Positions 1 through 64,000 of a stretch of DNA of 64,000 nucleotides are shown here, piece after piece. The stretch comes from an uncultured Spirochaeta sp. (GTDB taxonomy: Bacteria > Spirochaetota > Spirochaetia > DSM-27196 > Alkalispirochaetaceae): assembly GCA_913030605.1 (NCBI GenBank), contig CAJWEZ010000004.1, positions 1 through 64,000 on the forward strand. The letters are read 5' to 3'. Positions within the stretch are counted from its first letter, which is position 1, and every line of letters starts with the position of its first letter. The notes under the pieces were generated by a model, which was given only the letters and a program-made list of their open reading frames with translations, had not been told where the DNA came from and searched no databases. The translations under genes were made by a program, and so were the position numbers.

Positions 1-37
1 TGTAGCAGAATGGTTTGACAATTTCATTCTACCTACA
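1..37. other. imperfect stem-loop at the left edge
   Basis: TGTAG-c-AGAATG pairs with CATTCT-ac-CTACA, giving eleven base pairs with a small internal loop around a 12-nt loop. No T-run follows on the plus strand, and the sequence to the left is missing, so its role (terminator of a gene outside the window, or part of the AT-richer left edge) cannot be judged. The first 80 bases are visibly AT-richer than the rest of the window. Confidence 0.35.
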
Positions 38-84
38 GAAATGGGAGGTGCAAGCTCTTCTTTCTTTCCTCTCCCTTTTAACCG

Positions 85-235
85 GACAGCAGTGATACAG
101 AAGCGTGTTGCAGAACTGCGGACAGGTCACGCACACAGAAGGACTTGTGGGCGGCGAACGCCGGAGCCTCTCGCATCTCGTTGTCCGTCCGCATGATACG
201 GTGAAACCTGCAACAATCTCCTGTATACTGCCCGC
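85..235 (+). repeat. 150-bp inverted-repeat element, copy 1
   Basis: The two ends are an imperfect inverted repeat: left arm GCAGTGATACAGAAGCGTG + TTGCAG (89-113), right arm CTGCAACAATCTCCTGTATA + CTGCC (209-233). The same arms, spacing and orientation recur at 19343-19494. Internal similarity between the copies includes ACTTG followed by a small GC hairpin, and GTC-GCA-ATAC just before the right arm. The element ends about 15 nt upstream of the Shine-Dalgarno site of the next gene. It matches no RNA family or IS that I recognise; a MITE-like element or a structured RNA are both possible. Confidence 0.75.
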
Positions 236-260
236 GAAACGCAGCCTCCAGGAGGGCTTT

Positions 261-572
261 TTGAACACACAACGGATGATTGTCACGGTCCCGGCCTCGT
301 CGATCGCAATCGGGAACAACGAGACCGTGGAACTCGAAGCGGTCACGTACCAGGGCACGCTGGTGATCGATTCCAACAACGCCTGGATCTACGGTGCCGG
401 CGCTGGAAGGACGGTGATCGACGGTGACGTGACGATCGAGGGCAACCGAAACGAGCTCCGTGGTGTCACGGTCACCGGGACGATCCGTATTCGCGGGAAC
501 ATCAACTCGATCATCCAGAGCGACCTCGACAACGCCACGGTCATCGATACGGGCAACAACAACACGTACTGA
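261..572 (+). CDS. small beta-helix-like hypothetical protein
   Basis: This 103-residue protein has no recognised family. Its sequence is a run of short hydrophobic/Asn/Gly strands (for example LVIDSNNAWIYGAG and VTIEGNRNELRG) spaced about 20 residues apart, the periodicity of a right-handed parallel beta-helix such as pectate-lyase or carbohydrate-binding folds. There is no clear signal peptide. The start is taken as TTG 261 because AGGAGG ends 5 nt before it; ATG 276, in the same frame, is too far from that site. The longer ORF in the track runs back into the inverted-repeat element and is not credible there. It lies 13 nt upstream of the phosphatase gene. Function unknown. Confidence 0.6.
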   Translation: MNTQRMIVTVPASSIAIGNNETVELEAVTYQGTLVIDSNNAWIYGAGAGRTVIDGDVTIEGNRNELRGVTVTGTIRIRGNINSIIQSDLDNATVIDTGNNNTY

Positions 573-585
573 GCAGCCCACGCCG

Positions 586-1236
586 ATGCCAACAACGCTC
601 TACGTGATCAGACACGGTCAATCCACCGAGAATACCGGCGAAAGCCTGACCGGCGATGCGCCCCTCACACAAACGGGCCGGGAGCAGGCGGAACGGACGG
701 GCGCATGGCTCGCCGCCACCGCCGATCGCAACCCGACACCGGACGTGGTGTTCGCCAGCCCCGCCCTCCGCACTATGGAGACGGCGCGGGCGATCGCCGA
801 CGCCTGCGGCGCACCGATCGTGGTTGATCCGGACATCTGTGAGTTCGGAATGCTCTACGATTCCCCCGGTCTCACCGCCGGGGAGCTGCGGGCGCTGGCG
901 CCAAGGGTGGAGCTGCCGTCCGGGTTTCCCGCAGACACCGGCTGGGCTGCGGGCTGGACCCGGGAAACCAAGGAGCGCCTGCACGCGCGGGTGGAGCACC
1001 GTGTGGCGCGCTACACGGGCACCGAGCTGCCGCACGCCTCAGTCGCTATCGTATCCCACGCGCACTTCGGGGGGTTCTTCCTGGGGCGGCTCTTCCGGAT
1101 TCCCGCGGAGGAACTGTCGTCCAACCGCCTGCGTCTGTTTAACTGCGGCGTCAGCCGGATCACGGTCACCGAACGCTACCGGCAACTGGACTTCGGCAAC
1201 CACACCGCGCACCTCGACGGAATCGAGACGCGGTAG
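586..1236 (+). CDS. histidine phosphatase family protein
   Basis: A 216-residue member of the phosphoglycerate mutase-like histidine phosphatase superfamily. The N-terminal RHGQST motif supplies the phospho-accepting His and the nearby Arg; the second catalytic His is in the segment SHAHFGGFF near residue 160. The PLTQTGREQA segment is typical of the family. The start is ATG 586, directly before the beta strand that carries RHG; the ORF track begins 126 nt too early, inside the previous gene. Substrate (sugar phosphate, nucleotide or protein) cannot be told from the sequence. It converges on aspS with a 13-nt gap. Confidence 0.85.
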   Translation: MPTTLYVIRHGQSTENTGESLTGDAPLTQTGREQAERTGAWLAATADRNPTPDVVFASPALRTMETARAIADACGAPIVVDPDICEFGMLYDSPGLTAGELRALAPRVELPSGFPADTGWAAGWTRETKERLHARVEHRVARYTGTELPHASVAIVSHAHFGGFFLGRLFRIPAEELSSNRLRLFNCGVSRITVTERYRQLDFGNHTAHLDGIETR

Positions 1237-1249
1237 CGGGCGTACCCGC

Positions 1250-3070
1250 CTATTCCTTCTTCGGCGCCAGCCGCAGTCCCAGTTCCTCGAGCTGTTTCGG
1301 GTCCACGGGGCTGGGGCTGTCGTCCATCGGCGAGAGACCGTTGGCGGTCTTGGGGAAGGCGATCACCTCGCGGATCGAGTCCTCTCCGGCCATGATCATC
1401 ACCAGGCGGTCCAGCCCCGGCGCAATCCCGCCGTGGGGTGGCGGCCCGTACTTGAACGCCTCCAGCAGGAAGCCGAAGCGCCGCTGCGCCTCCTCCTCGT
1501 CGAAGCCGACGATGCGGAAGATGCGGCTCTGCAGCGCCGGGTCGTGGATACGAATGCTTCCGGAGGCGAGCTCGTAGCCGTTGCAGACAAGGTCGTAGAG
1601 GTCGCCCTTGACCGCGCCGGGGTCGTCCTCCATCGTCTCAATGTACTGCTCCTGCGGCATGGTGAACATGTGGTGCGCCGCCTCCCAGCGTCCCTCGTCC
1701 TCGTTGTACTCAAAGAGCGGAAAGTCCACGATCCAGGCAAAGCGGAAGGTTCCGGGCTCCGCGAGCTCAAGGTCCCTGCCCAAACGGCTGCGCACTGCGC
1801 CCAGGGCAGTTGTGGCGACCTTCCAGCCGTCGGCGACAAAGAGGAGCAGATCGCCGTCACCGGCGCCCAGGGCCGCGGCGATCTCGTCGGCGCGGGGGGC
1901 GAAGAACTTCCCGATCCCGCCGTCGAGGGTCAGGCCGCCGGACGCATCGCCGGTCTCCTCGGCGTTCGCGTCACCGTCCGCCGCCCGGACCTTGGTCCAC
2001 GCGAGTCCCTTCGCGCCGTAGGTCTTGGCCACGTCTTCGAGTTCGGTGATCTGCTTGCGACTGTAGTCCGCCTGTCCCGGTACCACCAGGACCTTCACGG
2101 TGCCGCCGGAAGAGACGACGCCCTCGAAGACGCCGAATCCGCTTCCCTCGACGAAGGGTACGAAGTCCTGCAGTTCCAGGTCGAAGCGCAGGTCCGGTTT
2201 GTCGGACCCGAAGCGGTTCATCGCCTCGTCGTACGGCAGGCGCTCAAACGTCGCCGGCAGTTCGACCCCCAGGGCCCGACGGAAGACGTTGCCCATCATG
2301 CCTTCGACCACCTCGAAGACGTCGTCCTTGGAGACGAAGCTCATCTCCAGGTCGATCTGCGTGTGCTCCAGCTGCCGGTCGCCGCGGGCGTCCTCGTCGC
2401 GGAAGCAGTGCGCCAGCTGAAAGTAGCGGTCAAAGCCACTGACCATGAGGATCTGCTTGTAGAGCTGCGGACTCTGCGGCATCGCGTAGAACGTACCCGG
2501 ATGGAGACGCGAGGGCACGAGGAAGTCCCTGGCGCCCTCGGGGGTGCTTTTGATCATCGTCGGCGTTTCCACCTCGACGAAGTTCTGCCCGGTGAGGTAC
2601 TCCCGAACCGCCTGCATCACCTCGCTGCGGAGGCGGATTTTGCGCTGCATCGCCGCGGTGCGCAGATCCAGGTAGCGATACTTGAAGCGCAGGTCGTCGC
2701 GGGCGTCGCTGCGTTCGTCGATCATGAAGGGCAGCGGCTCGCAGGTGGAGAGAACGTCGATGCGCGTCGCGGCAAGTTCGATCTCGCCGGTGGCCATGTC
2801 GCTGTTCACCATGGCGTCCGGCCGCTTCCGCACGGTGCCTTCCACCGCCACGCAGTATTCCATGTGCAGCCCGCCGGCGACCTCCTGGAGTTCCGACGGT
2901 GCGTCCTGGTCAACCACGACCTGGGTGATGCCGGAATGGTCCCGCAGGTTGAAAAAGGCCACGCCGCCGTGGTCGCGGGTCCGGTGGACCCACCCGTTGA
3001 GGGTTACCGTCTGACCGGCGTCGCTGGCCCTGAGGGCGCCGCAGGCGTGGGTGCGCTTCATCTGTTCCAT
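1250..3070 (-). CDS. aspS: aspartyl-tRNA synthetase
   Basis: Charges tRNA-Asp with aspartate in the cytoplasm. The 606-residue length and layout are those of the bacterial class II enzyme: N-terminal OB-fold anticodon-binding domain (GWVHRTRDHGGVAFFNLRD, residues about 26-45), the class II core with motif 2 FRDEDARGDRQ near residue 220, a GAD insertion in the middle, and motif 3 GIAPGLDRL near residue 550. It is not distinguishable here whether it is discriminating or also charges tRNA-Asn. A TACAGT hexamer ends 7 nt before the ATG at 3070, suggesting a leaderless transcript; an internal ATG three codons later is the alternative start. Confidence 0.97.
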   Translation of the reverse strand: MEQMKRTHACGALRASDAGQTVTLNGWVHRTRDHGGVAFFNLRDHSGITQVVVDQDAPSELQEVAGGLHMEYCVAVEGTVRKRPDAMVNSDMATGEIELAATRIDVLSTCEPLPFMIDERSDARDDLRFKYRYLDLRTAAMQRKIRLRSEVMQAVREYLTGQNFVEVETPTMIKSTPEGARDFLVPSRLHPGTFYAMPQSPQLYKQILMVSGFDRYFQLAHCFRDEDARGDRQLEHTQIDLEMSFVSKDDVFEVVEGMMGNVFRRALGVELPATFERLPYDEAMNRFGSDKPDLRFDLELQDFVPFVEGSGFGVFEGVVSSGGTVKVLVVPGQADYSRKQITELEDVAKTYGAKGLAWTKVRAADGDANAEETGDASGGLTLDGGIGKFFAPRADEIAAALGAGDGDLLLFVADGWKVATTALGAVRSRLGRDLELAEPGTFRFAWIVDFPLFEYNEDEGRWEAAHHMFTMPQEQYIETMEDDPGAVKGDLYDLVCNGYELASGSIRIHDPALQSRIFRIVGFDEEEAQRRFGFLLEAFKYGPPPHGGIAPGLDRLVMIMAGEDSIREVIAFPKTANGLSPMDDSPSPVDPKQLEELGLRLAPKKE

Positions 3071-3097
3071 GCGCGCGACTGTACTACGGGGGCGCCG

Positions 3098-3409
3098 TCA
3101 GTTTCCACCGGTGGCGTTCCACAGGAAGCGGGTCAGGTCGACCCGACCATCGGGGGTCACCGAGACCCCTTCATCCAGGAGGAGCGCCCGCTGCAGTTCG
3201 AATCCGTCGCCGGGGGGCAGGGAGATGGTCCCGCGGGAGTTGATGACGCGGTGCCATGGCAGACGCTCGCTGTGGCGGAGGACCCACACGACCGCCCGCG
3301 CCGCCCGCGGGTTGCCCGCCATCGCCGCGATCTGCCCGTAGGTGGCCACACGCCCCGTCGGGATCGATGCGATGACATCGTGGATGCGGTCGGAGAGGGT
3401 GTCGGCCAT
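3098..3409 (-). CDS. alkyltransferase-like (ATL) DNA-binding protein
   Basis: A 103-residue protein matching the C-terminal DNA-binding domain of O6-alkylguanine-DNA methyltransferase. The helix-turn-helix and flipping-arginine segment TYGQIAAMAGNPRAARAV is present. The active-site PCHRV motif reads PWHRV (near residue 52), so the alkyl-accepting cysteine is replaced by Trp. This is the hallmark of ATL proteins, which bind O6-alkylguanine without repairing it and pass the lesion to nucleotide excision repair. It lies 17 nt downstream of pncA in the same direction and is probably co-transcribed. Confidence 0.88.
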   Translation of the reverse strand: MADTLSDRIHDVIASIPTGRVATYGQIAAMAGNPRAARAVVWVLRHSERLPWHRVINSRGTISLPPGDGFELQRALLLDEGVSVTPDGRVDLTRFLWNATGGN

Positions 3410-3426
3410 GGAGTGATCGGAGCGTG

Positions 3427-4029
3427 TCAGCTGGTGGTGACCGTTCCGCCGGCGGCGCGAATCTCATCCAGCGCCGCCTCAAAATCACCGTCCTTCAGAT
3501 TGACCGCCCGTGTGGCGTCGGAGAGCACCGTGGTCCGGAACCCGAGGCGGAGCGCGTCGAGGGCGGTGAATTTCACGCAGTAGTCCGCCGCCAGGCCGCA
3601 GACAACGACCTCGTCCACATCGCGTTCCCGGAGGTAGTCCTCCAGGCCCGTGGCACGGCGGTGATCGTTGTCGTAGAAGCCGGAATAGCTGTCGATGAAC
3701 TCGTCCTCGCCCTTGCGGATCACGTGGTCGAACTCCGCCACATCGAGTCCGGCGGCGAAGGATGCCCCGCCGCTGTGCTGAATGCAGTGGTCCGGCCACA
3801 GGATCTGCTGCACGCCGGCGAGGTCGATCACATCGCCGGGGCTCTGCCCCACGTGGCGGGAGGCAAAACTGCGGTGTTCGGCGGGGTGCCAGTCCTGGGT
3901 GGCGACCACCAGATCGTAGGCCGGCATGAGCCGGTTGATGACCGGCACCACGGCATCTCCGTCCGGGACCGCCAGGGCACCGCCGGGAAGGAAATCGTTC
4001 TGAACGTCGACGACCAGGAGTGCTTTCAT
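3427..4029 (-). CDS. pncA: nicotinamidase
   Basis: Hydrolyses nicotinamide to nicotinate for NAD salvage. The 200-residue isochorismatase-fold protein has the catalytic Asp in VVDVQNDF (residue 8), the metal-binding DWHP-x2-H segment (ATQDWHPAEHRSF, residues 44-56), a conserved Lys in VIRKGEDEF, and the nucleophilic Cys in CGLAADYCV. The order and spacing are those of PncA rather than other isochorismatase-like hydrolases. A TATCTT hexamer lies 6 nt before ATG 4029, so the transcript is probably leaderless; the ATL gene follows. Confidence 0.93.
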   Translation of the reverse strand: MKALLVVDVQNDFLPGGALAVPDGDAVVPVINRLMPAYDLVVATQDWHPAEHRSFASRHVGQSPGDVIDLAGVQQILWPDHCIQHSGGASFAAGLDVAEFDHVIRKGEDEFIDSYSGFYDNDHRRATGLEDYLRERDVDEVVVCGLAADYCVKFTALDALRLGFRTTVLSDATRAVNLKDGDFEAALDEIRAAGGTVTTS

Positions 4030-4047
4030 ACTGCCAAGATACTCACG

Positions 4048-5208
4048 TCACCGGGGCATGTGTCCAGCCCGATCCTTGTACGGAACCGCGTCGTCGAGCA
4101 TGGCGATCTGGACGCGCTCGTAGGAGTTGATGCGGTCCATGTTGGCCTCCAGGATCGCCTGCATGTGGCGATCGAAAAAACGATGCAGGCTGTAGGTGGA
4201 AATCGAACGGAAGCCGCGGCGCACCTTGTGCTGCGATCCCATGCCGGGATCGAACACCCGGATCCCTTCTGCGATCGCCCACTCGATGGGGGCGTAGTAG
4301 CACACGTTGAAGTGCAGATCCCGGGCATCGCGACGGGTCCCCCAGTAGCGTCCCAGGACGCGGTCACCCTTGCGTACCAGGAACGCCAGCGCCAGCGGGT
4401 CCTCATCCTCCGTCGTCGCCGCCACGAACCACGCGTGCTGCGCCACGTCCGCGGGCATATCCGTGAAGAACTCCCGGGTGAGGAACTGCGCCGCGTAGGG
4501 CCCGAACTGCTCGTTGGTGCGGAGGTAGTAGTCCGCCATGCGATCGAAGTACCACCGCGGCGCGTCGGGGGCGTGAATCACACGAATGTCGATTCCCTGC
4601 TCCTCCATGCTCGCCCGTTCGCGGCGGATGTTGCGGCGCTGGTTCTTGCGGAATCGCGCCAGGTAGTCATCGAAGGACTCGAACGACTCGTTGTACCACT
4701 CGTACCCGTGGTGCTCCCACGTGGTCATACCCAGGCCGGCGAGACGATCCCGCCACTCGGGCTCGACGAAGTTGAACTGCAGTACGCGAATTTCGTTCTC
4801 ACGGCAGAACTGTTCGATCGCCTTGAGGATCGGTTCCGCCAGCTCGTCCTCACGTCCCGGGACGGTGAGGATGCGGAACGCCGGCGAGGGGCTGGCGGGG
4901 CTCATGCCCACCATCTTGGGGTAGTAGCTCATGCCGAGCTCGCCGGCGACCTCGGCGAAGGCGAAATCAAAGACGAACTCTCCCCAACTGTTGGTGCGCA
5001 CGTACAGGGGAAGCGCCGCCACCATATCGCCACCCTCGTGGACGGTGAGGTGGCTCGGCGTCCACCCGGCGCCGGGGACGATGCTGCCGCTGTCCTCGAG
5101 GTGCCGAAGCCACTCGTGACTCATGAGGGGGGTCGACGCGGTCTCCGCGAGACGGTTCCATTCCGACGCGTCGATATAGGCCATGGATTGGTGCCACCGG
5201 TAGTCCAT
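4048..5208 (-). CDS. COG3146 / DUF482 GNAT-like protein
   Basis: A 386-residue cytoplasmic protein of the COG3146 (DUF482) family, often annotated as peptidoglycan biosynthesis protein because of its FemAB/GNAT-like double fold. Typical segments are LMSHEWLRHLEDSGS, the basic stretch FRKNQRRNIRRER near residue 195, LGRYWG and FDPGMGSQHKVRRGF in the C-terminal half. The acceptor and donor are not known for the family. The gene starts at ATG 5208 with TAGCTT 6 nt upstream. It ends 19 nt before pncA and its 5' end lies 20 nt after the HIT gene stop, so the run may be partly co-transcribed. Confidence 0.85.
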   Translation of the reverse strand: MDYRWHQSMAYIDASEWNRLAETASTPLMSHEWLRHLEDSGSIVPGAGWTPSHLTVHEGGDMVAALPLYVRTNSWGEFVFDFAFAEVAGELGMSYYPKMVGMSPASPSPAFRILTVPGREDELAEPILKAIEQFCRENEIRVLQFNFVEPEWRDRLAGLGMTTWEHHGYEWYNESFESFDDYLARFRKNQRRNIRRERASMEEQGIDIRVIHAPDAPRWYFDRMADYYLRTNEQFGPYAAQFLTREFFTDMPADVAQHAWFVAATTEDEDPLALAFLVRKGDRVLGRYWGTRRDARDLHFNVCYYAPIEWAIAEGIRVFDPGMGSQHKVRRGFRSISTYSLHRFFDRHMQAILEANMDRINSYERVQIAMLDDAVPYKDRAGHMPR

Positions 5209-5228
5209 GGCTGCAAGCTACTGACAGA

Positions 5229-5573
5229 TCAGCCCGGCGGCCACCCCAGCTTGCGCCCGGCAAGGATGTGGGCGTGGATGTACGGTACGGTCTGCATCGC
5301 GTCGCGGCCGGTATTGAACACCACGCGGTACCCGTTCTCCTCCAGTTCGAGGGTTCGGGCGGTTTCCGCGATGCCGTGGATGATGTGGCCCATCACCTCC
5401 GGCGAGTGGCTGGTGCTCTCGGCGATACTCTTCATGCGCGTGCGCGGTACCACCAGAACGTGCACCGGCGCCTGGGGATTGATGTCCCTGAACGCAACCA
5501 CGTGGTCGTTCTGGAAGACGATGTCCGCCTGGGTGTCCCCGGCGATAATCTTGTCGAAAATGGTTTCTTCCAT
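5229..5573 (-). CDS. HIT family nucleotide hydrolase (HINT type)
   Basis: A 114-residue histidine-triad protein, likely a purine nucleoside phosphoramidate or AMP-lysine hydrolase. The N-terminal TIFDKIIAGDTQADIVF and VHVLVVPRTR are standard HINT segments. The triad near the C terminus reads QTVPYIHAHILAGR: the second (nucleophilic) and third His are kept, but the first His of the HxHxH motif is Tyr. The start is set at ATG 5573 (MEETIFDK) because TACGAT sits 6 nt upstream; the track's earlier start would place that hexamer inside the gene. Confidence 0.88.
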   Translation of the reverse strand: MEETIFDKIIAGDTQADIVFQNDHVVAFRDINPQAPVHVLVVPRTRMKSIAESTSHSPEVMGHIIHGIAETARTLELEENGYRVVFNTGRDAMQTVPYIHAHILAGRKLGWPPG

Positions 5574-5595
5574 GACGCTATCGTACACGCACCCC

Positions 5596-5648
5596 GCGTG
5601 CCGACGCCAGTGCCTGCGGGTGCCTCCCGATGCGTGCCGACGCCAGTG
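5596..5648. repeat. 17-bp direct repeat, two copies
   Basis: GCGTGCCGACGCCAGTG occurs exactly at 5596-5612 and 5632-5648, 36 bp apart, in the spacer upstream of the HIT gene. Confidence 0.8.
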
Positions 5649-5673
5649 TCCGCCGCACCGCCGTCCGACGGTA

Positions 5674-6135
5674 TCACCCGCTCTGTCGGTCGCGTTGCGT
5701 CACCGACCCCGAGCGACACTCGGTGCATCCGAGGACGTGGACGTGTTTTCTCTGGTTTTTTGTGAACATCCGGGCGACCACGAATCCGTCGTCCGGGAGC
5801 GTTCTCTTGCAGACCGGGCAGTGTCGTTCCACCCGGGGGTTGGCGGGGTAGCAGTAGGGACACCCGAACATGTGGACCAGCGCGTCCTGTGGCCGTTCGC
5901 GGTCGCTGCGGCGACGCCCGGGCGGCTCCCCGCTGAACACGACGGTGTGGACCCGCTCACCGGGTTCGAGCAGGGTTCCGCAGATCGGGCAGGGCTTCAT
6001 GACCGTGAGCTGACCGCGGGAGCGGCCCGCCATGTGGTCCGAGAGGGCGGAGTAGTCCCGACGATGGAGATGGATAAGACTGATGAGCAGCGCCACCACC
6101 ACCAGGGCAAGGGCCACCAGCAGGACGATCTGAAT
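5674..6135 (-). CDS. membrane-anchored zinc-ribbon protein
   Basis: About 153 residues. An N-terminal hydrophobic segment (LALVVVALLISLIHL) is followed by a cytoplasmic domain with four CxxC knuckles: CPIC, CPYC, CPVC and CTEC. These are enough to bind two zinc ions, and the repeated phrases HMFGCPYCYP and HVHVLGCTECR suggest a duplicated unit. I associate this architecture with conserved spirochaete proteins of unknown function. The start is uncertain: the track uses GTG 6117, but GGGAGG is found further upstream, 6 nt before an in-frame ATT at 6135, which would be a rare initiation codon. The gene is divergent from rsmI. Confidence 0.65.
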   Translation of the reverse strand: MQIVLLVALALVVVALLISLIHLHRRDYSALSDHMAGRSRGQLTVMKPCPICGTLLEPGERVHTVVFSGEPPGRRRSDRERPQDALVHMFGCPYCYPANPRVERHCPVCKRTLPDDGFVVARMFTKNQRKHVHVLGCTECRSGSVTQRDRQSG

Positions 6136-6169
6136 GACGAACCTCCCGTGTTCAGGGTACAGTCATTGT

Positions 6170-6853
6170 ATGGGGCGCCTCTACATTATCGCAACTCCCA
6201 TCGGCAACCTCGGCGATATCACCTACCGGGCGGTGGAGACGCTGTCCGCCTCCCGGGCGGTATTCTGCGAGGACACGCGCCAGAGCCGGAAACTGATGTC
6301 GCATCTGGGGATTTCGCTCCCGCTCCACAGCTGCCGGGGCCAGAATTCCGCCAGCTGCATCCCCCGGGTGCTACAGCTTCTCGACGATGGCGCCGATATA
6401 TCATATCTGAGCGACGCCGGAACGCCGGGGATCAGCGACCCCGGCAGCCGTCTGGTTCGGGCCACCCGTGAGGCGGGGCACGACGTCGTACCGATTCCGG
6501 GGGCCAGTGCCGTGACGGCACTGATCTCGGTGAGTGGCGTCGCCGGTCGCGGCTGGTTCTTCGAAGGATTTCTGCCTCCAAAGGGGGCCAAACGCGTGCG
6601 GCGACTGACGGAACTCGCCGGCCGCGGCGACCCCTTCGTCCTGTACGAGTCACCGCACCGGATCGGGAAGCTGTTCGATGAACTGCGGGAGGCCGCGGCG
6701 GGGTTTCAGGTCGTGGTCGGCCGCGAGCTCACCAAGCTGCACGAGCAGATCGTCGGTGGAACGGTTGAAGATGTCGCAGAAATGCTGGCGAATGGTGGAA
6801 TTCCGACCCGCGGTGAGTTCGCCGTCCTTGTTTGGACGGGCAAAAGCCGTTAA
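6170..6853 (+). CDS. rsmI: 16S rRNA (cytidine-1402-2'-O)-methyltransferase
   Basis: Methylates the 2'-OH of C1402 in 16S rRNA using S-adenosylmethionine. The 227-residue protein shows the tetrapyrrole-methylase fold signatures: LYIIATPIGNLGDITYRA at the N terminus, CEDTRQSRKLM, the glycine-rich SAM loop SDAGTPGISDPGSRL, IPGASAVTALISVSG and FVLYESPHRI. The start is ATG 6170, which gives the canonical MGRLYIIATPIGNL; TACAGT ends 6 nt before it, predicting a leaderless mRNA. It is followed 49 nt later by flgM. Confidence 0.95.
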   Translation: MGRLYIIATPIGNLGDITYRAVETLSASRAVFCEDTRQSRKLMSHLGISLPLHSCRGQNSASCIPRVLQLLDDGADISYLSDAGTPGISDPGSRLVRATREAGHDVVPIPGASAVTALISVSGVAGRGWFFEGFLPPKGAKRVRRLTELAGRGDPFVLYESPHRIGKLFDELREAAAGFQVVVGRELTKLHEQIVGGTVEDVAEMLANGGIPTRGEFAVLVWTGKSR

Positions 6854-6877
6854 CATTATAGGGTAGGACGCCGATAA
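6851..6877 (+). promoter_or_regulatory. sigma-28 (FliA/WhiG) promoter of flgM
   Basis: TAACATTA, an 11-nt spacer, then GCCGATAA. The -10 matches the E. coli FliA consensus in all eight positions, the spacer is the consensus length, and the -35 matches five of eight positions of TAAAGTTT. A sigma-70-like pair (TTGGAC 6832-6837, ATTATA 6855-6860, 17-nt spacer) overlaps it. Confidence 0.8.
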
Positions 6878-6902
6878 TTAGGGTGAAAGGAAGGACCAAT
6901 CG

Positions 6903-7190
6903 ATGACAATCGAAGGAATTGGGCCGGTTGATCCGATTCAGAGGTTCAACAAAACAGAAAAGGTCAACAAACCCAACGCATCTCAGACCGGCGATTCCAT
7001 TTCCGTGTCCAACGAGGCCAAACTGCGATCGGAGATCATGCAGGCGGTTGAGGACGTTCGCAACCTGCCGGACATCCGCCAGGATCGCGTCGAGGAAGTC
7101 AAGGCCCGACTTCAGGATCCTTCCTACATCGATGACCGCGTCGTGGACGCCGTCGCCAACGAGATTTTGTCCGTCTTTGACGTTGACTGA
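6903..7190 (+). CDS. flgM: anti-sigma-28 factor FlgM
   Basis: FlgM binds and holds the flagellar sigma factor FliA until the hook is complete and FlgM is exported. The 95-residue, charged, helix-rich protein with ISVSNEAKL near residue 33 and DRVEEVKARLQDPSYIDDRVVDAVANEI at the C terminus fits PF04316, where the C-terminal helices contact sigma-28. AAGGA lies 8 nt before the ATG. The gene has its own sigma-28-type promoter, which would give the known negative feedback loop, and ends in a strong terminator. No other flagellar gene is in the window. Confidence 0.87.
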   Translation: MTIEGIGPVDPIQRFNKTEKVNKPNASQTGDSISVSNEAKLRSEIMQAVEDVRNLPDIRQDRVEEVKARLQDPSYIDDRVVDAVANEILSVFDVD

Positions 7191-7204
7191 TCCCCAGTCA
7201 CCGT

Positions 7205-7234
7205 TTGGAAACTGGAGCGGCAGTGCTATACAAT
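7205..7234 (+). promoter_or_regulatory. candidate promoter inside the flgM terminator
   Basis: TTGGAA (7205-7210), 18 nt, TACAAT (7229-7234). The -10 coincides with the terminator loop. Transcripts would start near 7241 and read into the ADH-like gene at 7270. No other promoter is apparent for that gene. Confidence 0.4.
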
Positions 7235-7252
7235 AGTAGCACTGCTTTTTTT
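7220..7252 (+). terminator. intrinsic terminator after flgM
   Basis: A perfect 9-bp stem (GCAGTGCTA / TAGCACTGC), an 8-nt loop and seven T residues. Confidence 0.92.
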
Positions 7253-7269
7253 ATGGGATTACGACCAGC

Positions 7270-8415
7270 ATGCAGACGTTTTCACTAAGGGTCCCATCGT
7301 CGATTGTTTTCGGCCAGGATGTCCTCCCCCAACTTGGCCAGATCGCCAGGGATATCGGTACCCGCGCCCTCATCGTCTCGGAGTCCGTACTCCACGAGGG
7401 GCAGCATATCAGCCGGGTGGTAGAGATCCTGAAGCGCTCAGGCGTGGAGACGATGATCTACGACGAACTGATGCCCGGATCGCCGGCGTCCACGGTGGAC
7501 GACATCGCCTCGCTGGCCCGCGCCAGCAAGGCTCAGTCTGTCATCGGCCTGGGTGGCATGCGGGTCCTGTCGATCGCCCGCTGCGTGGCCAACGTGGCGG
7601 CGGACCGCAAGAGGATCGGTGATCTCATGGAGGGGCACGTGCCGGGGTCCTCCATCCCCTACATCGAGGTTCCCTCCTCCTACCGCAACCACCTGCTCAT
7701 GCGACCGGAAGCGGTCATCAACGACACCCTCGCCGGCCGTGCGCGGATGGTTCACATCGCCCCGGGAACGGTGCAGGCGGCGGTCATCGACACCGCGTTC
7801 ACCCAGACACTATCCAGCAAGTACGCCCTGGCGGCGATCATGGACACCCTCCTGGCGGCCGTGGAGGGGTACTACGCCCCCACCAGTACGATGTTCTCCG
7901 ATACGCTTCTGTTGCGCGCCACGCGTGAACTCCACGCCGCCGCCCTCGCCGGCGTCAAGAATCCGTCCGACGGACGATTTCGCATGCAGGCCGCCGAGGC
8001 GGGCCTGATTACCGCGATGGGTCTGTCCGTGACGGGGCAGGGGATCGGCGGCGGCCTGGCGTACGCGATCAACGGACGGTTCAGTCTGCCCAAGTCGTGG
8101 GTCGCAGGGATTCTCTTGCCCCACGTGGTGGAGTTTCTCACGCCGCGGAACGTGGAAAAGGCGGCGCGGGTTGCCGCGGCCCTCGACGAGCCGGTGGAAC
8201 GCATCATCGCTGCCGACGACGCGCCGCGCGCCGCCCGGGGAATTCGCAAGCTCCTGACACAGCTCGACCTGCCGCCGCGACTTCGCGATCTGGACGTGAC
8301 CGTCGACGATCTCAGCCTGGCGGCGGAGGACGCCACCGATTTTCCGCTCCTCAGCAACGTCCCCGGCGGAGTGTCGGGGGCGGACCTGCAGCAGCTGGTG
8401 GCGGCGGCGTTCTGA
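7270..8415 (+). CDS. iron-ADH-like protein lacking the metal ligands
   Basis: A 381-residue protein with the overall fold sequence of group III (iron-containing) alcohol dehydrogenases: FSLRVPSSIVFGQDVLPQLG at the start and ILLPHVVEF late. The functional motifs are eroded. The NAD-binding GGGSxxD reads GLGGMRVLS. The metal site DxxxH reads MDTLLAA (Asp kept, His to Ala). The HGMAH...PHG region reads GGLAY...PKS, so the two other metal His (263 and 277 in FucO numbering) and the catalytic-region His are Gly, Lys and Tyr. The frame is intact over the full family length, so it is more likely a repurposed pseudoenzyme than a decaying gene. It sits between flgM and a TrmH methyltransferase gene (10-nt gap). 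Confidence 0.8.
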   Translation: MQTFSLRVPSSIVFGQDVLPQLGQIARDIGTRALIVSESVLHEGQHISRVVEILKRSGVETMIYDELMPGSPASTVDDIASLARASKAQSVIGLGGMRVLSIARCVANVAADRKRIGDLMEGHVPGSSIPYIEVPSSYRNHLLMRPEAVINDTLAGRARMVHIAPGTVQAAVIDTAFTQTLSSKYALAAIMDTLLAAVEGYYAPTSTMFSDTLLLRATRELHAAALAGVKNPSDGRFRMQAAEAGLITAMGLSVTGQGIGGGLAYAINGRFSLPKSWVAGILLPHVVEFLTPRNVEKAARVAAALDEPVERIIAADDAPRAARGIRKLLTQLDLPPRLRDLDVTVDDLSLAAEDATDFPLLSNVPGGVSGADLQQLVAAAF

Positions 8416-8425
8416 TCGCGCCTCC

Positions 8426-9334
8426 ATGAAACCCCGTCTGTCGCTCTCCCGGGTGCGGTCGCTGTCGCCGACCGCACGATACCGTTACGTCCGCGACCTT
8501 CTCACGGGTGGAGCCACCGCGACGCCCGACGCGTACCTCCGCCGCATCGTGGACGACCTCGCCGCCGATACGCGACGACCGCCGCAGGTGTGTCTCGCCG
8601 CCGGCGACCTGGGCACCGCCTGGCGCCTGGCGGAGGAGGTGGGCTCCGGCGGGCTGCCCGTGGCGCGGCGCCGGGCGGCGCTGCTGGAAGCGCTGGCACG
8701 GGAAGCGGGGATCGACCCGGTCGACGGGGAGTGGCGCGGCGCCGGTGGTGAGGCGAGGTCAGCCACCGATGGGCGCCGGGAAACTCCGTCTCCGGTGTCT
8801 CCTCCGGCGGCATTGCCGGTAGTCGTGTGGCTTCCGCATATCCGGGCGCCGTTCAATGTCGGGAACATCGTTCGAACCGCGGCCACCTACGGTGTCGCCG
8901 GCGTGGTTCTGGGGGAGGCGGCTCCCGCAGTGGACCACCCGCGGCTCGCCAGAGCTGCGATGGGAGGCGCGCGTCTGGTACCGGTGGTTCGGGGTGGCGT
9001 GAGCGAGGCGTGTGACCTGCTCGCTGCGTCCGGCGCGATCACATCGCCCGCCATCAAACCGCCCGCCATCACCCCGCCCGCCGCACCATCCGACGCAGCG
9101 GCCATTCAGATTGTGCTGGAAACGGGTGGAACACCGGTGAATCGGTTTGCGTTCCCGCCGGCGGGGATACTGGTCGCGGGGCACGAGGAACTGGGGGTTC
9201 CCGAGGAGATTCTGGAGCCCGCCAGGCGGTCGGGGCGGGTTGTATCGATTCCCCACGACGGCCCGAAAACGTCGCTAAACGTCGGGGTCGCCGTGGGGAT
9301 CTGTCTGTCGTGGTGGTACGCGGCTACGGGTTGA
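8426..9334 (+). CDS. TrmH/SpoU family RNA 2'-O-methyltransferase
   Basis: Transfers a methyl group from SAM to a ribose 2'-OH of tRNA or rRNA. The three SpoU motifs are clear: APFNVGNIVRTAATYG (near residue 140), GHEELGVPEEIL (near 252) and IPHDGPKTSLNVGVAVGI at the C terminus, which forms the trefoil knot. The first 125 residues are an extra, poorly conserved helical domain. A Pro/Ala-rich insert, encoded by three 15-bp repeats, interrupts the catalytic domain between motifs 1 and 2. The target nucleotide cannot be assigned. The end overlaps the convergent osmC gene by 11 nt. Confidence 0.85.
   Translation: MKPRLSLSRVRSLSPTARYRYVRDLLTGGATATPDAYLRRIVDDLAADTRRPPQVCLAAGDLGTAWRLAEEVGSGGLPVARRRAALLEALAREAGIDPVDGEWRGAGGEARSATDGRRETPSPVSPPAALPVVVWLPHIRAPFNVGNIVRTAATYGVAGVVLGEAAPAVDHPRLARAAMGGARLVPVVRGGVSEACDLLAASGAITSPAIKPPAITPPAAPSDAAAIQIVLETGGTPVNRFAFPPAGILVAGHEELGVPEEILEPARRSGRVVSIPHDGPKTSLNVGVAVGICLSWWYAATG
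9046..9090 (+). repeat. 15-bp tandem repeat within the TrmH gene
   Basis: Three consecutive units beginning GCCCGCC (9046, 9061, 9076), in frame and encoding the low-complexity PAIK/PAIT/PAAP linker. Confidence 0.8.
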
Positions 9335-9737
9335 GCTCGATCCGCCAGTTGACCTCGCCGGCCTCCTGAAGGGTAGCCGAGACGCCGCAGTACTTGGTCT
9401 GCGACAGCTTGCACGCCTTTTCGATCTTGCTCTCGTCGAGTTCGGATCCCCAGAACTGGTAGACGACGTCGATTTTGCCGAACACCTTGGGGTGGGAATC
9501 GGTGGTCTCGCCGTCGATCTTGATCTCGAAGCGATCGAAGGGCATCTGCATCTTGTTCAGGATTGCCACCACGTCCATGCCGGTGCAGCCGGCGAGGGCG
9601 TTGAGCATCAGCGCCTTGGGCGTGGGACCCTGGTTCTTGCCGCCGACGCTGGGGTCGGCGTCCACGATCTGCTTGAACCCCTGGAGTTCGAGTTCGAATG
9701 ACATGTCCCCACGCCATCGGGCATCGGTATGAGCCAT
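9324..9737 (-). CDS. OsmC family peroxide-detoxifying protein
   Basis: A 137-residue OsmC/Ohr-fold protein. The two redox cysteines expected for the family are present, in LAGCTGMDVV (near residue 50) and TKYCGVSAT (near residue 117), consistent with a thiol-dependent hydroperoxide reductase, closer to the YhfA/OsmC-like branch than Ohr. It starts 5 nt downstream of the glutaredoxin gene with AGAGGT before the ATG, so the two form a redox operon. Confidence 0.88.
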   Translation of the reverse strand: MAHTDARWRGDMSFELELQGFKQIVDADPSVGGKNQGPTPKALMLNALAGCTGMDVVAILNKMQMPFDRFEIKIDGETTDSHPKVFGKIDVVYQFWGSELDESKIEKACKLSQTKYCGVSATLQEAGEVNWRIELNP

Positions 9738-9742
9738 GGATG

Positions 9743-9973
9743 TTACCTCTTGAGTGCTTTCTCGATTTTGGGAACGTCGAATCCCACGATGATCTTACCA
9801 TGCACATCGAGGACGGGCACGCCCATCTGCCCCGATTTCTTGACCATCTCCTCGGCGCGCCGCTGGTCCTTCTGGATGTTGTACTCCCTGAAGGTGATCC
9901 GGTGCTCCTTCAGGTATTTCTTGACCTTGTTGCAGAAGCTGCAACTGGGGGTCGTGTATACGGTAATCGCCAT
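9743..9973 (-). CDS. glutaredoxin-like (NrdH/Grx) thiol oxidoreductase
   Basis: A 76-residue thioredoxin-fold protein. The N-terminal strand MAITVYTTPSCSFC carries the active-site CxxC (CSFC), followed by a cis-Pro segment GVPVLDVHGKIIVGFD typical of glutaredoxin-like/NrdH proteins. It probably reduces disulfides or supplies electrons to a partner such as OsmC or a reductase. The ATG at 9973 is preceded by GGAGG with a 7-nt spacer; the track's extra codon is a GTG just before it. The upstream region is an unusually AT-rich palindrome. Confidence 0.88.
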   Translation of the reverse strand: MAITVYTTPSCSFCNKVKKYLKEHRITFREYNIQKDQRRAEEMVKKSGQMGVPVLDVHGKIIVGFDVPKIEKALKR

Positions 9974-9993
9974 CACCGCCCTCCATTGTGGTA

Positions 9994-10024
9994 GTTGTTA
10001 TATATAAAAAATAATATAAACAAC
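9994..10024. promoter_or_regulatory. AT-rich palindromic operator/promoter region
   Basis: GTTGTTATAT (9994-10003) mirrors ATATAAACAAC (10014-10024) with a single-base difference. The segment is almost pure A/T in a high-GC genome, contains several -10-like hexamers for the minus strand, and precedes the glutaredoxin-osmC pair. A peroxide or metal regulator site (PerR/Fur type) is plausible but the spacing is not the classical one. Confidence 0.5.
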
Positions 10025-10102
10025 CGGAGGGGTCAACGGGTTTCGTGTGACGGTGAGTGGGTCGGCGTCGATCGGCGTGGGGCGTCGCCCTCCCCGGAAG
10101 CG

Positions 10103-11611
10103 CTACCGCTCCCGCTCCAGACGTGCAAATTCGCGGTCGTACTGGTCGCCGAGGCGCGAGTGGATCTGTTGCAGCTGTTCCCGGCTGTTGATGCCGATCA
10201 TGCGAAGGACACGACTGTCGATCTGGTCGTACTCGTGTTCGGTGAGGTGCGACAGTTCGTTGGCGACGTAGATCACCGCCACCACGTCGCGGGACTGCGC
10301 CGGCGCCTTCAGGGGCGTATGGTGGTACCGGATCGCCGCCACGAGAATATCCGGAAAGTTCCAGCGCTCGGCCAGACGGGCCCCCACCTCGGCGTGGTCG
10401 ATCCCGTTGCTCATCTCTTCGAACACGGTCGAAGGGATTCCCTTGCTCCGCGAGAATTCCTGGATGTGCTGCACGACGTCCGGATGCAGGTTGGAAAAGA
10501 CGATCTTGCCCATGTCGTGGAGGATTGCGCCCACGTAGACGTCGTCCAGAATGTCCTTCCGCTTGTAGACGTTGCGGGCGATGCCGTAGGCGAAAAACGC
10601 GGTTCGCTGACTGTGCTCCCACAGGTGGCGGGACACCTCGTTTTCCGACCCGTCGCCGAGGATGCGCTGCGTGCCGTAGCTGTAGAGCATCTGGCGCAGG
10701 CCCCGAAGCCCAACGACCTTCACCGCCTCAACCACGTTGTCCATGCGGCGCGAGAGCATGTACCGGGCGCTGTTCACCGTGCGCAGCAGGTCCGCCGTCA
10801 GGGAGGGATCCTGCCCCAGGACGCGGGCGATCTCGTTCATCTCGGCGTCCGGGTCATCGAGAATGGTGCGAAGCTGCAGGATGCTTTCGGGAAACTGGGG
10901 CAGCGACTCGATGTGTTCCGCCAGCTCCCGGGACACGTCGGTCAGGTGTTCCACCTTGGCCTGGTCCATGGGGATGATGAGGCGTGCCACCGTCTCGTCG
11001 CCCTCCACGTCGATGTCGAACGCCTCCTCGTCCAGGCCGATCTTCTTGAGCATCAGCACCAGAATCACGATTCCCAGTCCGGCGCCCTCGCTGTCGTCCA
11101 GGACCGAGGTCATCGCTTCTTCCATTGTCCGGAACGCCCGGGACCGTGCGATGCGGTCGTAGATCCGGATCTGTTCCCTCCGGGTGATCAGGGTGTTGTT
11201 CCCGATCTTGATGTGCAGGTCACGGCCCTGTATGTGAAACACAACTTTCACATACAGCCCCGCCTCCTCCTGTTTTTCGAGCCAGTAGGCGATGTTGTCG
11301 AGCGTCTCGTTCTTGAACGTCGTCATGCCGGTGGCGTAGTCGTTATCGTCGTTGAGGTCGAGGCCCTTCTCTTCGAAGTACACCCGCTTGGTGTTCGCCT
11401 TCTTCCCGTTTACCGACAGTTCCCGGAGGCAGTACGCCAGGGAGTCCTTCAGAACGTCCCGGTCGAGTTCCGACAGGAATACGCCCAGTGCCTCCTCGAT
11501 CTGCGCCTCGGTCTGGGGGGGGAGTTTGTAACTCTTGATGACGAACGGTTTCTGGCTGCGCGCGGCGTCCCGCGCACGCTCGAGTACTTTTTGCGCCTGA
11601 TCCTGGCTCAT
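10103..11611 (-). CDS. HDOD-domain signalling protein with ATPase-like N-terminal part
   Basis: A 502-residue cytoplasmic protein. Residues about 230-430 form an HDOD domain: FPESILQLRTILDDPDAEMNEIARVLGQDPSL opens it, and unlike many HDOD proteins it keeps metal-type HD residues (ILHDMGKIV, IDHAEVG, RYHHTP). Residues about 100-220 contain EGAGLGIVILVLMLKKIGL, similar to the G-box of GHKL/histidine-kinase-like ATPases. Such proteins are found in signal transduction and motility control; ligand and partners are unknown. A TATACT hexamer lies 7 nt before ATG 11611, with TTGCGC 18 nt further upstream. Confidence 0.8.
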   Translation of the reverse strand: MSQDQAQKVLERARDAARSQKPFVIKSYKLPPQTEAQIEEALGVFLSELDRDVLKDSLAYCLRELSVNGKKANTKRVYFEEKGLDLNDDNDYATGMTTFKNETLDNIAYWLEKQEEAGLYVKVVFHIQGRDLHIKIGNNTLITRREQIRIYDRIARSRAFRTMEEAMTSVLDDSEGAGLGIVILVLMLKKIGLDEEAFDIDVEGDETVARLIIPMDQAKVEHLTDVSRELAEHIESLPQFPESILQLRTILDDPDAEMNEIARVLGQDPSLTADLLRTVNSARYMLSRRMDNVVEAVKVVGLRGLRQMLYSYGTQRILGDGSENEVSRHLWEHSQRTAFFAYGIARNVYKRKDILDDVYVGAILHDMGKIVFSNLHPDVVQHIQEFSRSKGIPSTVFEEMSNGIDHAEVGARLAERWNFPDILVAAIRYHHTPLKAPAQSRDVVAVIYVANELSHLTEHEYDQIDSRVLRMIGINSREQLQQIHSRLGDQYDREFARLERER

Positions 11612-11618
11612 GCTACCC

Positions 11619-11648
11619 AGTATAGACGCGCCATTGTGCCGGGCGCAA
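11619..11648 (-). promoter_or_regulatory. promoter of the HDOD gene
   Basis: Minus strand TTGCGC (11648-11643), 18 nt, TATACT (11624-11619), then 7 nt to the ATG: predicted leaderless. Confidence 0.6.
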
Positions 11649-11660
11649 CAAACGTCGTGG

Positions 11661-14057
11661 TCAGGAGAAGTCTTTGACCTGCGCCGCCATCTGCCGCAGT
11701 CGCCGTTCGACGATTCCGTTCACGGTGTTCCGCGGGAAGTGGCCGTCGTTCTGCCGCTCCCCGGCGGGCTTGCCGGTCAGGATCTCGATCCCGTCGTCCA
11801 CGGTATCGATCGCGTAGATGTGAAACTGCTCCTCTTCCACCGCGGTCTGGACCTCCCGCGAGAGGATCAGATTCTGGATGTTTGTCCGGGGAATGATCAC
11901 GCCCTGCGTTCCGGTGAGCCCCATGAGCCGGCAGGTGGCGTAAAACCCCTCGATCTTCTCGCTGATCCCACCGACCGGCTGGATCTGGCCGAACTGGTTG
12001 ACGCTGCCGGTGACGGCAACATCCTGTCGCAGCGGCAGGTTGCCGATCGCCGACAGGAGGACGTATACCTCCGTCGACGACGCCGAATCCCCGTCCACCT
12101 CCACGTAGCTCTGCTCGAATCCGATGCTCGCGTTCACCGCCAGCGGAAAGTCGGTGGCGTAGGTTGCCTGCAGGAATCCCTGGATGATGTAGACACCCTT
12201 GTCGTGAAGCTCGCCGGAGAGCCCGCTCTCGCGTTCGATGTTGGTGATGCCGTCGGTTCCCGGCGCTACGCGGGCGGTGATGAGCATCGGGCGGCCGAAG
12301 GCGTAGTACCCGCGGTCCAGCACCGACAGGCCGTTGATCGCCCCGATGCGGGAGCCGTCCACCTGCAGGATCATCTCGCCGGAGGATATCTGTTCGTCGT
12401 ACTTTTCCTCCGGCAGGTTGTGGAGGAACCGGCGGACGTCCCGCGCCTGCTCCACCGCTTCCCGATCCAGGGTGGTGCGGCCGGCGGTGGTAGCCCAGTG
12501 ACTCGCCTCCCGCAGCAGGTCGGCGATGAGCGAGAACCGCGTGCTGAGCTTGTCGCGGAACTCGCTCAGGCGCACGCCGTACTCGAGGACCGCCGCCATA
12601 CCGTCCTGATCGGCAGGGACCAGGCCTTCCTCCTCGGTGATCATGTGCATAAAGTCCATGTAGGCACGCCGCGTTTCCGGCGTGTTCTCCATCACCGAGT
12701 CGAACTCGCTCAGCACCTTGAACAGCTTGCCGAACTCCTCGTCCTGGTAGAAAAGGATATCGTAGATGTGTTCGCTGCCCATGAGGATCACCTTGACGTG
12801 CAGCTCCACCGGGTCCGGCTTGAGGCTCTGCATCGGTGGACCGTAGGGCGTCGGAGGTGTGCGGATCTCGGTTACCTCGTCCTGGATCGCCCGTTTCAGA
12901 CCGTGCCACACTTCTTCCTGGTTGAGAACGTCCTCCGCCCTCAGGACCAGATAGCCGCCGGAGGCGGCCATGAGACTGCCGCTGCGCAACGAGAGGAATC
13001 CGTGGTGGCCGTCGTGGTCCGGGTTCATTTCCTGGGTGCCGAACAGCTTGTGATAGTCCGGGCGGCTTTCGAAGATCACCGGGGTCTGCTGCGTGTCGGC
13101 GTGGTCGACGAGCACGTTCACACCGTAGCGCAGGAGTTCCAGCTGCCGGTCCTGCTCCTTCTCCGGATCGTCGGGCAGAAAGAGGGCAAGATTCTCGGTG
13201 ATGTCCTCCTCCAGCCGATCGAGGAACGCCATGATCTCGTCTCCGACGAAGTCGCCACGGACTGCGGCGATCGCCTCGTGAATCGCCGGGGCAGCGGCCT
13301 CGCGCTGCAGTTCCCGGAGGCGCGCGTCGGCGGCGACGCGTTCACCGCGGAGTGAGACAAACATGCGGTTCATCTCATCCATGAGCTGGTAGTAGCGCCG
13401 CCGGAGCCGGTTCCAGTCGCGTTCCGAGTAGCGACCCTCCTGGACCAGCGTGCCAAACTCGTCCATCGCCACGGGCTGGTCGTCCACCAGGACGCTGAGG
13501 TCGCTGCGCTGGTCGCCCGCCTCGCCCACCTGGACGATCGTGAAGCCTTCCTGGTTCAGACGCGATTCGAACTCGTTGAGGGCGTCCGCCTCGCGACGTT
13601 CGGTGTCCATCATGATCGCGTCGCGCTGTTCGCGGAACGTGCCCTGATCCATCGTCGTGGGAAGCTGTTCCTGAAGCGTGTTCACGGTGTCGGCGATGCG
13701 GCGACGGAATCGGCGACCGTCGCCGGGTGAGAAGTAGAGAATCCGCGGCCGATCCGGCTGGGAGAAGTTGTTCACCGCCACCATGTCCCGCAGACGGGTG
13801 GGGTCAAACGGCTGTTCCTTGAGAAAGCGCATGACGGTGCTTCGTTTGCCGGTCCCCGAAAGCCCCGCCACAAACACGTTGTACCCCTTGGCCCGGATCG
13901 CCACCGCCAGCTTCAGGGCTTCGATCGCCCGGGGCTGGCCGATCACGCGGCCGGGGGTTCTGGGGGCCGGTCTGACATCAACCGGCCCGATTTCGTCGGG
14001 GGAAATGGAAAAACGCGCTACCTCGGGTTCGAGCCGGAAGCGCATGGTTGCGTGCAT
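11661..14057 (-). CDS. Lon-like ATP-dependent protease (COG1067)
   Basis: A 798-residue AAA+ protease of the Lon-related (COG1067, YcbZ-like) family. Walker A is GLSGTGKRST near residue 60, and the ATPase sensor region GGYLVLRAEDVL is near residue 360. The C-terminal Lon protease domain has the Ser in DGDSASSTEVY and the Lys in GGISEKIEG, the Ser-Lys dyad. Unlike housekeeping Lon it lacks the N-terminal substrate-binding domain. The start is ATG 14057, 7 nt after TATACT; the 56 extra residues in the track come from the intergenic region. It is divergent from the SorC regulator gene. Confidence 0.92.
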   Translation of the reverse strand: MHATMRFRLEPEVARFSISPDEIGPVDVRPAPRTPGRVIGQPRAIEALKLAVAIRAKGYNVFVAGLSGTGKRSTVMRFLKEQPFDPTRLRDMVAVNNFSQPDRPRILYFSPGDGRRFRRRIADTVNTLQEQLPTTMDQGTFREQRDAIMMDTERREADALNEFESRLNQEGFTIVQVGEAGDQRSDLSVLVDDQPVAMDEFGTLVQEGRYSERDWNRLRRRYYQLMDEMNRMFVSLRGERVAADARLRELQREAAAPAIHEAIAAVRGDFVGDEIMAFLDRLEEDITENLALFLPDDPEKEQDRQLELLRYGVNVLVDHADTQQTPVIFESRPDYHKLFGTQEMNPDHDGHHGFLSLRSGSLMAASGGYLVLRAEDVLNQEEVWHGLKRAIQDEVTEIRTPPTPYGPPMQSLKPDPVELHVKVILMGSEHIYDILFYQDEEFGKLFKVLSEFDSVMENTPETRRAYMDFMHMITEEEGLVPADQDGMAAVLEYGVRLSEFRDKLSTRFSLIADLLREASHWATTAGRTTLDREAVEQARDVRRFLHNLPEEKYDEQISSGEMILQVDGSRIGAINGLSVLDRGYYAFGRPMLITARVAPGTDGITNIERESGLSGELHDKGVYIIQGFLQATYATDFPLAVNASIGFEQSYVEVDGDSASSTEVYVLLSAIGNLPLRQDVAVTGSVNQFGQIQPVGGISEKIEGFYATCRLMGLTGTQGVIIPRTNIQNLILSREVQTAVEEEQFHIYAIDTVDDGIEILTGKPAGERQNDGHFPRNTVNGIVERRLRQMAAQVKDFS

Positions 14058-14064
14058 AGCGCGG

Positions 14065-14094
14065 AGTATAGCCCCGCGGGCGAACTGTCGACAA
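14065..14094 (-). promoter_or_regulatory. promoter of the Lon-like gene
   Basis: Minus strand TTGTCG (14094-14089), 18 nt, TATACT (14070-14065), 7 nt to ATG 14057. Confidence 0.65.
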
Positions 14095-14138
14095 CCGGCG
14101 CCCGCCGGTGCCGCGGCCGGCGCCCACCGGTGCCACGA
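14095..14138. repeat. 22-bp tandem repeat, two copies
   Basis: CCGGCGCCCGCCGGTGCC... and CCGGCGCCCACCGGTGCC... follow directly on each other (14095-14116, 14117-14138) between the two divergent promoters. Confidence 0.75.
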
Positions 14139-14175
14139 TCGGCGAACGAGAGGATGGCGCACGCGTGCGTGAGCA

Positions 14176-14204
14176 TTGCGTTTGTTCATCTGAGGAATTA
14201 CACT
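14176..14204 (+). promoter_or_regulatory. promoter of the SorC-type regulator
   Basis: TTGCGT (14176-14181), 17 nt, TACACT (14199-14204). The ATG at 14218 is 13 nt downstream, so the 5' leader is very short. Confidence 0.55.
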
Positions 14205-14217
14205 CTGCACATAAGCT

Positions 14218-15204
14218 ATGAACACCGAGGACCGAATCTACCAGGAGGCTCTGCAGGTAGCTACGATGTACTACTATCAGGGGCTCACCACCGAGGCGAT
14301 CGCCAAGGAGATGAACTTCTCGCGACCCAAAGTCAGCCGTCTGCTGAGCCACGCCCGCACCAGCGGTATGGTCGAGATTCGTATCATCAATGTGCAGAAG
14401 GCGTTGTCGCCGCTGGAAACGCAGATCCAGGAACGTTTCGGCCTCGACGCCGTGCACATCGTTCCCGCGCCGGAACTTATGGGAGAGGTGGTGTGGCTCG
14501 AGCGCGTCGCGCGGTACACCGCCAACTACCTCAACACGATCCTGCAGAGCGGGCAGATCCTGGCAATCGCCTGGGGTACCACGATCAGCGAAATCGCCAG
14601 CGATCTCATCCCCAAGCGGGTGCCCGGGCTGCGAATCGTTCAGCTCAACGGTTCCGGCAACACCTACACCCCGGACAACCGCTACGCGGCAAACATCCTC
14701 CAGCACTTCGCCCAGAACTACGAGGCGAGTGTCATGCTGTTTCCGGTGCCGACCTTCTTCGACTATCGCGAAACCAAGGAAGCGATGTGGCGCGAACGCA
14801 GCGTCCGGCGGATCATCGACCTGCAGCAGAATGCGAACATCCTGCTGTACAGCATCGGTGCCGTCGACGCCGGCGTACCCAGCCACGTGTACTCAAAAGG
14901 ATATCTCGACCCCGAAGACATGGAGGAACTGCACCGTGAGGACGTCATCGGCGACCTGGCCACGGTGTTCTTCCGTGAGGACGGTACCTGGGATGACATA
15001 CCGCTCAATCAGCGGGCCAGCGGTCCGCCGCTGACTCTGTATCGGCAGGTTGACCGTGCGATCTGCGTTGTCAGCGGCCGCAACAAGGTGCCGGGACTCC
15101 TGGCGGCGCTGCAGGCGCGGATGATGACCGAACTGATCGTCGACGAGCCCACCGCGCGCCTCCTGTGCGCCCAGGGTGGCTGCTACGAGGACGGCGCCGA
15201 ATGA
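14218..15204 (+). CDS. SorC/DeoR-type sugar-binding transcriptional regulator
   Basis: A 328-residue regulator. Residues about 10-50 form a helix-turn-helix (YYYQGLTTEAIAKEMNFSRP then KVSRLLSHAR). The remainder is the SorC effector domain, with GTTISEIASDL, VQLNGSGNT, SIGAVDAGVPSH and FREDGTWDDIPLNQR matching the phosphosugar-binding pocket of this family. Such proteins respond to phosphorylated sugars from catabolic pathways. No sugar operon is adjacent: the downstream overlapping genes are NIF3, lspA and a small membrane protein, so its target is not evident. Confidence 0.9.
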   Translation: MNTEDRIYQEALQVATMYYYQGLTTEAIAKEMNFSRPKVSRLLSHARTSGMVEIRIINVQKALSPLETQIQERFGLDAVHIVPAPELMGEVVWLERVARYTANYLNTILQSGQILAIAWGTTISEIASDLIPKRVPGLRIVQLNGSGNTYTPDNRYAANILQHFAQNYEASVMLFPVPTFFDYRETKEAMWRERSVRRIIDLQQNANILLYSIGAVDAGVPSHVYSKGYLDPEDMEELHREDVIGDLATVFFREDGTWDDIPLNQRASGPPLTLYRQVDRAICVVSGRNKVPGLLAALQARMMTELIVDEPTARLLCAQGGCYEDGAE

Positions 15205-15962
15205 CACTGACCGAGTTTGACGACCTGATCCACGCGACGCTGCCGATCGACGAGTTCGCCCGCATCGACGGATCCAAAAACGGTCTGCAGGTTGACCGCC
15301 TCAACCAGACCGTCTCCCGTGTCGCCGTGGCGGTGGATGCCGCCATGGAGACGTTTGAGCGCGCCGCGGAGTGGGGGGCCGACCTGCTCTTCGTGCACCA
15401 TGGGCTCTTCTGGGGGCGGGAGCAGGTGATCACCGGCGAGCATTCGCGGCGTATCCGCTTCCTGCTGGAGCACGACATCGCGCTGTACGCCGTCCACTTG
15501 CCGCTGGACGCCCACCTGTCCCTCGGGAACAACGCCGGCATGGCCGAGGCGCTTGCGCTCCGGGAGGTGGAACCCTTCGGGCTGGTGAAGGGTCTCCCGA
15601 TCGGCGTCGCCGGCGAGTTCCCCGCTCCCGTGTCGGTGGACCAGGTTGTGGACACGCTGTTCGGAGAGCGGTATCGCCCGCTGTCGGTCCTGCGGTTCGG
15701 ACCGGAGGCGGTCAGGACAGTCGGTATCATCTCCGGCGGTGCGCCGCTGGAGGTGGACCAGGCGATCGAACAGGGACTCGACCTGTATATCACCGGCGAT
15801 GCAAACCACATCGCGTACCATCGTTGCCGCGAGTCCGGGATCAATGCTATTTTCGGCGGGCACTACGCAACGGAAGTGTGGGGAGTACAGCGTGTCGGTA
15901 GAATGCTCGCGGACGAGTCCGGTCTGGAAACTGCTTTTCTCGATGTCCCGACAGGACTCTGA
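15201..15962 (+). CDS. NIF3-like dinuclear metal-centre protein
   Basis: A 253-residue member of the NIF3/YbgI family, hexameric proteins with a two-metal site and an annotated but doubtful GTP cyclohydrolase activity. Metal ligands are visible in FVHHGLFWG (near residue 70), AVHLPLDAH and the C-terminal FGGHYATEVWGV. The ATG at 15201 overlaps the stop of the regulator (ATGA), which sets the start; the track's earlier start lies inside the upstream gene. lspA begins inside its last 20 nt. Confidence 0.93.
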   Translation: MTLTEFDDLIHATLPIDEFARIDGSKNGLQVDRLNQTVSRVAVAVDAAMETFERAAEWGADLLFVHHGLFWGREQVITGEHSRRIRFLLEHDIALYAVHLPLDAHLSLGNNAGMAEALALREVEPFGLVKGLPIGVAGEFPAPVSVDQVVDTLFGERYRPLSVLRFGPEAVRTVGIISGGAPLEVDQAIEQGLDLYITGDANHIAYHRCRESGINAIFGGHYATEVWGVQRVGRMLADESGLETAFLDVPTGL

Positions 15963-16524
15963 AACCCGCCCGGCGCGGTCGGCGGGGGGAGACGGGCTGC
16001 GCGGTGCCCCGACTCCGCGTGAGCTGTGGACCCCATTGATCCTGGCGGCGGCGATCGTTCTGGTGGATCAGGTCACCAAAGCGATCATCGTGGCGCACGT
16101 TCCGCTCTACTATCGCACCGGGTTCTCCATCGAGGTTCTGGGGGATTTCTTCCGGATCATTCACGCCCGCAATCTGGGTATCGCCTTCAGCATTGGTGAC
16201 GGTCTGCCGTTCTGGCTGCGGAAAGCGCTGTTTGTGGCGGTTCCCGTCGCGGTGCTGGGTGTACTGGTCGGCTCTCTGTATCGCAGTCGCGATCTCACGA
16301 GGACGCAACGCTGGTATGTGGCGGCGATCATCGGCGGCGGTGTGGGGAACATCATCGACCGCGTGTTCCGTCCACAGGGGGTGGTGGACTTCCTGGATGT
16401 GAAGTTCTACGGTCTCTTCGGCCTGGAGCGCTGGCCAACCTTCAACGTTGCCGACTCCAGCGTTGTGGTCGGGGGGGTGCTTCTGGTTCTCACAATGTTT
16501 TTTTCTTCGGACGGACAGGCATGA
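15943..16524 (+). CDS. lspA: lipoprotein signal peptidase II
   Basis: Cleaves the signal peptide of prolipoproteins after diacylglyceryl modification at the inner membrane, and so serves the many lipoproteins coded nearby. The 193-residue protein has about 30 extra N-terminal residues and then four membrane segments. The catalytic Asp pair is in GGGVGNIIDRVF and FNVADSSVVVGG, and LVDQVTKAIIV and HARNLGIAFSIG are family motifs. The start ATG 15943 overlaps NIF3 by 20 nt; the rest of the track ORF is a frame shadow. Confidence 0.95.
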   Translation: MSRQDSETRPARSAGGDGLRGAPTPRELWTPLILAAAIVLVDQVTKAIIVAHVPLYYRTGFSIEVLGDFFRIIHARNLGIAFSIGDGLPFWLRKALFVAVPVAVLGVLVGSLYRSRDLTRTQRWYVAAIIGGGVGNIIDRVFRPQGVVDFLDVKFYGLFGLERWPTFNVADSSVVVGGVLLVLTMFFSSDGQA

Positions 16525-16802
16525 ACAAACGACTGAATTCGATTCTCTTCATCCTCGCGGCAACGATCGTGAATATTGTGGCTATGGTTCTGATCTTCGG
16601 GGTCCTGATGGTGCTGTTCGCGCGCTTTCTGGCACCCCAGCTCCCGCCGGGGGCCAACCAGATCATCCTGCTGATTCTGTTTGTCGGCTCCGTGGTGCTT
16701 ACCTACGTGGTCTACCACCGCTTTATGCGGTGGCTTTCCAACAAGTACAACCTCGAGCAGTACTTCGGACCGATCTTCGGCAAGGGCCAGGGCCGTCGCT
16801 GA
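16521..16802 (+). CDS. small two-helix membrane protein
   Basis: A 93-residue protein with two strong transmembrane helices (ILFILAATIVNIVAMVLIFG, residues 8-27, and ILLILFVGSVVLTYVVYHRF, residues about 48-67) and a basic cytoplasmic tail ending in GKGQGRR. It overlaps lspA by 4 nt and is surely co-transcribed. Small proteins in this position downstream of lspA recur in spirochaetes as far as I recall; the function is unknown. Confidence 0.75.
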   Translation: MNKRLNSILFILAATIVNIVAMVLIFGVLMVLFARFLAPQLPPGANQIILLILFVGSVVLTYVVYHRFMRWLSNKYNLEQYFGPIFGKGQGRR

Positions 16803-18419
16803 TCAGTACCCGTCGGACATCGCCCGGTTCTGATCCTTCTTGTACAGCTCCTGGTACACGAACCCGCGGTTCTTGAGTTCGTCCTTGACGTCCTGCGGGA
16901 ACGGCATGTAGCGCCAGAAAATACCGCGTACCTCGCGGTCGAGCTTCTGCGTGCCCTCGCTCTCTTTTCCGATCCACAGGCTGTAGTCCTGGATAAACTG
17001 ATCCTTCACGTCACCCTTGAGCTTCTGCTCGGTGAACCATTGGTAGTACCAACCCGTGAGTCCCTCTTCCATCCAGTAGTGGGCGGCCTTCTCCTTGGCC
17101 ACCTGCCAGCGCAGGTCCCCCAGCGCCGAAATGACCGCCGTGCGAAGATCCTTCGGAAACATGGGGATCGCCAGACGCCCGCGGCTGGTCGCGCGGTTGT
17201 AGCGCTCGAACGGTTCCCAGCAGATCCCGACGTCTCCGTAGCACGGAACCAGAATCACGTTGGGCACGATTCGCGTGGTCTTCTGCTTGAACGTCCGTTC
17301 GAAGATGCCCGGGTCCAGACGTTCCACGTCCGCCAGCACGTTGTTGACGTTTTCCCGGGTTGCCACACTGCCGAGACCGCTCCGGAAGTACTGCTTGTAG
17401 AGCAGGGGGAAGTGGTTGCCCTGGCGTCCCACGCAGAGTTTGGCCATCTGCCGGACGGTGCCCATCTCCTCTTCCGCCGCCTTGGTATCGACCTCCTCCA
17501 CCACGTCGCCCATCGCTTCTGCCTGGCTGCGAAGGTCGTTGTACTGGTCCTGATAGCGCTCCAGTTCGGCAAACGAACGGCTCATTTCCCGGCCCTGGTT
17601 GCTCAGTCGCCGCAGCTCGGTGGAGATGTCGGAGAACAGTCCGCGCTGGGTTTCGCTGTACGGTCCCTTCTCGCCGTTTGCCTCGGCGCGACTCTCGCGG
17701 TCCACGAGCTCACGCACCAAGCGCTGGAGGTTGCTCTCCTGCTCCGCCATCTCGCGGTTTCGCGTGCGGATCAGTTCGATCTGCGCCTCGACCTTGCCGC
17801 GGGCACTTTCGAGCTGGCGCCCTACCTTGCTGGCTTCCTTCCCCGCCTGGGGTTTGGTCTCGTCGGTTGCTGAGGCGTTGATCTCACCCCGCGCAACCAT
17901 GGCGAGCCATTCGTCCACGTAGTGGATCGGCTCCCCCAGCTCGTTCGCATCGATGATCTGCGCGATCATCAGCCGCTGGTCCTTGTCCAGCATCGTCGGA
18001 AGGAGAACACCGAAACGCAGCACCAGCTTTTTGGGATCCGGCAGGCCCGCGTAGGCTTTGGCAGCGATGGAGCGTGTCAGCTCCCAGTACACCGGAATGA
18101 GCCGGTTGCGGTACAGGGACCGGTCCTCAGGATTGTCCGCCTTCAGGAACTGTGCGAGCGTGCTGTGGAGGCGTTTCGCGATCTCGCCTTCCCCGGTGAG
18201 CGCCTCCTGGTAGTAGTTGGCGTTGCGGAAGTAGTGCTTGGGCTCCTCTGTAACGTTCTCGACACGCTGGAAACGGCTGTCGTCGGCGGTCGACCCGCCA
18301 CCGTTTTCGTCGTCCAGCCCCTCGGCGGCGGGTTCGTCGAAGAGCGCCTCGAAGTCCGGGGCCTCTTCGGTCTCGTCGGAGACGAACAGATTGTCACTGG
18401 TGTCGAAAGAAGATGCCAT
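16803..18419 (-). CDS. conserved coiled-coil protein of unknown function
   Basis: A 538-residue cytoplasmic protein with no signal peptide or membrane helix. The first 60 residues are acidic and probably disordered (SDETEEAPDFEALFDEPAAE). Residues about 60-185 and 330-530 look globular, with VPCYGDVGICWEPFERYNRA and a Trp/Tyr-rich C-terminal part. Between them, residues about 200-330, lies a long charged coiled coil (EAQIELIRTRNREMAEQESN). No enzyme motif is apparent. TATAGT lies 6 nt before ATG 18419. It converges on the lspA operon and is divergent from a lipoprotein gene. Confidence 0.7.
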   Translation of the reverse strand: MASSFDTSDNLFVSDETEEAPDFEALFDEPAAEGLDDENGGGSTADDSRFQRVENVTEEPKHYFRNANYYQEALTGEGEIAKRLHSTLAQFLKADNPEDRSLYRNRLIPVYWELTRSIAAKAYAGLPDPKKLVLRFGVLLPTMLDKDQRLMIAQIIDANELGEPIHYVDEWLAMVARGEINASATDETKPQAGKEASKVGRQLESARGKVEAQIELIRTRNREMAEQESNLQRLVRELVDRESRAEANGEKGPYSETQRGLFSDISTELRRLSNQGREMSRSFAELERYQDQYNDLRSQAEAMGDVVEEVDTKAAEEEMGTVRQMAKLCVGRQGNHFPLLYKQYFRSGLGSVATRENVNNVLADVERLDPGIFERTFKQKTTRIVPNVILVPCYGDVGICWEPFERYNRATSRGRLAIPMFPKDLRTAVISALGDLRWQVAKEKAAHYWMEEGLTGWYYQWFTEQKLKGDVKDQFIQDYSLWIGKESEGTQKLDREVRGIFWRYMPFPQDVKDELKNRGFVYQELYKKDQNRAMSDGY

Positions 18420-18425
18420 GGCTCA

Positions 18426-18453
18426 ACTATAGCATGAAGCGGAGACGTGTTCA
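18426..18453 (-). promoter_or_regulatory. promoter of the coiled-coil gene
   Basis: Minus strand TGAACA (18453-18448), 16 nt, TATAGT (18431-18426) inside an extended TGC-TATAGT, 6 nt to the ATG. Confidence 0.55.
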
Positions 18454-18456
18454 GCA

Positions 18457-18485
18457 TTGCCGGCGCGTGAAGCCGCTGGTAGCTT
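18457..18485 (+). promoter_or_regulatory. promoter of the lipoprotein gene at 18492
   Basis: TTGCCG (18457-18462), 17 nt, TAGCTT (18480-18485), 6 nt to ATG 18492. Its -35 is 3 nt from the -35 of the divergent promoter. Confidence 0.55.
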
Positions 18486-18491
18486 AGATGT

Positions 18492-19337
18492 ATGAAACAG
18501 ATGATTCTGGCGGGGCTCGCGCTTGTGCTGGCAGGGTGCGCGACCCTCGAGCCACGGAACAACGCCACCGTGAATCCGGCGTTCACCCCCGCAGCCGCCA
18601 CCGCGTTCGCGGCGGCCGTCCCTGCTCCCGTAGCGCTCTCGGCGACCGACCCGTTTGCCCCGGAGCTGGTGGGGATCGTCGGCATCGACGAAACCACCGT
18701 GGCGCTCGTGTATGCCGCCCGCGGAGACAGTCGCGACGGCCGGATCGATTCGGTGATGCGGGTCGATCGAGTTGATCTGACGACGGGGACCGTGACCGCG
18801 ATCGGGGAGGGAACGCAACGCTTCACTGCGATCGCGACGAGTCCGCCGGCGATTGCAGATCTGGAGCAGAGCGGCAATCCCGACGACGAGGTTGATGACA
18901 ACGGACCCGGATTCGCGAACGTTACCGTACCGCGTCGGTGGGACCTTCGGTGGACCGTCCCGGCCTCAGGCGGTGACGGAGGTCTCCCGGTGCGCCTGTC
19001 GGTCCTGTACGTGGGGTCCGAAGTCCAGCAGGTTGAACTGACGGCAGAGGGACACCGGTACCGACTCCCGGACAGCGCGGTGACCGTGCGGAACGGCCTG
19101 GATGCACGGCTCTTCCGGCAGCTCGCAGCGACCTGGTGGGACGGTGGAACGCGGCTGGTGTTTCACAACGCGGTGCTCGACCTGGAGACCGGCGGGCAGA
19201 CGCCCCTGCTGGACGGCGTGCCGTCAACGTTTGTGGACAGCACGTTGCGCCTTCCGGGCAATCCGCACGCCGTCGGTGTTGTTTTCGGTGAGTTGCGGGT
19301 GAGTCGGGAGCTGGCCGTGCTCGGACTGCGCGATTGA
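18492..19337 (+). CDS. predicted lipoprotein, unknown function
   Basis: A 281-residue protein with a short signal peptide and lipobox LAGC (cysteine near residue 17), so it should be lipidated and anchored after processing by LspA. The mature part is beta-rich with an acidic linker (GNPDDEVDDNGPG). No family recognised. The gene stops 5 nt before inverted-repeat element copy 2, which may end its transcript. Confidence 0.72.
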   Translation: MKQMILAGLALVLAGCATLEPRNNATVNPAFTPAAATAFAAAVPAPVALSATDPFAPELVGIVGIDETTVALVYAARGDSRDGRIDSVMRVDRVDLTTGTVTAIGEGTQRFTAIATSPPAIADLEQSGNPDDEVDDNGPGFANVTVPRRWDLRWTVPASGGDGGLPVRLSVLYVGSEVQQVELTAEGHRYRLPDSAVTVRNGLDARLFRQLAATWWDGGTRLVFHNAVLDLETGGQTPLLDGVPSTFVDSTLRLPGNPHAVGVVFGELRVSRELAVLGLRD

Positions 19338-19342
19338 TGGTC

Positions 19343-19494
19343 CCGGGGGCTGTATCCAGAACGTTGTTGCAAAACGGCTGCGAACTCGCGGTCCGGAAAA
19401 CACTTGGGGCTGTTGAGACGCCCCCGCGGCCCGAACTCCTGACGGGGTCAGCACATACCTCCCGATCTGCAACATTCTTCTGTATACAGCCCGG
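19343..19494 (+). repeat. 150-bp inverted-repeat element, copy 2
   Basis: Left arm GGGCTGTATCCAGAACGTTG + TTGCA, right arm CTGCAACATTCTTCTGTATA + CAGCCC, forming a long imperfect stem. Length and internal landmarks match copy 1 at 85-235. Where the outer stem differs between copies (AGCAGT/ACTGC in copy 1, GGCTGT/ACAGCC in copy 2) both sides change together, so pairing is preserved. Copy 2 lies between the convergent lipoprotein gene and the tRNA-Ala terminator. Confidence 0.75.
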
Positions 19495-19504
19495 AGTGCA
19501 AACC

Positions 19505-19533
19505 AAAAAAAAAGACCGCCCGGAGGGGCGGTC
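19505..19533 (-). terminator. intrinsic terminator of tRNA-Ala
   Basis: On the minus strand GACCGCCC-CTCC-GGGCGGTC followed by nine T residues, 7 nt after the tRNA. Confidence 0.93.
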
Positions 19534-19540
19534 CCAATCG

Positions 19541-19614
19541 TGGAGGTGACGGGATTCGAACCCGTGACCCCTTGAATGCCATTCAAGTACTCTAGCCAAC
19601 TGAGCTACACCCCC
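19541..19614 (-). tRNA. tRNA-Ala (anticodon GGC)
   Basis: A 74-nt cloverleaf on the minus strand: acceptor GGGGGTG pairs with CACCTCC and includes the G3:U70 wobble that identifies tRNA-Ala. The D arm GCTCAGTTGGCTAGAGT, anticodon loop ATGGCAT on stem CTTGA/TCAAG, and T arm ACGGG-TTCGAAT-CCCGT are all intact. CCA is not encoded. Confidence 0.97.
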
Positions 19615-19696
19615 GACTGGCAGGCGCGGTGCGCCGTACGGTCTGTATTTCTACAGCGAATGCCGTCCGGTGTCAAGCACACGCGCGATCGCGGAT

Positions 19697-20443
19697 TCAC
19701 ACACCTCCGTGCCCGGTAAAGCCCGTATTGCCCCGATGGACAAAGCCGCGAATCAGCGCCGCCGTCCGTTTCGCCACCGGGGGAAACACGGCGAAATCGT
19801 CGTGCCCGACATCCTCCCCGCGGGGAAACACCGTGACCTCGGCGTCCAGGGCGGTCGCGAACCCACGGACCTCTTCACCGTGGACGATCCGGTCCGCGTC
19901 ACTCCCGATCACCAGCGACCGTTGCGGCACCCCGGCGGGAAACGCGTCGGTGTGGAACCAGCGGCGCTGCCTGCCCAGCGCCTTCAACGCGGAGCTTTCG
20001 TCGGCGGCGGTGGCAAAGACCGCGTTCTGGACGTCCTCGGGCACGGCGCGTCCAAAGAACCGCCGTCGCAGTTCCGACCGTCCCATGAGGCCCAGGGCGA
20101 ACCGCAGGCGGGTGATGGGGCCGAACGCCCGGCCGACATGGTTCCCGAAGGGACTCGCGATCACCACCAGGTGGGAGACCGTGTCCGGGTCCAGGTCGCG
20201 GGCAGCGAGGGCGGCAAGAACACCGCCGAGGCTGTGTCCCACCAGTGTGACCGGACCGGCGGCGCCGGCTCTCGTCTCCCTGCAGATATCGCCGACGGCG
20301 GCGACGCCGGCGTTCACGTCGGGGATGTTCATATCCGGTGTCTCGATGCGATCGAAGGAATCCGTGAGCTCCGCACGGAGCGCGTTCCAGAACGCCCCGC
20401 GGACTCCGTAGCCATGAATCAATACCAGAGGATGCGCGTACAT
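19697..20443 (-). CDS. alpha/beta hydrolase
   Basis: A 248-residue hydrolase of the alpha/beta superfamily. The oxyanion segment HPLVLIHGYGVRGAFW opens the protein, the nucleophile elbow is GHSLGG, and the acid and His of the triad fit DADRIVHG and GEDVGHDDF. It may be an esterase, lipase or thioesterase; its place beside an acyl-CoA dehydrogenase and a shared operator suggests acyl-ester substrates (inference). The start is set at ATG 20443; the track start adds 13 unlikely residues. Minus-strand TTGACC (20482-20477), 17 nt, TACTTT is a plausible promoter. Confidence 0.85.
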   Translation of the reverse strand: MYAHPLVLIHGYGVRGAFWNALRAELTDSFDRIETPDMNIPDVNAGVAAVGDICRETRAGAAGPVTLVGHSLGGVLAALAARDLDPDTVSHLVVIASPFGNHVGRAFGPITRLRFALGLMGRSELRRRFFGRAVPEDVQNAVFATAADESSALKALGRQRRWFHTDAFPAGVPQRSLVIGSDADRIVHGEEVRGFATALDAEVTVFPRGEDVGHDDFAVFPPVAKRTAALIRGFVHRGNTGFTGHGGV

Positions 20444-20470
20444 TGCGCTGCAGAAAGTACTTACACGTTT

Positions 20471-20510
20471 TCGGTCGGTCAACCGGACGATTTTTCTGTT
20501 GACCGTCCGG
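20471..20510. promoter_or_regulatory. operator-like inverted repeats between hydrolase and acyl-CoA dehydrogenase
   Basis: GGTCAAC (20477-20483) mirrors GTTGACC (20498-20504), and CCGGACG (20483-20489) mirrors CGTCCGG (20504-20510). The left part CGGTCGGTC resembles the palindromes at 27687 and 48340. The repeats cover the -35 boxes of both divergent genes, as expected for a repressor site. Confidence 0.6.
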
Positions 20511-20527
20511 CGGGGCCGGGTTAGGTT
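20499..20527 (+). promoter_or_regulatory. candidate promoter of the acyl-CoA dehydrogenase
   Basis: TTGACC (20499-20504), 17 nt, TAGGTT (20522-20527). The -35 lies in the operator. Confidence 0.45.
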
Positions 20528-20578
20528 GATAATAGAGTTGAATAGTCAGAAATAACGGATGCGGCGAAGGAGCACGAC

Positions 20579-22240
20579 ATGGAACACGCGGGAATCGGTT
20601 TTCTCGAGACGCTGTACGACGGCACCTGCAGGGAGGAACTCCTCTCGGCACCGGAGCGACCGGTGGACCGAGAAAAGGTAGACAGGTTTGTACAGCGATA
20701 CCTGGAGATCGTGGCGGACTACCGGCCGCTGGATCTGGAGAAGGACAGCCGCATTCCCGACGCACTCATGGCGTCCTTTCGTGATCTGGGCATTTTCGGT
20801 CTCACGATTCCGGAAGCGTACGGCGGTCTCGGGTTTTCCACCACCGAGTATCTCATGGTGGTGGAGGCGATGGCGAAATCGGATATGGCGCTGGTGCTGA
20901 TCCCGCTGGCGCACCTGTCGATCGGACTCAAGGGCATCGTTCTGTTCGCGTCGGAGGAACAGAAACAGCGCTACCTTCCGCCGGCGGCGTCCGGTGAGAT
21001 GGTGTTTGCGTACGCCCTCACCGAACCGAAGACCGGTTCCGACGCCCAGCACATCGAAACCGTCGCCCGCCTCTCGGAGGACGGATCGCACTACGTCCTC
21101 AACGGGGGAAAAACCTACATCACCAACGGCAACTACGCCGGTGCAATGACGGTCTTTGCTCAGCTCGACCCGGAGAATCGCCCTGGCCACATGGGGGCGT
21201 TTATCGTGGAGTCCGCGTGGGACGGCGTCTCGGTGGGGAAGGACATGCCGAAGATGGGACTCAAGGTCAGTTCCACCACCCCCATCCGATTCCGGGACGT
21301 GCGCGTGCCGCGCGAGAACCTGATCGGTGAGCCCGGCGACGGGTTCAAGATCGCCATGAACATCCTGAACTACGGCCGTCTGGGGCTGGGTGCCGCCAGC
21401 GCCGGGCTCATGAAGCAGTCGGTGGCGGACATGGAGCACCGCGCCACCACGCGCCGCCAGTTCGGCGTGCCGATCCGGGAGTTCGAACTGATTCAGGAGA
21501 AGATCGTTCGTGCCCGGGCCCACGCATTCGCCGCGGAGAACGTCACCCTCGCCACGGCGCGAATGCTCGAGCAGGACCCGTTGATGAACGTGGCGATGGA
21601 AAGTTCCCATACCAAGCGCTACGGGACCGACGAGTGCTGGAACACCCTCTACGATGCTCTTCAGACCGCGGGAGGGGCCGGATTCATCCAGTCCATGCCC
21701 TACGAGAAGCGCATGCGCGACTTTCGCGTGACCACGATCTTTGAGGGGACATCCGAGATACACGCGATTTACCCGCCCCTCACGGTATTCCGCCGTGTGG
21801 GAAAGATGCTGAAGGGAGCCGGTGTGCCGGCGCGGATGGCGGCGATTCTGCGCCTCAGTCGACCGGTGCTGTCACCGCGACTGGCGGGGAATGACCCGGT
21901 GCTGCGCCGGGCGATGAACACCGCCCGGCGGAGTGAAAAACTCTTCCGCCGGCTGCTGCGGTACGGGCTGGTCACCTGGGGGAAGGAGGTCGTGCACCAC
22001 GAGTTCTTCCTGCGGCGGATGACGCTGCTCAGTACGAGCCTCTACTGGCTGGTGAGTTCGGTCGCCGTCCTGCGGTGGCGCTTCGGGAACGCGCCGGTGG
22101 GGGACGAGGAGCGCGCCCTCATGGAGTATCTGATCGCCGAGGCGAAGGAAGTCCAGACAACGGCGGGCACCCCGACCGGCGGCGAGCGTGAGCGCGCGCA
22201 CCGGTCGGTGATGCGCGCCGTGACGCCCCGTTCAACGTGA
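20579..22240 (+). CDS. acyl-CoA dehydrogenase, long-chain type
   Basis: FAD enzyme that introduces the 2,3 double bond in the first step of beta-oxidation. The 553-residue protein has the usual core (YALTEPKTGSDAQ, GAFIVES, GLKVSSTTPIRFRDVRVP, QFGVPIREFELIQEKI) and the catalytic Glu in TTIFEGTSEIHAIY near residue 397. The additional 130-residue helical C-terminal region is like that of very-long-chain dehydrogenases (VLCAD/ACAD9 type). AAGGAG lies 6 nt before the ATG. A 17-bp tandem duplication supplies the stop codon. No ETF gene is in the window. Confidence 0.93.
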   Translation: MEHAGIGFLETLYDGTCREELLSAPERPVDREKVDRFVQRYLEIVADYRPLDLEKDSRIPDALMASFRDLGIFGLTIPEAYGGLGFSTTEYLMVVEAMAKSDMALVLIPLAHLSIGLKGIVLFASEEQKQRYLPPAASGEMVFAYALTEPKTGSDAQHIETVARLSEDGSHYVLNGGKTYITNGNYAGAMTVFAQLDPENRPGHMGAFIVESAWDGVSVGKDMPKMGLKVSSTTPIRFRDVRVPRENLIGEPGDGFKIAMNILNYGRLGLGAASAGLMKQSVADMEHRATTRRQFGVPIREFELIQEKIVRARAHAFAAENVTLATARMLEQDPLMNVAMESSHTKRYGTDECWNTLYDALQTAGGAGFIQSMPYEKRMRDFRVTTIFEGTSEIHAIYPPLTVFRRVGKMLKGAGVPARMAAILRLSRPVLSPRLAGNDPVLRRAMNTARRSEKLFRRLLRYGLVTWGKEVVHHEFFLRRMTLLSTSLYWLVSSVAVLRWRFGNAPVGDEERALMEYLIAEAKEVQTTAGTPTGGERERAHRSVMRAVTPRST

Positions 22241-22252
22241 CGCCCCGTTCAA
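22219..22252. repeat. 17-bp exact tandem duplication at the end of the acyl-CoA dehydrogenase gene
   Basis: CGTGACGCCCCGTTCAA is repeated head to tail (22219-22235, 22236-22252); the TGA stop lies in the second copy. A second short repeat, GGTCGCGGTC twice, follows near 22295-22320. Confidence 0.9.
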
Positions 22253-22336
22253 CCCAACACCCCGGCAGGCGCGGTGATCGCGCGACGCCGGGTCGCGGTC
22301 ATACCGGTCGCGGTCGCCGGAGGGAACGCATCAGCG

Positions 22337-24571
22337 TCAGTCCCCGTCGGCGGCTGTGAAGAACCCGCGACCTTCGTCGGCGTACTGCGCCAGCAATGGC
22401 GCCGGCGCGAAGCGCTCGCCGAAGCGTGCGCGCAGGTCCTGCAGACGGTCCCTGATCGCACCGGTGCCCTCACGGTCGGCCCAGCGGAGCAGACCGCCGC
22501 GGAACGGCGGAAACCCCGTTCCCATGATCATCGCCAGGTCCAGTTCCTCCGGCGACCCCACCACGCCCTCCTCGAGGGCGTAGGCGGCCTCGTTGACCAT
22601 GTTGAGCATCGCACGGTCGAAGATGTCGCGGTCGCCGGGGCGTGCGCCGCCTCCGCTGCTGCTCCGGTGTCCCCGGATCAGTTCTTTCATGCGGGGATTG
22701 GCGTCGCGCCGTTTCCCGTTCTCGTAGACGTAGAACCCCGCGCCGCTCTTTTTCCCGAGGAGCGAGGAGTCGGTGCGGATCGCGTCCAGGACCGGCGCGG
22801 TGGCCATGCGGTCACCGAACGCTTCGTTGAGCGTCGCCGCGACGTGAAAGCCGACATCGATCCCCACCTCATCCAGGAGGGTGTAGGGCCCCATCGGCAT
22901 CCCGAAGTCGGCAAAGAGGCGATCGGCGGCCTCGTAGTCAACTCCCTCGCCGAGCATGACCGCCGCCTCGTTGAGGTAGGGGAGCAGCAGGCGGTTGACC
23001 AGGAATCCGGGGCTGTTTTTGACCACCACGGGTGTTTTCCCCAGCCTGAGGGCCAGGGCAACCACGTCACCGATGACCGCGTCGGCAGTGCGTTCGCCGC
23101 GGATCACCTCGACCAGCGGCATGCGGTTGACGGGGTTGAAGAAGTGCATCCCGGCAAACCGCTCCGGGTGGCGCAGGGCCGAGGCCATACCGTCGATCGA
23201 CAGCGCGGAGGTGTTGCTCACGACGATCGTGTCGTCGGCGATGTGCGACTCCAGTTCCGAGAGCACCTGCCGCTTCACGTCCATGCGTTCGACCACCGCT
23301 TCCACCACGACGTCGGGGCGTCCGATCGACTCGTAGGATACCGCTCCGTGAATCGCGTTCAGTTTGAGGTTGACCTCGCGGTCGTCGTACTTGCCCCGGG
23401 CGCGAAGCTGGTCGTAGACCTCCCGGGCACTCTGGTAGCCTTTGTGCACGGCGTCCCACGCGATGTCCTTCATGACAACGGGAACGTCGCGGCTGCTGAA
23501 GAGCCAGGCGATCCTTCCGCCCATGACGCCGGCGCCGAGGACCGCGGCGCGGGAGATGTGACGATCGGTCCGGGCGTACTGCAGCGCCTCCTGCCGTTTG
23601 GCCGCTTCCCGGGCAAAGAACAGGCGTGTGAGGTTGGTGCTTTCCTCGGTCGCCGCAAGTCGCCCGAAGGCGCCCGCCTCCCGGGCGTTGGCGCGGCGCC
23701 GTGCCTGGCGGTTGCCCAGGGCGCCGCCGGTGGTGGCCCGGAGTACGCGCAGCGCCTCCGGCTGCGCGGGATAGTGGCCCCCGGTTCGCTTCTTCACGTC
23801 GGCGGCGGCGGCGCGGAAGATCAGCGCACGGCCCACCGGCGTTCTCTCCAGAATCCACGACCGTCGTTTCCCGGCCTTCCTGCGCCCTCGCGCCACCCGA
23901 TCATCGGCGCCGTCGAGAAGCCGGCCGAAGAGCGCCCGGGTCCACTCGTCGAAGAACGCCGGTGGATACACCGCATCGACGAGGCCGTGGCGCAGGGCGC
24001 GGCCGGCGTCCACCGGCGATCCGGAAAGGATCATTTTCGTCGCCTGCTTCCACCCCACGGTTCGCGGGAGGCGGAACGTGCCGCCCCAGCCGGGAAGGAC
24101 CCCGAGCTGCGTCTCCGGAAGTCCGATCTTGGTGCGCGGCGAGTCGGCTGCGGTTCTGTAGTCACAGCTCAACGCCAGTTCGAGGCCACCGCCCATGCAG
24201 CTCCCGTTGATCGCCGCGAGGGTGGGAACCGGCAGGTCCTGGATCCGGGCGAAGATTGCCTGCCCCGCCGCCGCCGCCTCACGCCCTTCCTGAGGGGTCG
24301 ATATCTCCCTGATCAGGTGTATGTCGGCGCCGGCGATGAAGTTTCCCTCCTTGCCGCTGGCGAACATCACCCCGCGGGTGGACCCCTCGGCGGCACGGCG
24401 TTCGAGCTCGGTAACGTGTTCCGCCAGTTCCTCGATCGCGGCGCGGGTGAATGTGTTGACCCGTCCGTCGGGACTGTCGAAAACGAGGGTCGTGATGCCG
24501 CCCTCGTCTGTCTCCATGGTGAAGTAGGTGGCGGTGGTGGATTCAGTGTCGGTTGCTGTCGTTGCGTTCAT
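22337..24571 (-). CDS. fadJ: bifunctional enoyl-CoA hydratase / 3-hydroxyacyl-CoA dehydrogenase
   Basis: Carries out steps two and three of beta-oxidation. The 744-residue chain begins with a crotonase domain whose oxyanion and catalytic Glu segments are INGSCMGGGLELALSCDYR and LPETQLGVLPGWGGT. The NAD-binding domain follows with LGAGVMGGRIAWL near residue 350 and the catalytic His in FAGMHFFNPVNRMPLVEV, then two C-terminal helical domains. FadB and FadJ cannot be separated with confidence; the size and the separate thiolase fit either. GGAGGAA precedes the ATG. It is followed upstream by the thiolase and ligase genes in the same direction. Confidence 0.92.
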   Translation of the reverse strand: MNATTATDTESTTATYFTMETDEGGITTLVFDSPDGRVNTFTRAAIEELAEHVTELERRAAEGSTRGVMFASGKEGNFIAGADIHLIREISTPQEGREAAAAGQAIFARIQDLPVPTLAAINGSCMGGGLELALSCDYRTAADSPRTKIGLPETQLGVLPGWGGTFRLPRTVGWKQATKMILSGSPVDAGRALRHGLVDAVYPPAFFDEWTRALFGRLLDGADDRVARGRRKAGKRRSWILERTPVGRALIFRAAAADVKKRTGGHYPAQPEALRVLRATTGGALGNRQARRRANAREAGAFGRLAATEESTNLTRLFFAREAAKRQEALQYARTDRHISRAAVLGAGVMGGRIAWLFSSRDVPVVMKDIAWDAVHKGYQSAREVYDQLRARGKYDDREVNLKLNAIHGAVSYESIGRPDVVVEAVVERMDVKRQVLSELESHIADDTIVVSNTSALSIDGMASALRHPERFAGMHFFNPVNRMPLVEVIRGERTADAVIGDVVALALRLGKTPVVVKNSPGFLVNRLLLPYLNEAAVMLGEGVDYEAADRLFADFGMPMGPYTLLDEVGIDVGFHVAATLNEAFGDRMATAPVLDAIRTDSSLLGKKSGAGFYVYENGKRRDANPRMKELIRGHRSSSGGGARPGDRDIFDRAMLNMVNEAAYALEEGVVGSPEELDLAMIMGTGFPPFRGGLLRWADREGTGAIRDRLQDLRARFGERFAPAPLLAQYADEGRGFFTAADGD

Positions 24572-24614
24572 GACGTTCCTCCAGTCGTTGGTCGTGCGGT
24601 GAGCGGCATCGGCG

Positions 24615-25904
24615 TCACGCTGCCTCCAGCAGCAGCGCGGCGCCCTGGCCGCCGCCGACGCACAGCGTCGCCAGCCCCAGCGATGTGTTCCGTCGACGGA
24701 GCTCCCGCAGCGTGTGCAGTACCAGCCGCGTTCCGGTCATGCCCACCGGATGCCCCAGGGCGATCGCGCCACCCTGAAGGTTCATGATGGAACGGTCGAA
24801 GGCGCCGATCTTCCGATCTCGGTTGAGATATCGGCGGGCGAACTCGTCGGAGTCGCTGGCGCGTTCGCAGGCGATGACCTGCGCGGCGAACGCCTCGTTG
24901 AGTTCGATGTACCCGACGTCGGACATGCGGAATCGGGTCTGTTCCATGAGGCGGGCGGTGGCGTACACCGGGCCGAGTCCCATGCGCTCCGGCTCCAGCG
25001 ATGCGTAGGCAAAGTCCCGCAGGTATCCCATCGGTTTGAGCCCCCGGCGTTTCGCCTCCTTTTCGCCCATCACCAGTACCGCCGCGGCGCCGTCGGTTAC
25101 CTGGGAGGAGTTGCCCACAGTGACCGTCCCGCTGCGCCGGTCGAAGTAGGGTTTCAGTTTCGCGAGGCTCTCCATGCTCTGGCCCTCCCGGGGCCCGACG
25201 TCGCGGGAGACCATTTCTGCAAAGTCGGGGTAGCGCGGAATCGGCAGGATCTCGTCGTCGAAGAGCCCAGCGTCCCGCGCCTCCACCGCGAGCTGGTGGC
25301 TACGAAGGGCGTACTCGTCCTGCTCCTCCCGGGTGATGTGGAACTCCCGGGCGAGATTCTCGGCGGTCATGCCCATGATCAGGCCGCTGACCGGGTCCGT
25401 GAGCCCCTGAACCAGGCCGATCTCCGGTTTGAGCATGCGCAGCCGGAAGGAGAGCAGCGTTTTCACGCGGTCGCGTCCCGTTTTTGCCCGCATGAGGCGG
25501 TTGATGAACGCCGTGTACTCGCGGTTGAACAGCAGTGGAATGTTGCTCATGCTCTCCACGCCCCCGGCGAGATAGACGGACCCGCGGCCGGCGGAGATCT
25601 TCGTCGCCGCGTCGGTGATCGATTCCATGCCGCTGGCGCAGTTGCGGTGCACCGTGTAGGCGGGCACCTCGATCGGGAGCCCCGCCTTGAGGGCGATTAC
25701 CCGCGAGATGTTCGCGGCGTTCGCCGGCTGCGCAACGTTTCCGATGATGACCTCGTCGATCTCGCCGGGGGCGACGCCGCCGCGATTCATTACTTCGCGA
25801 ACCACCGCCGCGCCGAGATCGTCGGCGGGGGTGTCTTTCAAAACTGTCCCCGCCTTTGCCATCGGTGAGCGGATACCGTCGATAATCGCGATTCGTTCCT
25901 TCAC
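24615..25904 (-). CDS. acetyl-CoA C-acyltransferase (3-ketoacyl-CoA thiolase)
   Basis: Thiolytic cleavage of 3-ketoacyl-CoA, the last step of beta-oxidation. The 429-residue protein has the acylated Cys in VHRNCASGMES (near residue 92), the His in GGAIALGHPVGMTGTR and the second catalytic Cys in LATLCVGGGQG. The length is closer to FadI than to FadA. The start is GTG 25904 behind GGAGG, overlapping the stop of the ligase gene by 4 nt, so the two are translationally coupled. Confidence 0.94.
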   Translation of the reverse strand: MKERIAIIDGIRSPMAKAGTVLKDTPADDLGAAVVREVMNRGGVAPGEIDEVIIGNVAQPANAANISRVIALKAGLPIEVPAYTVHRNCASGMESITDAATKISAGRGSVYLAGGVESMSNIPLLFNREYTAFINRLMRAKTGRDRVKTLLSFRLRMLKPEIGLVQGLTDPVSGLIMGMTAENLAREFHITREEQDEYALRSHQLAVEARDAGLFDDEILPIPRYPDFAEMVSRDVGPREGQSMESLAKLKPYFDRRSGTVTVGNSSQVTDGAAAVLVMGEKEAKRRGLKPMGYLRDFAYASLEPERMGLGPVYATARLMEQTRFRMSDVGYIELNEAFAAQVIACERASDSDEFARRYLNRDRKIGAFDRSIMNLQGGAIALGHPVGMTGTRLVLHTLRELRRRNTSLGLATLCVGGGQGAALLLEAA

Positions 25905-27661
25905 GTGGTGCCTCCAATCTGTGCGTACATCTCCTCGATCTCCCGTTCATACATCGCCTCGATGCGGGACCGGCGGACCTTCATTGTGGGTGTGAGTTCA
26001 CCGGTCTCGATCGACGCCGGGTGATCGACGATTTCGAACCGTACCACCTCTTCGCAGTGGTGCCGGTGGCGGTTGACTTCCTCGATGTGTCTCCCGATCT
26101 CGTCCTTCAGGTGGCGAGATGCCAGGTACTCACCGTCGCTCATCGCCGTGAACCCCTGCTCCTCGCGCATGTTCCTGACCTTCTCCATGTCCGGAAAGAT
26201 CAGCGCCGTGACGTACACGCGGTTGTCGGCGAAGATGACGGCGGTATCCACCGCCGGGTGTTCCGCGATCGCCCGTTCGATCGGCGCCGGTGGGACGTAC
26301 TCCCCGGTGGACTTCTTGAAGATCTCCTTCTTTCGCCCGGTGACCGACAGGTAGCCGTCGGTGTCCAGGGATCCCAGGTCCCCGGTGTGCAGCCAGCCGT
26401 CGACAAGCGTCTCGGCCGTTGCGTCGGGTCGGTTGTGGTACCCCTGCATCACGTTGGGACCGCGGACAAGGATTTCGCCATCCGCGGCGATTCGCACCTC
26501 GACTCCCGGAAGCAGTGGCCCCACCGTTCCAACCTTCCGGTGACCGGCGTAGTTCACGGCGATCACGGGAGAGGACTCGGTCATGCCGTAGCCCTCGAAT
26601 ACCGGCAACCCGATGTTAATGAAGAACCGGCAGATGTCGGCGTCGAGTTTCGCCGAGCCGCTGATCATCGTGTGAACCCGGCCGCCGAGCGCCTCGCGGA
26701 ACGTTCGGTACACGAGACGGTCGTAGAGGTGGTCGACCAGCGTCCGGCGCGCGTCGACGGGCCGACGTTCTGCGCTGTGGCGGGCACTCCGTGCCAGCAG
26801 GCCCGACACGCCCCCGGCGTCGTCGGTTTTGTCGCGAATCTTCACGTACACCTTTTCGAGCAGGCGGGGAACCACGGTCATGACCGTGGGTTGAACCTGG
26901 GGCGCGTAGGTGGTGAGCTGCTTGGGGTCGTTGACGAAGTACACCGGCAGCCCGTGGCTGAGGTAGAAGTACACCACCATCCGCTCGAAAATGTGCGCCA
27001 GCGGAAGCAGCGAGAGCGCCACGTCGGAGTCGGGCTCCAGCGAGAACCGCCGTCCCGAGGCGTCGATCTGGCTCAGCAGGTTGTCATGGGTCAGTTCCAC
27101 GCCCTTGGGAAGCCCCGTTGATCCCGAGGTGTAGATGATCGTACACAGGTCCGTACCCGACCCGGCGTCGACGAGGGCGGCGTAGCGGTCCGGGTCTTCG
27201 GCGGCACGCTCGGCGCCGGTCGTCATGAGCTGGTCGTAGCGTTCGTTGTCGGTGCAGCAGCCGAAGGTAATGAGCTCCGCGAGCCCCTCGCCGTGTTTCA
27301 CCGCCATCGGTATTTCGTCCGGGTACCCGACAAACAGGTAGCGCATCCCGGAATCACGGATCTCGTGGCGAAAGCTCTCCGGCGAGATCTTCTTGAAGAT
27401 CGGCACGGTGACGGCGCCGATGCTCTGGATCGCCAGGTCCACGATCAGCCATTCCGGACTGGGTGGCGAGATCAGCCCCACCCGTTCACCGCGGCGGATA
27501 CCGAGTCGGTCCAGGCCCAGAGCCAGGTTCCGGATCGCCTCCCGCGCCTGGCTCCCGGAGACGTTCCGCCACCCGCCGTCGTCGTCGGGGTAGTTGAGAA
27601 ACGCCGGGTGTGAACGGCGCCCGATCGATTCCAGTATGCGGGCAGGGAGTGTCCGTGCCAT
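25901..27661 (-). CDS. long-chain acyl-CoA synthetase (AMP-forming)
   Basis: Activates fatty acids to acyl-CoA and feeds the adjacent beta-oxidation enzymes. The 586-residue protein has the AMP-binding P-loop TIIYTSGSTGLPKGVELTH (near residue 175), FEGYGMTESSPVIAVN, the hinge TGDLGSLDTDGYLSVTGR and a C-terminal KKEIFKKSTGEYVPP motif with the catalytic Lys. It resembles the long-chain (FadD15/FAA) branch. GAGGAGG precedes the ATG, and a perfect palindromic operator sits 26 nt upstream of the start. Confidence 0.94.
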   Translation of the reverse strand: MARTLPARILESIGRRSHPAFLNYPDDDGGWRNVSGSQAREAIRNLALGLDRLGIRRGERVGLISPPSPEWLIVDLAIQSIGAVTVPIFKKISPESFRHEIRDSGMRYLFVGYPDEIPMAVKHGEGLAELITFGCCTDNERYDQLMTTGAERAAEDPDRYAALVDAGSGTDLCTIIYTSGSTGLPKGVELTHDNLLSQIDASGRRFSLEPDSDVALSLLPLAHIFERMVVYFYLSHGLPVYFVNDPKQLTTYAPQVQPTVMTVVPRLLEKVYVKIRDKTDDAGGVSGLLARSARHSAERRPVDARRTLVDHLYDRLVYRTFREALGGRVHTMISGSAKLDADICRFFINIGLPVFEGYGMTESSPVIAVNYAGHRKVGTVGPLLPGVEVRIAADGEILVRGPNVMQGYHNRPDATAETLVDGWLHTGDLGSLDTDGYLSVTGRKKEIFKKSTGEYVPPAPIERAIAEHPAVDTAVIFADNRVYVTALIFPDMEKVRNMREEQGFTAMSDGEYLASRHLKDEIGRHIEEVNRHRHHCEEVVRFEIVDHPASIETGELTPTMKVRRSRIEAMYEREIEEMYAQIGGTT

Positions 27662-27686
27662 GGCCTGGGCCTCCTCGTGGAATATT

Positions 27687-27708
27687 ATCGGTCGGCCGAC
27701 CGACCGAT
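27687..27708. promoter_or_regulatory. perfect palindromic operator upstream of the acyl-CoA ligase operon
   Basis: ATCGGTCGG, four bases, CCGACCGAT: nine-base perfect arms, in the style of TetR-family operators that control fatty-acid genes. On the minus strand CTGACT, 16 nt, TAGACA upstream of it could be the promoter, so bound repressor would cover the transcription start. Confidence 0.7.
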
Positions 27709-27820
27709 TCTGTCTACAAAGTAAACCGAAATAGTCAGGAAATCAACGAAAAATCGAGGAGGGGTGCAGGCGGAAGTCCTCGCCGGGCGGGTGGCGCTGC
27801 GGTGTCGTGTTCCGTCGCCG

Positions 27821-28177
27821 CTATTCGCAGCCCTCGGCGACCAGCGGCAGCAAACGTGTCAGGCGGCGACGGACGATCGACTCCACCGCCCCGGGCATGC
27901 CGTGGTGATCAACCTGGTCCCGGAGCATCTCGTGGATCGCCGCAACCAGGTCGGTGGTCTCCGCGTACTCCGACGGCTGGACCGCGTGAAGCACAGAGCG
28001 CACCCGGGCCAGACCGTGAAGCTCCCACTCGAGGACGGCGCTGTTTTCCTGGTACACGTACGGAGTGATTTCCATGGACGCAAAGCGTCGCGACAGGGTG
28101 AGTTCGAGATCGCGGATATCCTCCTCTGCATCGAGGAGTTCGGCGTCAAGCAGGCGAAGAAGGCGTGTGGTCTGCAT
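27821..28177 (-). CDS. small helical protein of unknown function
   Basis: A 118-residue, mostly helical, charged cytoplasmic protein (MQTTRLLRLLDAELLDAEED at the start). No family recognised. The start is ATG 28177 because AAGGAGGT lies 7 nt upstream; the seven extra residues of the track ORF are the Shine-Dalgarno region itself. It follows the FecR-domain gene by 29 nt and is probably the last gene of that operon. Confidence 0.6.
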   Translation of the reverse strand: MQTTRLLRLLDAELLDAEEDIRDLELTLSRRFASMEITPYVYQENSAVLEWELHGLARVRSVLHAVQPSEYAETTDLVAAIHEMLRDQVDHHGMPGAVESIVRRRLTRLLPLVAEGCE

Positions 28178-28206
28178 GGGCAGCACCTCCTTCTTCAAGT
28201 GTGGTG

Positions 28207-29328
28207 TCAGAACCGCATACTGTCCAGCAGGCTTCCGCCCGATTCAAACGGACTGTCACCGGTGCCGTCGGGGAGACCGCCGAAACTGCGGTCCTCCAGC
28301 TCGCCGTACATCCGGAAAATCGTGCGCACCTCCGCCAGCCGGCGCAGGAGCTCCCGTTCGTCCATGGAAAAGGCGCGGAAGAACGTGGTCGAGTCGCGCT
28401 CGCCGATCTGCGTCCTGCCGATCCCCTGGGAGTGGAAGCGCTGCAGCTCCCGCAGCCGATATACGGTCGTCTCGAACAGCGGCAGAATGCTGCGCATCCG
28501 GATGATCGCGGGGCTCATTTCGGCGCGAAATCGCATGTCCGTGCCCAGGGAACCCGCTTCGGAGGCGAGCGCCTCCTCCAGCCGGGGTCGGAACGCCACC
28601 AAATCGCGGTACGCCCGGTCGAACGTGTCGCGGGTATCGAGGTAGCGCCGGACGTAGGCGCGGACAAAGGTCGGGGCCCCACTGCGGAACGCCTGCAGGC
28701 GGATCTCGGTCCACCGGGCGTAGTAGGCGTCGAAATCACCGTCGGACACCGGTTCCCGCGATGGTCGGCCGCTGCCGGGGGCTTCGACCGCCTGGCCGGC
28801 GGCGGCCGAGATCTGCCCTCCGGCGCTGGCGATCGCCACCCGGCCCTCACGGACACCGAAGAGGGTCGTTTCGTCCGGGGCGGTGAGGACGTCAAAGGTG
28901 GTGCCGCGAACGCCGAGGACGGCCGTTTGTGTTTCCACCGAGAGTGTTGAGCCCGCCGTCAGGGACGACACATCCATCTGCAGTCGTCCGGCGAGGACCC
29001 GCAGTCGGACATCGGTGCGGGCGCCGTCGCCGGATAACTCGACGTAGTATGCCGAGTTCTCTCTCACGCGAACGATGGACGGTGAGGGCCGGTCGAGCTC
29101 CACCTCCACGTAGCCGTCGAACCCGGTCTGGATCACGTCCAGCTGGAGCAGTGGTTCACCATCCCGGATATCGTAGGCGTCGAGGATCTCGCCGTCCCGG
29201 AGAAGCTGAACGTCCCCTTCCAGGTAGGCGATTCGGCCGATCTCCTGCCCCCGCAACACCGACGGCGGCAGAACCGTGAAAAGCAGCGCCACCACGGCGG
29301 TTACGGCGAGTGCGCGTGGGCGGTTCAT
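28207..29328 (-). CDS. secreted FecR-domain protein
   Basis: A 373-residue exported protein: signal peptide (residues 1-27, ending near LRGQE), then a FecR domain (about 30-170) with IGRIAYLEGDVQLLRDG, a predicted beta-sandwich ending in TQTAVLGVRGTTFDV, and a helical C-terminal half rich in Arg. FecR domains of this secreted type are linked to envelope sensing and are common in spirochaetes; no sigma factor or TonB receptor is nearby. GGGAGGAG precedes the ATG. It follows the lipoprotein gene by 3 nt. Confidence 0.82.
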   Translation of the reverse strand: MNRPRALAVTAVVALLFTVLPPSVLRGQEIGRIAYLEGDVQLLRDGEILDAYDIRDGEPLLQLDVIQTGFDGYVEVELDRPSPSIVRVRENSAYYVELSGDGARTDVRLRVLAGRLQMDVSSLTAGSTLSVETQTAVLGVRGTTFDVLTAPDETTLFGVREGRVAIASAGGQISAAAGQAVEAPGSGRPSREPVSDGDFDAYYARWTEIRLQAFRSGAPTFVRAYVRRYLDTRDTFDRAYRDLVAFRPRLEEALASEAGSLGTDMRFRAEMSPAIIRMRSILPLFETTVYRLRELQRFHSQGIGRTQIGERDSTTFFRAFSMDERELLRRLAEVRTIFRMYGELEDRSFGGLPDGTGDSPFESGGSLLDSMRF

Positions 29329-29331
29329 AGG

Positions 29332-30135
29332 CTACTCCTCCCTGGCAATCGCCAGGCTGTAGTGGTAGCGGCCGTCTGCGGATGCGTACCGGGCGACGAC
29401 GGCAAACCCGAGCAGCGTCGCCTCCGCCTCCTCCGAACTGGTGATCGTATTTGTGGTGCCCCGCTGTTCGACCGACCGGCGGTCCTCCACCATCCGGAGG
29501 GTGCTGCCGGCCTGAATCAGGAGCGCCTTCAGCGCTTCCTGATCCGCATTGTCGATCGTATCACGCAGCGTGCGACTTCGCCGGGTGGATCCCACCGCGA
29601 CCAGATACCCGGGGATCTGCGGTGGCCGGGATACCCACGCCGGACGGCCGGTATCGTCGCTCTGCAGCGGGGCCGATGGAATCTCCGGTGCCGGCGGAAG
29701 CCCGGCAACCGTTGCAAGAACCAGGGTTCCGTCGTCCACCTGTCGCGATTCCAGAATTTCCACGTCCTCCACGAGCTGATCGGCGGCGTCGGTACTCCAG
29801 CTGGTGTCCACGTTGTCGAGGTACCCGAACCCGTCGGTCCCGCGCTGCGTGACGTACTGGTAGACCGCCGCCATGCGCAGATACCGTGACGCCTGTTCCG
29901 CCACATGGGCGGCGGCCACGTCGACCTCCTCGTCCCGGTCCCGACGGCGGTTGGAAACGCCCAGGAACACCGGCTGGCCGCCCCGCGGCCGGAGGTCAAA
30001 GGATGAGACGGCGGCTCCGGGGCCCGGGCCGTCGGTCTCCGGGGTGCCGGGCTGTGGCGCCGGCGCCGGCGTCGCGCAGGAGGCGAACACCGCAATGATG
30101 CCGATCACGGTTATCCGGGCTGATATGCGTCGCAT
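29332..30135 (-). CDS. lipoprotein with LPP20-like C-terminal region
   Basis: A 267-residue lipoprotein: signal peptide and lipobox FASC (Cys near 20), a Pro/Gly-rich linker, then a domain in which IPGYLVAVGSTRRSRTLRDT and DNADQEALKALL resemble the LPP20/LpoB-associated fold also seen in the gene at 32283. TATAGT lies 8 nt before the ATG, so the mRNA should be leaderless. First gene of the minus-strand arm of the envelope locus. Confidence 0.75.
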   Translation of the reverse strand: MRRISARITVIGIIAVFASCATPAPAPQPGTPETDGPGPGAAVSSFDLRPRGGQPVFLGVSNRRRDRDEEVDVAAAHVAEQASRYLRMAAVYQYVTQRGTDGFGYLDNVDTSWSTDAADQLVEDVEILESRQVDDGTLVLATVAGLPPAPEIPSAPLQSDDTGRPAWVSRPPQIPGYLVAVGSTRRSRTLRDTIDNADQEALKALLIQAGSTLRMVEDRRSVEQRGTTNTITSSEEAEATLLGFAVVARYASADGRYHYSLAIAREE

Positions 30136-30143
30136 GATGCACT

Positions 30144-30173
30144 ACTATAGAGTAGCGCGTTGGGTGAACTCAA
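30144..30173 (-). promoter_or_regulatory. promoter of the FecR/lipoprotein arm
   Basis: Minus strand TTGAGT (30173-30168), 18 nt, TATAGT (30149-30144), 8 nt to ATG 30135. Confidence 0.65.
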
Positions 30174-30182
30174 CTCGTTTTG

Positions 30183-30211
30183 TTGACAAAGAAATTGGGC
30201 ATATCTATGCT
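30183..30211 (+). promoter_or_regulatory. promoter of the lpoB arm
   Basis: A consensus TTGACA (30183-30188), 17 nt, TATGCT (30206-30211). Its -35 is 9 nt from the -35 of the divergent promoter. Confidence 0.8.
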
Positions 30212-30234
30212 CTGAAGTGGAGGGTCTCGAAATC

Positions 30235-30846
30235 ATGACTACGAAACGATTTGCACTGATCGCCGGTCTTGCGGTGACGCTGGTTCTCAGCGGCTGTATG
30301 ACACCCAGTCGGACCGTGCAGCGCACCAGCGCCGACACACAGACCGACCTCAGCGGCCGTTGGAATGATACCGACGCCCGACTGGTGGCGGAGGAAATGA
30401 TCGACGACATGCTCAACCGACCGTGGCTGCAGCGCTTTTCGTCCGACCAGCAGCGCGAACCGGTGGTGATCGTCGGCGCGATCCGCAACCGAAGTTCCGA
30501 ACACATCGATACCTCCATGTTCGTGAAGGATATCGAACGCGAGCTGATCAACAGCGGCATGGTGCGGTTCGTGGCGACCTCCGAGGAACGCGCCCAGATC
30601 CGCGACGAACGCATGGACCAGCAGACCCAGGCCTCCGAGGAGACGATCTCCCGTCTCGGAGAGGAAACGGGCGCGGACTTCATGCTCCAGGGGTCGATTT
30701 CGTCCAACGTTGACGCCGTGGAGGGCGAGCGCGCGGTGTTCTACCAGGTGGACATGGAACTGATCAGCATCGAGACCAACGAGAAGGTGTGGATCGGGTC
30801 CAAGGAGATCAAGAAGATCATCGAGCAGCGCAGGGCACGCTTCTGA
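30235..30846 (+). CDS. LpoB-like lipoprotein (penicillin-binding protein activator family)
   Basis: A 203-residue lipoprotein with lipobox LSGC (Cys near 20) and the COG3417/LpoB-type domain: LVAEEMIDDMLNRPWLQRF, a VVIVGAIRNRSSEHIDTSMF strand-turn and TGADFMLQGSISSNVDAVEG. In enterobacteria LpoB reaches through the periplasm to stimulate PBP1b; in this genome the role is inferred by homology only. GGAGG lies upstream of ATG 30235. First gene of a three-lipoprotein operon. Confidence 0.85.
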   Translation: MTTKRFALIAGLAVTLVLSGCMTPSRTVQRTSADTQTDLSGRWNDTDARLVAEEMIDDMLNRPWLQRFSSDQQREPVVIVGAIRNRSSEHIDTSMFVKDIERELINSGMVRFVATSEERAQIRDERMDQQTQASEETISRLGEETGADFMLQGSISSNVDAVEGERAVFYQVDMELISIETNEKVWIGSKEIKKIIEQRRARF

Positions 30847-30860
30847 AGCGGGGTGCAGGC

Positions 30861-32267
30861 ATGAGCATCGTACGCGCAACGGCGATCGTGGGCGCGGTGG
30901 TAATGCTGGCCTCGTGCATGACGACCCGCAACTCGCGGTTCGTAGAGATCGACGACGCCGCCCGCCAGGGCAACTTCGGTGTGGCGGCGGAACAGGTCGT
31001 GGAGAATCGTGACGAGCTCTACAGTCCCCGGGACCAGGTCCTGTACTACCTCGACAGCGGCATGCTCTACTTCTACGACCGACAGTACCAGTCCAGCGTG
31101 CAGCAGTTCCACGAGGCGGAACGGCTGATCGAGGACTATTTCACCCAGAGTATCAGCCAGACCGCCGCGACGTTCCTGCTCAACGACAACGCCCAGAACT
31201 ACTCCGGTGAGGACTTTGAGGACATCTACCTCAATGTGTTCAAGGCGGTGGCGTTTCTTCAGCAGGATGACTTCGAGGGGGCGTTCGTCGAGGTCCGGCG
31301 GGTGAACAACAAGCTCAACCTGCTGGAAGACAAGTACCAGGGGCTCGCCGCCGAATACAGCCGCAGCGAGGACGCGTCGGTTCAGTTTACCACCGGTGAA
31401 AGCCGGTTCTACAACAGCGCACTTGCGCGCTACCTGAGCCTGATCATGTACCGCGCCGACGGTGACTACGACGGCGCCCGGATCGACTGGGAGGAGCTGC
31501 AGGAGGCGTTCGCGCGGCAGGCCAACCTGTACGATTTCCCGCTGCCCCTGGACGGCTCCGTCGCTCAACCGGCGGACAAGGGCGCCCGCCTGAGCGTGCT
31601 GGCCTTCACCGGTGAGGCGCCGGTCAAGCGGGCGGAGACGCTCTACGTGGTCACCTTCGACGATCGCGTGGAGATCGTGACCGCCTCCGAGGGGAGCGCC
31701 GGCACGCTGGTGCCGGAGGGCTACGCCTCCTTCTACTATCCCGGTGTGGAAGGTGGATACCGCTTCAAGTTTCAGTTGCCGCGCATGGAACTCCGCGGCA
31801 GCGATGTGCAGCGCATCCGGGTGGTGGCCGACGGCCAGCCCCTCGGCGAACTGAATCTGCTCGAGAACATGGAGCAGGTGGCTCTGGACACGTTTCAGGT
31901 CCGGGAGCCGCTCATCTTTCTGAAGACGGTCACCCGGACGATCGTGAAGGGCATCGCCGCACAGCGTGGCAAGGAGCAGATGCAGGAAGCCGGTGCCAAC
32001 TCGGGATCGATGCTGGGGCTCGCCGCGGGGCTGATCGGCTCCGTGGCCACCGACGTGGCGGTGGACGCGAGTGAACAGGCTGACCTCCGGGTGTCGCGCT
32101 ACTTCCCGGCGTATGCGTACGTCGGCGAATGGGTCGTCGAACCGGGGACGCGGACGATCGAGGTGGAGTACTACGGGAGCAACGGACTGCTCCGCGTGGA
32201 GAACATCGGCCCGGTGGACATTCAACCCGGGCAGCTCAACTTCGTGACCTCGTTTCACAACAACTGA
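30861..32267 (+). CDS. COG3014-like lipoprotein
   Basis: A 468-residue lipoprotein (lipobox LASC, Cys near 19). The N-terminal half is helical and TPR-like (QVLYYLDSGMLYFYDRQYQS), the C-terminal half beta-rich with a hydrophobic Gly/Ala segment (GSMLGLAAGLIGSVATDVAV). This matches COG3014, an uncharacterised lipoprotein family that often travels with LpoB-like and LPP20-like genes, as here. It starts at ATG 30861, 14 nt after the lpoB-like gene. Confidence 0.82.
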   Translation: MSIVRATAIVGAVVMLASCMTTRNSRFVEIDDAARQGNFGVAAEQVVENRDELYSPRDQVLYYLDSGMLYFYDRQYQSSVQQFHEAERLIEDYFTQSISQTAATFLLNDNAQNYSGEDFEDIYLNVFKAVAFLQQDDFEGAFVEVRRVNNKLNLLEDKYQGLAAEYSRSEDASVQFTTGESRFYNSALARYLSLIMYRADGDYDGARIDWEELQEAFARQANLYDFPLPLDGSVAQPADKGARLSVLAFTGEAPVKRAETLYVVTFDDRVEIVTASEGSAGTLVPEGYASFYYPGVEGGYRFKFQLPRMELRGSDVQRIRVVADGQPLGELNLLENMEQVALDTFQVREPLIFLKTVTRTIVKGIAAQRGKEQMQEAGANSGSMLGLAAGLIGSVATDVAVDASEQADLRVSRYFPAYAYVGEWVVEPGTRTIEVEYYGSNGLLRVENIGPVDIQPGQLNFVTSFHNN

Positions 32268-32282
32268 CCAGGAGAACGGACG

Positions 32283-33347
32283 ATGAAGACGATTCAAACG
32301 TGGTCCGGACGGATCGCCATAGCGACGGTGGTCCTCGCGGTGCTGGCATCCTGTGCCACCACATCCGGTGACCGGGGTGGGATGGCCAACGCCAACGACC
32401 TTCCGGAATGGTACCTGAATCCGCAGAGTGTCTACCCCGACAATACCTACCTCACGGCGATCGGCACCGGCGATACACGGCGCGATGCGGAGCAGCAGGC
32501 TCTCGCGGGGCTTTCCCAGGTGTTCGAGGCGCAGATTCGCGTGGACGCCCGCACCAGCGAGCGCTACAGCGAGATTATGGGTGCCCAGGGCACGGTGTCC
32601 GAGAGTCAGGTCCGCCTGGCGCAGAACACCAACGTTCGCAGCAACCAGACGCTCCTCAACGTGCAGTTCGGCGAGGCCGCGGTCGACGACATGGGGCAGG
32701 TCCACGTGATCGCCTACATCGAACGCCTGCCGACCGCCCGCGTGTACATGGACCTCATCGAGACCAACGGTGACCAGGTTGAGAGCTTCCTCACCCAGGC
32801 GAGCGCCAGCGATGGACTGGTGCGGGAATACGCCTACGTGAGCGCCGCGGCGGTGGTGGCCTCGGCAAACGAGTCGCTCCGCGGGCAGCTGCGCATCATC
32901 TCACCGGGCTTCAGCGAGATGGTGTCACTCCCGTACGATCCCGACACGGTGCTCCAGCGTCGTGCGGACCTCGCCTCGCGCATGCGCGTCTCCGTGAGGA
33001 TTGACGGCGACGGGACCGGGCGTATCGCCGGTCTGGTGCGGGAAGCGCTTAGCGAGGAACGCTTTCCGGTGGGGGCCGAAAGCCCGGTGCTGCGCGTGAC
33101 CGGTTCCATGCGGATCGAGGACGGCGAGGTCAACGAGGATTTTCTCTCCGTCCGCTGGACGCTGACACTGGACATGACCGGTCCCGACGGCAGCACGCTG
33201 GTGACGTTCGAGGATCAGAGCCGTGCGTCCGGCGTCTCCCGGGAGGCCGCGGTGTCCTTCGCCTATCGTGACATGGAAGAGGCGGTACAGCAGGAGTTTG
33301 TGGGGGCGATGCGCGGCTACTTCGACGGACTGGTGCTGGGAAACTGA
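32283..33347 (+). CDS. LPP20 family lipoprotein
   Basis: A 354-residue lipoprotein (lipobox LASC, Cys near 24). LPEWYLNPQSVYPDNTYLTA followed by IGTGDTRRDAEQQALAGLSQ is the LPP20 (PF02169) signature, and a second domain of alternating strands follows. AGGAGA precedes the ATG. Last gene of the lpoB-COG3014-LPP20 operon, closed by a hairpin shared with the convergent HD gene. Confidence 0.83.
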   Translation: MKTIQTWSGRIAIATVVLAVLASCATTSGDRGGMANANDLPEWYLNPQSVYPDNTYLTAIGTGDTRRDAEQQALAGLSQVFEAQIRVDARTSERYSEIMGAQGTVSESQVRLAQNTNVRSNQTLLNVQFGEAAVDDMGQVHVIAYIERLPTARVYMDLIETNGDQVESFLTQASASDGLVREYAYVSAAAVVASANESLRGQLRIISPGFSEMVSLPYDPDTVLQRRADLASRMRVSVRIDGDGTGRIAGLVREALSEERFPVGAESPVLRVTGSMRIEDGEVNEDFLSVRWTLTLDMTGPDGSTLVTFEDQSRASGVSREAAVSFAYRDMEEAVQQEFVGAMRGYFDGLVLGN

Positions 33348-33353
33348 CCTGTC

Positions 33354-33377
33354 GGTCCCGGCCTCAGCGCCGGGACC
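33354..33377. terminator. hairpin between convergent operons
   Basis: GGTCCCGGC / GCCGGGACC, nine perfect pairs with a 6-nt loop. The T-run is weak, and the hairpin overlaps the last codons of the minus-strand gene. Confidence 0.55.
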
Positions 33378-34881
33378 ATTTCGTTTCGTAGAATTCTTCA
33401 AACAGATTGAACAGGATCGGATCGATCTTGCGGTTCTCCACGACGAACTGTTGCCGGATCATCGCGATCGCATCCTCCGGTGAGAGCGGAGAGCGGTACC
33501 GGCGATTCGGGTCGGTGAGTGAATCGAACACGTCGACGATCTCGAGCATCTTCGCGGGGAAGTACGCCAGAACCTGGTAGTCGATCAGCGGCTCCATCGT
33601 GTACGACATGATGTAGTCCTGTGTGGCCGCCGGGTTGGCTTCCTTGTAGGCATCCAGGAACTCCCGGAAGTACCCGTATCCCGCCGGGTGTCCGTAGTAC
33701 TCGTGGTGATAGCCGGTGATAAGCGCCGCTTCCCGTGGATAGCTCGTTTTCTCCATGACGGCGCGGTAGCCGATCTTCACGTGGCGCTCCACCGTCTCGC
33801 GGTCGTAGCCGGCGTCGCCCTCGTGGTATTCGATGTCCTCGGCCTTGCCGACATCGTGAACCAGGAACCCGGTGGCGAACTTGTTGATCTCGACCTCGTT
33901 GAGCGCCTTCATCCCGCCGAGAAACACGTGTTCCAGACTCACGTAATCCTCGTGGAGGTGCGGCAACAGCGTCCGGTAGAAATCCTTGTAGTCCCGCGCA
34001 AACCGGACGCGGATTCGGTTGGCGATTCCACGGGTCATGACCTCGCGGTTGTAGTGCAGCAGAAACTCCAGTCCGCTGAGAAACACCCGGGTCATGTGCT
34101 GAACCACCGTTCCGTTCGACTTTTCCACGACCGCCCGCACGAGCTCGTCGTTGTAGACCTCGGAATCCACGAGGCGGATCGTCGACTTCACCATCTTGTG
34201 CGTCTCGATCACCATTTGCTGCGTGTACGCCTTTGCCTGGTCGTTCCCCAGGCGCAGTGCCTCCAGCAACATCGCGCGGTTGGCCATGGTTGCGTCCTGG
34301 GTCGCCTCCACCAGGGCCGACGCAACCTCCTCCTGGTCGGTGTCGTCCCGGAGCGCCAGCTCGTTCAGTCGTTCGGTGGTACGCTTGAGCAGCCCGACGC
34401 GTTCGTCCTGTTCCAGCTTCTTGTACTTACCGTAGGTGTCGCCGAAGTTGTTGGGGCCTTCGGCGGCGGTGGGGGAGCCGTCCCTCACTTCGGCCAGTTC
34501 CTCTACATCCTCGCCGGACTTGTCCCCGGTGTCGGTTTCGGGGTCCTTCTTCACCGGTGGATCGCCCGATTGCTCGGACTCGGCGGACTCGGCCGCGTCG
34601 GCGGGGCGCGAGGCGGCGCGGGCGGCAGCCTCCTCCCGAAGCGTCTGGAGCCGTTCATGGACCGATTCCGCGAGCGTCCGGTCGAGGTAATACTCCCACT
34701 GTTCCTGATGATTCCAGAACGCACGGTTGTTCTGGTACAGCGCCCGAACCTGCATCGACTTGACGCGGCCGGAGGAGCGACTTCTACAGATTACGTTTTC
34801 GCGATTGCTGAGGAGCAGTTTCAACGCTCCAGGGTTCCCGCGGAGAAACTCTTTCAGCGGTACAACTTTTTGGGACGCCAC
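33364..34881 (-). CDS. HD-domain phosphohydrolase, signalling type
   Basis: A 505-residue cytoplasmic protein. After a disordered acidic stretch (residues about 85-160), the C-terminal half holds an HD domain of HD-GYP-like arrangement: ATGFLVHDVGKAEDIEYHEG, RHVKIGYRAVMEK, TGYHHEYYGHPAGYGY and EIVDVFDSLTDPNRRYR. The GYP motif is not exact (GHPAGYGY), so c-di-GMP hydrolysis is possible but unproven. The start is placed at GTG 34881 (VASQKVVPLKEF), because TTGCTT-17-TACCCT ends 9 nt before it and the track's N terminus overlaps addB on the other strand; TTG 34890 behind GGGAGG is the alternative. Confidence 0.78.
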   Translation of the reverse strand: MASQKVVPLKEFLRGNPGALKLLLSNRENVICRSRSSGRVKSMQVRALYQNNRAFWNHQEQWEYYLDRTLAESVHERLQTLREEAAARAASRPADAAESAESEQSGDPPVKKDPETDTGDKSGEDVEELAEVRDGSPTAAEGPNNFGDTYGKYKKLEQDERVGLLKRTTERLNELALRDDTDQEEVASALVEATQDATMANRAMLLEALRLGNDQAKAYTQQMVIETHKMVKSTIRLVDSEVYNDELVRAVVEKSNGTVVQHMTRVFLSGLEFLLHYNREVMTRGIANRIRVRFARDYKDFYRTLLPHLHEDYVSLEHVFLGGMKALNEVEINKFATGFLVHDVGKAEDIEYHEGDAGYDRETVERHVKIGYRAVMEKTSYPREAALITGYHHEYYGHPAGYGYFREFLDAYKEANPAATQDYIMSYTMEPLIDYQVLAYFPAKMLEIVDVFDSLTDPNRRYRSPLSPEDAIAMIRQQFVVENRKIDPILFNLFEEFYETKWSRR

Positions 34882-34960
34882 TGTCAGCAAAGGGTAATCC
34901 ACCCTCCCGGCGGAAGCAAGCGCTCGCCAAGCCTTTTGCGATGTGCCAGACTTGACCACC

Positions 34961-37657
34961 ATGGACGACTGGAACGCGATGGTGGGCGACGCGTACGATC
35001 GCGGTGATACGATGCTGGTGTTTCCCTCGGAAGTCGCCGCCGCGCGGTGGCGGCGGGCGCTCGCCTCGGAGCCGTCCCGTCGCGCCGTCCGGAGCGACCG
35101 TGTCGTTTCCTGGGACGTGTTCAAGGAACGTGCGGTGCCGGTCAAACGCGGCGACCGCCCCGCAAGTTCCCTCGTCCGCCGCGCGTTCGTGGGGCGGGCA
35201 TTGCGCGAGAACGCCGCGTCCCGGTTTCTGTCGGTGTTGGTGAATCCGCGATACGCCGCCGCCGCAGGGGGCAGCGCCGGACCGATCGCCCGGATCCTGC
35301 CCCAGCTCCCGATGCTGCTCGATCACCGCGGCGCAATGCGCCCGGAACTCGCCGCCGATCTGGCCGGGCTCATGGAACGGTACCGCGGCTTTCTTACCGA
35401 ACACCATCTGTTTGAACCGGAATGGGAACTCTCCCGGGAGGTTGATCTCTCCCATGTACCGTGGCGTCCGGTGATTTTCTGGCCCGATCTGCTGGAGGAC
35501 TACACCGAATACCGGCGTCTCCTGGGTGGACAGGTGGACACCGTTGCGCTTCCCGCCGGCGCGCAGGTTGCGGCGCTGCGGTACGCAACGGCGCACGACG
35601 AAATCGACGCCGTGTGTGACGAGATCGAACGTGCGCTGGACGCGGGTGTTCCGGCGCACCGGATCCTGGTAACGGCGGCGGACCTCGAAACGGTGCGTCC
35701 CTGGCTGGCGACGGAGGCGCGCAGACGCGACATCCCGTTGCGCTTTGCCGCCGGCGACGTGGTGGGGGCACAACCGGGTGGACGGTTTTTCTCCCGCATC
35801 CGGGACGTACTGGAGAGCGAGTTCAGTGCCCCCGCCGTGGCAGCGCTGCTCCTCGACCGGAGCGTTCCGTGGTCGGCGCCGGAGTTCAACCGACTGCTGG
35901 TTGAGTTCGGGTACGCGTCCCATTGCTACACCGCCCGCCGCTGGGGGGAGGCATTTGAGCTCGCCGACCGCCTGCTCGCCGACGACCGGCCCCGGGAGGA
36001 TCGCGCGGTGGTCCCGGTCTCCCGCGGTCAGCTGTCGGTAGTCCGGGGACGCTGGCACCGGTTCTCGCGGCAGCTGCAGGCGCTGCGGTCGGCCCGGACG
36101 GCGGCAGCACTTCGACGGGCCCTGCGGGCGTTCCTGGACGATCATCTCGCCCCCGCCGGGGATCCCCGCTGGACCGACGCCGGCGGCGACGTGGAGCACG
36201 TGTACGAGACGGCCCTCACGGAGCTGGCCAGGATCGTCCGGCTGGAAGAGCGGGGTATCGAGATCGTCGATCCGTGGCCGTTCTTCCTCGCCGCCCTGGA
36301 CGAGCGGGGCTACGTCCCCCGGGGGCAGACGGCGGCGGTGGCGGTTTATCCCTACCGCGTGGCGGCCGGGGCTCCGGCGGCGCTCCACTGTGTCATCGGC
36401 GTGTCGCAGGCGGCAACACGGGTGCGGTCGGCGCCGCCGGTGGGGGTGCGTCAGGATGAGCTGCGGCAGATGGGATGGGAAGCGCGGGACCGATCGGCGG
36501 CGTTTCTCGTTGCCTACGGCGGCCTGCTCCCGGGAGCCCGTCTGACCTGCGCCGACGACGGTCCCTCCGGTGCCCAGGTCCCGGCGGCGGAACTGACGGT
36601 GCCGCAGCACCCCGACGCGCCACCCCGCGGCAGCGGCTGGCAACGGGAGGAGGATTGGTGGCGTCTCGATGAGGCGGCGCCCCCGGAGCGGCTGTACCAA
36701 GTCCAGCGCGAGGGACTGACGCGGGCCCTGGCCACCACCCTGGTCCCGGCGGGACACGATGCGCGACGCGAACCGCTGCCACCGCGCCTGCGGGCAGCCC
36801 TTCCGCCCCCCGATCACTACTCGCCCAGCGCCGTCGACGCGTACCTCGACTGCCCCTTCAGCTATTTCATACGCCGCATGCTCAACGTCCGGGAGGAGGA
36901 GGCCGGGTTCCGCCCGGATCGGGCGCGCGTTCTGGGATCGGTGCTCCACGGCGTTCTTGAGACGCTCCTGAACACGCCGCCGGCAGCGCGCGACGGGGTC
37001 GTCGCCGAGGTGGTCAGGAAGGCGTTCGACAGCGACGCGGTGCGGTTCCAGCTCCCGGAGGCGGGGCTGCACCACCACGTCGCCTACACCACGGACCTCA
37101 TGCATCTCCTCCTCGCGAACCCCGCCCTCGAACAGGAACGGCCCGGGGTCACCGAGGCGACTGTTTCCGGCACGATCGGCGGGGTGCCCGTGTCCGGTCG
37201 TGCCGACCGTGTGGTGGGGCTCGCGACGTGGGACGGCGAGTCGGGTACCACGGACGGAGCGCCGCTGACCGTACTGGACTACAAGCTCAACCTCCGCGAG
37301 CAACACCGCCCCGGCGCGGTGTTCGGAGGACCATCGCAAGACCCCGCCGAAAGCCGCACGCTGCAGCTCCCGCTCTACGCACTGCTCCTGGAAGCGGCGA
37401 CCGGCGCCGCCGTGGAACACCTGTGCTATGTCGGTCTGCGGACGATCGATGCACGATACGTCCTGGGGGGAAAACGGAGTGTCTCCCGCGACGCGATGGC
37501 GGAGTTTCGGAGCGCCCTCCCGGGATTTCTGCAGGAGATGGATGGAGCGATCCGCGCCGGGCGTCTGGTCTGCCGCGAGGAACCCGACTGCACCCGCTGC
37601 CGGATCCGCGCGATCTGCCGCAGCTGTTTTGTGACCCGGAGGTATGGAGATGGCTGA
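34961..37657 (+). CDS. addB: AddB-like helicase-nuclease subunit
   Basis: An 898-residue partner of AddA in double-strand-break resection. The N-terminal two thirds is a helicase-like region without clear Walker motifs. The C-terminal PD-(D/E)xK nuclease is recognisable: DCPFSYFIRRML near residue 630, VSGRADRVV, the catalytic LTVLDYKLN, QLPLYALLLEAA, and the iron-sulphur cysteines in the N-side YLDCPF and the tail CREEPDCTRCRIRAICRSC, as in AddB. The next gene, addA, overlaps by 8 nt. The start is uncertain between ATG 34961 and GTG 34943. Confidence 0.85.
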   Translation: MDDWNAMVGDAYDRGDTMLVFPSEVAAARWRRALASEPSRRAVRSDRVVSWDVFKERAVPVKRGDRPASSLVRRAFVGRALRENAASRFLSVLVNPRYAAAAGGSAGPIARILPQLPMLLDHRGAMRPELAADLAGLMERYRGFLTEHHLFEPEWELSREVDLSHVPWRPVIFWPDLLEDYTEYRRLLGGQVDTVALPAGAQVAALRYATAHDEIDAVCDEIERALDAGVPAHRILVTAADLETVRPWLATEARRRDIPLRFAAGDVVGAQPGGRFFSRIRDVLESEFSAPAVAALLLDRSVPWSAPEFNRLLVEFGYASHCYTARRWGEAFELADRLLADDRPREDRAVVPVSRGQLSVVRGRWHRFSRQLQALRSARTAAALRRALRAFLDDHLAPAGDPRWTDAGGDVEHVYETALTELARIVRLEERGIEIVDPWPFFLAALDERGYVPRGQTAAVAVYPYRVAAGAPAALHCVIGVSQAATRVRSAPPVGVRQDELRQMGWEARDRSAAFLVAYGGLLPGARLTCADDGPSGAQVPAAELTVPQHPDAPPRGSGWQREEDWWRLDEAAPPERLYQVQREGLTRALATTLVPAGHDARREPLPPRLRAALPPPDHYSPSAVDAYLDCPFSYFIRRMLNVREEEAGFRPDRARVLGSVLHGVLETLLNTPPAARDGVVAEVVRKAFDSDAVRFQLPEAGLHHHVAYTTDLMHLLLANPALEQERPGVTEATVSGTIGGVPVSGRADRVVGLATWDGESGTTDGAPLTVLDYKLNLREQHRPGAVFGGPSQDPAESRTLQLPLYALLLEAATGAAVEHLCYVGLRTIDARYVLGGKRSVSRDAMAEFRSALPGFLQEMDGAIRAGRLVCREEPDCTRCRIRAICRSCFVTRRYGDG

Positions 37658-40600
37658 CAGTCCCGTCCGTCTCGACGACCAGCAGCGCCGCGCCGTCGCG
37701 GCGCGGCACAACGTGGTGGTGTCCGCCGGCGCCGGCAGCGGAAAGACGCGGGTGCTCACCGAGCGGTACCTGGAACTCCTTCGCGACGGGGCCGAGGTAT
37801 CGGAGATTCTGACGCTGACATTTACTCGGAAGGCGGCGGCGGAGATGTTCCAGCGCATCTATCGCCGACTGCAGCAGGCGGCGATAGATGGGGACGCTCA
37901 TCTGGCGCGGCAGCTGCGGCGTTTCGACGAGGCACAGATTTCGACGCTCGACAGCTTCTGTGCCGGTATTCTGCGGGACACGACGTCGCGCTTCGGTCTG
38001 CCCCCCGCGATCCGGTCGGACGAGGCGGAACTGGAGCGCGAGGCACGCCGCCACGCCCTGCGCCTGCTCTCATCGTCCGGCGACCATCCGGTCCTCGGGG
38101 CCTATGTCCGACAGCTCGGGCTGGGCCGCGCCCTGGACGAGCTGCTCGTCCCGCTGGCGACGCGCTTCTTCCGCGTCTCCGCGGTGGTCGATTTCGATGA
38201 CCTGGCAGAACGGCAGCGGGAGTGGCTCGAGGCGCGCCGCAGCGAGGTGGAAGCGGAGATCGACGCCGCGGTGGGGGCCCTCTTGGCCACCACGGTGAAC
38301 CGCAGCGGCGCTCCGGAGGTCAGGGAGGCGCTGACCGCCCTGCAGGGCCGGTACGGGGAACTCGGCGACTACCTCGCCAACATAGACCGTCGGCGGCTTC
38401 CCAACGGGGATGACGGTGCGGAGTTCAAGGAGCTGCTCAATCGGCTCCATACGAAGTCGTCATCGCGTCGAACGGGACTGGCGGTCACCTGGGCGGAGAT
38501 GGCGCAGACGGAACGGCGAATGGACGAGCTGCGGGAGCTGTACCGGGTTCTGGCACCGTTCCAGGAGGAGGTGCTGGAGTCCCGACGGCGCCAGGGCCTC
38601 CTGAGCCATCAGGAGGTGATGGAGCTGGCGGTGGAGGCGCTGACGGTCGATGAGGATCTCCGGCGTGTGTACAAGGAGCGGTTCCGCTTTGTGATGATCG
38701 ACGAGTTTCAGGACAACAACGCGACGCAGCGGGACCTCCTGTTCCTCCTTGCGGAACGCCGTGATCGCCGGGGAATCACCCGCCCGAAGCCAGAGGATCT
38801 GGAACCTGCGAAGCTCTTCTTTGTCGGGGACCAGAAACAGTCGATCTACCGATTCCGGGGCGCAGACGTGGCGGTGTTTCGCGGACTCGCGGACGATATC
38901 GACCGGTCGCTCGGCGATACCGTGGACGCCTCCGGAGACGGCGCCTCCGGGCCCGGTTCGGTCGTTCCTCCGGGACTGCTGAGTCTGGACACCAACTACC
39001 GCTCGGAGCCGCTCCTCATTCGGTTCTTCAACCAGCTCTTTCCGCGCGTCTTCGGAACGCCGTCGGAGCCGTGGGATGCAGCGTTCGAACCGCTGGGTCA
39101 CCGCGACGCCGGCCCCGGAGCGCACCCGGCGGTGACCCTGGCGTGGACGGTGGAACGGGACGAGGACGCGGAGTCCGAGGAACCGCTGGCAGGGCTGAAC
39201 TACGCCGAGGCGGGCTGGATCGCCGCGGAGATTCGACGCCTGACCGTGACCGAGGGGAGCGTTCGCCCCGGTGAGATCGCGATTCTCTATCGCACCAGTT
39301 CAAGCCAGCAGGTCCTCGAGCGAATGCTGCGACGGGAGGGTGTTCCGTACCGCAGCCAGGCCGTTCGGTCCCTGTTTACCGAGGCGCCGGCATCGGACCT
39401 GTACGCGCTCCTTCAGTTGTGCTTTACGCCCACTGATCGCGCGGCGCTGACGGCTTACCTTCGATCGCCCTTTGCCATGGTGAGCGATACGACGATCGCG
39501 GAACTCCTCGCCGCCGGGACGCCGTGGCCGGTTTCGCCCGGCGACATCCCCGATGGTTCCGGTATTCCCGAAACCGATCGCCTCAAGATCGATCGCGCCG
39601 TCGATCTCTTCGAACGCACGCGGCAACGGCTCGACCGTGTGCCGCTCAACGAGGTGCTTCGGGGTCTCTGGGACGAGGGCGGGTATCGTTACGCGATCCT
39701 CCACCGGTCCAGCGACCACCCCTATCTCGAGCACCTCGCGTATCTGGATGCCCTTTCGTTGCGGTACGCGGATCGCCCCGCCGTTGAGTTTGTGGACTAC
39801 CTGCGCGACGAGATGGGGGAGAACGAGAAGATCGACGAACTCGACGTCCCCGGCGTGGAGGACGCGGTGCAGCTGATGACGATCCACAAGTCCAAGGGGC
39901 TGGAGTTTCCGGTGGTGTTCGTGTCGGCGATCGGTGGTGGCCAGGCGACCCATCGGGGCATGATTCACGCCGACCCCGACCTGGGTCTGACCGTTCGGCT
40001 TCCGGACCCGGCTCCCGACGAACGCGGCGAGAACGTCTTCGAGCGCCACGCCCGGGACGCGGAGACGCGGCAGGAGGAGGCCGAACTCCGACGCATTCTC
40101 TACGTCGCCATGACCCGGGCGGAGCAGCGCCTCTATCTGACCGCCTCGATCGGGCGTACCAGGAGACCGCGGCCGATGTTCGACCTCCTCGCGCCCGCCC
40201 TGGGGTTCGATCCCTGGAACGGAACGGTGGCGGACGAGTTCTCCGACATGGTGTCTCTGGTGCCGGTGCCGCGCATGACCGCGCGGGAGCTCCGCGAGCG
40301 CGCAGTACCGCAGACCGCCCGCCGTACCCCCGCCGACGCCGCCGCGCTGCTGGCATCGGCCGCCGTGCCGGAGCGTCCCGATCGGGAGACCGAGACGACT
40401 CCCAGCGCCGTGAACGCCGCGCTGAACGCCGCCGACGCCGCGGACGCAGCAGCTGCCGCCGACGCAGCGCCGGCGCCGTTCGGGTCCGTCCCCGCAGCTG
40501 CGTCCGCATCCGGACCGGCGCAGGGGGAACTGTTCGCGGAGGGCGACCGCGGCGACAGCCCCGGCGACACCGACAGCTTCGGGGATGGGGACAGCGGTGA

Positions 40601-41114
40601 GGAGGACGCGGGGACGCTTGGAACGCTCACTCATGCACTGTTGGAGCGGGCGGTTCTGGAGCCGGTGGAGCGCGACGAATGGGCGCAGCTGCCGGCGTGG
40701 GCGGAGCGGGGACTGTCCCCCGCCGCCGCAGGAGAGGTGACCGCGGCGATGCTCGACGAGGCGTGGGATCTCGCCCGGCGTTTTCTGGATTCGCCCCTCT
40801 GGGCCCATCTCCGTGGCGGACAGATTCATGCCGAGCTCCCGTTCCTCTTTGTTCCGGAGGCGGTGGACGTGGCGATCAGCGGCACGATGGACCTGGTGGT
40901 TGAACGCGATGACGCGGTGTGGGTGGTGGACTACAAGACCAACCGCGAGCTCGATCCGCGTACGTACCAGGGGCAGATGAGCGTCTACCGCGCCGCGGCG
41001 GCCCATCTCTTTTCCCGACCGGTGGAGCTCAGGCTGTTCGGATTGCGACGCGGGGAGGCGTACGAGGTGTCCGATCGCATGGAGGATATCGTCCGGCTGC
41101 TGCAACTTCCGTAA
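37650..41114 (+). CDS. addA: AddA-like helicase-nuclease subunit
   Basis: A 1154-residue UvrD/Rep superfamily helicase with a C-terminal nuclease domain. Helicase motifs in order: Q motif LDDQQRRAVAA, Walker A SAGAGSGKTRVL, Walker B MIDEFQDNN, GDQKQSIYRFRGADV, LMTIHKSKGLEFPVVFV and LYVAMTRAEQRLYL. A long Ala/Asp-rich linker (near residues 920-990) separates it from the RecB-type nuclease, with TLTHALLERAV and the catalytic WVVDYKTNRELD. GGAGG lies 7 nt before ATG 37650. With addB it forms the recombination enzyme that replaces RecBCD. Confidence 0.92.
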   Translation: MADSPVRLDDQQRRAVAARHNVVVSAGAGSGKTRVLTERYLELLRDGAEVSEILTLTFTRKAAAEMFQRIYRRLQQAAIDGDAHLARQLRRFDEAQISTLDSFCAGILRDTTSRFGLPPAIRSDEAELEREARRHALRLLSSSGDHPVLGAYVRQLGLGRALDELLVPLATRFFRVSAVVDFDDLAERQREWLEARRSEVEAEIDAAVGALLATTVNRSGAPEVREALTALQGRYGELGDYLANIDRRRLPNGDDGAEFKELLNRLHTKSSSRRTGLAVTWAEMAQTERRMDELRELYRVLAPFQEEVLESRRRQGLLSHQEVMELAVEALTVDEDLRRVYKERFRFVMIDEFQDNNATQRDLLFLLAERRDRRGITRPKPEDLEPAKLFFVGDQKQSIYRFRGADVAVFRGLADDIDRSLGDTVDASGDGASGPGSVVPPGLLSLDTNYRSEPLLIRFFNQLFPRVFGTPSEPWDAAFEPLGHRDAGPGAHPAVTLAWTVERDEDAESEEPLAGLNYAEAGWIAAEIRRLTVTEGSVRPGEIAILYRTSSSQQVLERMLRREGVPYRSQAVRSLFTEAPASDLYALLQLCFTPTDRAALTAYLRSPFAMVSDTTIAELLAAGTPWPVSPGDIPDGSGIPETDRLKIDRAVDLFERTRQRLDRVPLNEVLRGLWDEGGYRYAILHRSSDHPYLEHLAYLDALSLRYADRPAVEFVDYLRDEMGENEKIDELDVPGVEDAVQLMTIHKSKGLEFPVVFVSAIGGGQATHRGMIHADPDLGLTVRLPDPAPDERGENVFERHARDAETRQEEAELRRILYVAMTRAEQRLYLTASIGRTRRPRPMFDLLAPALGFDPWNGTVADEFSDMVSLVPVPRMTARELRERAVPQTARRTPADAAALLASAAVPERPDRETETTPSAVNAALNAADAADAAAAADAAPAPFGSVPAAASASGPAQGELFAEGDRGDSPGDTDSFGDGDSGEEDAGTLGTLTHALLERAVLEPVERDEWAQLPAWAERGLSPAAAGEVTAAMLDEAWDLARRFLDSPLWAHLRGGQIHAELPFLFVPEAVDVAISGTMDLVVERDDAVWVVDYKTNRELDPRTYQGQMSVYRAAAAHLFSRPVELRLFGLRRGEAYEVSDRMEDIVRLLQLP

Positions 41115-41142
41115 TACGGCGATCGTGGTGTAGGCTTGCAGC

Positions 41143-42084
41143 GTGAGTCTTGAAACGCTCCGATCCCAGCTCGCCGCGGTGATTCGCGGCAAGGATGAGG
41201 TACTCGAGCTGTTCCTGACCGGCGTTCTCGCCGGCGGGCACGTGCTGTTGGACGACCTTCCGGGAACCGGGAAGACCAGCCTTGCCCGGGCCATGGCACA
41301 GCTTGTTGCCGCCGACAGCGGGGCGCTCGTGTTCCGGCGGATCCAGTTCACTCCTGACCTCCTCCCCTACGACGTCACCGGCGTGGATGTCTTCGACCCC
41401 GCCCGACAGCGCTTCTCATTCGCCCCGGGGCCGGTGTTTGCCCACGTCCTCCTCGCCGACGAGATCAACCGCGCGACGCCCAAGGTTCAGTCGGCGCTCC
41501 TGGAGGTCATGAACGAGGGGCAGGTCACCGTTGGCGGAACCACGTACCCCCTCGACACGTTCTTTCTGGTCATTGCCACCGAAAATCCCGTGACGATGGA
41601 GGGGACCTATCCCCTTCCGCTGGCGCAGCTGGACCGCTTTCTCATGCGTCTCTCACTGGGCTATCCCGACGCCGACGCCGAACTGTCGATTCTCCGGGAT
41701 GACCCCGGCCGTCGCGGGATCCCGCGTCTGACTCCGGTGATTACGCGGGAGGAGCTTCTCACGGCGCGCGCGGAAGCCGCCGGCGTCTACTGCCGGCCGG
41801 ACCTCACCCGAGCGGTGGTTTCCCTCGCGGATGCGACACGTCGCGACCGGCGCCTGCGCTACGGCGTGTCACCGCGCGGGAGTCTGCACCTCCAGGACGC
41901 GCTCCGGGCGCTGGCCTACCTCCGGGGACGGGACTTTGCCACCGACGATGATTTTCTCGATCTGGCCGCACCGGTGCTTGCGCACCGCGTTCCCCCGGCG
42001 GGTTCGGAGTATGATTCCGCCGACGTGGTGACGGAACACGCGCGCCGCGTCGTGGCCGAGCTCCGGGAGGCGGACGGTGTCTGA
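41143..42084 (+). CDS. MoxR-type AAA+ ATPase
   Basis: A 313-residue MoxR family chaperone-like ATPase. Walker A is LLDDLPGTGKTSLA near residue 40, Walker B with MoxR signature is LLADEINRATPKVQSALLEVM, and sensor 1 is FFLVIATENPVTMEGTYPLP. The gene order moxR - DUF58 - transglutaminase is conserved in many bacteria; these are thought to help assemble or mature envelope proteins. It starts at GTG 41143, 6 nt after TAGGCT, and overlaps the DUF58 start by 8 nt. Confidence 0.93.
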   Translation: MSLETLRSQLAAVIRGKDEVLELFLTGVLAGGHVLLDDLPGTGKTSLARAMAQLVAADSGALVFRRIQFTPDLLPYDVTGVDVFDPARQRFSFAPGPVFAHVLLADEINRATPKVQSALLEVMNEGQVTVGGTTYPLDTFFLVIATENPVTMEGTYPLPLAQLDRFLMRLSLGYPDADAELSILRDDPGRRGIPRLTPVITREELLTARAEAAGVYCRPDLTRAVVSLADATRRDRRLRYGVSPRGSLHLQDALRALAYLRGRDFATDDDFLDLAAPVLAHRVPPAGSEYDSADVVTEHARRVVAELREADGV

Positions 42085-43182
42085 ACGCGGCGCGGTGGTC
42101 CCGCTGCATCCCGGACTTCGCCTCTCCCGGGGAGGACTCGCTTTTTTTTTGCCGCCGTCGTGACGCTGGTGCCGGGGATCGCGCGGCGTGAACCCGTGGC
42201 CCTCCTGGTTGGAGCAGGGCTCGCCATCGCCCTGGCGTACGCGGCCGTGGTGGCGATCGTTCGCCTGGTGACGCTTCGGCGCCTGTCGGTCACGCTCCCC
42301 GCCAGTATCCTGGAGTCGGACCCCGGCGCTGCGGTTGCGCTTCACCTGCGCCCCGGCGGCGTACGTTCGCTTCCCGCCGGGGCGTTCTCCCTGCGTCTGG
42401 CATCCGGAGTTCGGAGCGGCGAGCTTGTGGGGAATGTGGGGCCCCGGCGGGTGCCGATGTCTGCAACGGTCGCCGCCCCGGCACTCTCCCGCGGACTGTA
42501 CCGGATCGGAGAGCTGCGCTTCGATGCGGCGGATCTCCTGGGTCTGGTCGTGGTGTCCTGTCGCGGCTCCGCTCCGGTGTCGCTGCCGCCGTGCGTTCGC
42601 GTTCTCCCGGCGCTGGTGGATCCCACCAACACCGCGGTTCCCCAGGGATTCGGTACCGGCATCCGCGAGGCCGATCTTTCCCGCGACCGCAGCGACGAGC
42701 TCATCGAGGCGCGACCGTACCATCCCGGCGACGACACCCGCCGGATCAACTGGAAGACGTACGCCCACAGCGGTGCGCTGTTCGTGCGGATCGGTGAGGA
42801 AATCCCGCCGCCGTCCAAGGCGGCGGCGCTGGTGGTGGACGCTGCCGATGCCGAGACGGCGGAGCGCGTGGACCGTCTGGTGGCGGCGGCGCTGTCGATC
42901 GCCGCGCGGCTCCGGGATGATGGTCACGTCGTCGCCGTCTCGGTGGTGGTCCCCGGCGGAGGACGGACCGACGCCGGCGACCCGGACCGTGCCCGGCGTG
43001 TGTGTGCGGCTCTGGACCCGCGATACGGACTGTTGCCGGGCCACGCCGAGGGCCTTGCCCCGCCGCAACGGGTGGATACCGGCGGCCACGAACTGGTGGT
43101 CGCGTGGGACGGGGACGCGCTGGCGGTCTGGTACCGGGATCCGACGGGAGGCGTGCACGATGCCGGCACGATTGCGCTCTAG
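42077..43182 (+). CDS. DUF58 protein, reading frame broken at a T9 run
   Basis: The track starts at GTG 42160, but the natural N terminus lies in another frame. From GTG 42077, overlapping the moxR stop, one reads VSERGAVVPLHPGL then RLSRGGLAFF up to the run CTTTTTTTTTG, after which the frame closes at 42161. Rereading one T (or a tenth T in the mRNA) joins it to AAVVTLVPGIARREPVALL and on to the end, giving about 368 residues with two N-terminal membrane segments and the DUF58 domain (EARPYHPGDDTRRINWKTYA). Sequencing error, transcriptional slippage or ribosomal -1 shifting could explain this. The next gene overlaps by 23 nt. Confidence 0.82.
42142..42150 (+). other. T9 homopolymer, probable slippage site
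   Basis: Nine consecutive T between C and G, exactly where the DUF58 frame changes by -1. Confidence 0.7.
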
Positions 43183-46100
43183 CGGTCAGACGCTGGTTCG
43201 GCAGTTCATCTTTCTTCTTTTGCTCTTCCCGCTGCAGCGCTATCTCGCCGAGCTCCTTCCCCTGACGCTGCCGCTGGCGCTGTTTGCAGCGGTGTGGGCG
43301 GCGCGACTGGCAGGGCGGCGCTTCGGCCTCCCGGACTGGGCTGCCGCGCTATGTGTGGTGCCCGGCCTCGTGTTGGCCGCGGTGGGTGTCCTGTGGGTGG
43401 CGGTCACCGCGATCGGCGCCGACGGGTGGTGGGAGGAACAGCTCGTCCTGTCCGGCTGGCGATTGCTGCCTGCCGCGGTCATGGTCGTCGCCGTCACCGG
43501 GTGGGATCTCTGGTACGTGCGGTTCCGAAGCGGAAGACAGCTGTTTGTTCCGCTCGTGGCGGTGGGAGTCACCCTCGTGTTCTGGTCACAGGCGCGGTTT
43601 CGCACGGACCTCCTCGGGCACCCGACCTGGTACGCGGTATACGGCCTCGCGACGGCGACGCTGGTGGTGGTGCACCAGCTCCTCGCTCCCACGCCCGTCC
43701 CCGTCGGGGGGACGCCGGGCACCGCCGCCGACGAGTCGCGGACGGCGGCCGGTGCGGGGCGTCGATCGCTGGTCGTGCGGCGAACCGTCCCGGTCGCGCT
43801 TCTCCTGATCCTGCTGCTCTCCTCGCTGGTGCTGGTCTACCGCGGCTGGCAGGGTCAGGCGGTGGAGGCCGGCGGCGGTCTGTTGCGGCCGACCGCGTTC
43901 CGGTTCGACTTTGCCGACTACGTCACCCTGGAGCCGGAGATCCGCCTGAGCCGCGATCTGGTGTTCCTGTACCGGGAGGCGCAGGCGCCGCCGGATCGTC
44001 TGCTGCGACGCTACGTGCTCAGCGGCTACGCGCCGCGCCGCGGGTTCTTTCGTCTGGACCCGGGCGACGAGCCGGCGACCGTTCCGCCGCTCTCGGTGGA
44101 TCAGGCGATTCGCGATCTGCCCGGAACGCCGGACGCGAACGGTCCCTCGGGGGAGGGCTCCGGTATCGCCGTCGACCAGGAGTACTACGTCGTGAACTTC
44201 GACCCCGATGCGTTCATCGCCGTGAACGCGCCGCAGTCTGCGGAGGGGTTGCGGAGCTGGTCGCGGTCTTCCTTCAACCGCGCGTACCGCGTTCGATCCC
44301 GCAGACCGGCCACCGACCCGGACGAACTGGCGACGCGTCCGTGGCCGCAGGACCTTCCCGAGGAGTGGCGTGCGGTCTATCTCGGCGGCCCGGTCCCTAC
44401 GGCGGTTGCCGATCTCGCCCGGGAGGTGACCGCAGGCGTTTCCGGGTACTACGAGACCGTGATCGCGGTCCGGGACTACCTTCTCAACGGGTACTACTAC
44501 AGTCTGTCACCCGGCGAGGCCGTGGCCGGCGATCAGCTGCAGCATTTCCTGTTCGAAAGCCGCAAGGGGTACTGCTCGTACTTCGCGTTTTCCATGGCCC
44601 TGATGCTGCGGTCGCTGGGTGTTCCCACCCGCGTTGCGGTCGGCTTCTTCGTGGATCCCGCCGCGGGAATGCTCGGGTTCTATCCCGTCCGCGGGGACAT
44701 GGCCCACGCCTGGGTTGAGGTGTGGTTTCCCGGGAGCGGCTGGGTGGAGTTTGACCCGACCTCGACCACGATCGCGCCGGGAGAGTCGGTCAACACGGAC
44801 TACCGTATCGATCAGGAGCGGTTGTCGGCGTTGATCCAGGAGATTCTCTCGCAGGGAGATCTCGCCACGCAGGACGGGAGCGACGACAGAACCCCGGCCG
44901 CGGGCGCCGCGCAGCTGCGACGGCGACGGTCTCTCGCAGTCGTGGTGATCCTCGTGATCGCGGCGCCCGTGTGGTGGTGGTTCCGACGAAGACGGCGCTG
45001 GAGGCGGCTGTGCGCGGCCAATCCGCGCCGCGCCGCGCTGATCCTGACCGGCCGCATCCGTCGCCTCCGGGGGACGGAACCCGTTCAGACGCTCCGGGCG
45101 CGGTTTGCACGGGAGTTCGGCGCCGGGGACCTGGCGACGGTGGATCGCGAGTGGGACAGGGTACTGACGGCGGCGCTCCGGGGGGCGCGACGCTCCGGCG
45201 AGGCCGCCTCGGGGGACAACGCATCCGACGACGCCGCGTCCGACGGCGGTGGTCGTCGCCGGGTGCTGACACGAGGTCTGCCGGCCATCGGTCGATTCGC
45301 GCTGATCGGGTGGATGCGCGCGGTGCCGCCCCCGGTGTCGCGGCGGGCGCGGCGGGAGGATCCGCATCGCTGGACGCGTGGTGGTTCTGCCGGCGGTCCA
45401 GCCGCTGTGGCGGTCCTTTTTGCGGTGGTCGCGTTCATCGTGGCGGTGCAGCCGGCGGAGGCCCAGCTTCCGGACACCGCGACCGACGGCCCGGCGGCCC
45501 AGGATGAAGGGGGCGGGAACGGGGCCGGCGACGCGGCGGAGTTGCTGGGCGCGGCGCGCGATGCAATGGATGCGGAGAACTACGAGGTGGCGATCCGCAT
45601 GCTGCGCGACGGCGCCTCCCGATACCCGACGGACCATCGCTTCCCGCTGCTGCTGGGAGATCTGTACTTCGACCAGGGCCTCTACGAGGTGGCGCGCGAC
45701 GCCTACCGCGATGCCCTGGCCGCCGGTGCTCCGGACTATTCCACCCGCTATATACTGAGTCGCACGCTCTCGCGCCTGAACGAGGATGCCGCCGCCATCA
45801 CCCTGCTCGAGGCGTTGCACCGGACCTACCGCGACGATCTCACCGTTATCGGCGACCTGGCGTGGCTGTACTTCAAGACCCACCGACTGGAGGAGGCTCG
45901 GGACCTCCTGGTGGACGCCATCGCCGAGTTCGGCCCCGATCGCGATCTCTGCATGACACTGGCCACCGTATACTCGGGCCTGTGGCGCTACGACGATGCC
46001 CTGAGGGAGTACCGCACGTCCATCGAACTCGCGGAGCGCGCCGACGACCGGATTTTTCAGGCGGTTGCGTACTACAACCTCAGCATCCTGCACGCCAACT

Positions 46101-47296
46101 TCTACCGCTACGACGAGGCCCTCGCGGCGGCGGAACGGTCGCTGGAGATGGCGGAGCGGCCGAGCGGATACATGATCCGCGCGGAACTCCGGGAGCTGCA
46201 GCTGGCGGAGGAGGATGCCGCCGCCGACTACAACCGGGCCGCCGTTCTCGACGAGTTCACCCCCCTGGCGCACCTGAGCCTGGCGGCGCTGTGGACCGAC
46301 GCCGGATATCCCGACCGCGCGATCGCGCGTCTGGACCGTATCACCGGCGAGAATGACCCCAACTGGATGTACAACTACGGAACGGACCCGGACCGCTACC
46401 TGCGGCAGGTCTACACCGCCTACGCCGACGCGTGGGAAGCCCGGGCTCATCAGCTTCGGCTGCAGCGGCCGGGCGACGTCGGAGCACGCCTTCTCCAGCG
46501 GTTCCGGGCGTTCCGTGCCCGTGTCATCGGTTGGTACTACCGCGGTCTCGAACGACGCCAGCGACGACGCGTGGCGGACGCCTACGGCGCCCAGGGGAGG
46601 GAACTGCTATCGGAGTGGAATCGCATGCAGGCTGCGGAGGAGTGGCCGCGCATCGCCCTGCGCCACGCGGCGCGCGCCGAAACGATCGAGACACGCTTCA
46701 ACCCCGAGGCGGCGATCGACTACCGTCTGTTCGCCGCCGGCATCACCGACGACCGCCGGCGCCTCGCCGAGCTCGCGGCGACGTTGCAGAGTCCGTGGCG
46801 CCGCGACGATCGCGCCACGGCGCTCCGCGGGGTATACCGCGCCGCGCCGCGCCGGCCTGAGGGGCTCCAGGCGGCGGCGCGGGCGTGGGCGCTGGCGCCG
46901 GGAACGTTTCTGGTAAACGGGCTGCGGGTTCCGGTGACTGTCGCCACGGAGGCCACGGACGCCGCCGATGCCGGAGCCGCCACCGGTGGCCTACCCCCGA
47001 TCTCGGAGGCACGCCAGCGGCGGGTCCTTCGGCGAATGGGGTTTCGTACGGACGACGACGCCGCGCTGGTGCTGGAGCTCACGTGGGAGGATGGATCGCT
47101 CGCATACCGGGTGTGGGATCGCCGGCTGGACGCCGAGATCCGCCGCGGGGCTGTCTCCTACGGGAGCGGTTCTTCCGCCGCCACCGCCGCGGTTTCGGCG
47201 CTGGAACAGGTGGCGGAGACCCTCACCCGGGCCGGTGAATCGGTGCTGGGAGTGGAGGCGGCGGAGGCCTCCGGGGCCTCCGATCCCTACCAGTAG
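43160..47296 (+). CDS. transglutaminase-like membrane protein fused to a TPR protein
   Basis: A 1378-residue ORF. The first part (about 1-700) is a DUF3488/transglutaminase membrane protein: about six N-terminal helices, a periplasmic transglutaminase core with Cys near residue 472 (SRKGYCSYFAFSMALML), His in DMAHAWVEVWF and Asp in WVEFDPT, then another helix (LAVVVILVIAAPVWWWF). Near residue 750 AVLFAVVAFIVAVQPAEAQ looks exactly like a signal peptide with cleavage site. The rest (about 790-1090) is TPR-like repeats, followed by a beta-rich tail. No stop codon separates the halves. The start ATG 43160 overlaps the DUF58 gene. The end overlaps convergent fabH by 10 nt. Confidence 0.8.
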   Translation: MPARLRSSGQTLVRQFIFLLLLFPLQRYLAELLPLTLPLALFAAVWAARLAGRRFGLPDWAAALCVVPGLVLAAVGVLWVAVTAIGADGWWEEQLVLSGWRLLPAAVMVVAVTGWDLWYVRFRSGRQLFVPLVAVGVTLVFWSQARFRTDLLGHPTWYAVYGLATATLVVVHQLLAPTPVPVGGTPGTAADESRTAAGAGRRSLVVRRTVPVALLLILLLSSLVLVYRGWQGQAVEAGGGLLRPTAFRFDFADYVTLEPEIRLSRDLVFLYREAQAPPDRLLRRYVLSGYAPRRGFFRLDPGDEPATVPPLSVDQAIRDLPGTPDANGPSGEGSGIAVDQEYYVVNFDPDAFIAVNAPQSAEGLRSWSRSSFNRAYRVRSRRPATDPDELATRPWPQDLPEEWRAVYLGGPVPTAVADLAREVTAGVSGYYETVIAVRDYLLNGYYYSLSPGEAVAGDQLQHFLFESRKGYCSYFAFSMALMLRSLGVPTRVAVGFFVDPAAGMLGFYPVRGDMAHAWVEVWFPGSGWVEFDPTSTTIAPGESVNTDYRIDQERLSALIQEILSQGDLATQDGSDDRTPAAGAAQLRRRRSLAVVVILVIAAPVWWWFRRRRRWRRLCAANPRRAALILTGRIRRLRGTEPVQTLRARFAREFGAGDLATVDREWDRVLTAALRGARRSGEAASGDNASDDAASDGGGRRRVLTRGLPAIGRFALIGWMRAVPPPVSRRARREDPHRWTRGGSAGGPAAVAVLFAVVAFIVAVQPAEAQLPDTATDGPAAQDEGGGNGAGDAAELLGAARDAMDAENYEVAIRMLRDGASRYPTDHRFPLLLGDLYFDQGLYEVARDAYRDALAAGAPDYSTRYILSRTLSRLNEDAAAITLLEALHRTYRDDLTVIGDLAWLYFKTHRLEEARDLLVDAIAEFGPDRDLCMTLATVYSGLWRYDDALREYRTSIELAERADDRIFQAVAYYNLSILHANFYRYDEALAAAERSLEMAERPSGYMIRAELRELQLAEEDAAADYNRAAVLDEFTPLAHLSLAALWTDAGYPDRAIARLDRITGENDPNWMYNYGTDPDRYLRQVYTAYADAWEARAHQLRLQRPGDVGARLLQRFRAFRARVIGWYYRGLERRQRRRVADAYGAQGRELLSEWNRMQAAEEWPRIALRHAARAETIETRFNPEAAIDYRLFAAGITDDRRRLAELAATLQSPWRRDDRATALRGVYRAAPRRPEGLQAAARAWALAPGTFLVNGLRVPVTVATEATDAADAGAATGGLPPISEARQRRVLRRMGFRTDDDAALVLELTWEDGSLAYRVWDRRLDAEIRRGAVSYGSGSSAATAAVSALEQVAETLTRAGESVLGVEAAEASGASDPYQ

Positions 47297-48273
47297 AGCA
47301 GGTTTCCGCCGTAGGTCAGGCCGCTGCCGAACCCGACGGTCACGAGGAGACGTCCCGGTGAGAGATGTCCGCCCTCGAACATTTCGTTCAGCGCGATCGG
47401 AATGGACGCCGCCGAGGTGTTGGCGTACTCCGCGATGTTCACGTAGAACCGCTCACGGTCCCAGCCGGCGCGCTTCGCCGCGGCGGCGATAATGCGTTCG
47501 TTGGCCTGGTGCGGAACCACCCAGTCCACGGCGTCGAACTCAAGGTCGTTGCGTTCCAGGAGGCGTCGGATCGTCTCAACCACGGTGGACACCGCGAAGT
47601 TGTAGACGCGACGACCGTCCATCTTGAGCTTCAGGTCTGCCTCCGGTGTTTGCCCGGGCACGTACTGATTGCGCGTGCCGCCGTGGGATCGGTACAGCGA
47701 ATCCGCCCCCGATCCCCGGGAGCCCAGGAGTGCCGGCAGGATCCGCGACGGTGCATCGTCCGCCGCCGGTTGGACCACCACCGCGCCGGCGCCGTCGCCG
47801 AAGAGCACGCAGGTTCGCCGATCTTCCCAGTTCACGATCTTGCTGTATACCTCGGTTCCCACGAGCAGCACGTTCCGGGCGGCGCCGGCGGTCACGTAGG
47901 TCCGGGCCGTCTCAAGCCCGTAGATAAAGCCGGTACACGCCGCCATGACATCCATGGCGCCGGCTGCGGGAATTCCGAGTTTGTCCTGAACCACACAGGC
48001 GGTGGACGGAAGGCCGACGTAGTCCGGAGTACTGGTGGCCACGAGGACCAAATCGATCTCCTCGGGGCCGACTCCTGCCCGTTCCATCGCCTGCCGGGCC
48101 GCGGGAACGGCCAGGTCGCTGGCGGCTTCGTCCTCCGCCGCCAGGTGCCGATAGTGAATTCCGGTATGGGAGTAGATCCATTCGTCGGAGGTGTCGACGA
48201 TCTGCGCGAGTTCGTTGTTGTGCATGCGGCGCGCGGGGACATGGGCGCCGACGGAGGCAATTCTGGCGTTCAC
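47287..48273 (-). CDS. fabH: beta-ketoacyl-ACP synthase III
   Basis: Starts fatty-acid synthesis by condensing acetyl-CoA with malonyl-ACP. The 328-residue thiolase-fold protein has the catalytic Cys in DVMAACTGFIYGLE (near 115), His in WVVPHQANERII and Asn in EYANTSAAS. The start is GTG 48273, 8 nt after AAGGA; the track ORF extends far upstream through the divergent fabD gene and is not real there. fabH is divergent from fabD with an operator-like palindrome between them. Confidence 0.95.
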   Translation of the reverse strand: MNARIASVGAHVPARRMHNNELAQIVDTSDEWIYSHTGIHYRHLAAEDEAASDLAVPAARQAMERAGVGPEEIDLVLVATSTPDYVGLPSTACVVQDKLGIPAAGAMDVMAACTGFIYGLETARTYVTAGAARNVLLVGTEVYSKIVNWEDRRTCVLFGDGAGAVVVQPAADDAPSRILPALLGSRGSGADSLYRSHGGTRNQYVPGQTPEADLKLKMDGRRVYNFAVSTVVETIRRLLERNDLEFDAVDWVVPHQANERIIAAAAKRAGWDRERFYVNIAEYANTSAASIPIALNEMFEGGHLSPGRLLVTVGFGSGLTYGGNLLYW

Positions 48274-48339
48274 CGTGGGTTTCCTTTGCATAGAAGGTAC
48301 CAGATGCGGGTACTGTCGGCCAACTCTGCCACATAATTT

Positions 48340-48356
48340 GTCGGTCGGCAACCGAC
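48340..48356. promoter_or_regulatory. palindromic operator between fabH and fabD
   Basis: GTCGGT, five bases, ACCGAC. It shares GTCGGTCGGC with the palindrome at 27687 and lies 3 nt upstream of the fabD -35. Confidence 0.6.
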
Positions 48357-48359
48357 TGC

Positions 48360-48389
48360 TTGAAGCCGGTGAACCCGCTGTGATACCGT
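48360..48389 (+). promoter_or_regulatory. candidate fabD promoter
   Basis: TTGAAG (48360-48365), 18 nt, TACCGT (48384-48389), 7 nt to ATG 48397. Confidence 0.5.
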
Positions 48390-48396
48390 CTTGTGC

Positions 48397-49353
48397 ATGA
48401 AGATTGCGTTCCTCTTCCCTGGCCAGGGGGCTCAGTTCCCCGGCATGGCCAAAGACCTGTACGAACACAGCGCTGCAGTCCGCGACCTCTTCGGTGAGGC
48501 GTCGGAGGCAGCTCATATCGACATGGCCGCGCTGCTGTTCGACGGCAGCGAGGACGATCTGAAACAGACCGACAACACGCAGATCGCGATCACCGTGGCC
48601 AACCTCGCCGCCAGGCAGGTGCTTGCCGAGTTCGGGATCCGCAGTGATCTCTCCGCGGGATTCAGTCTTGGCGAGTACGCCTCGCTGGTGGATGCCGGCG
48701 TGATTTCGGTGGCCGATGCCATTCACCTCACGCTGAACCGCGGCCGCATCATGGAGGAGGTGAGCCGCACACTGGACGCCGACGACGAGCGCGCCGGCAT
48801 GGCGGCGGCCATGGGCTTGGACCTTCCGCGGATCGAGGAGATCCTTGCGGAGGCCGAGGTCGCGGACGCATTTCCGTCGCTGTACAACAGCCCGGTGCAG
48901 ACGGTGGTGGGGGGGACCCCGCGGGGCCTCCGCGATGCCGCCGATGCCCTCAAGGAGGGAGGCGTTCGACGGATGCGGCGCCTGCAGGTCTCCGGCCCCT
49001 TCCACACCCCGCTTATGACGCCGGCGCGGGAACGGTTCGCCGAGATCATCGCGGGGGTGACCTTCGGTGACCCGGACCATCCGATTTACTCCAACGTCAC
49101 CGGTGGCGTCGTCGGCAGTGGCGAGGAAGCGCGGGGGCTGTGTCTGGACCAGCTCGTGCAGACGGTGCGGTGGACCACCGAGGAACGGACCCTGCTGGCC
49201 GATGGCGCCGAACTCCTGCTGGAAGTGGGCCCCGGCAGCGTTCTGCAGGGACTCTGGAAGGCGGTGGGCAAGGTGGACGATGAGTGGCCCGTGGATCGCG
49301 TCCGGACCGCCGGGACGCTTGAAGAGATCGAAGCAGTCGCCAAGGAGATGTGA
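48397..49353 (+). CDS. fabD: malonyl-CoA:ACP transacylase
   Basis: Loads malonate onto acyl carrier protein. The 318-residue protein has IAFLFPGQGAQFPGMAKD at the N terminus, the active-site Ser in GFSLGEYAS (the usual GHSxG has Phe for His, a known variant), the substrate Arg in LNRGRIM and the catalytic His in GPFHTPLM. The start is ATG 48397; the track adds two residues. fabG follows after 2 nt. Confidence 0.95.
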   Translation: MKIAFLFPGQGAQFPGMAKDLYEHSAAVRDLFGEASEAAHIDMAALLFDGSEDDLKQTDNTQIAITVANLAARQVLAEFGIRSDLSAGFSLGEYASLVDAGVISVADAIHLTLNRGRIMEEVSRTLDADDERAGMAAAMGLDLPRIEEILAEAEVADAFPSLYNSPVQTVVGGTPRGLRDAADALKEGGVRRMRRLQVSGPFHTPLMTPARERFAEIIAGVTFGDPDHPIYSNVTGGVVGSGEEARGLCLDQLVQTVRWTTEERTLLADGAELLLEVGPGSVLQGLWKAVGKVDDEWPVDRVRTAGTLEEIEAVAKEM

Positions 49354-49355
49354 AC

Positions 49356-50093
49356 ATGCTCATAGATGGAAAAGTCGCCCTGGTCACCGGCGGATCCCGG
49401 GGGATCGGTCGACAGATCGTGGAAACGTTCCTGGAAAACGGCGCCGTGGTGCACTCGTTTTCTCGCAGCGCCGGTGATGACCTGCCGCGGATGCAGGAAA
49501 CCTACGGAAGCGACCGGCTGATTCATCATGCCGTGGATGTCGGCGATGAAGAGGCGGTATCCGCCGCGGTCACCAGGGTGCTCGAGCAGTCCGGTCGGGT
49601 GGATATCCTGGTGAACAACGCCGGAATCACCCGCGACGGTCTTATCATGCGCATGTCCACCGAGGATTGGCGCTCGGTGATGGACGTGAACCTGGGCAGC
49701 GCCTTCTACACCGCCCGGGCGCTGGCGCGGCCGATGATCAAGCAGCGCAGCGGTGCGATCATCAACATCACCTCGGTGGTGGGGTTGATCGGAAACGCCG
49801 GTCAGGCAAACTACGCCGCCAGCAAGGCCGGGCTCGTGGGATTCACCAAGAGTCTGGCGCGAGAGGTGGCGAGTCGCAACGTGCGGGTCAACGCCATTGC
49901 CCCCGGATTCATTGAGACCGAGATGACCGACCGTCTCAACGGTGACCAGCGCGAAACGCTCACCACCCAGATTCCCATGGGACGAATCGGAACGGCCGAG
50001 GAGATCGCCAAAGTCTGCGTGTTTCTCGCGTCGGACATGGCATCGTACATCACCGGAGAGGTGATCACGGTCGGCGGCGGACTGGCGATGTAG
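49356..50093 (+). CDS. fabG: 3-oxoacyl-ACP reductase
   Basis: NADPH-dependent reduction of 3-ketoacyl-ACP. A 245-residue short-chain dehydrogenase with cofactor motif TGGSRGIGRQ, NNAGITRDGL, and the catalytic Ser/Tyr/Lys in ITSVVG and NYAASKAGLVGF. AAGGAG lies 8 nt before ATG 49356. It sits in the fabD-fabG-fabF order, where its role in type II fatty-acid synthesis is clear. Confidence 0.95.
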   Translation: MLIDGKVALVTGGSRGIGRQIVETFLENGAVVHSFSRSAGDDLPRMQETYGSDRLIHHAVDVGDEEAVSAAVTRVLEQSGRVDILVNNAGITRDGLIMRMSTEDWRSVMDVNLGSAFYTARALARPMIKQRSGAIINITSVVGLIGNAGQANYAASKAGLVGFTKSLAREVASRNVRVNAIAPGFIETEMTDRLNGDQRETLTTQIPMGRIGTAEEIAKVCVFLASDMASYITGEVITVGGGLAM

Positions 50094-50114
50094 CCGGAAA
50101 TACCTGGAGGAAAC

Positions 50115-51362
50115 ATGAAACGAGTAGTGGTAACCGGGCTGGGAGTCGTCAGCCCCGTAGGGAACGATACGGACGCGTTCTGGGAAGCGCTCAGCGCAGG
50201 TGTCAGCGGCGCCGGACCGATCACCCGGTTCGACGCCAGCGATCACGCCACGCGGTACGCGGCCGAGGTCAAGGATTTCGATCCCAAGAATCGCATCGAC
50301 AGGCGCGACGTCCGCAAGATGGACCGGTTTTCGCAGTTCACGGTGTACGCCGCCCGCGAGGCGTTCGAGCAGGCCGGCCTCCTCGACACCGAGGGGGTGT
50401 ACGACCCGGAGCGCTTCGGCGTGGTGCTGGGTGTCGGGATCGGCGGTTTCGAGACGATCGAGGAGTCGGTGATCGCGCTGCACGAGAAGGGGCCCGGTCG
50501 CGTGTCCCCCATGACGATCCCCAAGATGATCTCCAACATCGGACCGGCCCACGTTGCGATCAATCTGAACGCCCACGGACCGGTGTACACGATCACAACC
50601 GCCTGTGCCAGCGCCACCGACGCGATCGGAAACGCGATGCGCCACATCCGCGAGGGACTCGCCGATGTGATGGTTGCCGGCGGCGCCGAGGCGCCGATTA
50701 CGCCCCTCGGTATCGCCGGGTTCAACGTGATCCAGGCGCTCTCGAGCAACTGGAACGACGATCCCACCAAGGCGTCCCGCCCCTTCGACAAGGACCGCGA
50801 CGGATTTCTCATGGGTGAGGGCGCCGGTCTGCTGGTACTGGAGAGTCTGGAGCATGCCCAGGCACGGGGCGCCACGATCATCGCGGAGGTGGTGGGCAAC
50901 GGTTTCACCAACGACGCCAATCACCTCACCGCTCCCCACCCCGAAGGCCTCGGAGCCGCAGCGGCGATGACGATGGCGCTCCGGGATGCCGGCATGCAGC
51001 CGGAGGAGATCGACTACATCAACGCCCACGGGACGTCGACGCCGATCAACGATCCCACGGAGACGCTGGCGATCAAGAAGGCGTTCGGTGACCACGCCCG
51101 GAAGGTGGCGATCTCCTCAACCAAGTCCATGACCGGGCACTGTCTCGGCGCCGCCGGCGGTATCGAGGCCGTGGCAAGCGTGCTCGCGATCCGGGACGGG
51201 TTCATTCCTCCCACGATCAACCTGGAGGAACCCGGCGAGGGATGCGATCTGGACTACGTTCCCAATACGGGACGACGCCAGGAGGTGCGCGCAGCGATGA
51301 GCAACTCGCTCGGCTTCGGCGGCCACAACGGCGTGTTGGTCTTCAGGCGCTTCGAAGCGTAG
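50115..51362 (+). CDS. fabF: beta-ketoacyl-ACP synthase II
   Basis: Elongates acyl-ACP by condensation with malonyl-ACP. The 415-residue protein has Cys in TTACASATDAIG (near 164), the His residues in NAHGTSTPINDPTE and KSMTGHCLGAAGG, and GFGGHNGVLVF at the end. GGAGG lies 4 nt before the ATG. It follows fabG by 21 nt; the acpP gene that usually lies between them is missing. A strong bidirectional terminator follows. Confidence 0.96.
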   Translation: MKRVVVTGLGVVSPVGNDTDAFWEALSAGVSGAGPITRFDASDHATRYAAEVKDFDPKNRIDRRDVRKMDRFSQFTVYAAREAFEQAGLLDTEGVYDPERFGVVLGVGIGGFETIEESVIALHEKGPGRVSPMTIPKMISNIGPAHVAINLNAHGPVYTITTACASATDAIGNAMRHIREGLADVMVAGGAEAPITPLGIAGFNVIQALSSNWNDDPTKASRPFDKDRDGFLMGEGAGLLVLESLEHAQARGATIIAEVVGNGFTNDANHLTAPHPEGLGAAAAMTMALRDAGMQPEEIDYINAHGTSTPINDPTETLAIKKAFGDHARKVAISSTKSMTGHCLGAAGGIEAVASVLAIRDGFIPPTINLEEPGEGCDLDYVPNTGRRQEVRAAMSNSLGFGGHNGVLVFRRFEA

Positions 51363-51381
51363 GCGGACGCGGACCGCGGCA

Positions 51382-51429
51382 AAAAAAACGCCCCCCACGC
51401 TGCGGATACCCGTCAGCGTGGGGGGCTTT
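51382..51429. terminator. bidirectional terminator between fabF and rubredoxin
   Basis: GCCCCCCACGCTG / CAGCGTGGGGGGC, 13 perfect pairs with an 11-nt loop. Eight A precede it (T-run for the minus strand) and CTTTGTTGT follows (plus strand). Confidence 0.92.
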
Positions 51430-51444
51430 GTTGTCTGAGCGGAC

Positions 51445-51609
51445 TTACTCTTCCTCGGGCTCGAACTCGTCCTTCTCAGCACCACAAACCGGGCACACCC
51501 AGTCTTCCGGAAGATCCTCGAACGCGGTTCCCGGCTCGATGTCGCTGTCGGGATCGCCTTCTTCCGGATCGTAGATGTAGCCGCACATGTTGCATACGTA
51601 CTTCTTCAT
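51445..51609 (-). CDS. rubredoxin
   Basis: A 54-residue electron carrier with one iron held by four cysteines: [12 protein letters not shown] and [10 protein letters not shown]. The aromatic core residues of rubredoxins are kept, and the tail is strongly acidic. GGGGAGA precedes ATG 51609, which gives the standard MKKYVC start. It follows the TPR gene by 11 nt and is the last gene of a minus-strand run. Rubredoxin points to anaerobic or microaerobic redox metabolism. Confidence 0.96.
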
Positions 51610-51620
51610 CGCTCTCTCCC

Positions 51621-52301
51621 CTATGGCCACTGCACGTCCGTCAGTAGCGTCAGTTTGGTTTTACTTCGTTCGTCCTCCGGATTGAGGTCCAGAGCACGTT
51701 GAAAACACTTGATCGCTTCGGTGTTGTTGTGCAGTCCGTAGTGGACCGTACCCAACATGTAGTGAACTTCGGCAAAATTGGGCGTTTCGTCAACCAGTTC
51801 TTCCAGCAGAGGCAGGGCTTCATCGAACGCCTTGTGCTTGATCTTGAGCTGGGCGAGGTAGAAATTCGCGATCCGCGACTCCGGCGACGCGACGTGGAAC
51901 CCGTCGAACGCACCCGCCGCGGCGTCGTCCTCTCCGAGGAAGAGGTTGATAAGACCGACGAAATACTGCGCCATGGCGTGGGACTGGCTGCCCATGTTTA
52001 CCACCGCCTGGAACGCCTCCAGTGCCTGCTTCAGGCGGCCCATGCGGTACAGACACACGCCGAGCTTGTAGTACGCGTTCCCGAACTCCGGTCGCGTTTC
52101 GATCGCCTCGTTGTAACGGGCAACCGCCTCGTCCAGTCGGCCCCGGGAGTAGGCTATGTTGCCACGGAGGAGTTTGATGAAGGACTCCCCGGGAAACGTT
52201 CGGTCGAGGGCTTCGAACGCGGCTTCCGCCTCTTCCCACTGCCCCGAGAGATACGTTCCCATCGCGCTGATGTACTGTTCATCCTGCTGATAGCCGTCCA
52301 T
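51621..52301 (-). CDS. TPR-repeat protein
   Basis: A 226-residue cytoplasmic protein made of about six tetratricopeptide repeats, for example [20 protein letters not shown] and [20 protein letters not shown]. No signal peptide. Partner unknown. The start is ATG 52301, with AAGGAG 7 nt upstream; the track start is 19 codons too early. TTGATT-17-TACACT lies just upstream, so this gene and rubredoxin can be transcribed separately from the genes further upstream. Confidence 0.82.
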
Positions 52302-52329
52302 GGGTAGCTCCTTCCGTCGCTGCCTCCCC

Positions 52330-52358
52330 AGTGTACTCATCGATCTCCACCAAATCAA
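52330..52358 (-). promoter_or_regulatory. promoter of the TPR-rubredoxin pair
   Basis: Minus strand TTGATT (52358-52353), 17 nt, TACACT (52335-52330); a leader of about 20 nt contains the Shine-Dalgarno site. Confidence 0.6.
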
Positions 52359-52370
52359 GCAAAAGGTGGG

Positions 52371-52706
52371 CTACTCCGGTTCGACGAGGATCTGGGGATA
52401 CTTCCCGTCGCTGTCGGCGACGAGGTGGAGTCGAACGCGTTTGGGGCTGCCCATCTTCTCAACGGCGGCGGCGCTGAGTTCCACCGTCCCGAGGCGGCAC
52501 TCGTTCTTCTGGTACACGTTGCCGTACACGCCGTGGGTGGTCCGACCCTCCCAGGTGGCGGGGCTCTTGTTGTAGTAGATCTCGACGGTCGCGTCGGTCA
52601 TCATGAGGCCCAGGTCGAACCCGTCGTTGGGATTGATGACGACTTTCTTTTCGGGAAACGACAGGTCCCCCAGTACCTTGAGAAAGCTGGTCTCCTTGGT
52701 GTTCAT
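52371..52706 (-). CDS. small conserved protein of unknown function
   Basis: A 111-residue cytoplasmic protein, beta-rich (FPEKKVVINPNDGFDLGLMM, TVEIYYNKSPATWEGRT). No family recognised. GGGAGGAG lies 6 nt before ATG 52706. It lies between the EIIA-type regulator gene and the TPR gene, and a 15-bp repeat array separates it from the former. Confidence 0.6.
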   Translation of the reverse strand: MNTKETSFLKVLGDLSFPEKKVVINPNDGFDLGLMMTDATVEIYYNKSPATWEGRTTHGVYGNVYQKNECRLGTVELSAAAVEKMGSPKRVRLHLVADSDGKYPQILVEPE

Positions 52707-52719
52707 GTACAACTCCTCC

Positions 52720-52764
52720 CGTTGGCTGCGATGCTGTTCGCTGCGATGCCGTTGGCTGCGACCG
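52720..52764. repeat. 15-bp tandem repeat, three copies
   Basis: CGTTGGCTGCGATGC, TGTTCGCTGCGATGC, CGTTGGCTGCGACC, end to end, in the spacer after the EIIA-type gene. Confidence 0.85.
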
Positions 52765-52767
52765 CGG

Positions 52768-53592
52768 TCACAGCATTTTCATACTGCCGCGGTACGCGGC
52801 GATGTCGAGCACCAGAATAACCGCTCCCTGTTTTTTGTCGAGATCCCCGGTGATCTCTTCGACCCCCGCCATCAGATCGTCGACGTGTTCCTCCGGAACC
52901 ATCGCAAGGAGCGTCTTGCTGTGGTGCTTGCTCTCGTTCATGAATCCGATGAAATCCGCGAACAGCGGCACGTTGGAGATGTAATGCCCCATGCCCGCCG
53001 ATTCAATGATCGTGGCGCCCTCGATACCCTCCTCGATGAGGAGTTCCAGAATGCGGTAGAGGTACTCCTCCACGTAGAGGTTGATCATGACCAGCTTCAT
53101 CACCCGGGCGGGGCCGTCCTCGGCGCGGTCGGCCTGGGTGTTTCGCAGAAATGCCTCGTACAGTGCGGTTTCGGTGCGCGCCGCCAGCAGTTCCCGCTTG
53201 AGGTCGGTATGGCTCAGGGCGCGGGAGACGAAGGCCAGAATCTTGAGGTGATCGGTTACGGCCTCCGTGGGGCCGAGAATCACGAAGAAGAGCTTCACCT
53301 TTTTCCGGTCCAGCGCCTCGAACTCCACACCCCGCGGCGTGCTGACGATGAACAGCAGGAAGCGGTCGAGGCCCGCAAGGCGCGCGTGGGGTATCGCGAT
53401 CTCGTTGCCGAAGGCTGTGGACCCCTGCGCCTCGCGATCGGCGAGGGCGGTCCGAATCGTGGCGGAGTCGATCTCCGCCGCTGTCGTGGAGGCCGTTGCC
53501 AGTTCCGCCAGCCGTGAGATCATCTCGTCCTTCGTCCGGGCGTGGACATCCACGCGGCAGCTTCGCTTGTCCAGGATCTCGTACAGGTTCAT
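52768..53592 (-). CDS. PTS EIIA domain fused to a PII-like domain
   Basis: A 274-residue cytoplasmic protein. Residues 1-150 are a fructose/nitrogen-type EIIA domain with the phospho-His in NEIAIPHARLAG (near residue 68). Residues about 160-274 look like a PII/CutA-type ferredoxin-like fold (MKLVMINLYVEEYLYRILEL, EGATIIESAGMG). It is coupled to the antiporter gene by a 4-nt overlap and preceded by AAGGAGGG, so it probably regulates the antiporter in response to phosphorylation or a small ligand (inference). No EIIB/EIIC is nearby. The track ORF is far longer because it runs out of frame through the antiporter gene. Confidence 0.8.
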   Translation of the reverse strand: MNLYEILDKRSCRVDVHARTKDEMISRLAELATASTTAAEIDSATIRTALADREAQGSTAFGNEIAIPHARLAGLDRFLLFIVSTPRGVEFEALDRKKVKLFFVILGPTEAVTDHLKILAFVSRALSHTDLKRELLAARTETALYEAFLRNTQADRAEDGPARVMKLVMINLYVEEYLYRILELLIEEGIEGATIIESAGMGHYISNVPLFADFIGFMNESKHHSKTLLAMVPEEHVDDLMAGVEEITGDLDKKQGAVILVLDIAAYRGSMKML

Positions 53593-54851
53593 GCGCCCTC
53601 CTTCCGCATGTCGTTTCCGCGGATGATTGCGAAGCGCGACAGCGGTGGTCCGATCAGTTCGTTCACGAAGACCGAGAGCAGGATGATGTTTACCATCGTG
53701 GCGATGATCGGCTGATACTGCACCGGCAGCGCCGCCATCGCCGGAGAGGCCTCGATCAGCAGAACCAGGCCGATCGCCACGCCCGCCTGCGGAAGCATGC
53801 AAATGCCGAGATACGTGCGGATCTGGGGGCTCGTTCCCGCCAGGCGACACCCGGCCCAGACACCACCGTACTTGCCCACGGCCCGCGCCAGAATATATGC
53901 GCCGCCGAGAATCAGGATCTGCGGGTTGGCCAGGACGTGGGGCCGAAGCTCGGTTCCGGCGATCACGAAAAAGAGGGCGTAAATCGGCGGTGTCAGCGGC
54001 CGGAGTATCCGAAAGATGCGGTGATTGTCGGGCGACATGTTGATGATCAGGGCCCCGGCGGTCATGTTGGTCAGCAGCGGCGACAGGTTGAATACGATCG
54101 CCATCGCCGTGGCCATGAACAGGACACCGAGAGTGGTGATCAGGATCTCGTTCTGGTTGGTCCTGCGCCACGCGAGCAGGTGGATCGCAAACCCGGTTGC
54201 GATACCGAGGGCCAGCGACAGACCCACTTCCGCCAGGGCGTGGAGCACGATCACCGCCGCTCCGTGGGCGGCCGCAGCCGCCCCCGCCGCGGATCCCGCG
54301 TCACCGAGGATGTTGGAGGCCACCGCAAACACCACGCCGAACAGGATGACGGCACCGGCGTCGTCGAGTGCGACAACGCCGTAGAGGTAGTCGATGAACG
54401 TCCCCTGAGCGCGGAGGCTCTGGACGATCGCCACGGTGGCCGCCGGCGCCGTGGCCGAGGCGATCGCTCCCAGCAGCAGCGCGAACGGGACCGGCATTCC
54501 GAGAAGCGACAGCGCCACCGACACCACCGCGAACGCCGCCATGAGCTGGACGACCGTCACGATCACGATCGCGCTCCCCAGGCGTTTGAGCTTGACCCAG
54601 TAGAACTCACCGCCGATCGTGATTGCGATCATGCCGAGGGCCACTTCGGTGACCAGGCCGAGACTTTCACCCATGTGGCGGGGTATGAGCCCGAGAAACG
54701 ACTCCCCAACGAGGAGCCCCGCGACGATGTAGCCGGTGACCTCGGGAAGCCCCACACGGTTGGCGATCTTGCCGATGAGATACCCCAGCAACAGGAGGAT
54801 CCCCAGAGAGAACAGGGCGTGCTGTCCGAGAAGTTCGCGTAGTGCGTCCAC
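53589..54851 (-). CDS. CPA2 family cation:proton antiporter
   Basis: A 420-residue inner-membrane protein with about 12-13 transmembrane helices, of the Na+/H+ or K+/H+ exchanger (CPA2) family. Signatures: LPEVTGYIVAGLLVGES near residue 45, LLGAIASATAPAATVAIVQS and LYGVVALDDAGAVILFGVVF, which holds the paired acidic residues used for ion exchange. There is no C-terminal RCK/TrkA-N domain; the EIIA-PII-like gene directly downstream may take that role. The start is GTG 54851: TTGCGG-17-TATAGT ends 7 nt before it, so the transcript is leaderless and the track's longer N terminus is upstream of the promoter. Confidence 0.88.
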   Translation of the reverse strand: MDALRELLGQHALFSLGILLLLGYLIGKIANRVGLPEVTGYIVAGLLVGESFLGLIPRHMGESLGLVTEVALGMIAITIGGEFYWVKLKRLGSAIVIVTVVQLMAAFAVVSVALSLLGMPVPFALLLGAIASATAPAATVAIVQSLRAQGTFIDYLYGVVALDDAGAVILFGVVFAVASNILGDAGSAAGAAAAAHGAAVIVLHALAEVGLSLALGIATGFAIHLLAWRRTNQNEILITTLGVLFMATAMAIVFNLSPLLTNMTAGALIINMSPDNHRIFRILRPLTPPIYALFFVIAGTELRPHVLANPQILILGGAYILARAVGKYGGVWAGCRLAGTSPQIRTYLGICMLPQAGVAIGLVLLIEASPAMAALPVQYQPIIATMVNIILLSVFVNELIGPPLSRFAIIRGNDMRKEGA

Positions 54852-54858
54852 TGATCCC

Positions 54859-57220
<2,362 letters not shown>

Positions 57221-57235
57221 CGGCGCGCGGTGGAA

Positions 57236-57538
57236 CTACACCTCGTAGTCCACCACCGCCTGTTCCGCAGCAACCTGACCCACGAACGCCTTCACCTCGC
57301 CGTGTACCGGGTCCTCCTGGTACGCGTCGAGGGCGGCGCGGTCGGCAAACGATGAGTAGAGCACCACGTCCCAGGCACGACCCGAGCGGTTGAAGTCGAT
57401 GCCGCACTCCACCTCGAGGAGCGTCGGGACGCGTCCTTTCATCGCCAGAATTCGGCGCTGCATTTCGCGGGCGATCGCCTCGCGATCCATTCCATCGTGG
57501 TGTTCCACGAGTTTCCACATGACGATGTGCTTGACCAT
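57236..57538 (-). CDS. Dabb (stress-responsive A/B barrel) domain protein
   Basis: A 100-residue single-domain protein of the Dabb family, dimeric alpha/beta barrels. MVKHIVMWKLVEHHDG at the start, a central VECGIDFNRSGRAWDVVLYS and the DALDAYQEDPVH-type segment (RAALDAYQEDPVHGEVKAFV) are characteristic. Members have varied or unknown functions. TACACT lies 6 nt before the ATG. It converges on the isocitrate dehydrogenase gene. Confidence 0.88.
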   Translation of the reverse strand: MVKHIVMWKLVEHHDGMDREAIAREMQRRILAMKGRVPTLLEVECGIDFNRSGRAWDVVLYSSFADRAALDAYQEDPVHGEVKAFVGQVAAEQAVVDYEV

Positions 57539-57633
57539 GGGGCAAGTGTAGCAGAAATGGCGTGAAGCGACCGCCGATTGCGGGTATCAGAGCCGCGCCC
57601 ACCCGCTGTTGGGGAGACGATCCCGATGGCCGC

Positions 57634-58464
57634 CTACTGCGGCCACGTGAGCGTGTCGAGAAACCACCGATGCATGGAGGGGGTTCCGGCGAGCACGTTG
57701 CCCGCCTCCAGCAGCTGTGTCGGAGTCTGGTCCGTGCCGGCCAGGTCGGTCACGACACCGCCCGCTTCCCGGGCGATCAGCGCCCCGGCGGCGATGTCCC
57801 AGGCGTGAAGGTGTCCCTCCCAGAACAGATCGTAGCGTCCCGCCGCCACGAAACACAGATCGAGCGCCGCGGCTCCGTGGCGGCGCACGTCGCGCAGGTG
57901 GCCCAGCGCCTGTTCCATGAGACGGGCACTCCCCGCCCGCATCGCGTCGCTGGCGCCGAAAATGCCGCTGCACCCCAGCGCGTGACGCGGCGTGGCGGCC
58001 GCCGACACGCGGAGCGCCGTCTCCTGCGACCCTCCGGACCCCTGTGCCGCGTCGCGGCGGAGCCACGCGCCGGCGCCACGCTCGGCGCTGTAGATCTCTC
58101 CCAGGGCAGGGGCCGCCACGACGCCGGTGTGCGCCTCGCCGTCCACCCAGTACCCGATCGACACGCACCAGTGAGGCAGGCCGTGCACGAAGTTCGTGGT
58201 TCCGTCCACCGGATCGATGATGTAGGTGGGGTCGGTGGAGACGCTGCCGGCGTCGGGCTGTTCCTCGGCGACGATCCGTGCCTCCGGATCCCGGCGGTGA
58301 ATCGCCGTTACGATGCGCTCCTGCACCGCCCGGTCCACGTGAGTGACAAGGTCGGTATCGGACTTGAACTCGACCGTTGCGCGGTCGAAGGATACCCACG
58401 CCGCCAGGGCGTGGGCGCCGGCGTCGGCGGCGATTGCGATCAGAGCGTCACGGGTGAGTGCCAT
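57634..58464 (-). CDS. inositol monophosphatase family protein
   Basis: A 276-residue Mg-dependent phosphatase. Metal-binding motifs: IVAEEQPDAG (Glu near 66), IIDPVDGTTNFVHGLPHW (near residue 83) and HAWDIAAGALIAREAGG near residue 220. Substrate may be inositol phosphate, histidinol phosphate or a related sugar phosphate; the SuhB/ImpA branch fits best. The start is ATG 58464 with TATCGT 5 nt upstream; the 27 extra residues of the track lie over the promoter. Confidence 0.92.
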   Translation of the reverse strand: MALTRDALIAIAADAGAHALAAWVSFDRATVEFKSDTDLVTHVDRAVQERIVTAIHRRDPEARIVAEEQPDAGSVSTDPTYIIDPVDGTTNFVHGLPHWCVSIGYWVDGEAHTGVVAAPALGEIYSAERGAGAWLRRDAAQGSGGSQETALRVSAAATPRHALGCSGIFGASDAMRAGSARLMEQALGHLRDVRRHGAAALDLCFVAAGRYDLFWEGHLHAWDIAAGALIAREAGGVVTDLAGTDQTPTQLLEAGNVLAGTPSMHRWFLDTLTWPQ

Positions 58465-58469
58465 GCCCC

Positions 58470-58498
58470 ACGATACGGCATCCCGGCGGGGCCGGCAA
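58470..58498 (-). promoter_or_regulatory. promoter of the inositol monophosphatase gene
   Basis: Minus strand TTGCCG (58498-58493), 17 nt, TATCGT (58475-58470), 5 nt to the ATG. Confidence 0.6.
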
Positions 58499-58510
58499 GC
58501 GCACGAACGC

Positions 58511-58539
58511 GGCGGGGTGCCGGCCGCCGGCACCCCGCC
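58511..58539. terminator. GC-rich perfect hairpin after the secreted-protein gene
   Basis: GGCGGGGTGCCGG / CCGGCACCCCGCC, 13 perfect pairs around a 3-nt loop, without a T-run. It lies between the stop at 58558 and the next promoter, so a terminator or transcript-end role is likely. Confidence 0.5.
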
Positions 58540-58557
58540 GGTCACCTGTGGTCCCCG

Positions 58558-59229
58558 TCAGTACCCGATGCGTGCGCCGAGCATCAGCCGCCCCGAGGGG
58601 TCAGGGAAGATGAACGGCTGCGGTTCAAAGGTGCGGGCACCGCTGGTGATCTGTTCCCGGGCGATGCGGCCGGCGTCGCGGGACGCGATTTCGCCCAGGA
58701 TGCCGTGCACCACGCCGCCGGCGAGGACGACCCCCGCCGCCGGAAGCATCGACCGGATGCTCTCGCTGCGCCACGCCGCGTTGATCTCGCGGAACGAGTC
58801 GTTGATGTAGTCGACACTGCCGAACTGCACACCGTCGGGGAGTGCGAAGTACGCGCCCACCACCGTTCCGGCCATGACCAGCACCGCGCTTGTCGTCAGG
58901 AGCGCTCCGCGACCGTCGGCCCCGACCATGAAGTGACCGCTGCCGGGCATGGCGCGGGAGGACTGTTCGGCGCGCCGGATGAAGTCCTCCTGCTGTGCCT
59001 GCACCGAGAGTGCACCGGTCAGGTCCCGAAGCTGAGCCACGGTCAGGTCACCGACCGCGGTGTTTCCGGTCTCCGCCAGAAACTCGGCTACGATCGTGTC
59101 GTAAGGATGAATGTCCTCCGACGGCAGGGTCCACTCGTCGTGGGACTGCCCGGGACCGGCAAACGCCAGGGACGGCGCCAGAAGTACCAGCGCCACAAGT
59201 ACCGTGGCGCGCTGTCGTGCGTGTGTCAT
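58558..59229 (-). CDS. secreted or membrane protein of unknown function
   Basis: A 223-residue protein with a signal peptide (residues 1-25, LLAPSLAFAG), a helical mature N-terminal part and two further hydrophobic stretches (LLTTSAVLVMAGTVVGAYF, AAGVVLAGGVVHGILG). The last residues (RLMLGARIGY) end in a strand with terminal aromatic residue, as in some outer-membrane proteins, but the length is small. No family recognised. GGAGGAAA lies 9 nt before ATG 59229, which is chosen over the track start because it begins the signal peptide. Confidence 0.65.
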   Translation of the reverse strand: MTHARQRATVLVALVLLAPSLAFAGPGQSHDEWTLPSEDIHPYDTIVAEFLAETGNTAVGDLTVAQLRDLTGALSVQAQQEDFIRRAEQSSRAMPGSGHFMVGADGRGALLTTSAVLVMAGTVVGAYFALPDGVQFGSVDYINDSFREINAAWRSESIRSMLPAAGVVLAGGVVHGILGEIASRDAGRIAREQITSGARTFEPQPFIFPDPSGRLMLGARIGY

Positions 59230-59375
59230 TGCGATTGTTTCCTCCGTCGATAGTCTGAAACACCGCCCCGTGGACGCGGTGTCACCGGCCTGTCTCCATT
59301 TGTCGCACACCCGGCGACGCGTTCGGGAGCGGTACGGGTGGCGCGACCGCCGTGAGTCGGCTACCCTGACTGATT

Positions 59376-60206
59376 ATGGATCTGACGACGACGATTACAC
59401 TGAACAACGGAATCGGGATTCCCCAGTTTGGTCTGGGGGTATACAAGTCTGCAGCCGGTGAAGAGACAGAAGGCGCCGTGACCGCCGCCCTCGCTGCAGG
59501 CTACCGGAGCGTCGACACGGCGACGTTCTACGCGAACGAGCAGAGCGTCGGCGCGGCTCTTGCCGCGTCCGGGGTCGACCGCAGTCAGGTGTTTGTGACC
59601 ACGAAAGTGTGGAACACCGACCAGGGCTACGGGCGCACGCGGGAGGTGTTCGATGAAAGCCTGCGCCTCCTCGGCCTGGAGACGCTGGATCTTTACCTGA
59701 TCCACTGGCCGGTTCGAGAATCGTACCTCGATACGTGGAAGGCGCTGGAATCGCTGTACGCCGAGGGACGTGTCCGGGCGATCGGTGTGAGCAACTTCGA
59801 AGTCCACCACCTCGAGTACCTCATGCGGAACGCAGAGGTGGTCCCGGCGGTGAATCAGATCGAGCTGCACCCCTATCTCCAGCAGAAGGACATTCGCGCG
59901 TACTGTCGTACCCACGGGATCGCCGTGGAGGCGTGGAGTCCGATCGCCCGCGGAACGGTCCTCGATGATCCCGTCATCGGCGATATCGCTGCGGCCTACG
60001 GAAAGTCACCGGTGCAGGTAACGGTGCGCTGGGAGCTCCAGCACGGAATCATCACGATCCCGAAATCGGTGCACGCCAACCGCATCCGGGAGAATGCGCA
60101 GGTCTTCGACTTCGAACTCAGCGAGGACGACATGGCGGCGATCGACGCCATCGACCGTGGTGAGGCCGGCCGCATCGGCCCCCACCCGGACACCATCGGA
60201 TCCTGA
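59376..60206 (+). CDS. aldo-keto reductase
   Basis: A 276-residue NAD(P)H-dependent carbonyl reductase of the AKR5-like (2,5-diketo-gluconate reductase) group. The catalytic tetrad is present: Asp and Tyr in YRSVDTATFYANE, Lys in VTTKVWN and His in LYLIHWP. GVSNFEVHHLEYL, NQIELHPYLQQ and TIPKSVHANRIREN are cofactor and fold signatures. TACCCT lies 8 nt before the ATG. The penicillin acylase-family gene follows by 11 nt. Confidence 0.94.
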   Translation: MDLTTTITLNNGIGIPQFGLGVYKSAAGEETEGAVTAALAAGYRSVDTATFYANEQSVGAALAASGVDRSQVFVTTKVWNTDQGYGRTREVFDESLRLLGLETLDLYLIHWPVRESYLDTWKALESLYAEGRVRAIGVSNFEVHHLEYLMRNAEVVPAVNQIELHPYLQQKDIRAYCRTHGIAVEAWSPIARGTVLDDPVIGDIAAAYGKSPVQVTVRWELQHGIITIPKSVHANRIRENAQVFDFELSEDDMAAIDAIDRGEAGRIGPHPDTIGS

Positions 60207-60217
60207 GGAACGCCGAC

Positions 60218-62902
60218 GTGAAGCGCCTGCTGCGTACCCTGGTGATACTAGGCTCCATCGTCGCCGTGTGTGCCGCCGTTCTCGGAGCTGCGTGGCTCGT
60301 TCTCACCCGCCGGCCGGCGCCGGACACCTCCGGCCGCGACATCGTTTCCGGCATCGACGCCTCGGTCGAGATCGTCCGTGACGGGTCCGGCGTGCCCCAC
60401 ATCTACGCCTCCTCGGACCGGGATCTGTGGTTCGCCCAGGGCTACGTTCACGCCCAGGATCGGTTCTGGCAGATGGAGTTCTGGCGGCGCATCGGGGCGG
60501 GACGCCTCTCCGAGCTGTTCGGCGAAACCACGCTGGGTACCGATCAGTTCATCCGGACGATGGGCTTTCCGCGGATCGCTGCGCAGGAGTACGAGCGGCT
60601 TTCGCCGGAAGCGCGCGCGGCGCTCGACGCGTACGCCGCCGGTGTCAACGCGTGGATCGGCGACCGCCGTCCCGGCGAACTGGCCCTGGAGTTTGAGCTC
60701 CTGGGGCTGCAGGGCGTGGACGTGCAGGTAGCGCCGTGGACGCCGGTGAACACCCTCACATGGCTCAAGATCATGGCCTACGACCTGGGCGGAAACTTTC
60801 AGGACGAGATCGACCGGCTCGAGCTGATCCGGGCGGTTGGTCTGGAGCGGACCGCGGACTTTTTCCCGCCCTACCGCGGCGACGAGATGCCGTACGTCGT
60901 GACCGACTCGGAACTGGAGCGTTTTCTGGCGGAGACCGGACTCCCCGCGGGCAGCACTCCCGCCGGCGCGGTCGGTTCGTCGGGGCCGCTCGCCGACGCC
61001 GTGGCGAACCTGCCCACGCGCCTGGTGGGCGGCGTCGACCCCGGCGCCCCGCTGGCCCTGGGGCGCGGCGGCGGCGTGGGATCCAACAACTGGGTTGTGT
61101 CGGGAGACCTCACCGGTGACGGTCGGGCGATTCTCGCCAACGATCCCCACCTGTCGATCCAGATGCCGTCGATCTGGTACGAGGTCGCCCTCCACGGACC
61201 GGACATCGACGTCGCGGGATTCAGTTTCGCCGGTGTTCCCGGCGTGGTGGTCGGTCACAACGAGAGCATTGCCTGGGGCGTCACCAACGTGAATCCCGAC
61301 GTGCAGGATCTGTACATCGAACGGGTGAACCCGGAGAACGTGCTGCAGTACGAGGTGAACGGTGAGTGGCGTCCCATGACCGTCCGCTACGAGGAGATCG
61401 ATGTCCGGGGCCGACCGGAACCGGTGGTCATGCGGGTGCGAGAGACGCGCAACGGACCGATCGTCTCCGATCGTGGCAGTCTGGCGGGCGAGAGCGGTGG
61501 TGCGTTCACCCCGCCCATGGGCGTCGCCGATGCCGCCCGAGCCGCCGGCGGGGCTCCTGGCCCCGCGGCGGGTGCCGCCGCCGCCGGCGCCCTCACTCTC
61601 ACCGAGCTGAGCCTGCGCTGGACCGCCCTGGAGCCGAACCGAACACTGGAGGCGGTGCTGGCGCTGGACCGGGCGCAGTCCTTCCAGGAGTTTCGGCAGG
61701 CGGCGGCGCTCTTCGAGATCCCGGCGCAGAACCTGGTCTACGCCGACGTCGACGGCAACATCGGCTACCAGCTTCCCGGCCGGATCCCGGTGCGCCACAA
61801 CCACGATGGCCGCCTGCCGGTGGCGGGGTGGGTCGACGACTACCAGTGGGACGGCTACATCCCCTTCGACGAGCTTCCTTCGGTCTACAACCCGCCCAAG
61901 GGCTACATCGAATCCGCGAATCAGCCGGTGGTATCCGGGAGGTATCCGTACCTCGTGCACCTCGACACGAACCACGGGTACCGCGCACGGCGCATCGCGG
62001 ATCTGATCGAGTCCGCCGACGGACCGATCACGATGGACACGGTGGCGGAAATGCAGCGCGATGTGTACAACCTGTCCGCCGACGAACTGATCCCGTTCCT
62101 GGTCGCTGCCGCCGAGGGTGTCGCGGAAGCCACCGCCGACGGCGAGGAGTGGTCCCCCACCGCGCGGGAGGTGCTGGCGTTCGTGGCGGAGACGCTCAAC
62201 GGCTGGGACCGGCGCATGGATGTCGACTCGGTCGGTGCGACGGTGTTCGCCTTCGTGTGGCAGGCGCTGCTGGAGGAGGTCTTCGCCGACGAGATCCCGC
62301 CGGACCTGTGGTCGAAGGATCGCCTGCTGGGTGACATTTCGCGGATGCAGGATGCCGTGGCGCGCCTGATGACCGACCCGCACAACCCGTGGTGGGACAA
62401 CGTAAACACCCCCAACTCGGTGGAAACGCGGGACCGGATCCTGCGATTGGCGATGGTTGCCGGGTGGGAGGCCGCGGACGCTGCGCTGGGTTCACGGGTG
62501 TCGGACTGGACGTGGGGGACGCTGCACACCGCCACCTTCCGCAATCGAACCCTCGGTGAATCCGGTATCGGCATCGTGGAACGGCTGTTCAACCGCGGTC
62601 CCGTCTCCGTGGCCGGCGGCCTGCAGCAGGTCAGTTCCACCGACTACGCCCTCACCGAGCCCTTCGAGGTGGTTCACGTGTCGTCCATGCGCATGATCCT
62701 CGCGCCGGGCCGCTGGGATGCGGGACGCCTGGTGCACACTACCGGGCAGAGCGGTCACCCGTACGATCCGCACTACGACGATTTTATCGATCTGTGGCGA
62801 CGCGGAGCCTACCACGCCCACAACTGGTCACGGGCGGCGGTCGACGCCCACGCCGCGGAAACGCTCACCCTGGTTCCCGCCGCCGACGAGTCCGGCGGGT
62901 GA
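60218..62902 (+). CDS. penicillin acylase family (Ntn) hydrolase
   Basis: An 894-residue exported or membrane-anchored amidase precursor. An N-terminal membrane segment (residues 6-27) is followed by the alpha subunit, then the autocleavage site GGGVGSNNWVVSG near residue 285, where the new N-terminal Ser is the nucleophile. In the beta subunit NDPHLSIQMPSIWYEVALHG, WGVTNVNPDVQDLYIE and ANQPVVSGRYPYLVHL are family segments. Substrates in the family include penicillin G, acyl-homoserine lactones and N-acyl amines; the present one is unknown. Starts at GTG 60218 behind GAGGA, co-transcribed with the reductase. Confidence 0.92.
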   Translation: MKRLLRTLVILGSIVAVCAAVLGAAWLVLTRRPAPDTSGRDIVSGIDASVEIVRDGSGVPHIYASSDRDLWFAQGYVHAQDRFWQMEFWRRIGAGRLSELFGETTLGTDQFIRTMGFPRIAAQEYERLSPEARAALDAYAAGVNAWIGDRRPGELALEFELLGLQGVDVQVAPWTPVNTLTWLKIMAYDLGGNFQDEIDRLELIRAVGLERTADFFPPYRGDEMPYVVTDSELERFLAETGLPAGSTPAGAVGSSGPLADAVANLPTRLVGGVDPGAPLALGRGGGVGSNNWVVSGDLTGDGRAILANDPHLSIQMPSIWYEVALHGPDIDVAGFSFAGVPGVVVGHNESIAWGVTNVNPDVQDLYIERVNPENVLQYEVNGEWRPMTVRYEEIDVRGRPEPVVMRVRETRNGPIVSDRGSLAGESGGAFTPPMGVADAARAAGGAPGPAAGAAAAGALTLTELSLRWTALEPNRTLEAVLALDRAQSFQEFRQAAALFEIPAQNLVYADVDGNIGYQLPGRIPVRHNHDGRLPVAGWVDDYQWDGYIPFDELPSVYNPPKGYIESANQPVVSGRYPYLVHLDTNHGYRARRIADLIESADGPITMDTVAEMQRDVYNLSADELIPFLVAAAEGVAEATADGEEWSPTAREVLAFVAETLNGWDRRMDVDSVGATVFAFVWQALLEEVFADEIPPDLWSKDRLLGDISRMQDAVARLMTDPHNPWWDNVNTPNSVETRDRILRLAMVAGWEAADAALGSRVSDWTWGTLHTATFRNRTLGESGIGIVERLFNRGPVSVAGGLQQVSSTDYALTEPFEVVHVSSMRMILAPGRWDAGRLVHTTGQSGHPYDPHYDDFIDLWRRGAYHAHNWSRAAVDAHAAETLTLVPAADESGG

Positions 62903-62922
62903 GCGTCCGGGGCGTGCCGCAG

Positions 62923-64000
62923 CTACACCATCTTTGACGGATCCAGGAGTTCGTTGACCTTCTCCTCAGAGAGGAGGCCGCTCTCCAGGACCACGTCGCG
63001 GATCTTGCGCTTTTCGCGGTAGGCGGTGTAGGCGAGTTTGGACGCCTGATCGTAGCCGATCTCGGTCGCCAGCGGTGTGACCAGCGCCAGGGACCATTCG
63101 ATCCAGTGCTCCAGCCGCTCGCGGTCCGCCTCGAGTCCGGCGATCGCGCGATCGGCGAAAACGCGACAGGTGTTGGCCAGAATGTCGATCGAGCTCAAGG
63201 TCTCCAGGGCGATGAGCGGGTTCATCATGTTCAGTTCCAGCGGACCGTTCTGGCCGGCGATCGTGACGCTGACGGCCTTACCGTTCACGTAGGCGGCGAC
63301 CTGGATCACCATCTCGGGTATGACCGGATTCACCTTGCCCGGCATGATCGACGACCCCGGTTGCAGACTCGGCAGTACGATTTCGCCGAGGGCGCCGCGG
63401 GGCCCGCTGGCCAGGAGGCGGAGGTCGTTGGCGATTTTCATGAGGCTGGTGGCCAGGGTGTTCAGCGAGCCCATGAGCTCCACCTGCGCGTCGCGACTGG
63501 CGATCGCCTCAAACTTGTTGGGGGCGCTGCGGAACGGCAGCCCCGTCTCATCGGCGATGCCGGCGGCGACGGCATCGGGAAAGTCGGGGTGGCAGTTGAT
63601 CCCCGTTCCCAGCGCCGTTCCGCCCAGTGCGAGCTCCTCCAGGTCGGGAAGCGCGGTGCGAATCCGCCGGGAGGCTTTCTCGATCTGTACTGCGTAGCCG
63701 GAAAACTCCTGCCCCAGCGTCATGGGAACCGCGTCCTGCAGATGGGTGCGACCGAGCTTCACGAGGTCGGAAAACTCCGCTTCCTTCTTTCGCAGCGCCG
63801 CGGCGAGATGGTCGACGGCCTCCAGCAGGCGCTCCGCCTCCACCCGGTTGGCGATGTGGATCGCCGTGGGAATGACGTCGTTGGAGGACTGGCCGCGATT
63901 CACGTGGTCGTTGGGATGGACGGGGCTGCGGGTGCCTCGGGGCTGGCCGAGGATCTCGTTGGCGCGGTTGGCGATGAGCTCGTTGGTGTTCATGTTCCAG
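62923..64000 (-). CDS. class II fumarase / aspartase family lyase, 5' end outside the window
   Basis: The C-terminal 358 or so residues of a fumarase/aspartase-superfamily lyase. Signatures are NDHVNRGQSSNDVIPTAIHI, GRTHLQDAVPMTLGQEFSGY, GGTALGTGIN and the superfamily motif GSSIMPGKVNPVIPEM with the catalytic Ser in the mobile loop. The track's Met at 63993 is internal: the frame stays open to the edge (W-N-M-N-T-N-E), and about 100 N-terminal residues are missing. Fumarase (C4 cycle) and aspartate ammonia-lyase cannot be separated safely; NKFEAIASRDAQVELMGSLN slightly favours fumarase. Confidence 0.88.
   Translation of the reverse strand, partial: WNMNTNELIANRANEILGQPRGTRSPVHPNDHVNRGQSSNDVIPTAIHIANRVEAERLLEAVDHLAAALRKKEAEFSDLVKLGRTHLQDAVPMTLGQEFSGYAVQIEKASRRIRTALPDLEELALGGTALGTGINCHPDFPDAVAAGIADETGLPFRSAPNKFEAIASRDAQVELMGSLNTLATSLMKIANDLRLLASGPRGALGEIVLPSLQPGSSIMPGKVNPVIPEMVIQVAAYVNGKAVSVTIAGQNGPLELNMMNPLIALETLSSIDILANTCRVFADRAIAGLEADRERLEHWIEWSLALVTPLATEIGYDQASKLAYTAYREKRKIRDVVLESGLLSEEKVNELLDPSKMV

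Follow-up and report, generated by a model that had tools for sequence, protein, structure and literature searches.

The window analysed here is a stretch of 64,000 nucleotides from a Spirochaeta-like MAG of 4.07 Mb in 100 contigs (G000), and it carries two copies of a short inverted-repeat element (Table 1). Both copies had been placed in a preliminary description of the sequence and are confirmed at their positions: they align along their entire length, their ends read GGCTGTATACAGAAGnn-TGTTGCA plus the inverse, and a profile built from 22 genomic copies has exactly these two matches in the window (E=2.8e-32 and 1.9e-25). In the interval that separates copy 2 from the tRNA gene, the minus strand carries a GC-rich hairpin and T run (19492-19540), probably the terminator of the tRNA transcript. 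The outer flank of copy 1 (window 1-87; TTTTAACCGGACAGCAGTG...) is common to this copy and to elements close to the termini of contigs C20 and C49 (the ends of L011 and L015) for up to ~80 bp further, as if the three elements were inserted in, or formed part of, a larger repeat.

Table 1. Coordinates of the element copies and their parts in the window
Feature	Position	Strand	Remarks
MITE copy 1	88..232	+	~145 bp; extra base in left end (GCAGTGATACAG); inner span 110 bp
Left terminal inverted repeat, copy 1	88..112	+	Closes with TGTTGCA box 106-112; from sequence
Right terminal inverted repeat, copy 1	209..232	-	TGCAACA 209-215 ... CTGTATACTGCC; from sequence
Putative inner contact positions, left half of copy 1	124..146	+	A124, T127, A143, T146 (19, 22, 38, 41 from box)
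MITE copy 2	19348..19491	+	144 bp; inner span 110 bp; between ORF ending 19337 and minus-strand tRNA gene
Left terminal inverted repeat, copy 2	19348..19371	+	GGCTGTATCCAGAACGTTGTTGCA; TGTTGCA 19365-19371
Right terminal inverted repeat, copy 2	19468..19491	-	TGCAACATTCTTCTGTATACAGCC; TGCAACA 19468-19474

Anatomy of the element

A typical copy is ~144 bp long with 24-bp inverted ends of the layout GGCTGTATACAG-n5-TGTTGCA; the left end alternates between CTG and CAG across copies, and the right end is mostly CTG. A consensus drawn from 22 copies forms a palindrome of ~166 bp, since the element consists of two inverted half-elements. Positions 19, 22, 38 and 41 from the TGTTGCA box (A, T, A and T) are conspicuous on both sides, and the conserved columns A49, T52, A68 and T71 of the copy alignment, together with the half-element profile, are the basis for the inner positions of copy 1, which may represent protein contacts. 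When the half-element profiles of G000, G003 and G002 (a different species of this genus) are compared, a shift of 0 gives the best agreement, which fits extra length being located in the centre of the element. No reading frame common to the copies was seen, and the overlap of a crude gene finder with 13 copies was judged unreliable. A weak outward-facing box, GGTGYAACC/GGTTGCACC, stands outside some ends (columns 2-10 and 161-169 of the 22-copy alignment); it resembles the TGTTGCA box and may reflect a target preference.

The preliminary description had taken a compensatory change in the outer stem as evidence for pairing, and had offered a folded RNA or DNA cruciform under selection as one alternative and a MITE whose transposase recognises the ends as the other. 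The contrast itself (AGCAGT/ACTGC vs GGCTGT/ACAGCC) is present in the two window copies as one apparent paired change, and the conserved inverted ends could pair. Across 22 copies, however, the outer stem holds 2 double changes vs 2.4 in shuffled data, 90.0% of its cells are paired vs 90.3%, and the covariation score is 0.038 vs 0.043, so that the paired change in the window copies provides no evidence for pairing. Pairing is absent at columns 17/154 in 10 and at columns 26/145 in 12 of the 22 copies, RNAalifold places pairs at the ends only, and the sole Rfam match is the neighbouring tRNA, with no family for the element. The consensus is palindromic because it joins two inverted transposon ends, and selection on structure, whether of a folded RNA gene or of a DNA cruciform, is in our assessment highly improbable; of the two initial alternatives, the MITE is the one that the data favour.

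The dispersed family and the resident insertion sequence

The expectation of many copies in the genome was borne out, as the family has at least 42 full-length copies scattered through G000. Copy 2 as query returned five strong full-length matches and ~50 end matches from this genome, and a sequence-only profile from 22 copies returned many full copies and several half copies. The exact pattern TGTTGCA, 82-112 bp, TGCAACA gives 38 elements, with none for the reversed control, and fuzzy ends bring the number to 42, with inner spans of 110 bp (37 copies), 109 bp (four) and 120 bp (one). Integron attC sites were considered and rejected, as the copies are single and dispersed and do not form arrays beside gene cassettes.

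L171 and L172 are two copies with 94.5% identity between their ends; the homology stops at GGCTG/CAGCC and the flanks are unrelated. The search for target-site duplications gave a divided result: exact 8-bp direct repeats (GGGCACCT, CGTCAAAG and GCTGATCG) flank 3 of the 42 copies (chance ~0.02-0.04, calculated by hand), but none were detected in the remaining copies and the sum over all 42 has no clear excess, so in most copies a duplication either disappeared or was never present. Duplications of 8 bp resemble those of IS1.

Many contigs of G000 stop inside half an element, a trail that led to a multi-copy insertion sequence (IS) whose assembled copies in this genome are all incomplete. No shared duplications pairing the fragmented IS copies at contig ends were found; among nine wider-family IS copies of G008, a complete genome, two have flanking repeats of ~10-12 bp. 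The IS transposase is encoded by a single ORF of ~390 aa (389-404 aa in several relatives), and its alignments contain paired cysteines (zinc ribbon) and an HTH, along with conserved acidic residues that fit a DDE motif. Assignment to IS1 or ISL3 was rejected, as the NCBIfam scores (ISL3, 36.6 vs a cut-off of 180; IS1, 31.7 vs 100) lie far under the curated cut-offs. The protein shares the zinc ribbon, HTH, DDE-like motifs and weak profile matches with these families and appears from its sequence to be related to them only distantly; the single ~390-aa ORF and a MITE with two left ends set the present system apart. Pfam matches were below cut-off, a search of solved structures returned nothing credible, and a structure prediction from five relatives was unusable (pLDDT 42). 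Of 46 genomes of the order, 33 contain relatives of the transposase; among species genomes, a scan gave matches in Spirochaeta and other spirochaete MAGs only, and plasmids gave no match. On contig C49 of G000 (L137 3874-5448) a transposase gene is flanked by two complete MITEs, and on contig C118 of G043 (L310 around 4155-5501) a MITE follows immediately downstream of a transposase gene; both arrangements may be compound elements.

Scored against the half-element layout, the left end of the IS in G000 reaches +11 to +12 (shuffles -25, sd 9), with the best register at exactly 0. The left ends in G003 (p=0.0075, register 0) and G002 (p=0.044) match as well, and all four marked positions can be read in the left ends of IS copies from the three genomes. 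The right ends in G000 and G003 have no match to the inner pattern of the half-element. From these comparisons the MITE resembles a head-to-head junction of two left ends. The multi-site layout shared with the left end of the resident IS, the number of copies, their unrelated flanks and the three 8-bp duplications all support the MITE of the preliminary description. As short, non-coding sequences dispersed in many copies, with inverted ends in common with an IS, the elements are very probably MITEs of the resident IS family, and its transposase presumably mobilises them in trans.

Length classes, helical period and a proposed role of synapsis

The main feature of the family, which the preliminary description missed, is a length that is locked and helically quantised. 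Interior identity averages 44% among the G000 copies (28% for shuffled copies), and nearest-neighbour pairs with at least 60% identity contain 576 substitutions and 0 indels, a comparison that is confined to 110-bp copies and shows the absence of compensating indels, while the length counts show no net change. The ratio of 0 indels to 576 substitutions argues against drift alone, and we hold with high confidence that element length is constrained, although the particular length in G000 could have been inherited from one founder.

Exact boxes in G002 give 21 elements (control 0) with spans of 109 (two), 110 (two), 117, 118 (four), 120, 121, 122, 130 (four) and 132 bp (five), and fuzzy ends add 131 and 141. 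Spans are 110 and 109 bp in G003, 120, 120 and 124 in G001, and 131-132 in G038 from another family of the order, all three sets being matches to a profile built on 110-bp copies. Those of G043 are 131 and 132 when the outer ends are read; a 110-bp pattern match in this genome was rejected because it stops at an inner box and the outer ends give 132. Overall, the related families have spans of ~110, 117-122, 130-132 and 141 bp, with a spacing near the helical repeat. Among 19 collapsed values, hand-chosen to represent the lineages of G002 and, genome by genome, the different lengths, the Rayleigh R at 10.5 bp is 0.76, a value not attained in 50,000 uniform draws, and the best period is 10.9 bp (bootstrap 10.45-11.5). 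The spans are thus quantised near 10.5-11 bp.

These classes could also arise in an ordinary MITE that follows no helical rule, with lengths inherited from founders and lying about ten bases apart by chance. The independent founders are few, as all 21 G002 copies merge into one cluster at 65% identity and the 11 collapsed lineages of G002 alone give p=0.019, and the 117-118 bp lineage of G002 lies ~2.5 bp off the 10.5-bp comb. Founder lengths account poorly, however, for the absence of indels, for the occurrence of the 131-132 class in separate genera and of the 120 class in G000 also, or for the R value of the collapsed spans, and size ranges are broad in other bacterial MITE families (PMC10969869). 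We therefore consider this alternative unlikely, and helical phasing in synapsis the likely source of the length constraint.

A length-phased MITE, derived from two inverted IS left ends and moved by the IS transposase, is in our judgment the best explanation and a probable one. The element would be a non-autonomous derivative of two inverted copies of the resident IS left end, each end forming a ~60-bp multi-site platform composed of the terminal palindrome GGCTGTATACAG, the TGTTGCA box and two inner contact patches ~18 and ~37 bp inward from the box start. The transposase would bind both ends, and as the element's length is close to the DNA persistence length, the ends would be paired by bending or looping the DNA between them. 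Because pairing would work only with both ends on the correct helix face, only lengths near whole turns (spans of ~110, 120, 131 and 141 bp) would keep moving, while the middle sequence would drift freely. The family and its relatives suggest that the transposase must join both ends on the same DNA face, and we infer that the length rule acts through synapsis. Several observations weigh against this model: a duplication is detectable in so few copies, the IS right end has no inner pattern, G000 has no complete assembled copy of the IS, one lineage is off the comb, and the complete genomes G008 and G012 carry 12 and 14 wider-family IS copies and no MITE by this profile. Strict box patterns applied to 46 genomes of the order gave, outside genera g1 and g9, isolated matches only, at a chance-like level.

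Bacterial MITEs such as Correia/CREE, ERIC, RUP, Chunjie and QMITE are likewise short, gene-free, dispersed, mostly intergenic and IS-related with inverted ends, and their sizes vary widely (Chunjie 178-235 bp, QMITE1 39-400 bp; PMC10969869), whereas here the length is locked despite nearly saturated sequence. That review of prokaryotic MITEs makes no mention of helical phasing, and we found no natural bacterial case of a helically phased MITE in a limited search of open-access literature. REPINs (PMC3116915) also have two inverted conserved ends and a free middle and are long-lived in the genome; the ends here are 24-bp IS ends and not REP hairpins, and the matching transposase found here is not a RAYT. 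The closest parallel in length is provided by the IESs of Paramecium, short transposon-derived DNA with a size periodicity of ~10 bp that is explained by looping between the ends in the excision complex (PMC3464196). Those elements are eukaryotic, are excised by a domesticated piggyBac transposase, are selected for excision and decay by deletion over many peaks, whereas the present ones are bacterial, occupy few length classes and are apparently selected through mobility. Activity that is periodic with end distance is reported for engineered short IS1 and IS50 derivatives (Lane 1994; Goryshin 1994, as cited in PMC3464196), which are laboratory constructs, while the pattern described here occurs in a natural genome. 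Helical phasing is already known from these engineered transposons and from Paramecium IESs; the present system adds a bacterial MITE family apparently length-locked in this manner. If this is correct, substitutions are free and length changes survive mainly as approximately whole helical turns, so the family would provide a natural read-out of the geometry of transposase synapsis. Such phasing would also explain why this family, unlike other bacterial MITEs, does not shrink, and would make the length spectrum of divergent copies a simple test for other MITE families.

Genomic context of the copies

According to a crude codon-usage gene finder, 11 of the 24 clearly intergenic copies lie between convergent genes, as compared to 7 of 39 gaps in the window, and copies so placed are often within 10 bp of stop codons. 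This placement suggests that copies insert or survive where they do no harm, and it is also compatible with a role in termination.

The context bears on a further alternative, in which the copies are former MITEs now maintained by the host as nucleoprotein sites, with a host protein that would bind the two ends and loop or wrap ~140 bp, for example in chromosome organisation or transcription termination, and with length selected in place rather than by way of transposition. Such sites would be consistent with interiors that have diverged while ends and length stay intact, in copies that are not decaying like dead MITEs, as well as with the clustering at gene 3' ends and the terminator-like hairpins in the centre of some copies. 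They are difficult to reconcile with copy numbers that differ, inside a single genus, between none found and 42, with ends and an inner pattern that match the IS left end in register, and with near-identical copies in unrelated places, three copies being flanked by 8-bp duplications; we regard host-maintained sites as improbable. The more specific proposal, that former MITEs now form length-locked, two-ended loops of ~140 bp between convergent genes, kept by the host for chromosome structure or termination, seems to us likewise improbable. The central hairpins are GC-rich, are followed by a T run and leave the length class unchanged; they were seen at C4:78059-78168 in G000 (beyond the window) and at C114:726-857, C199:5063-5194 and C126:21392-21523 in G002.
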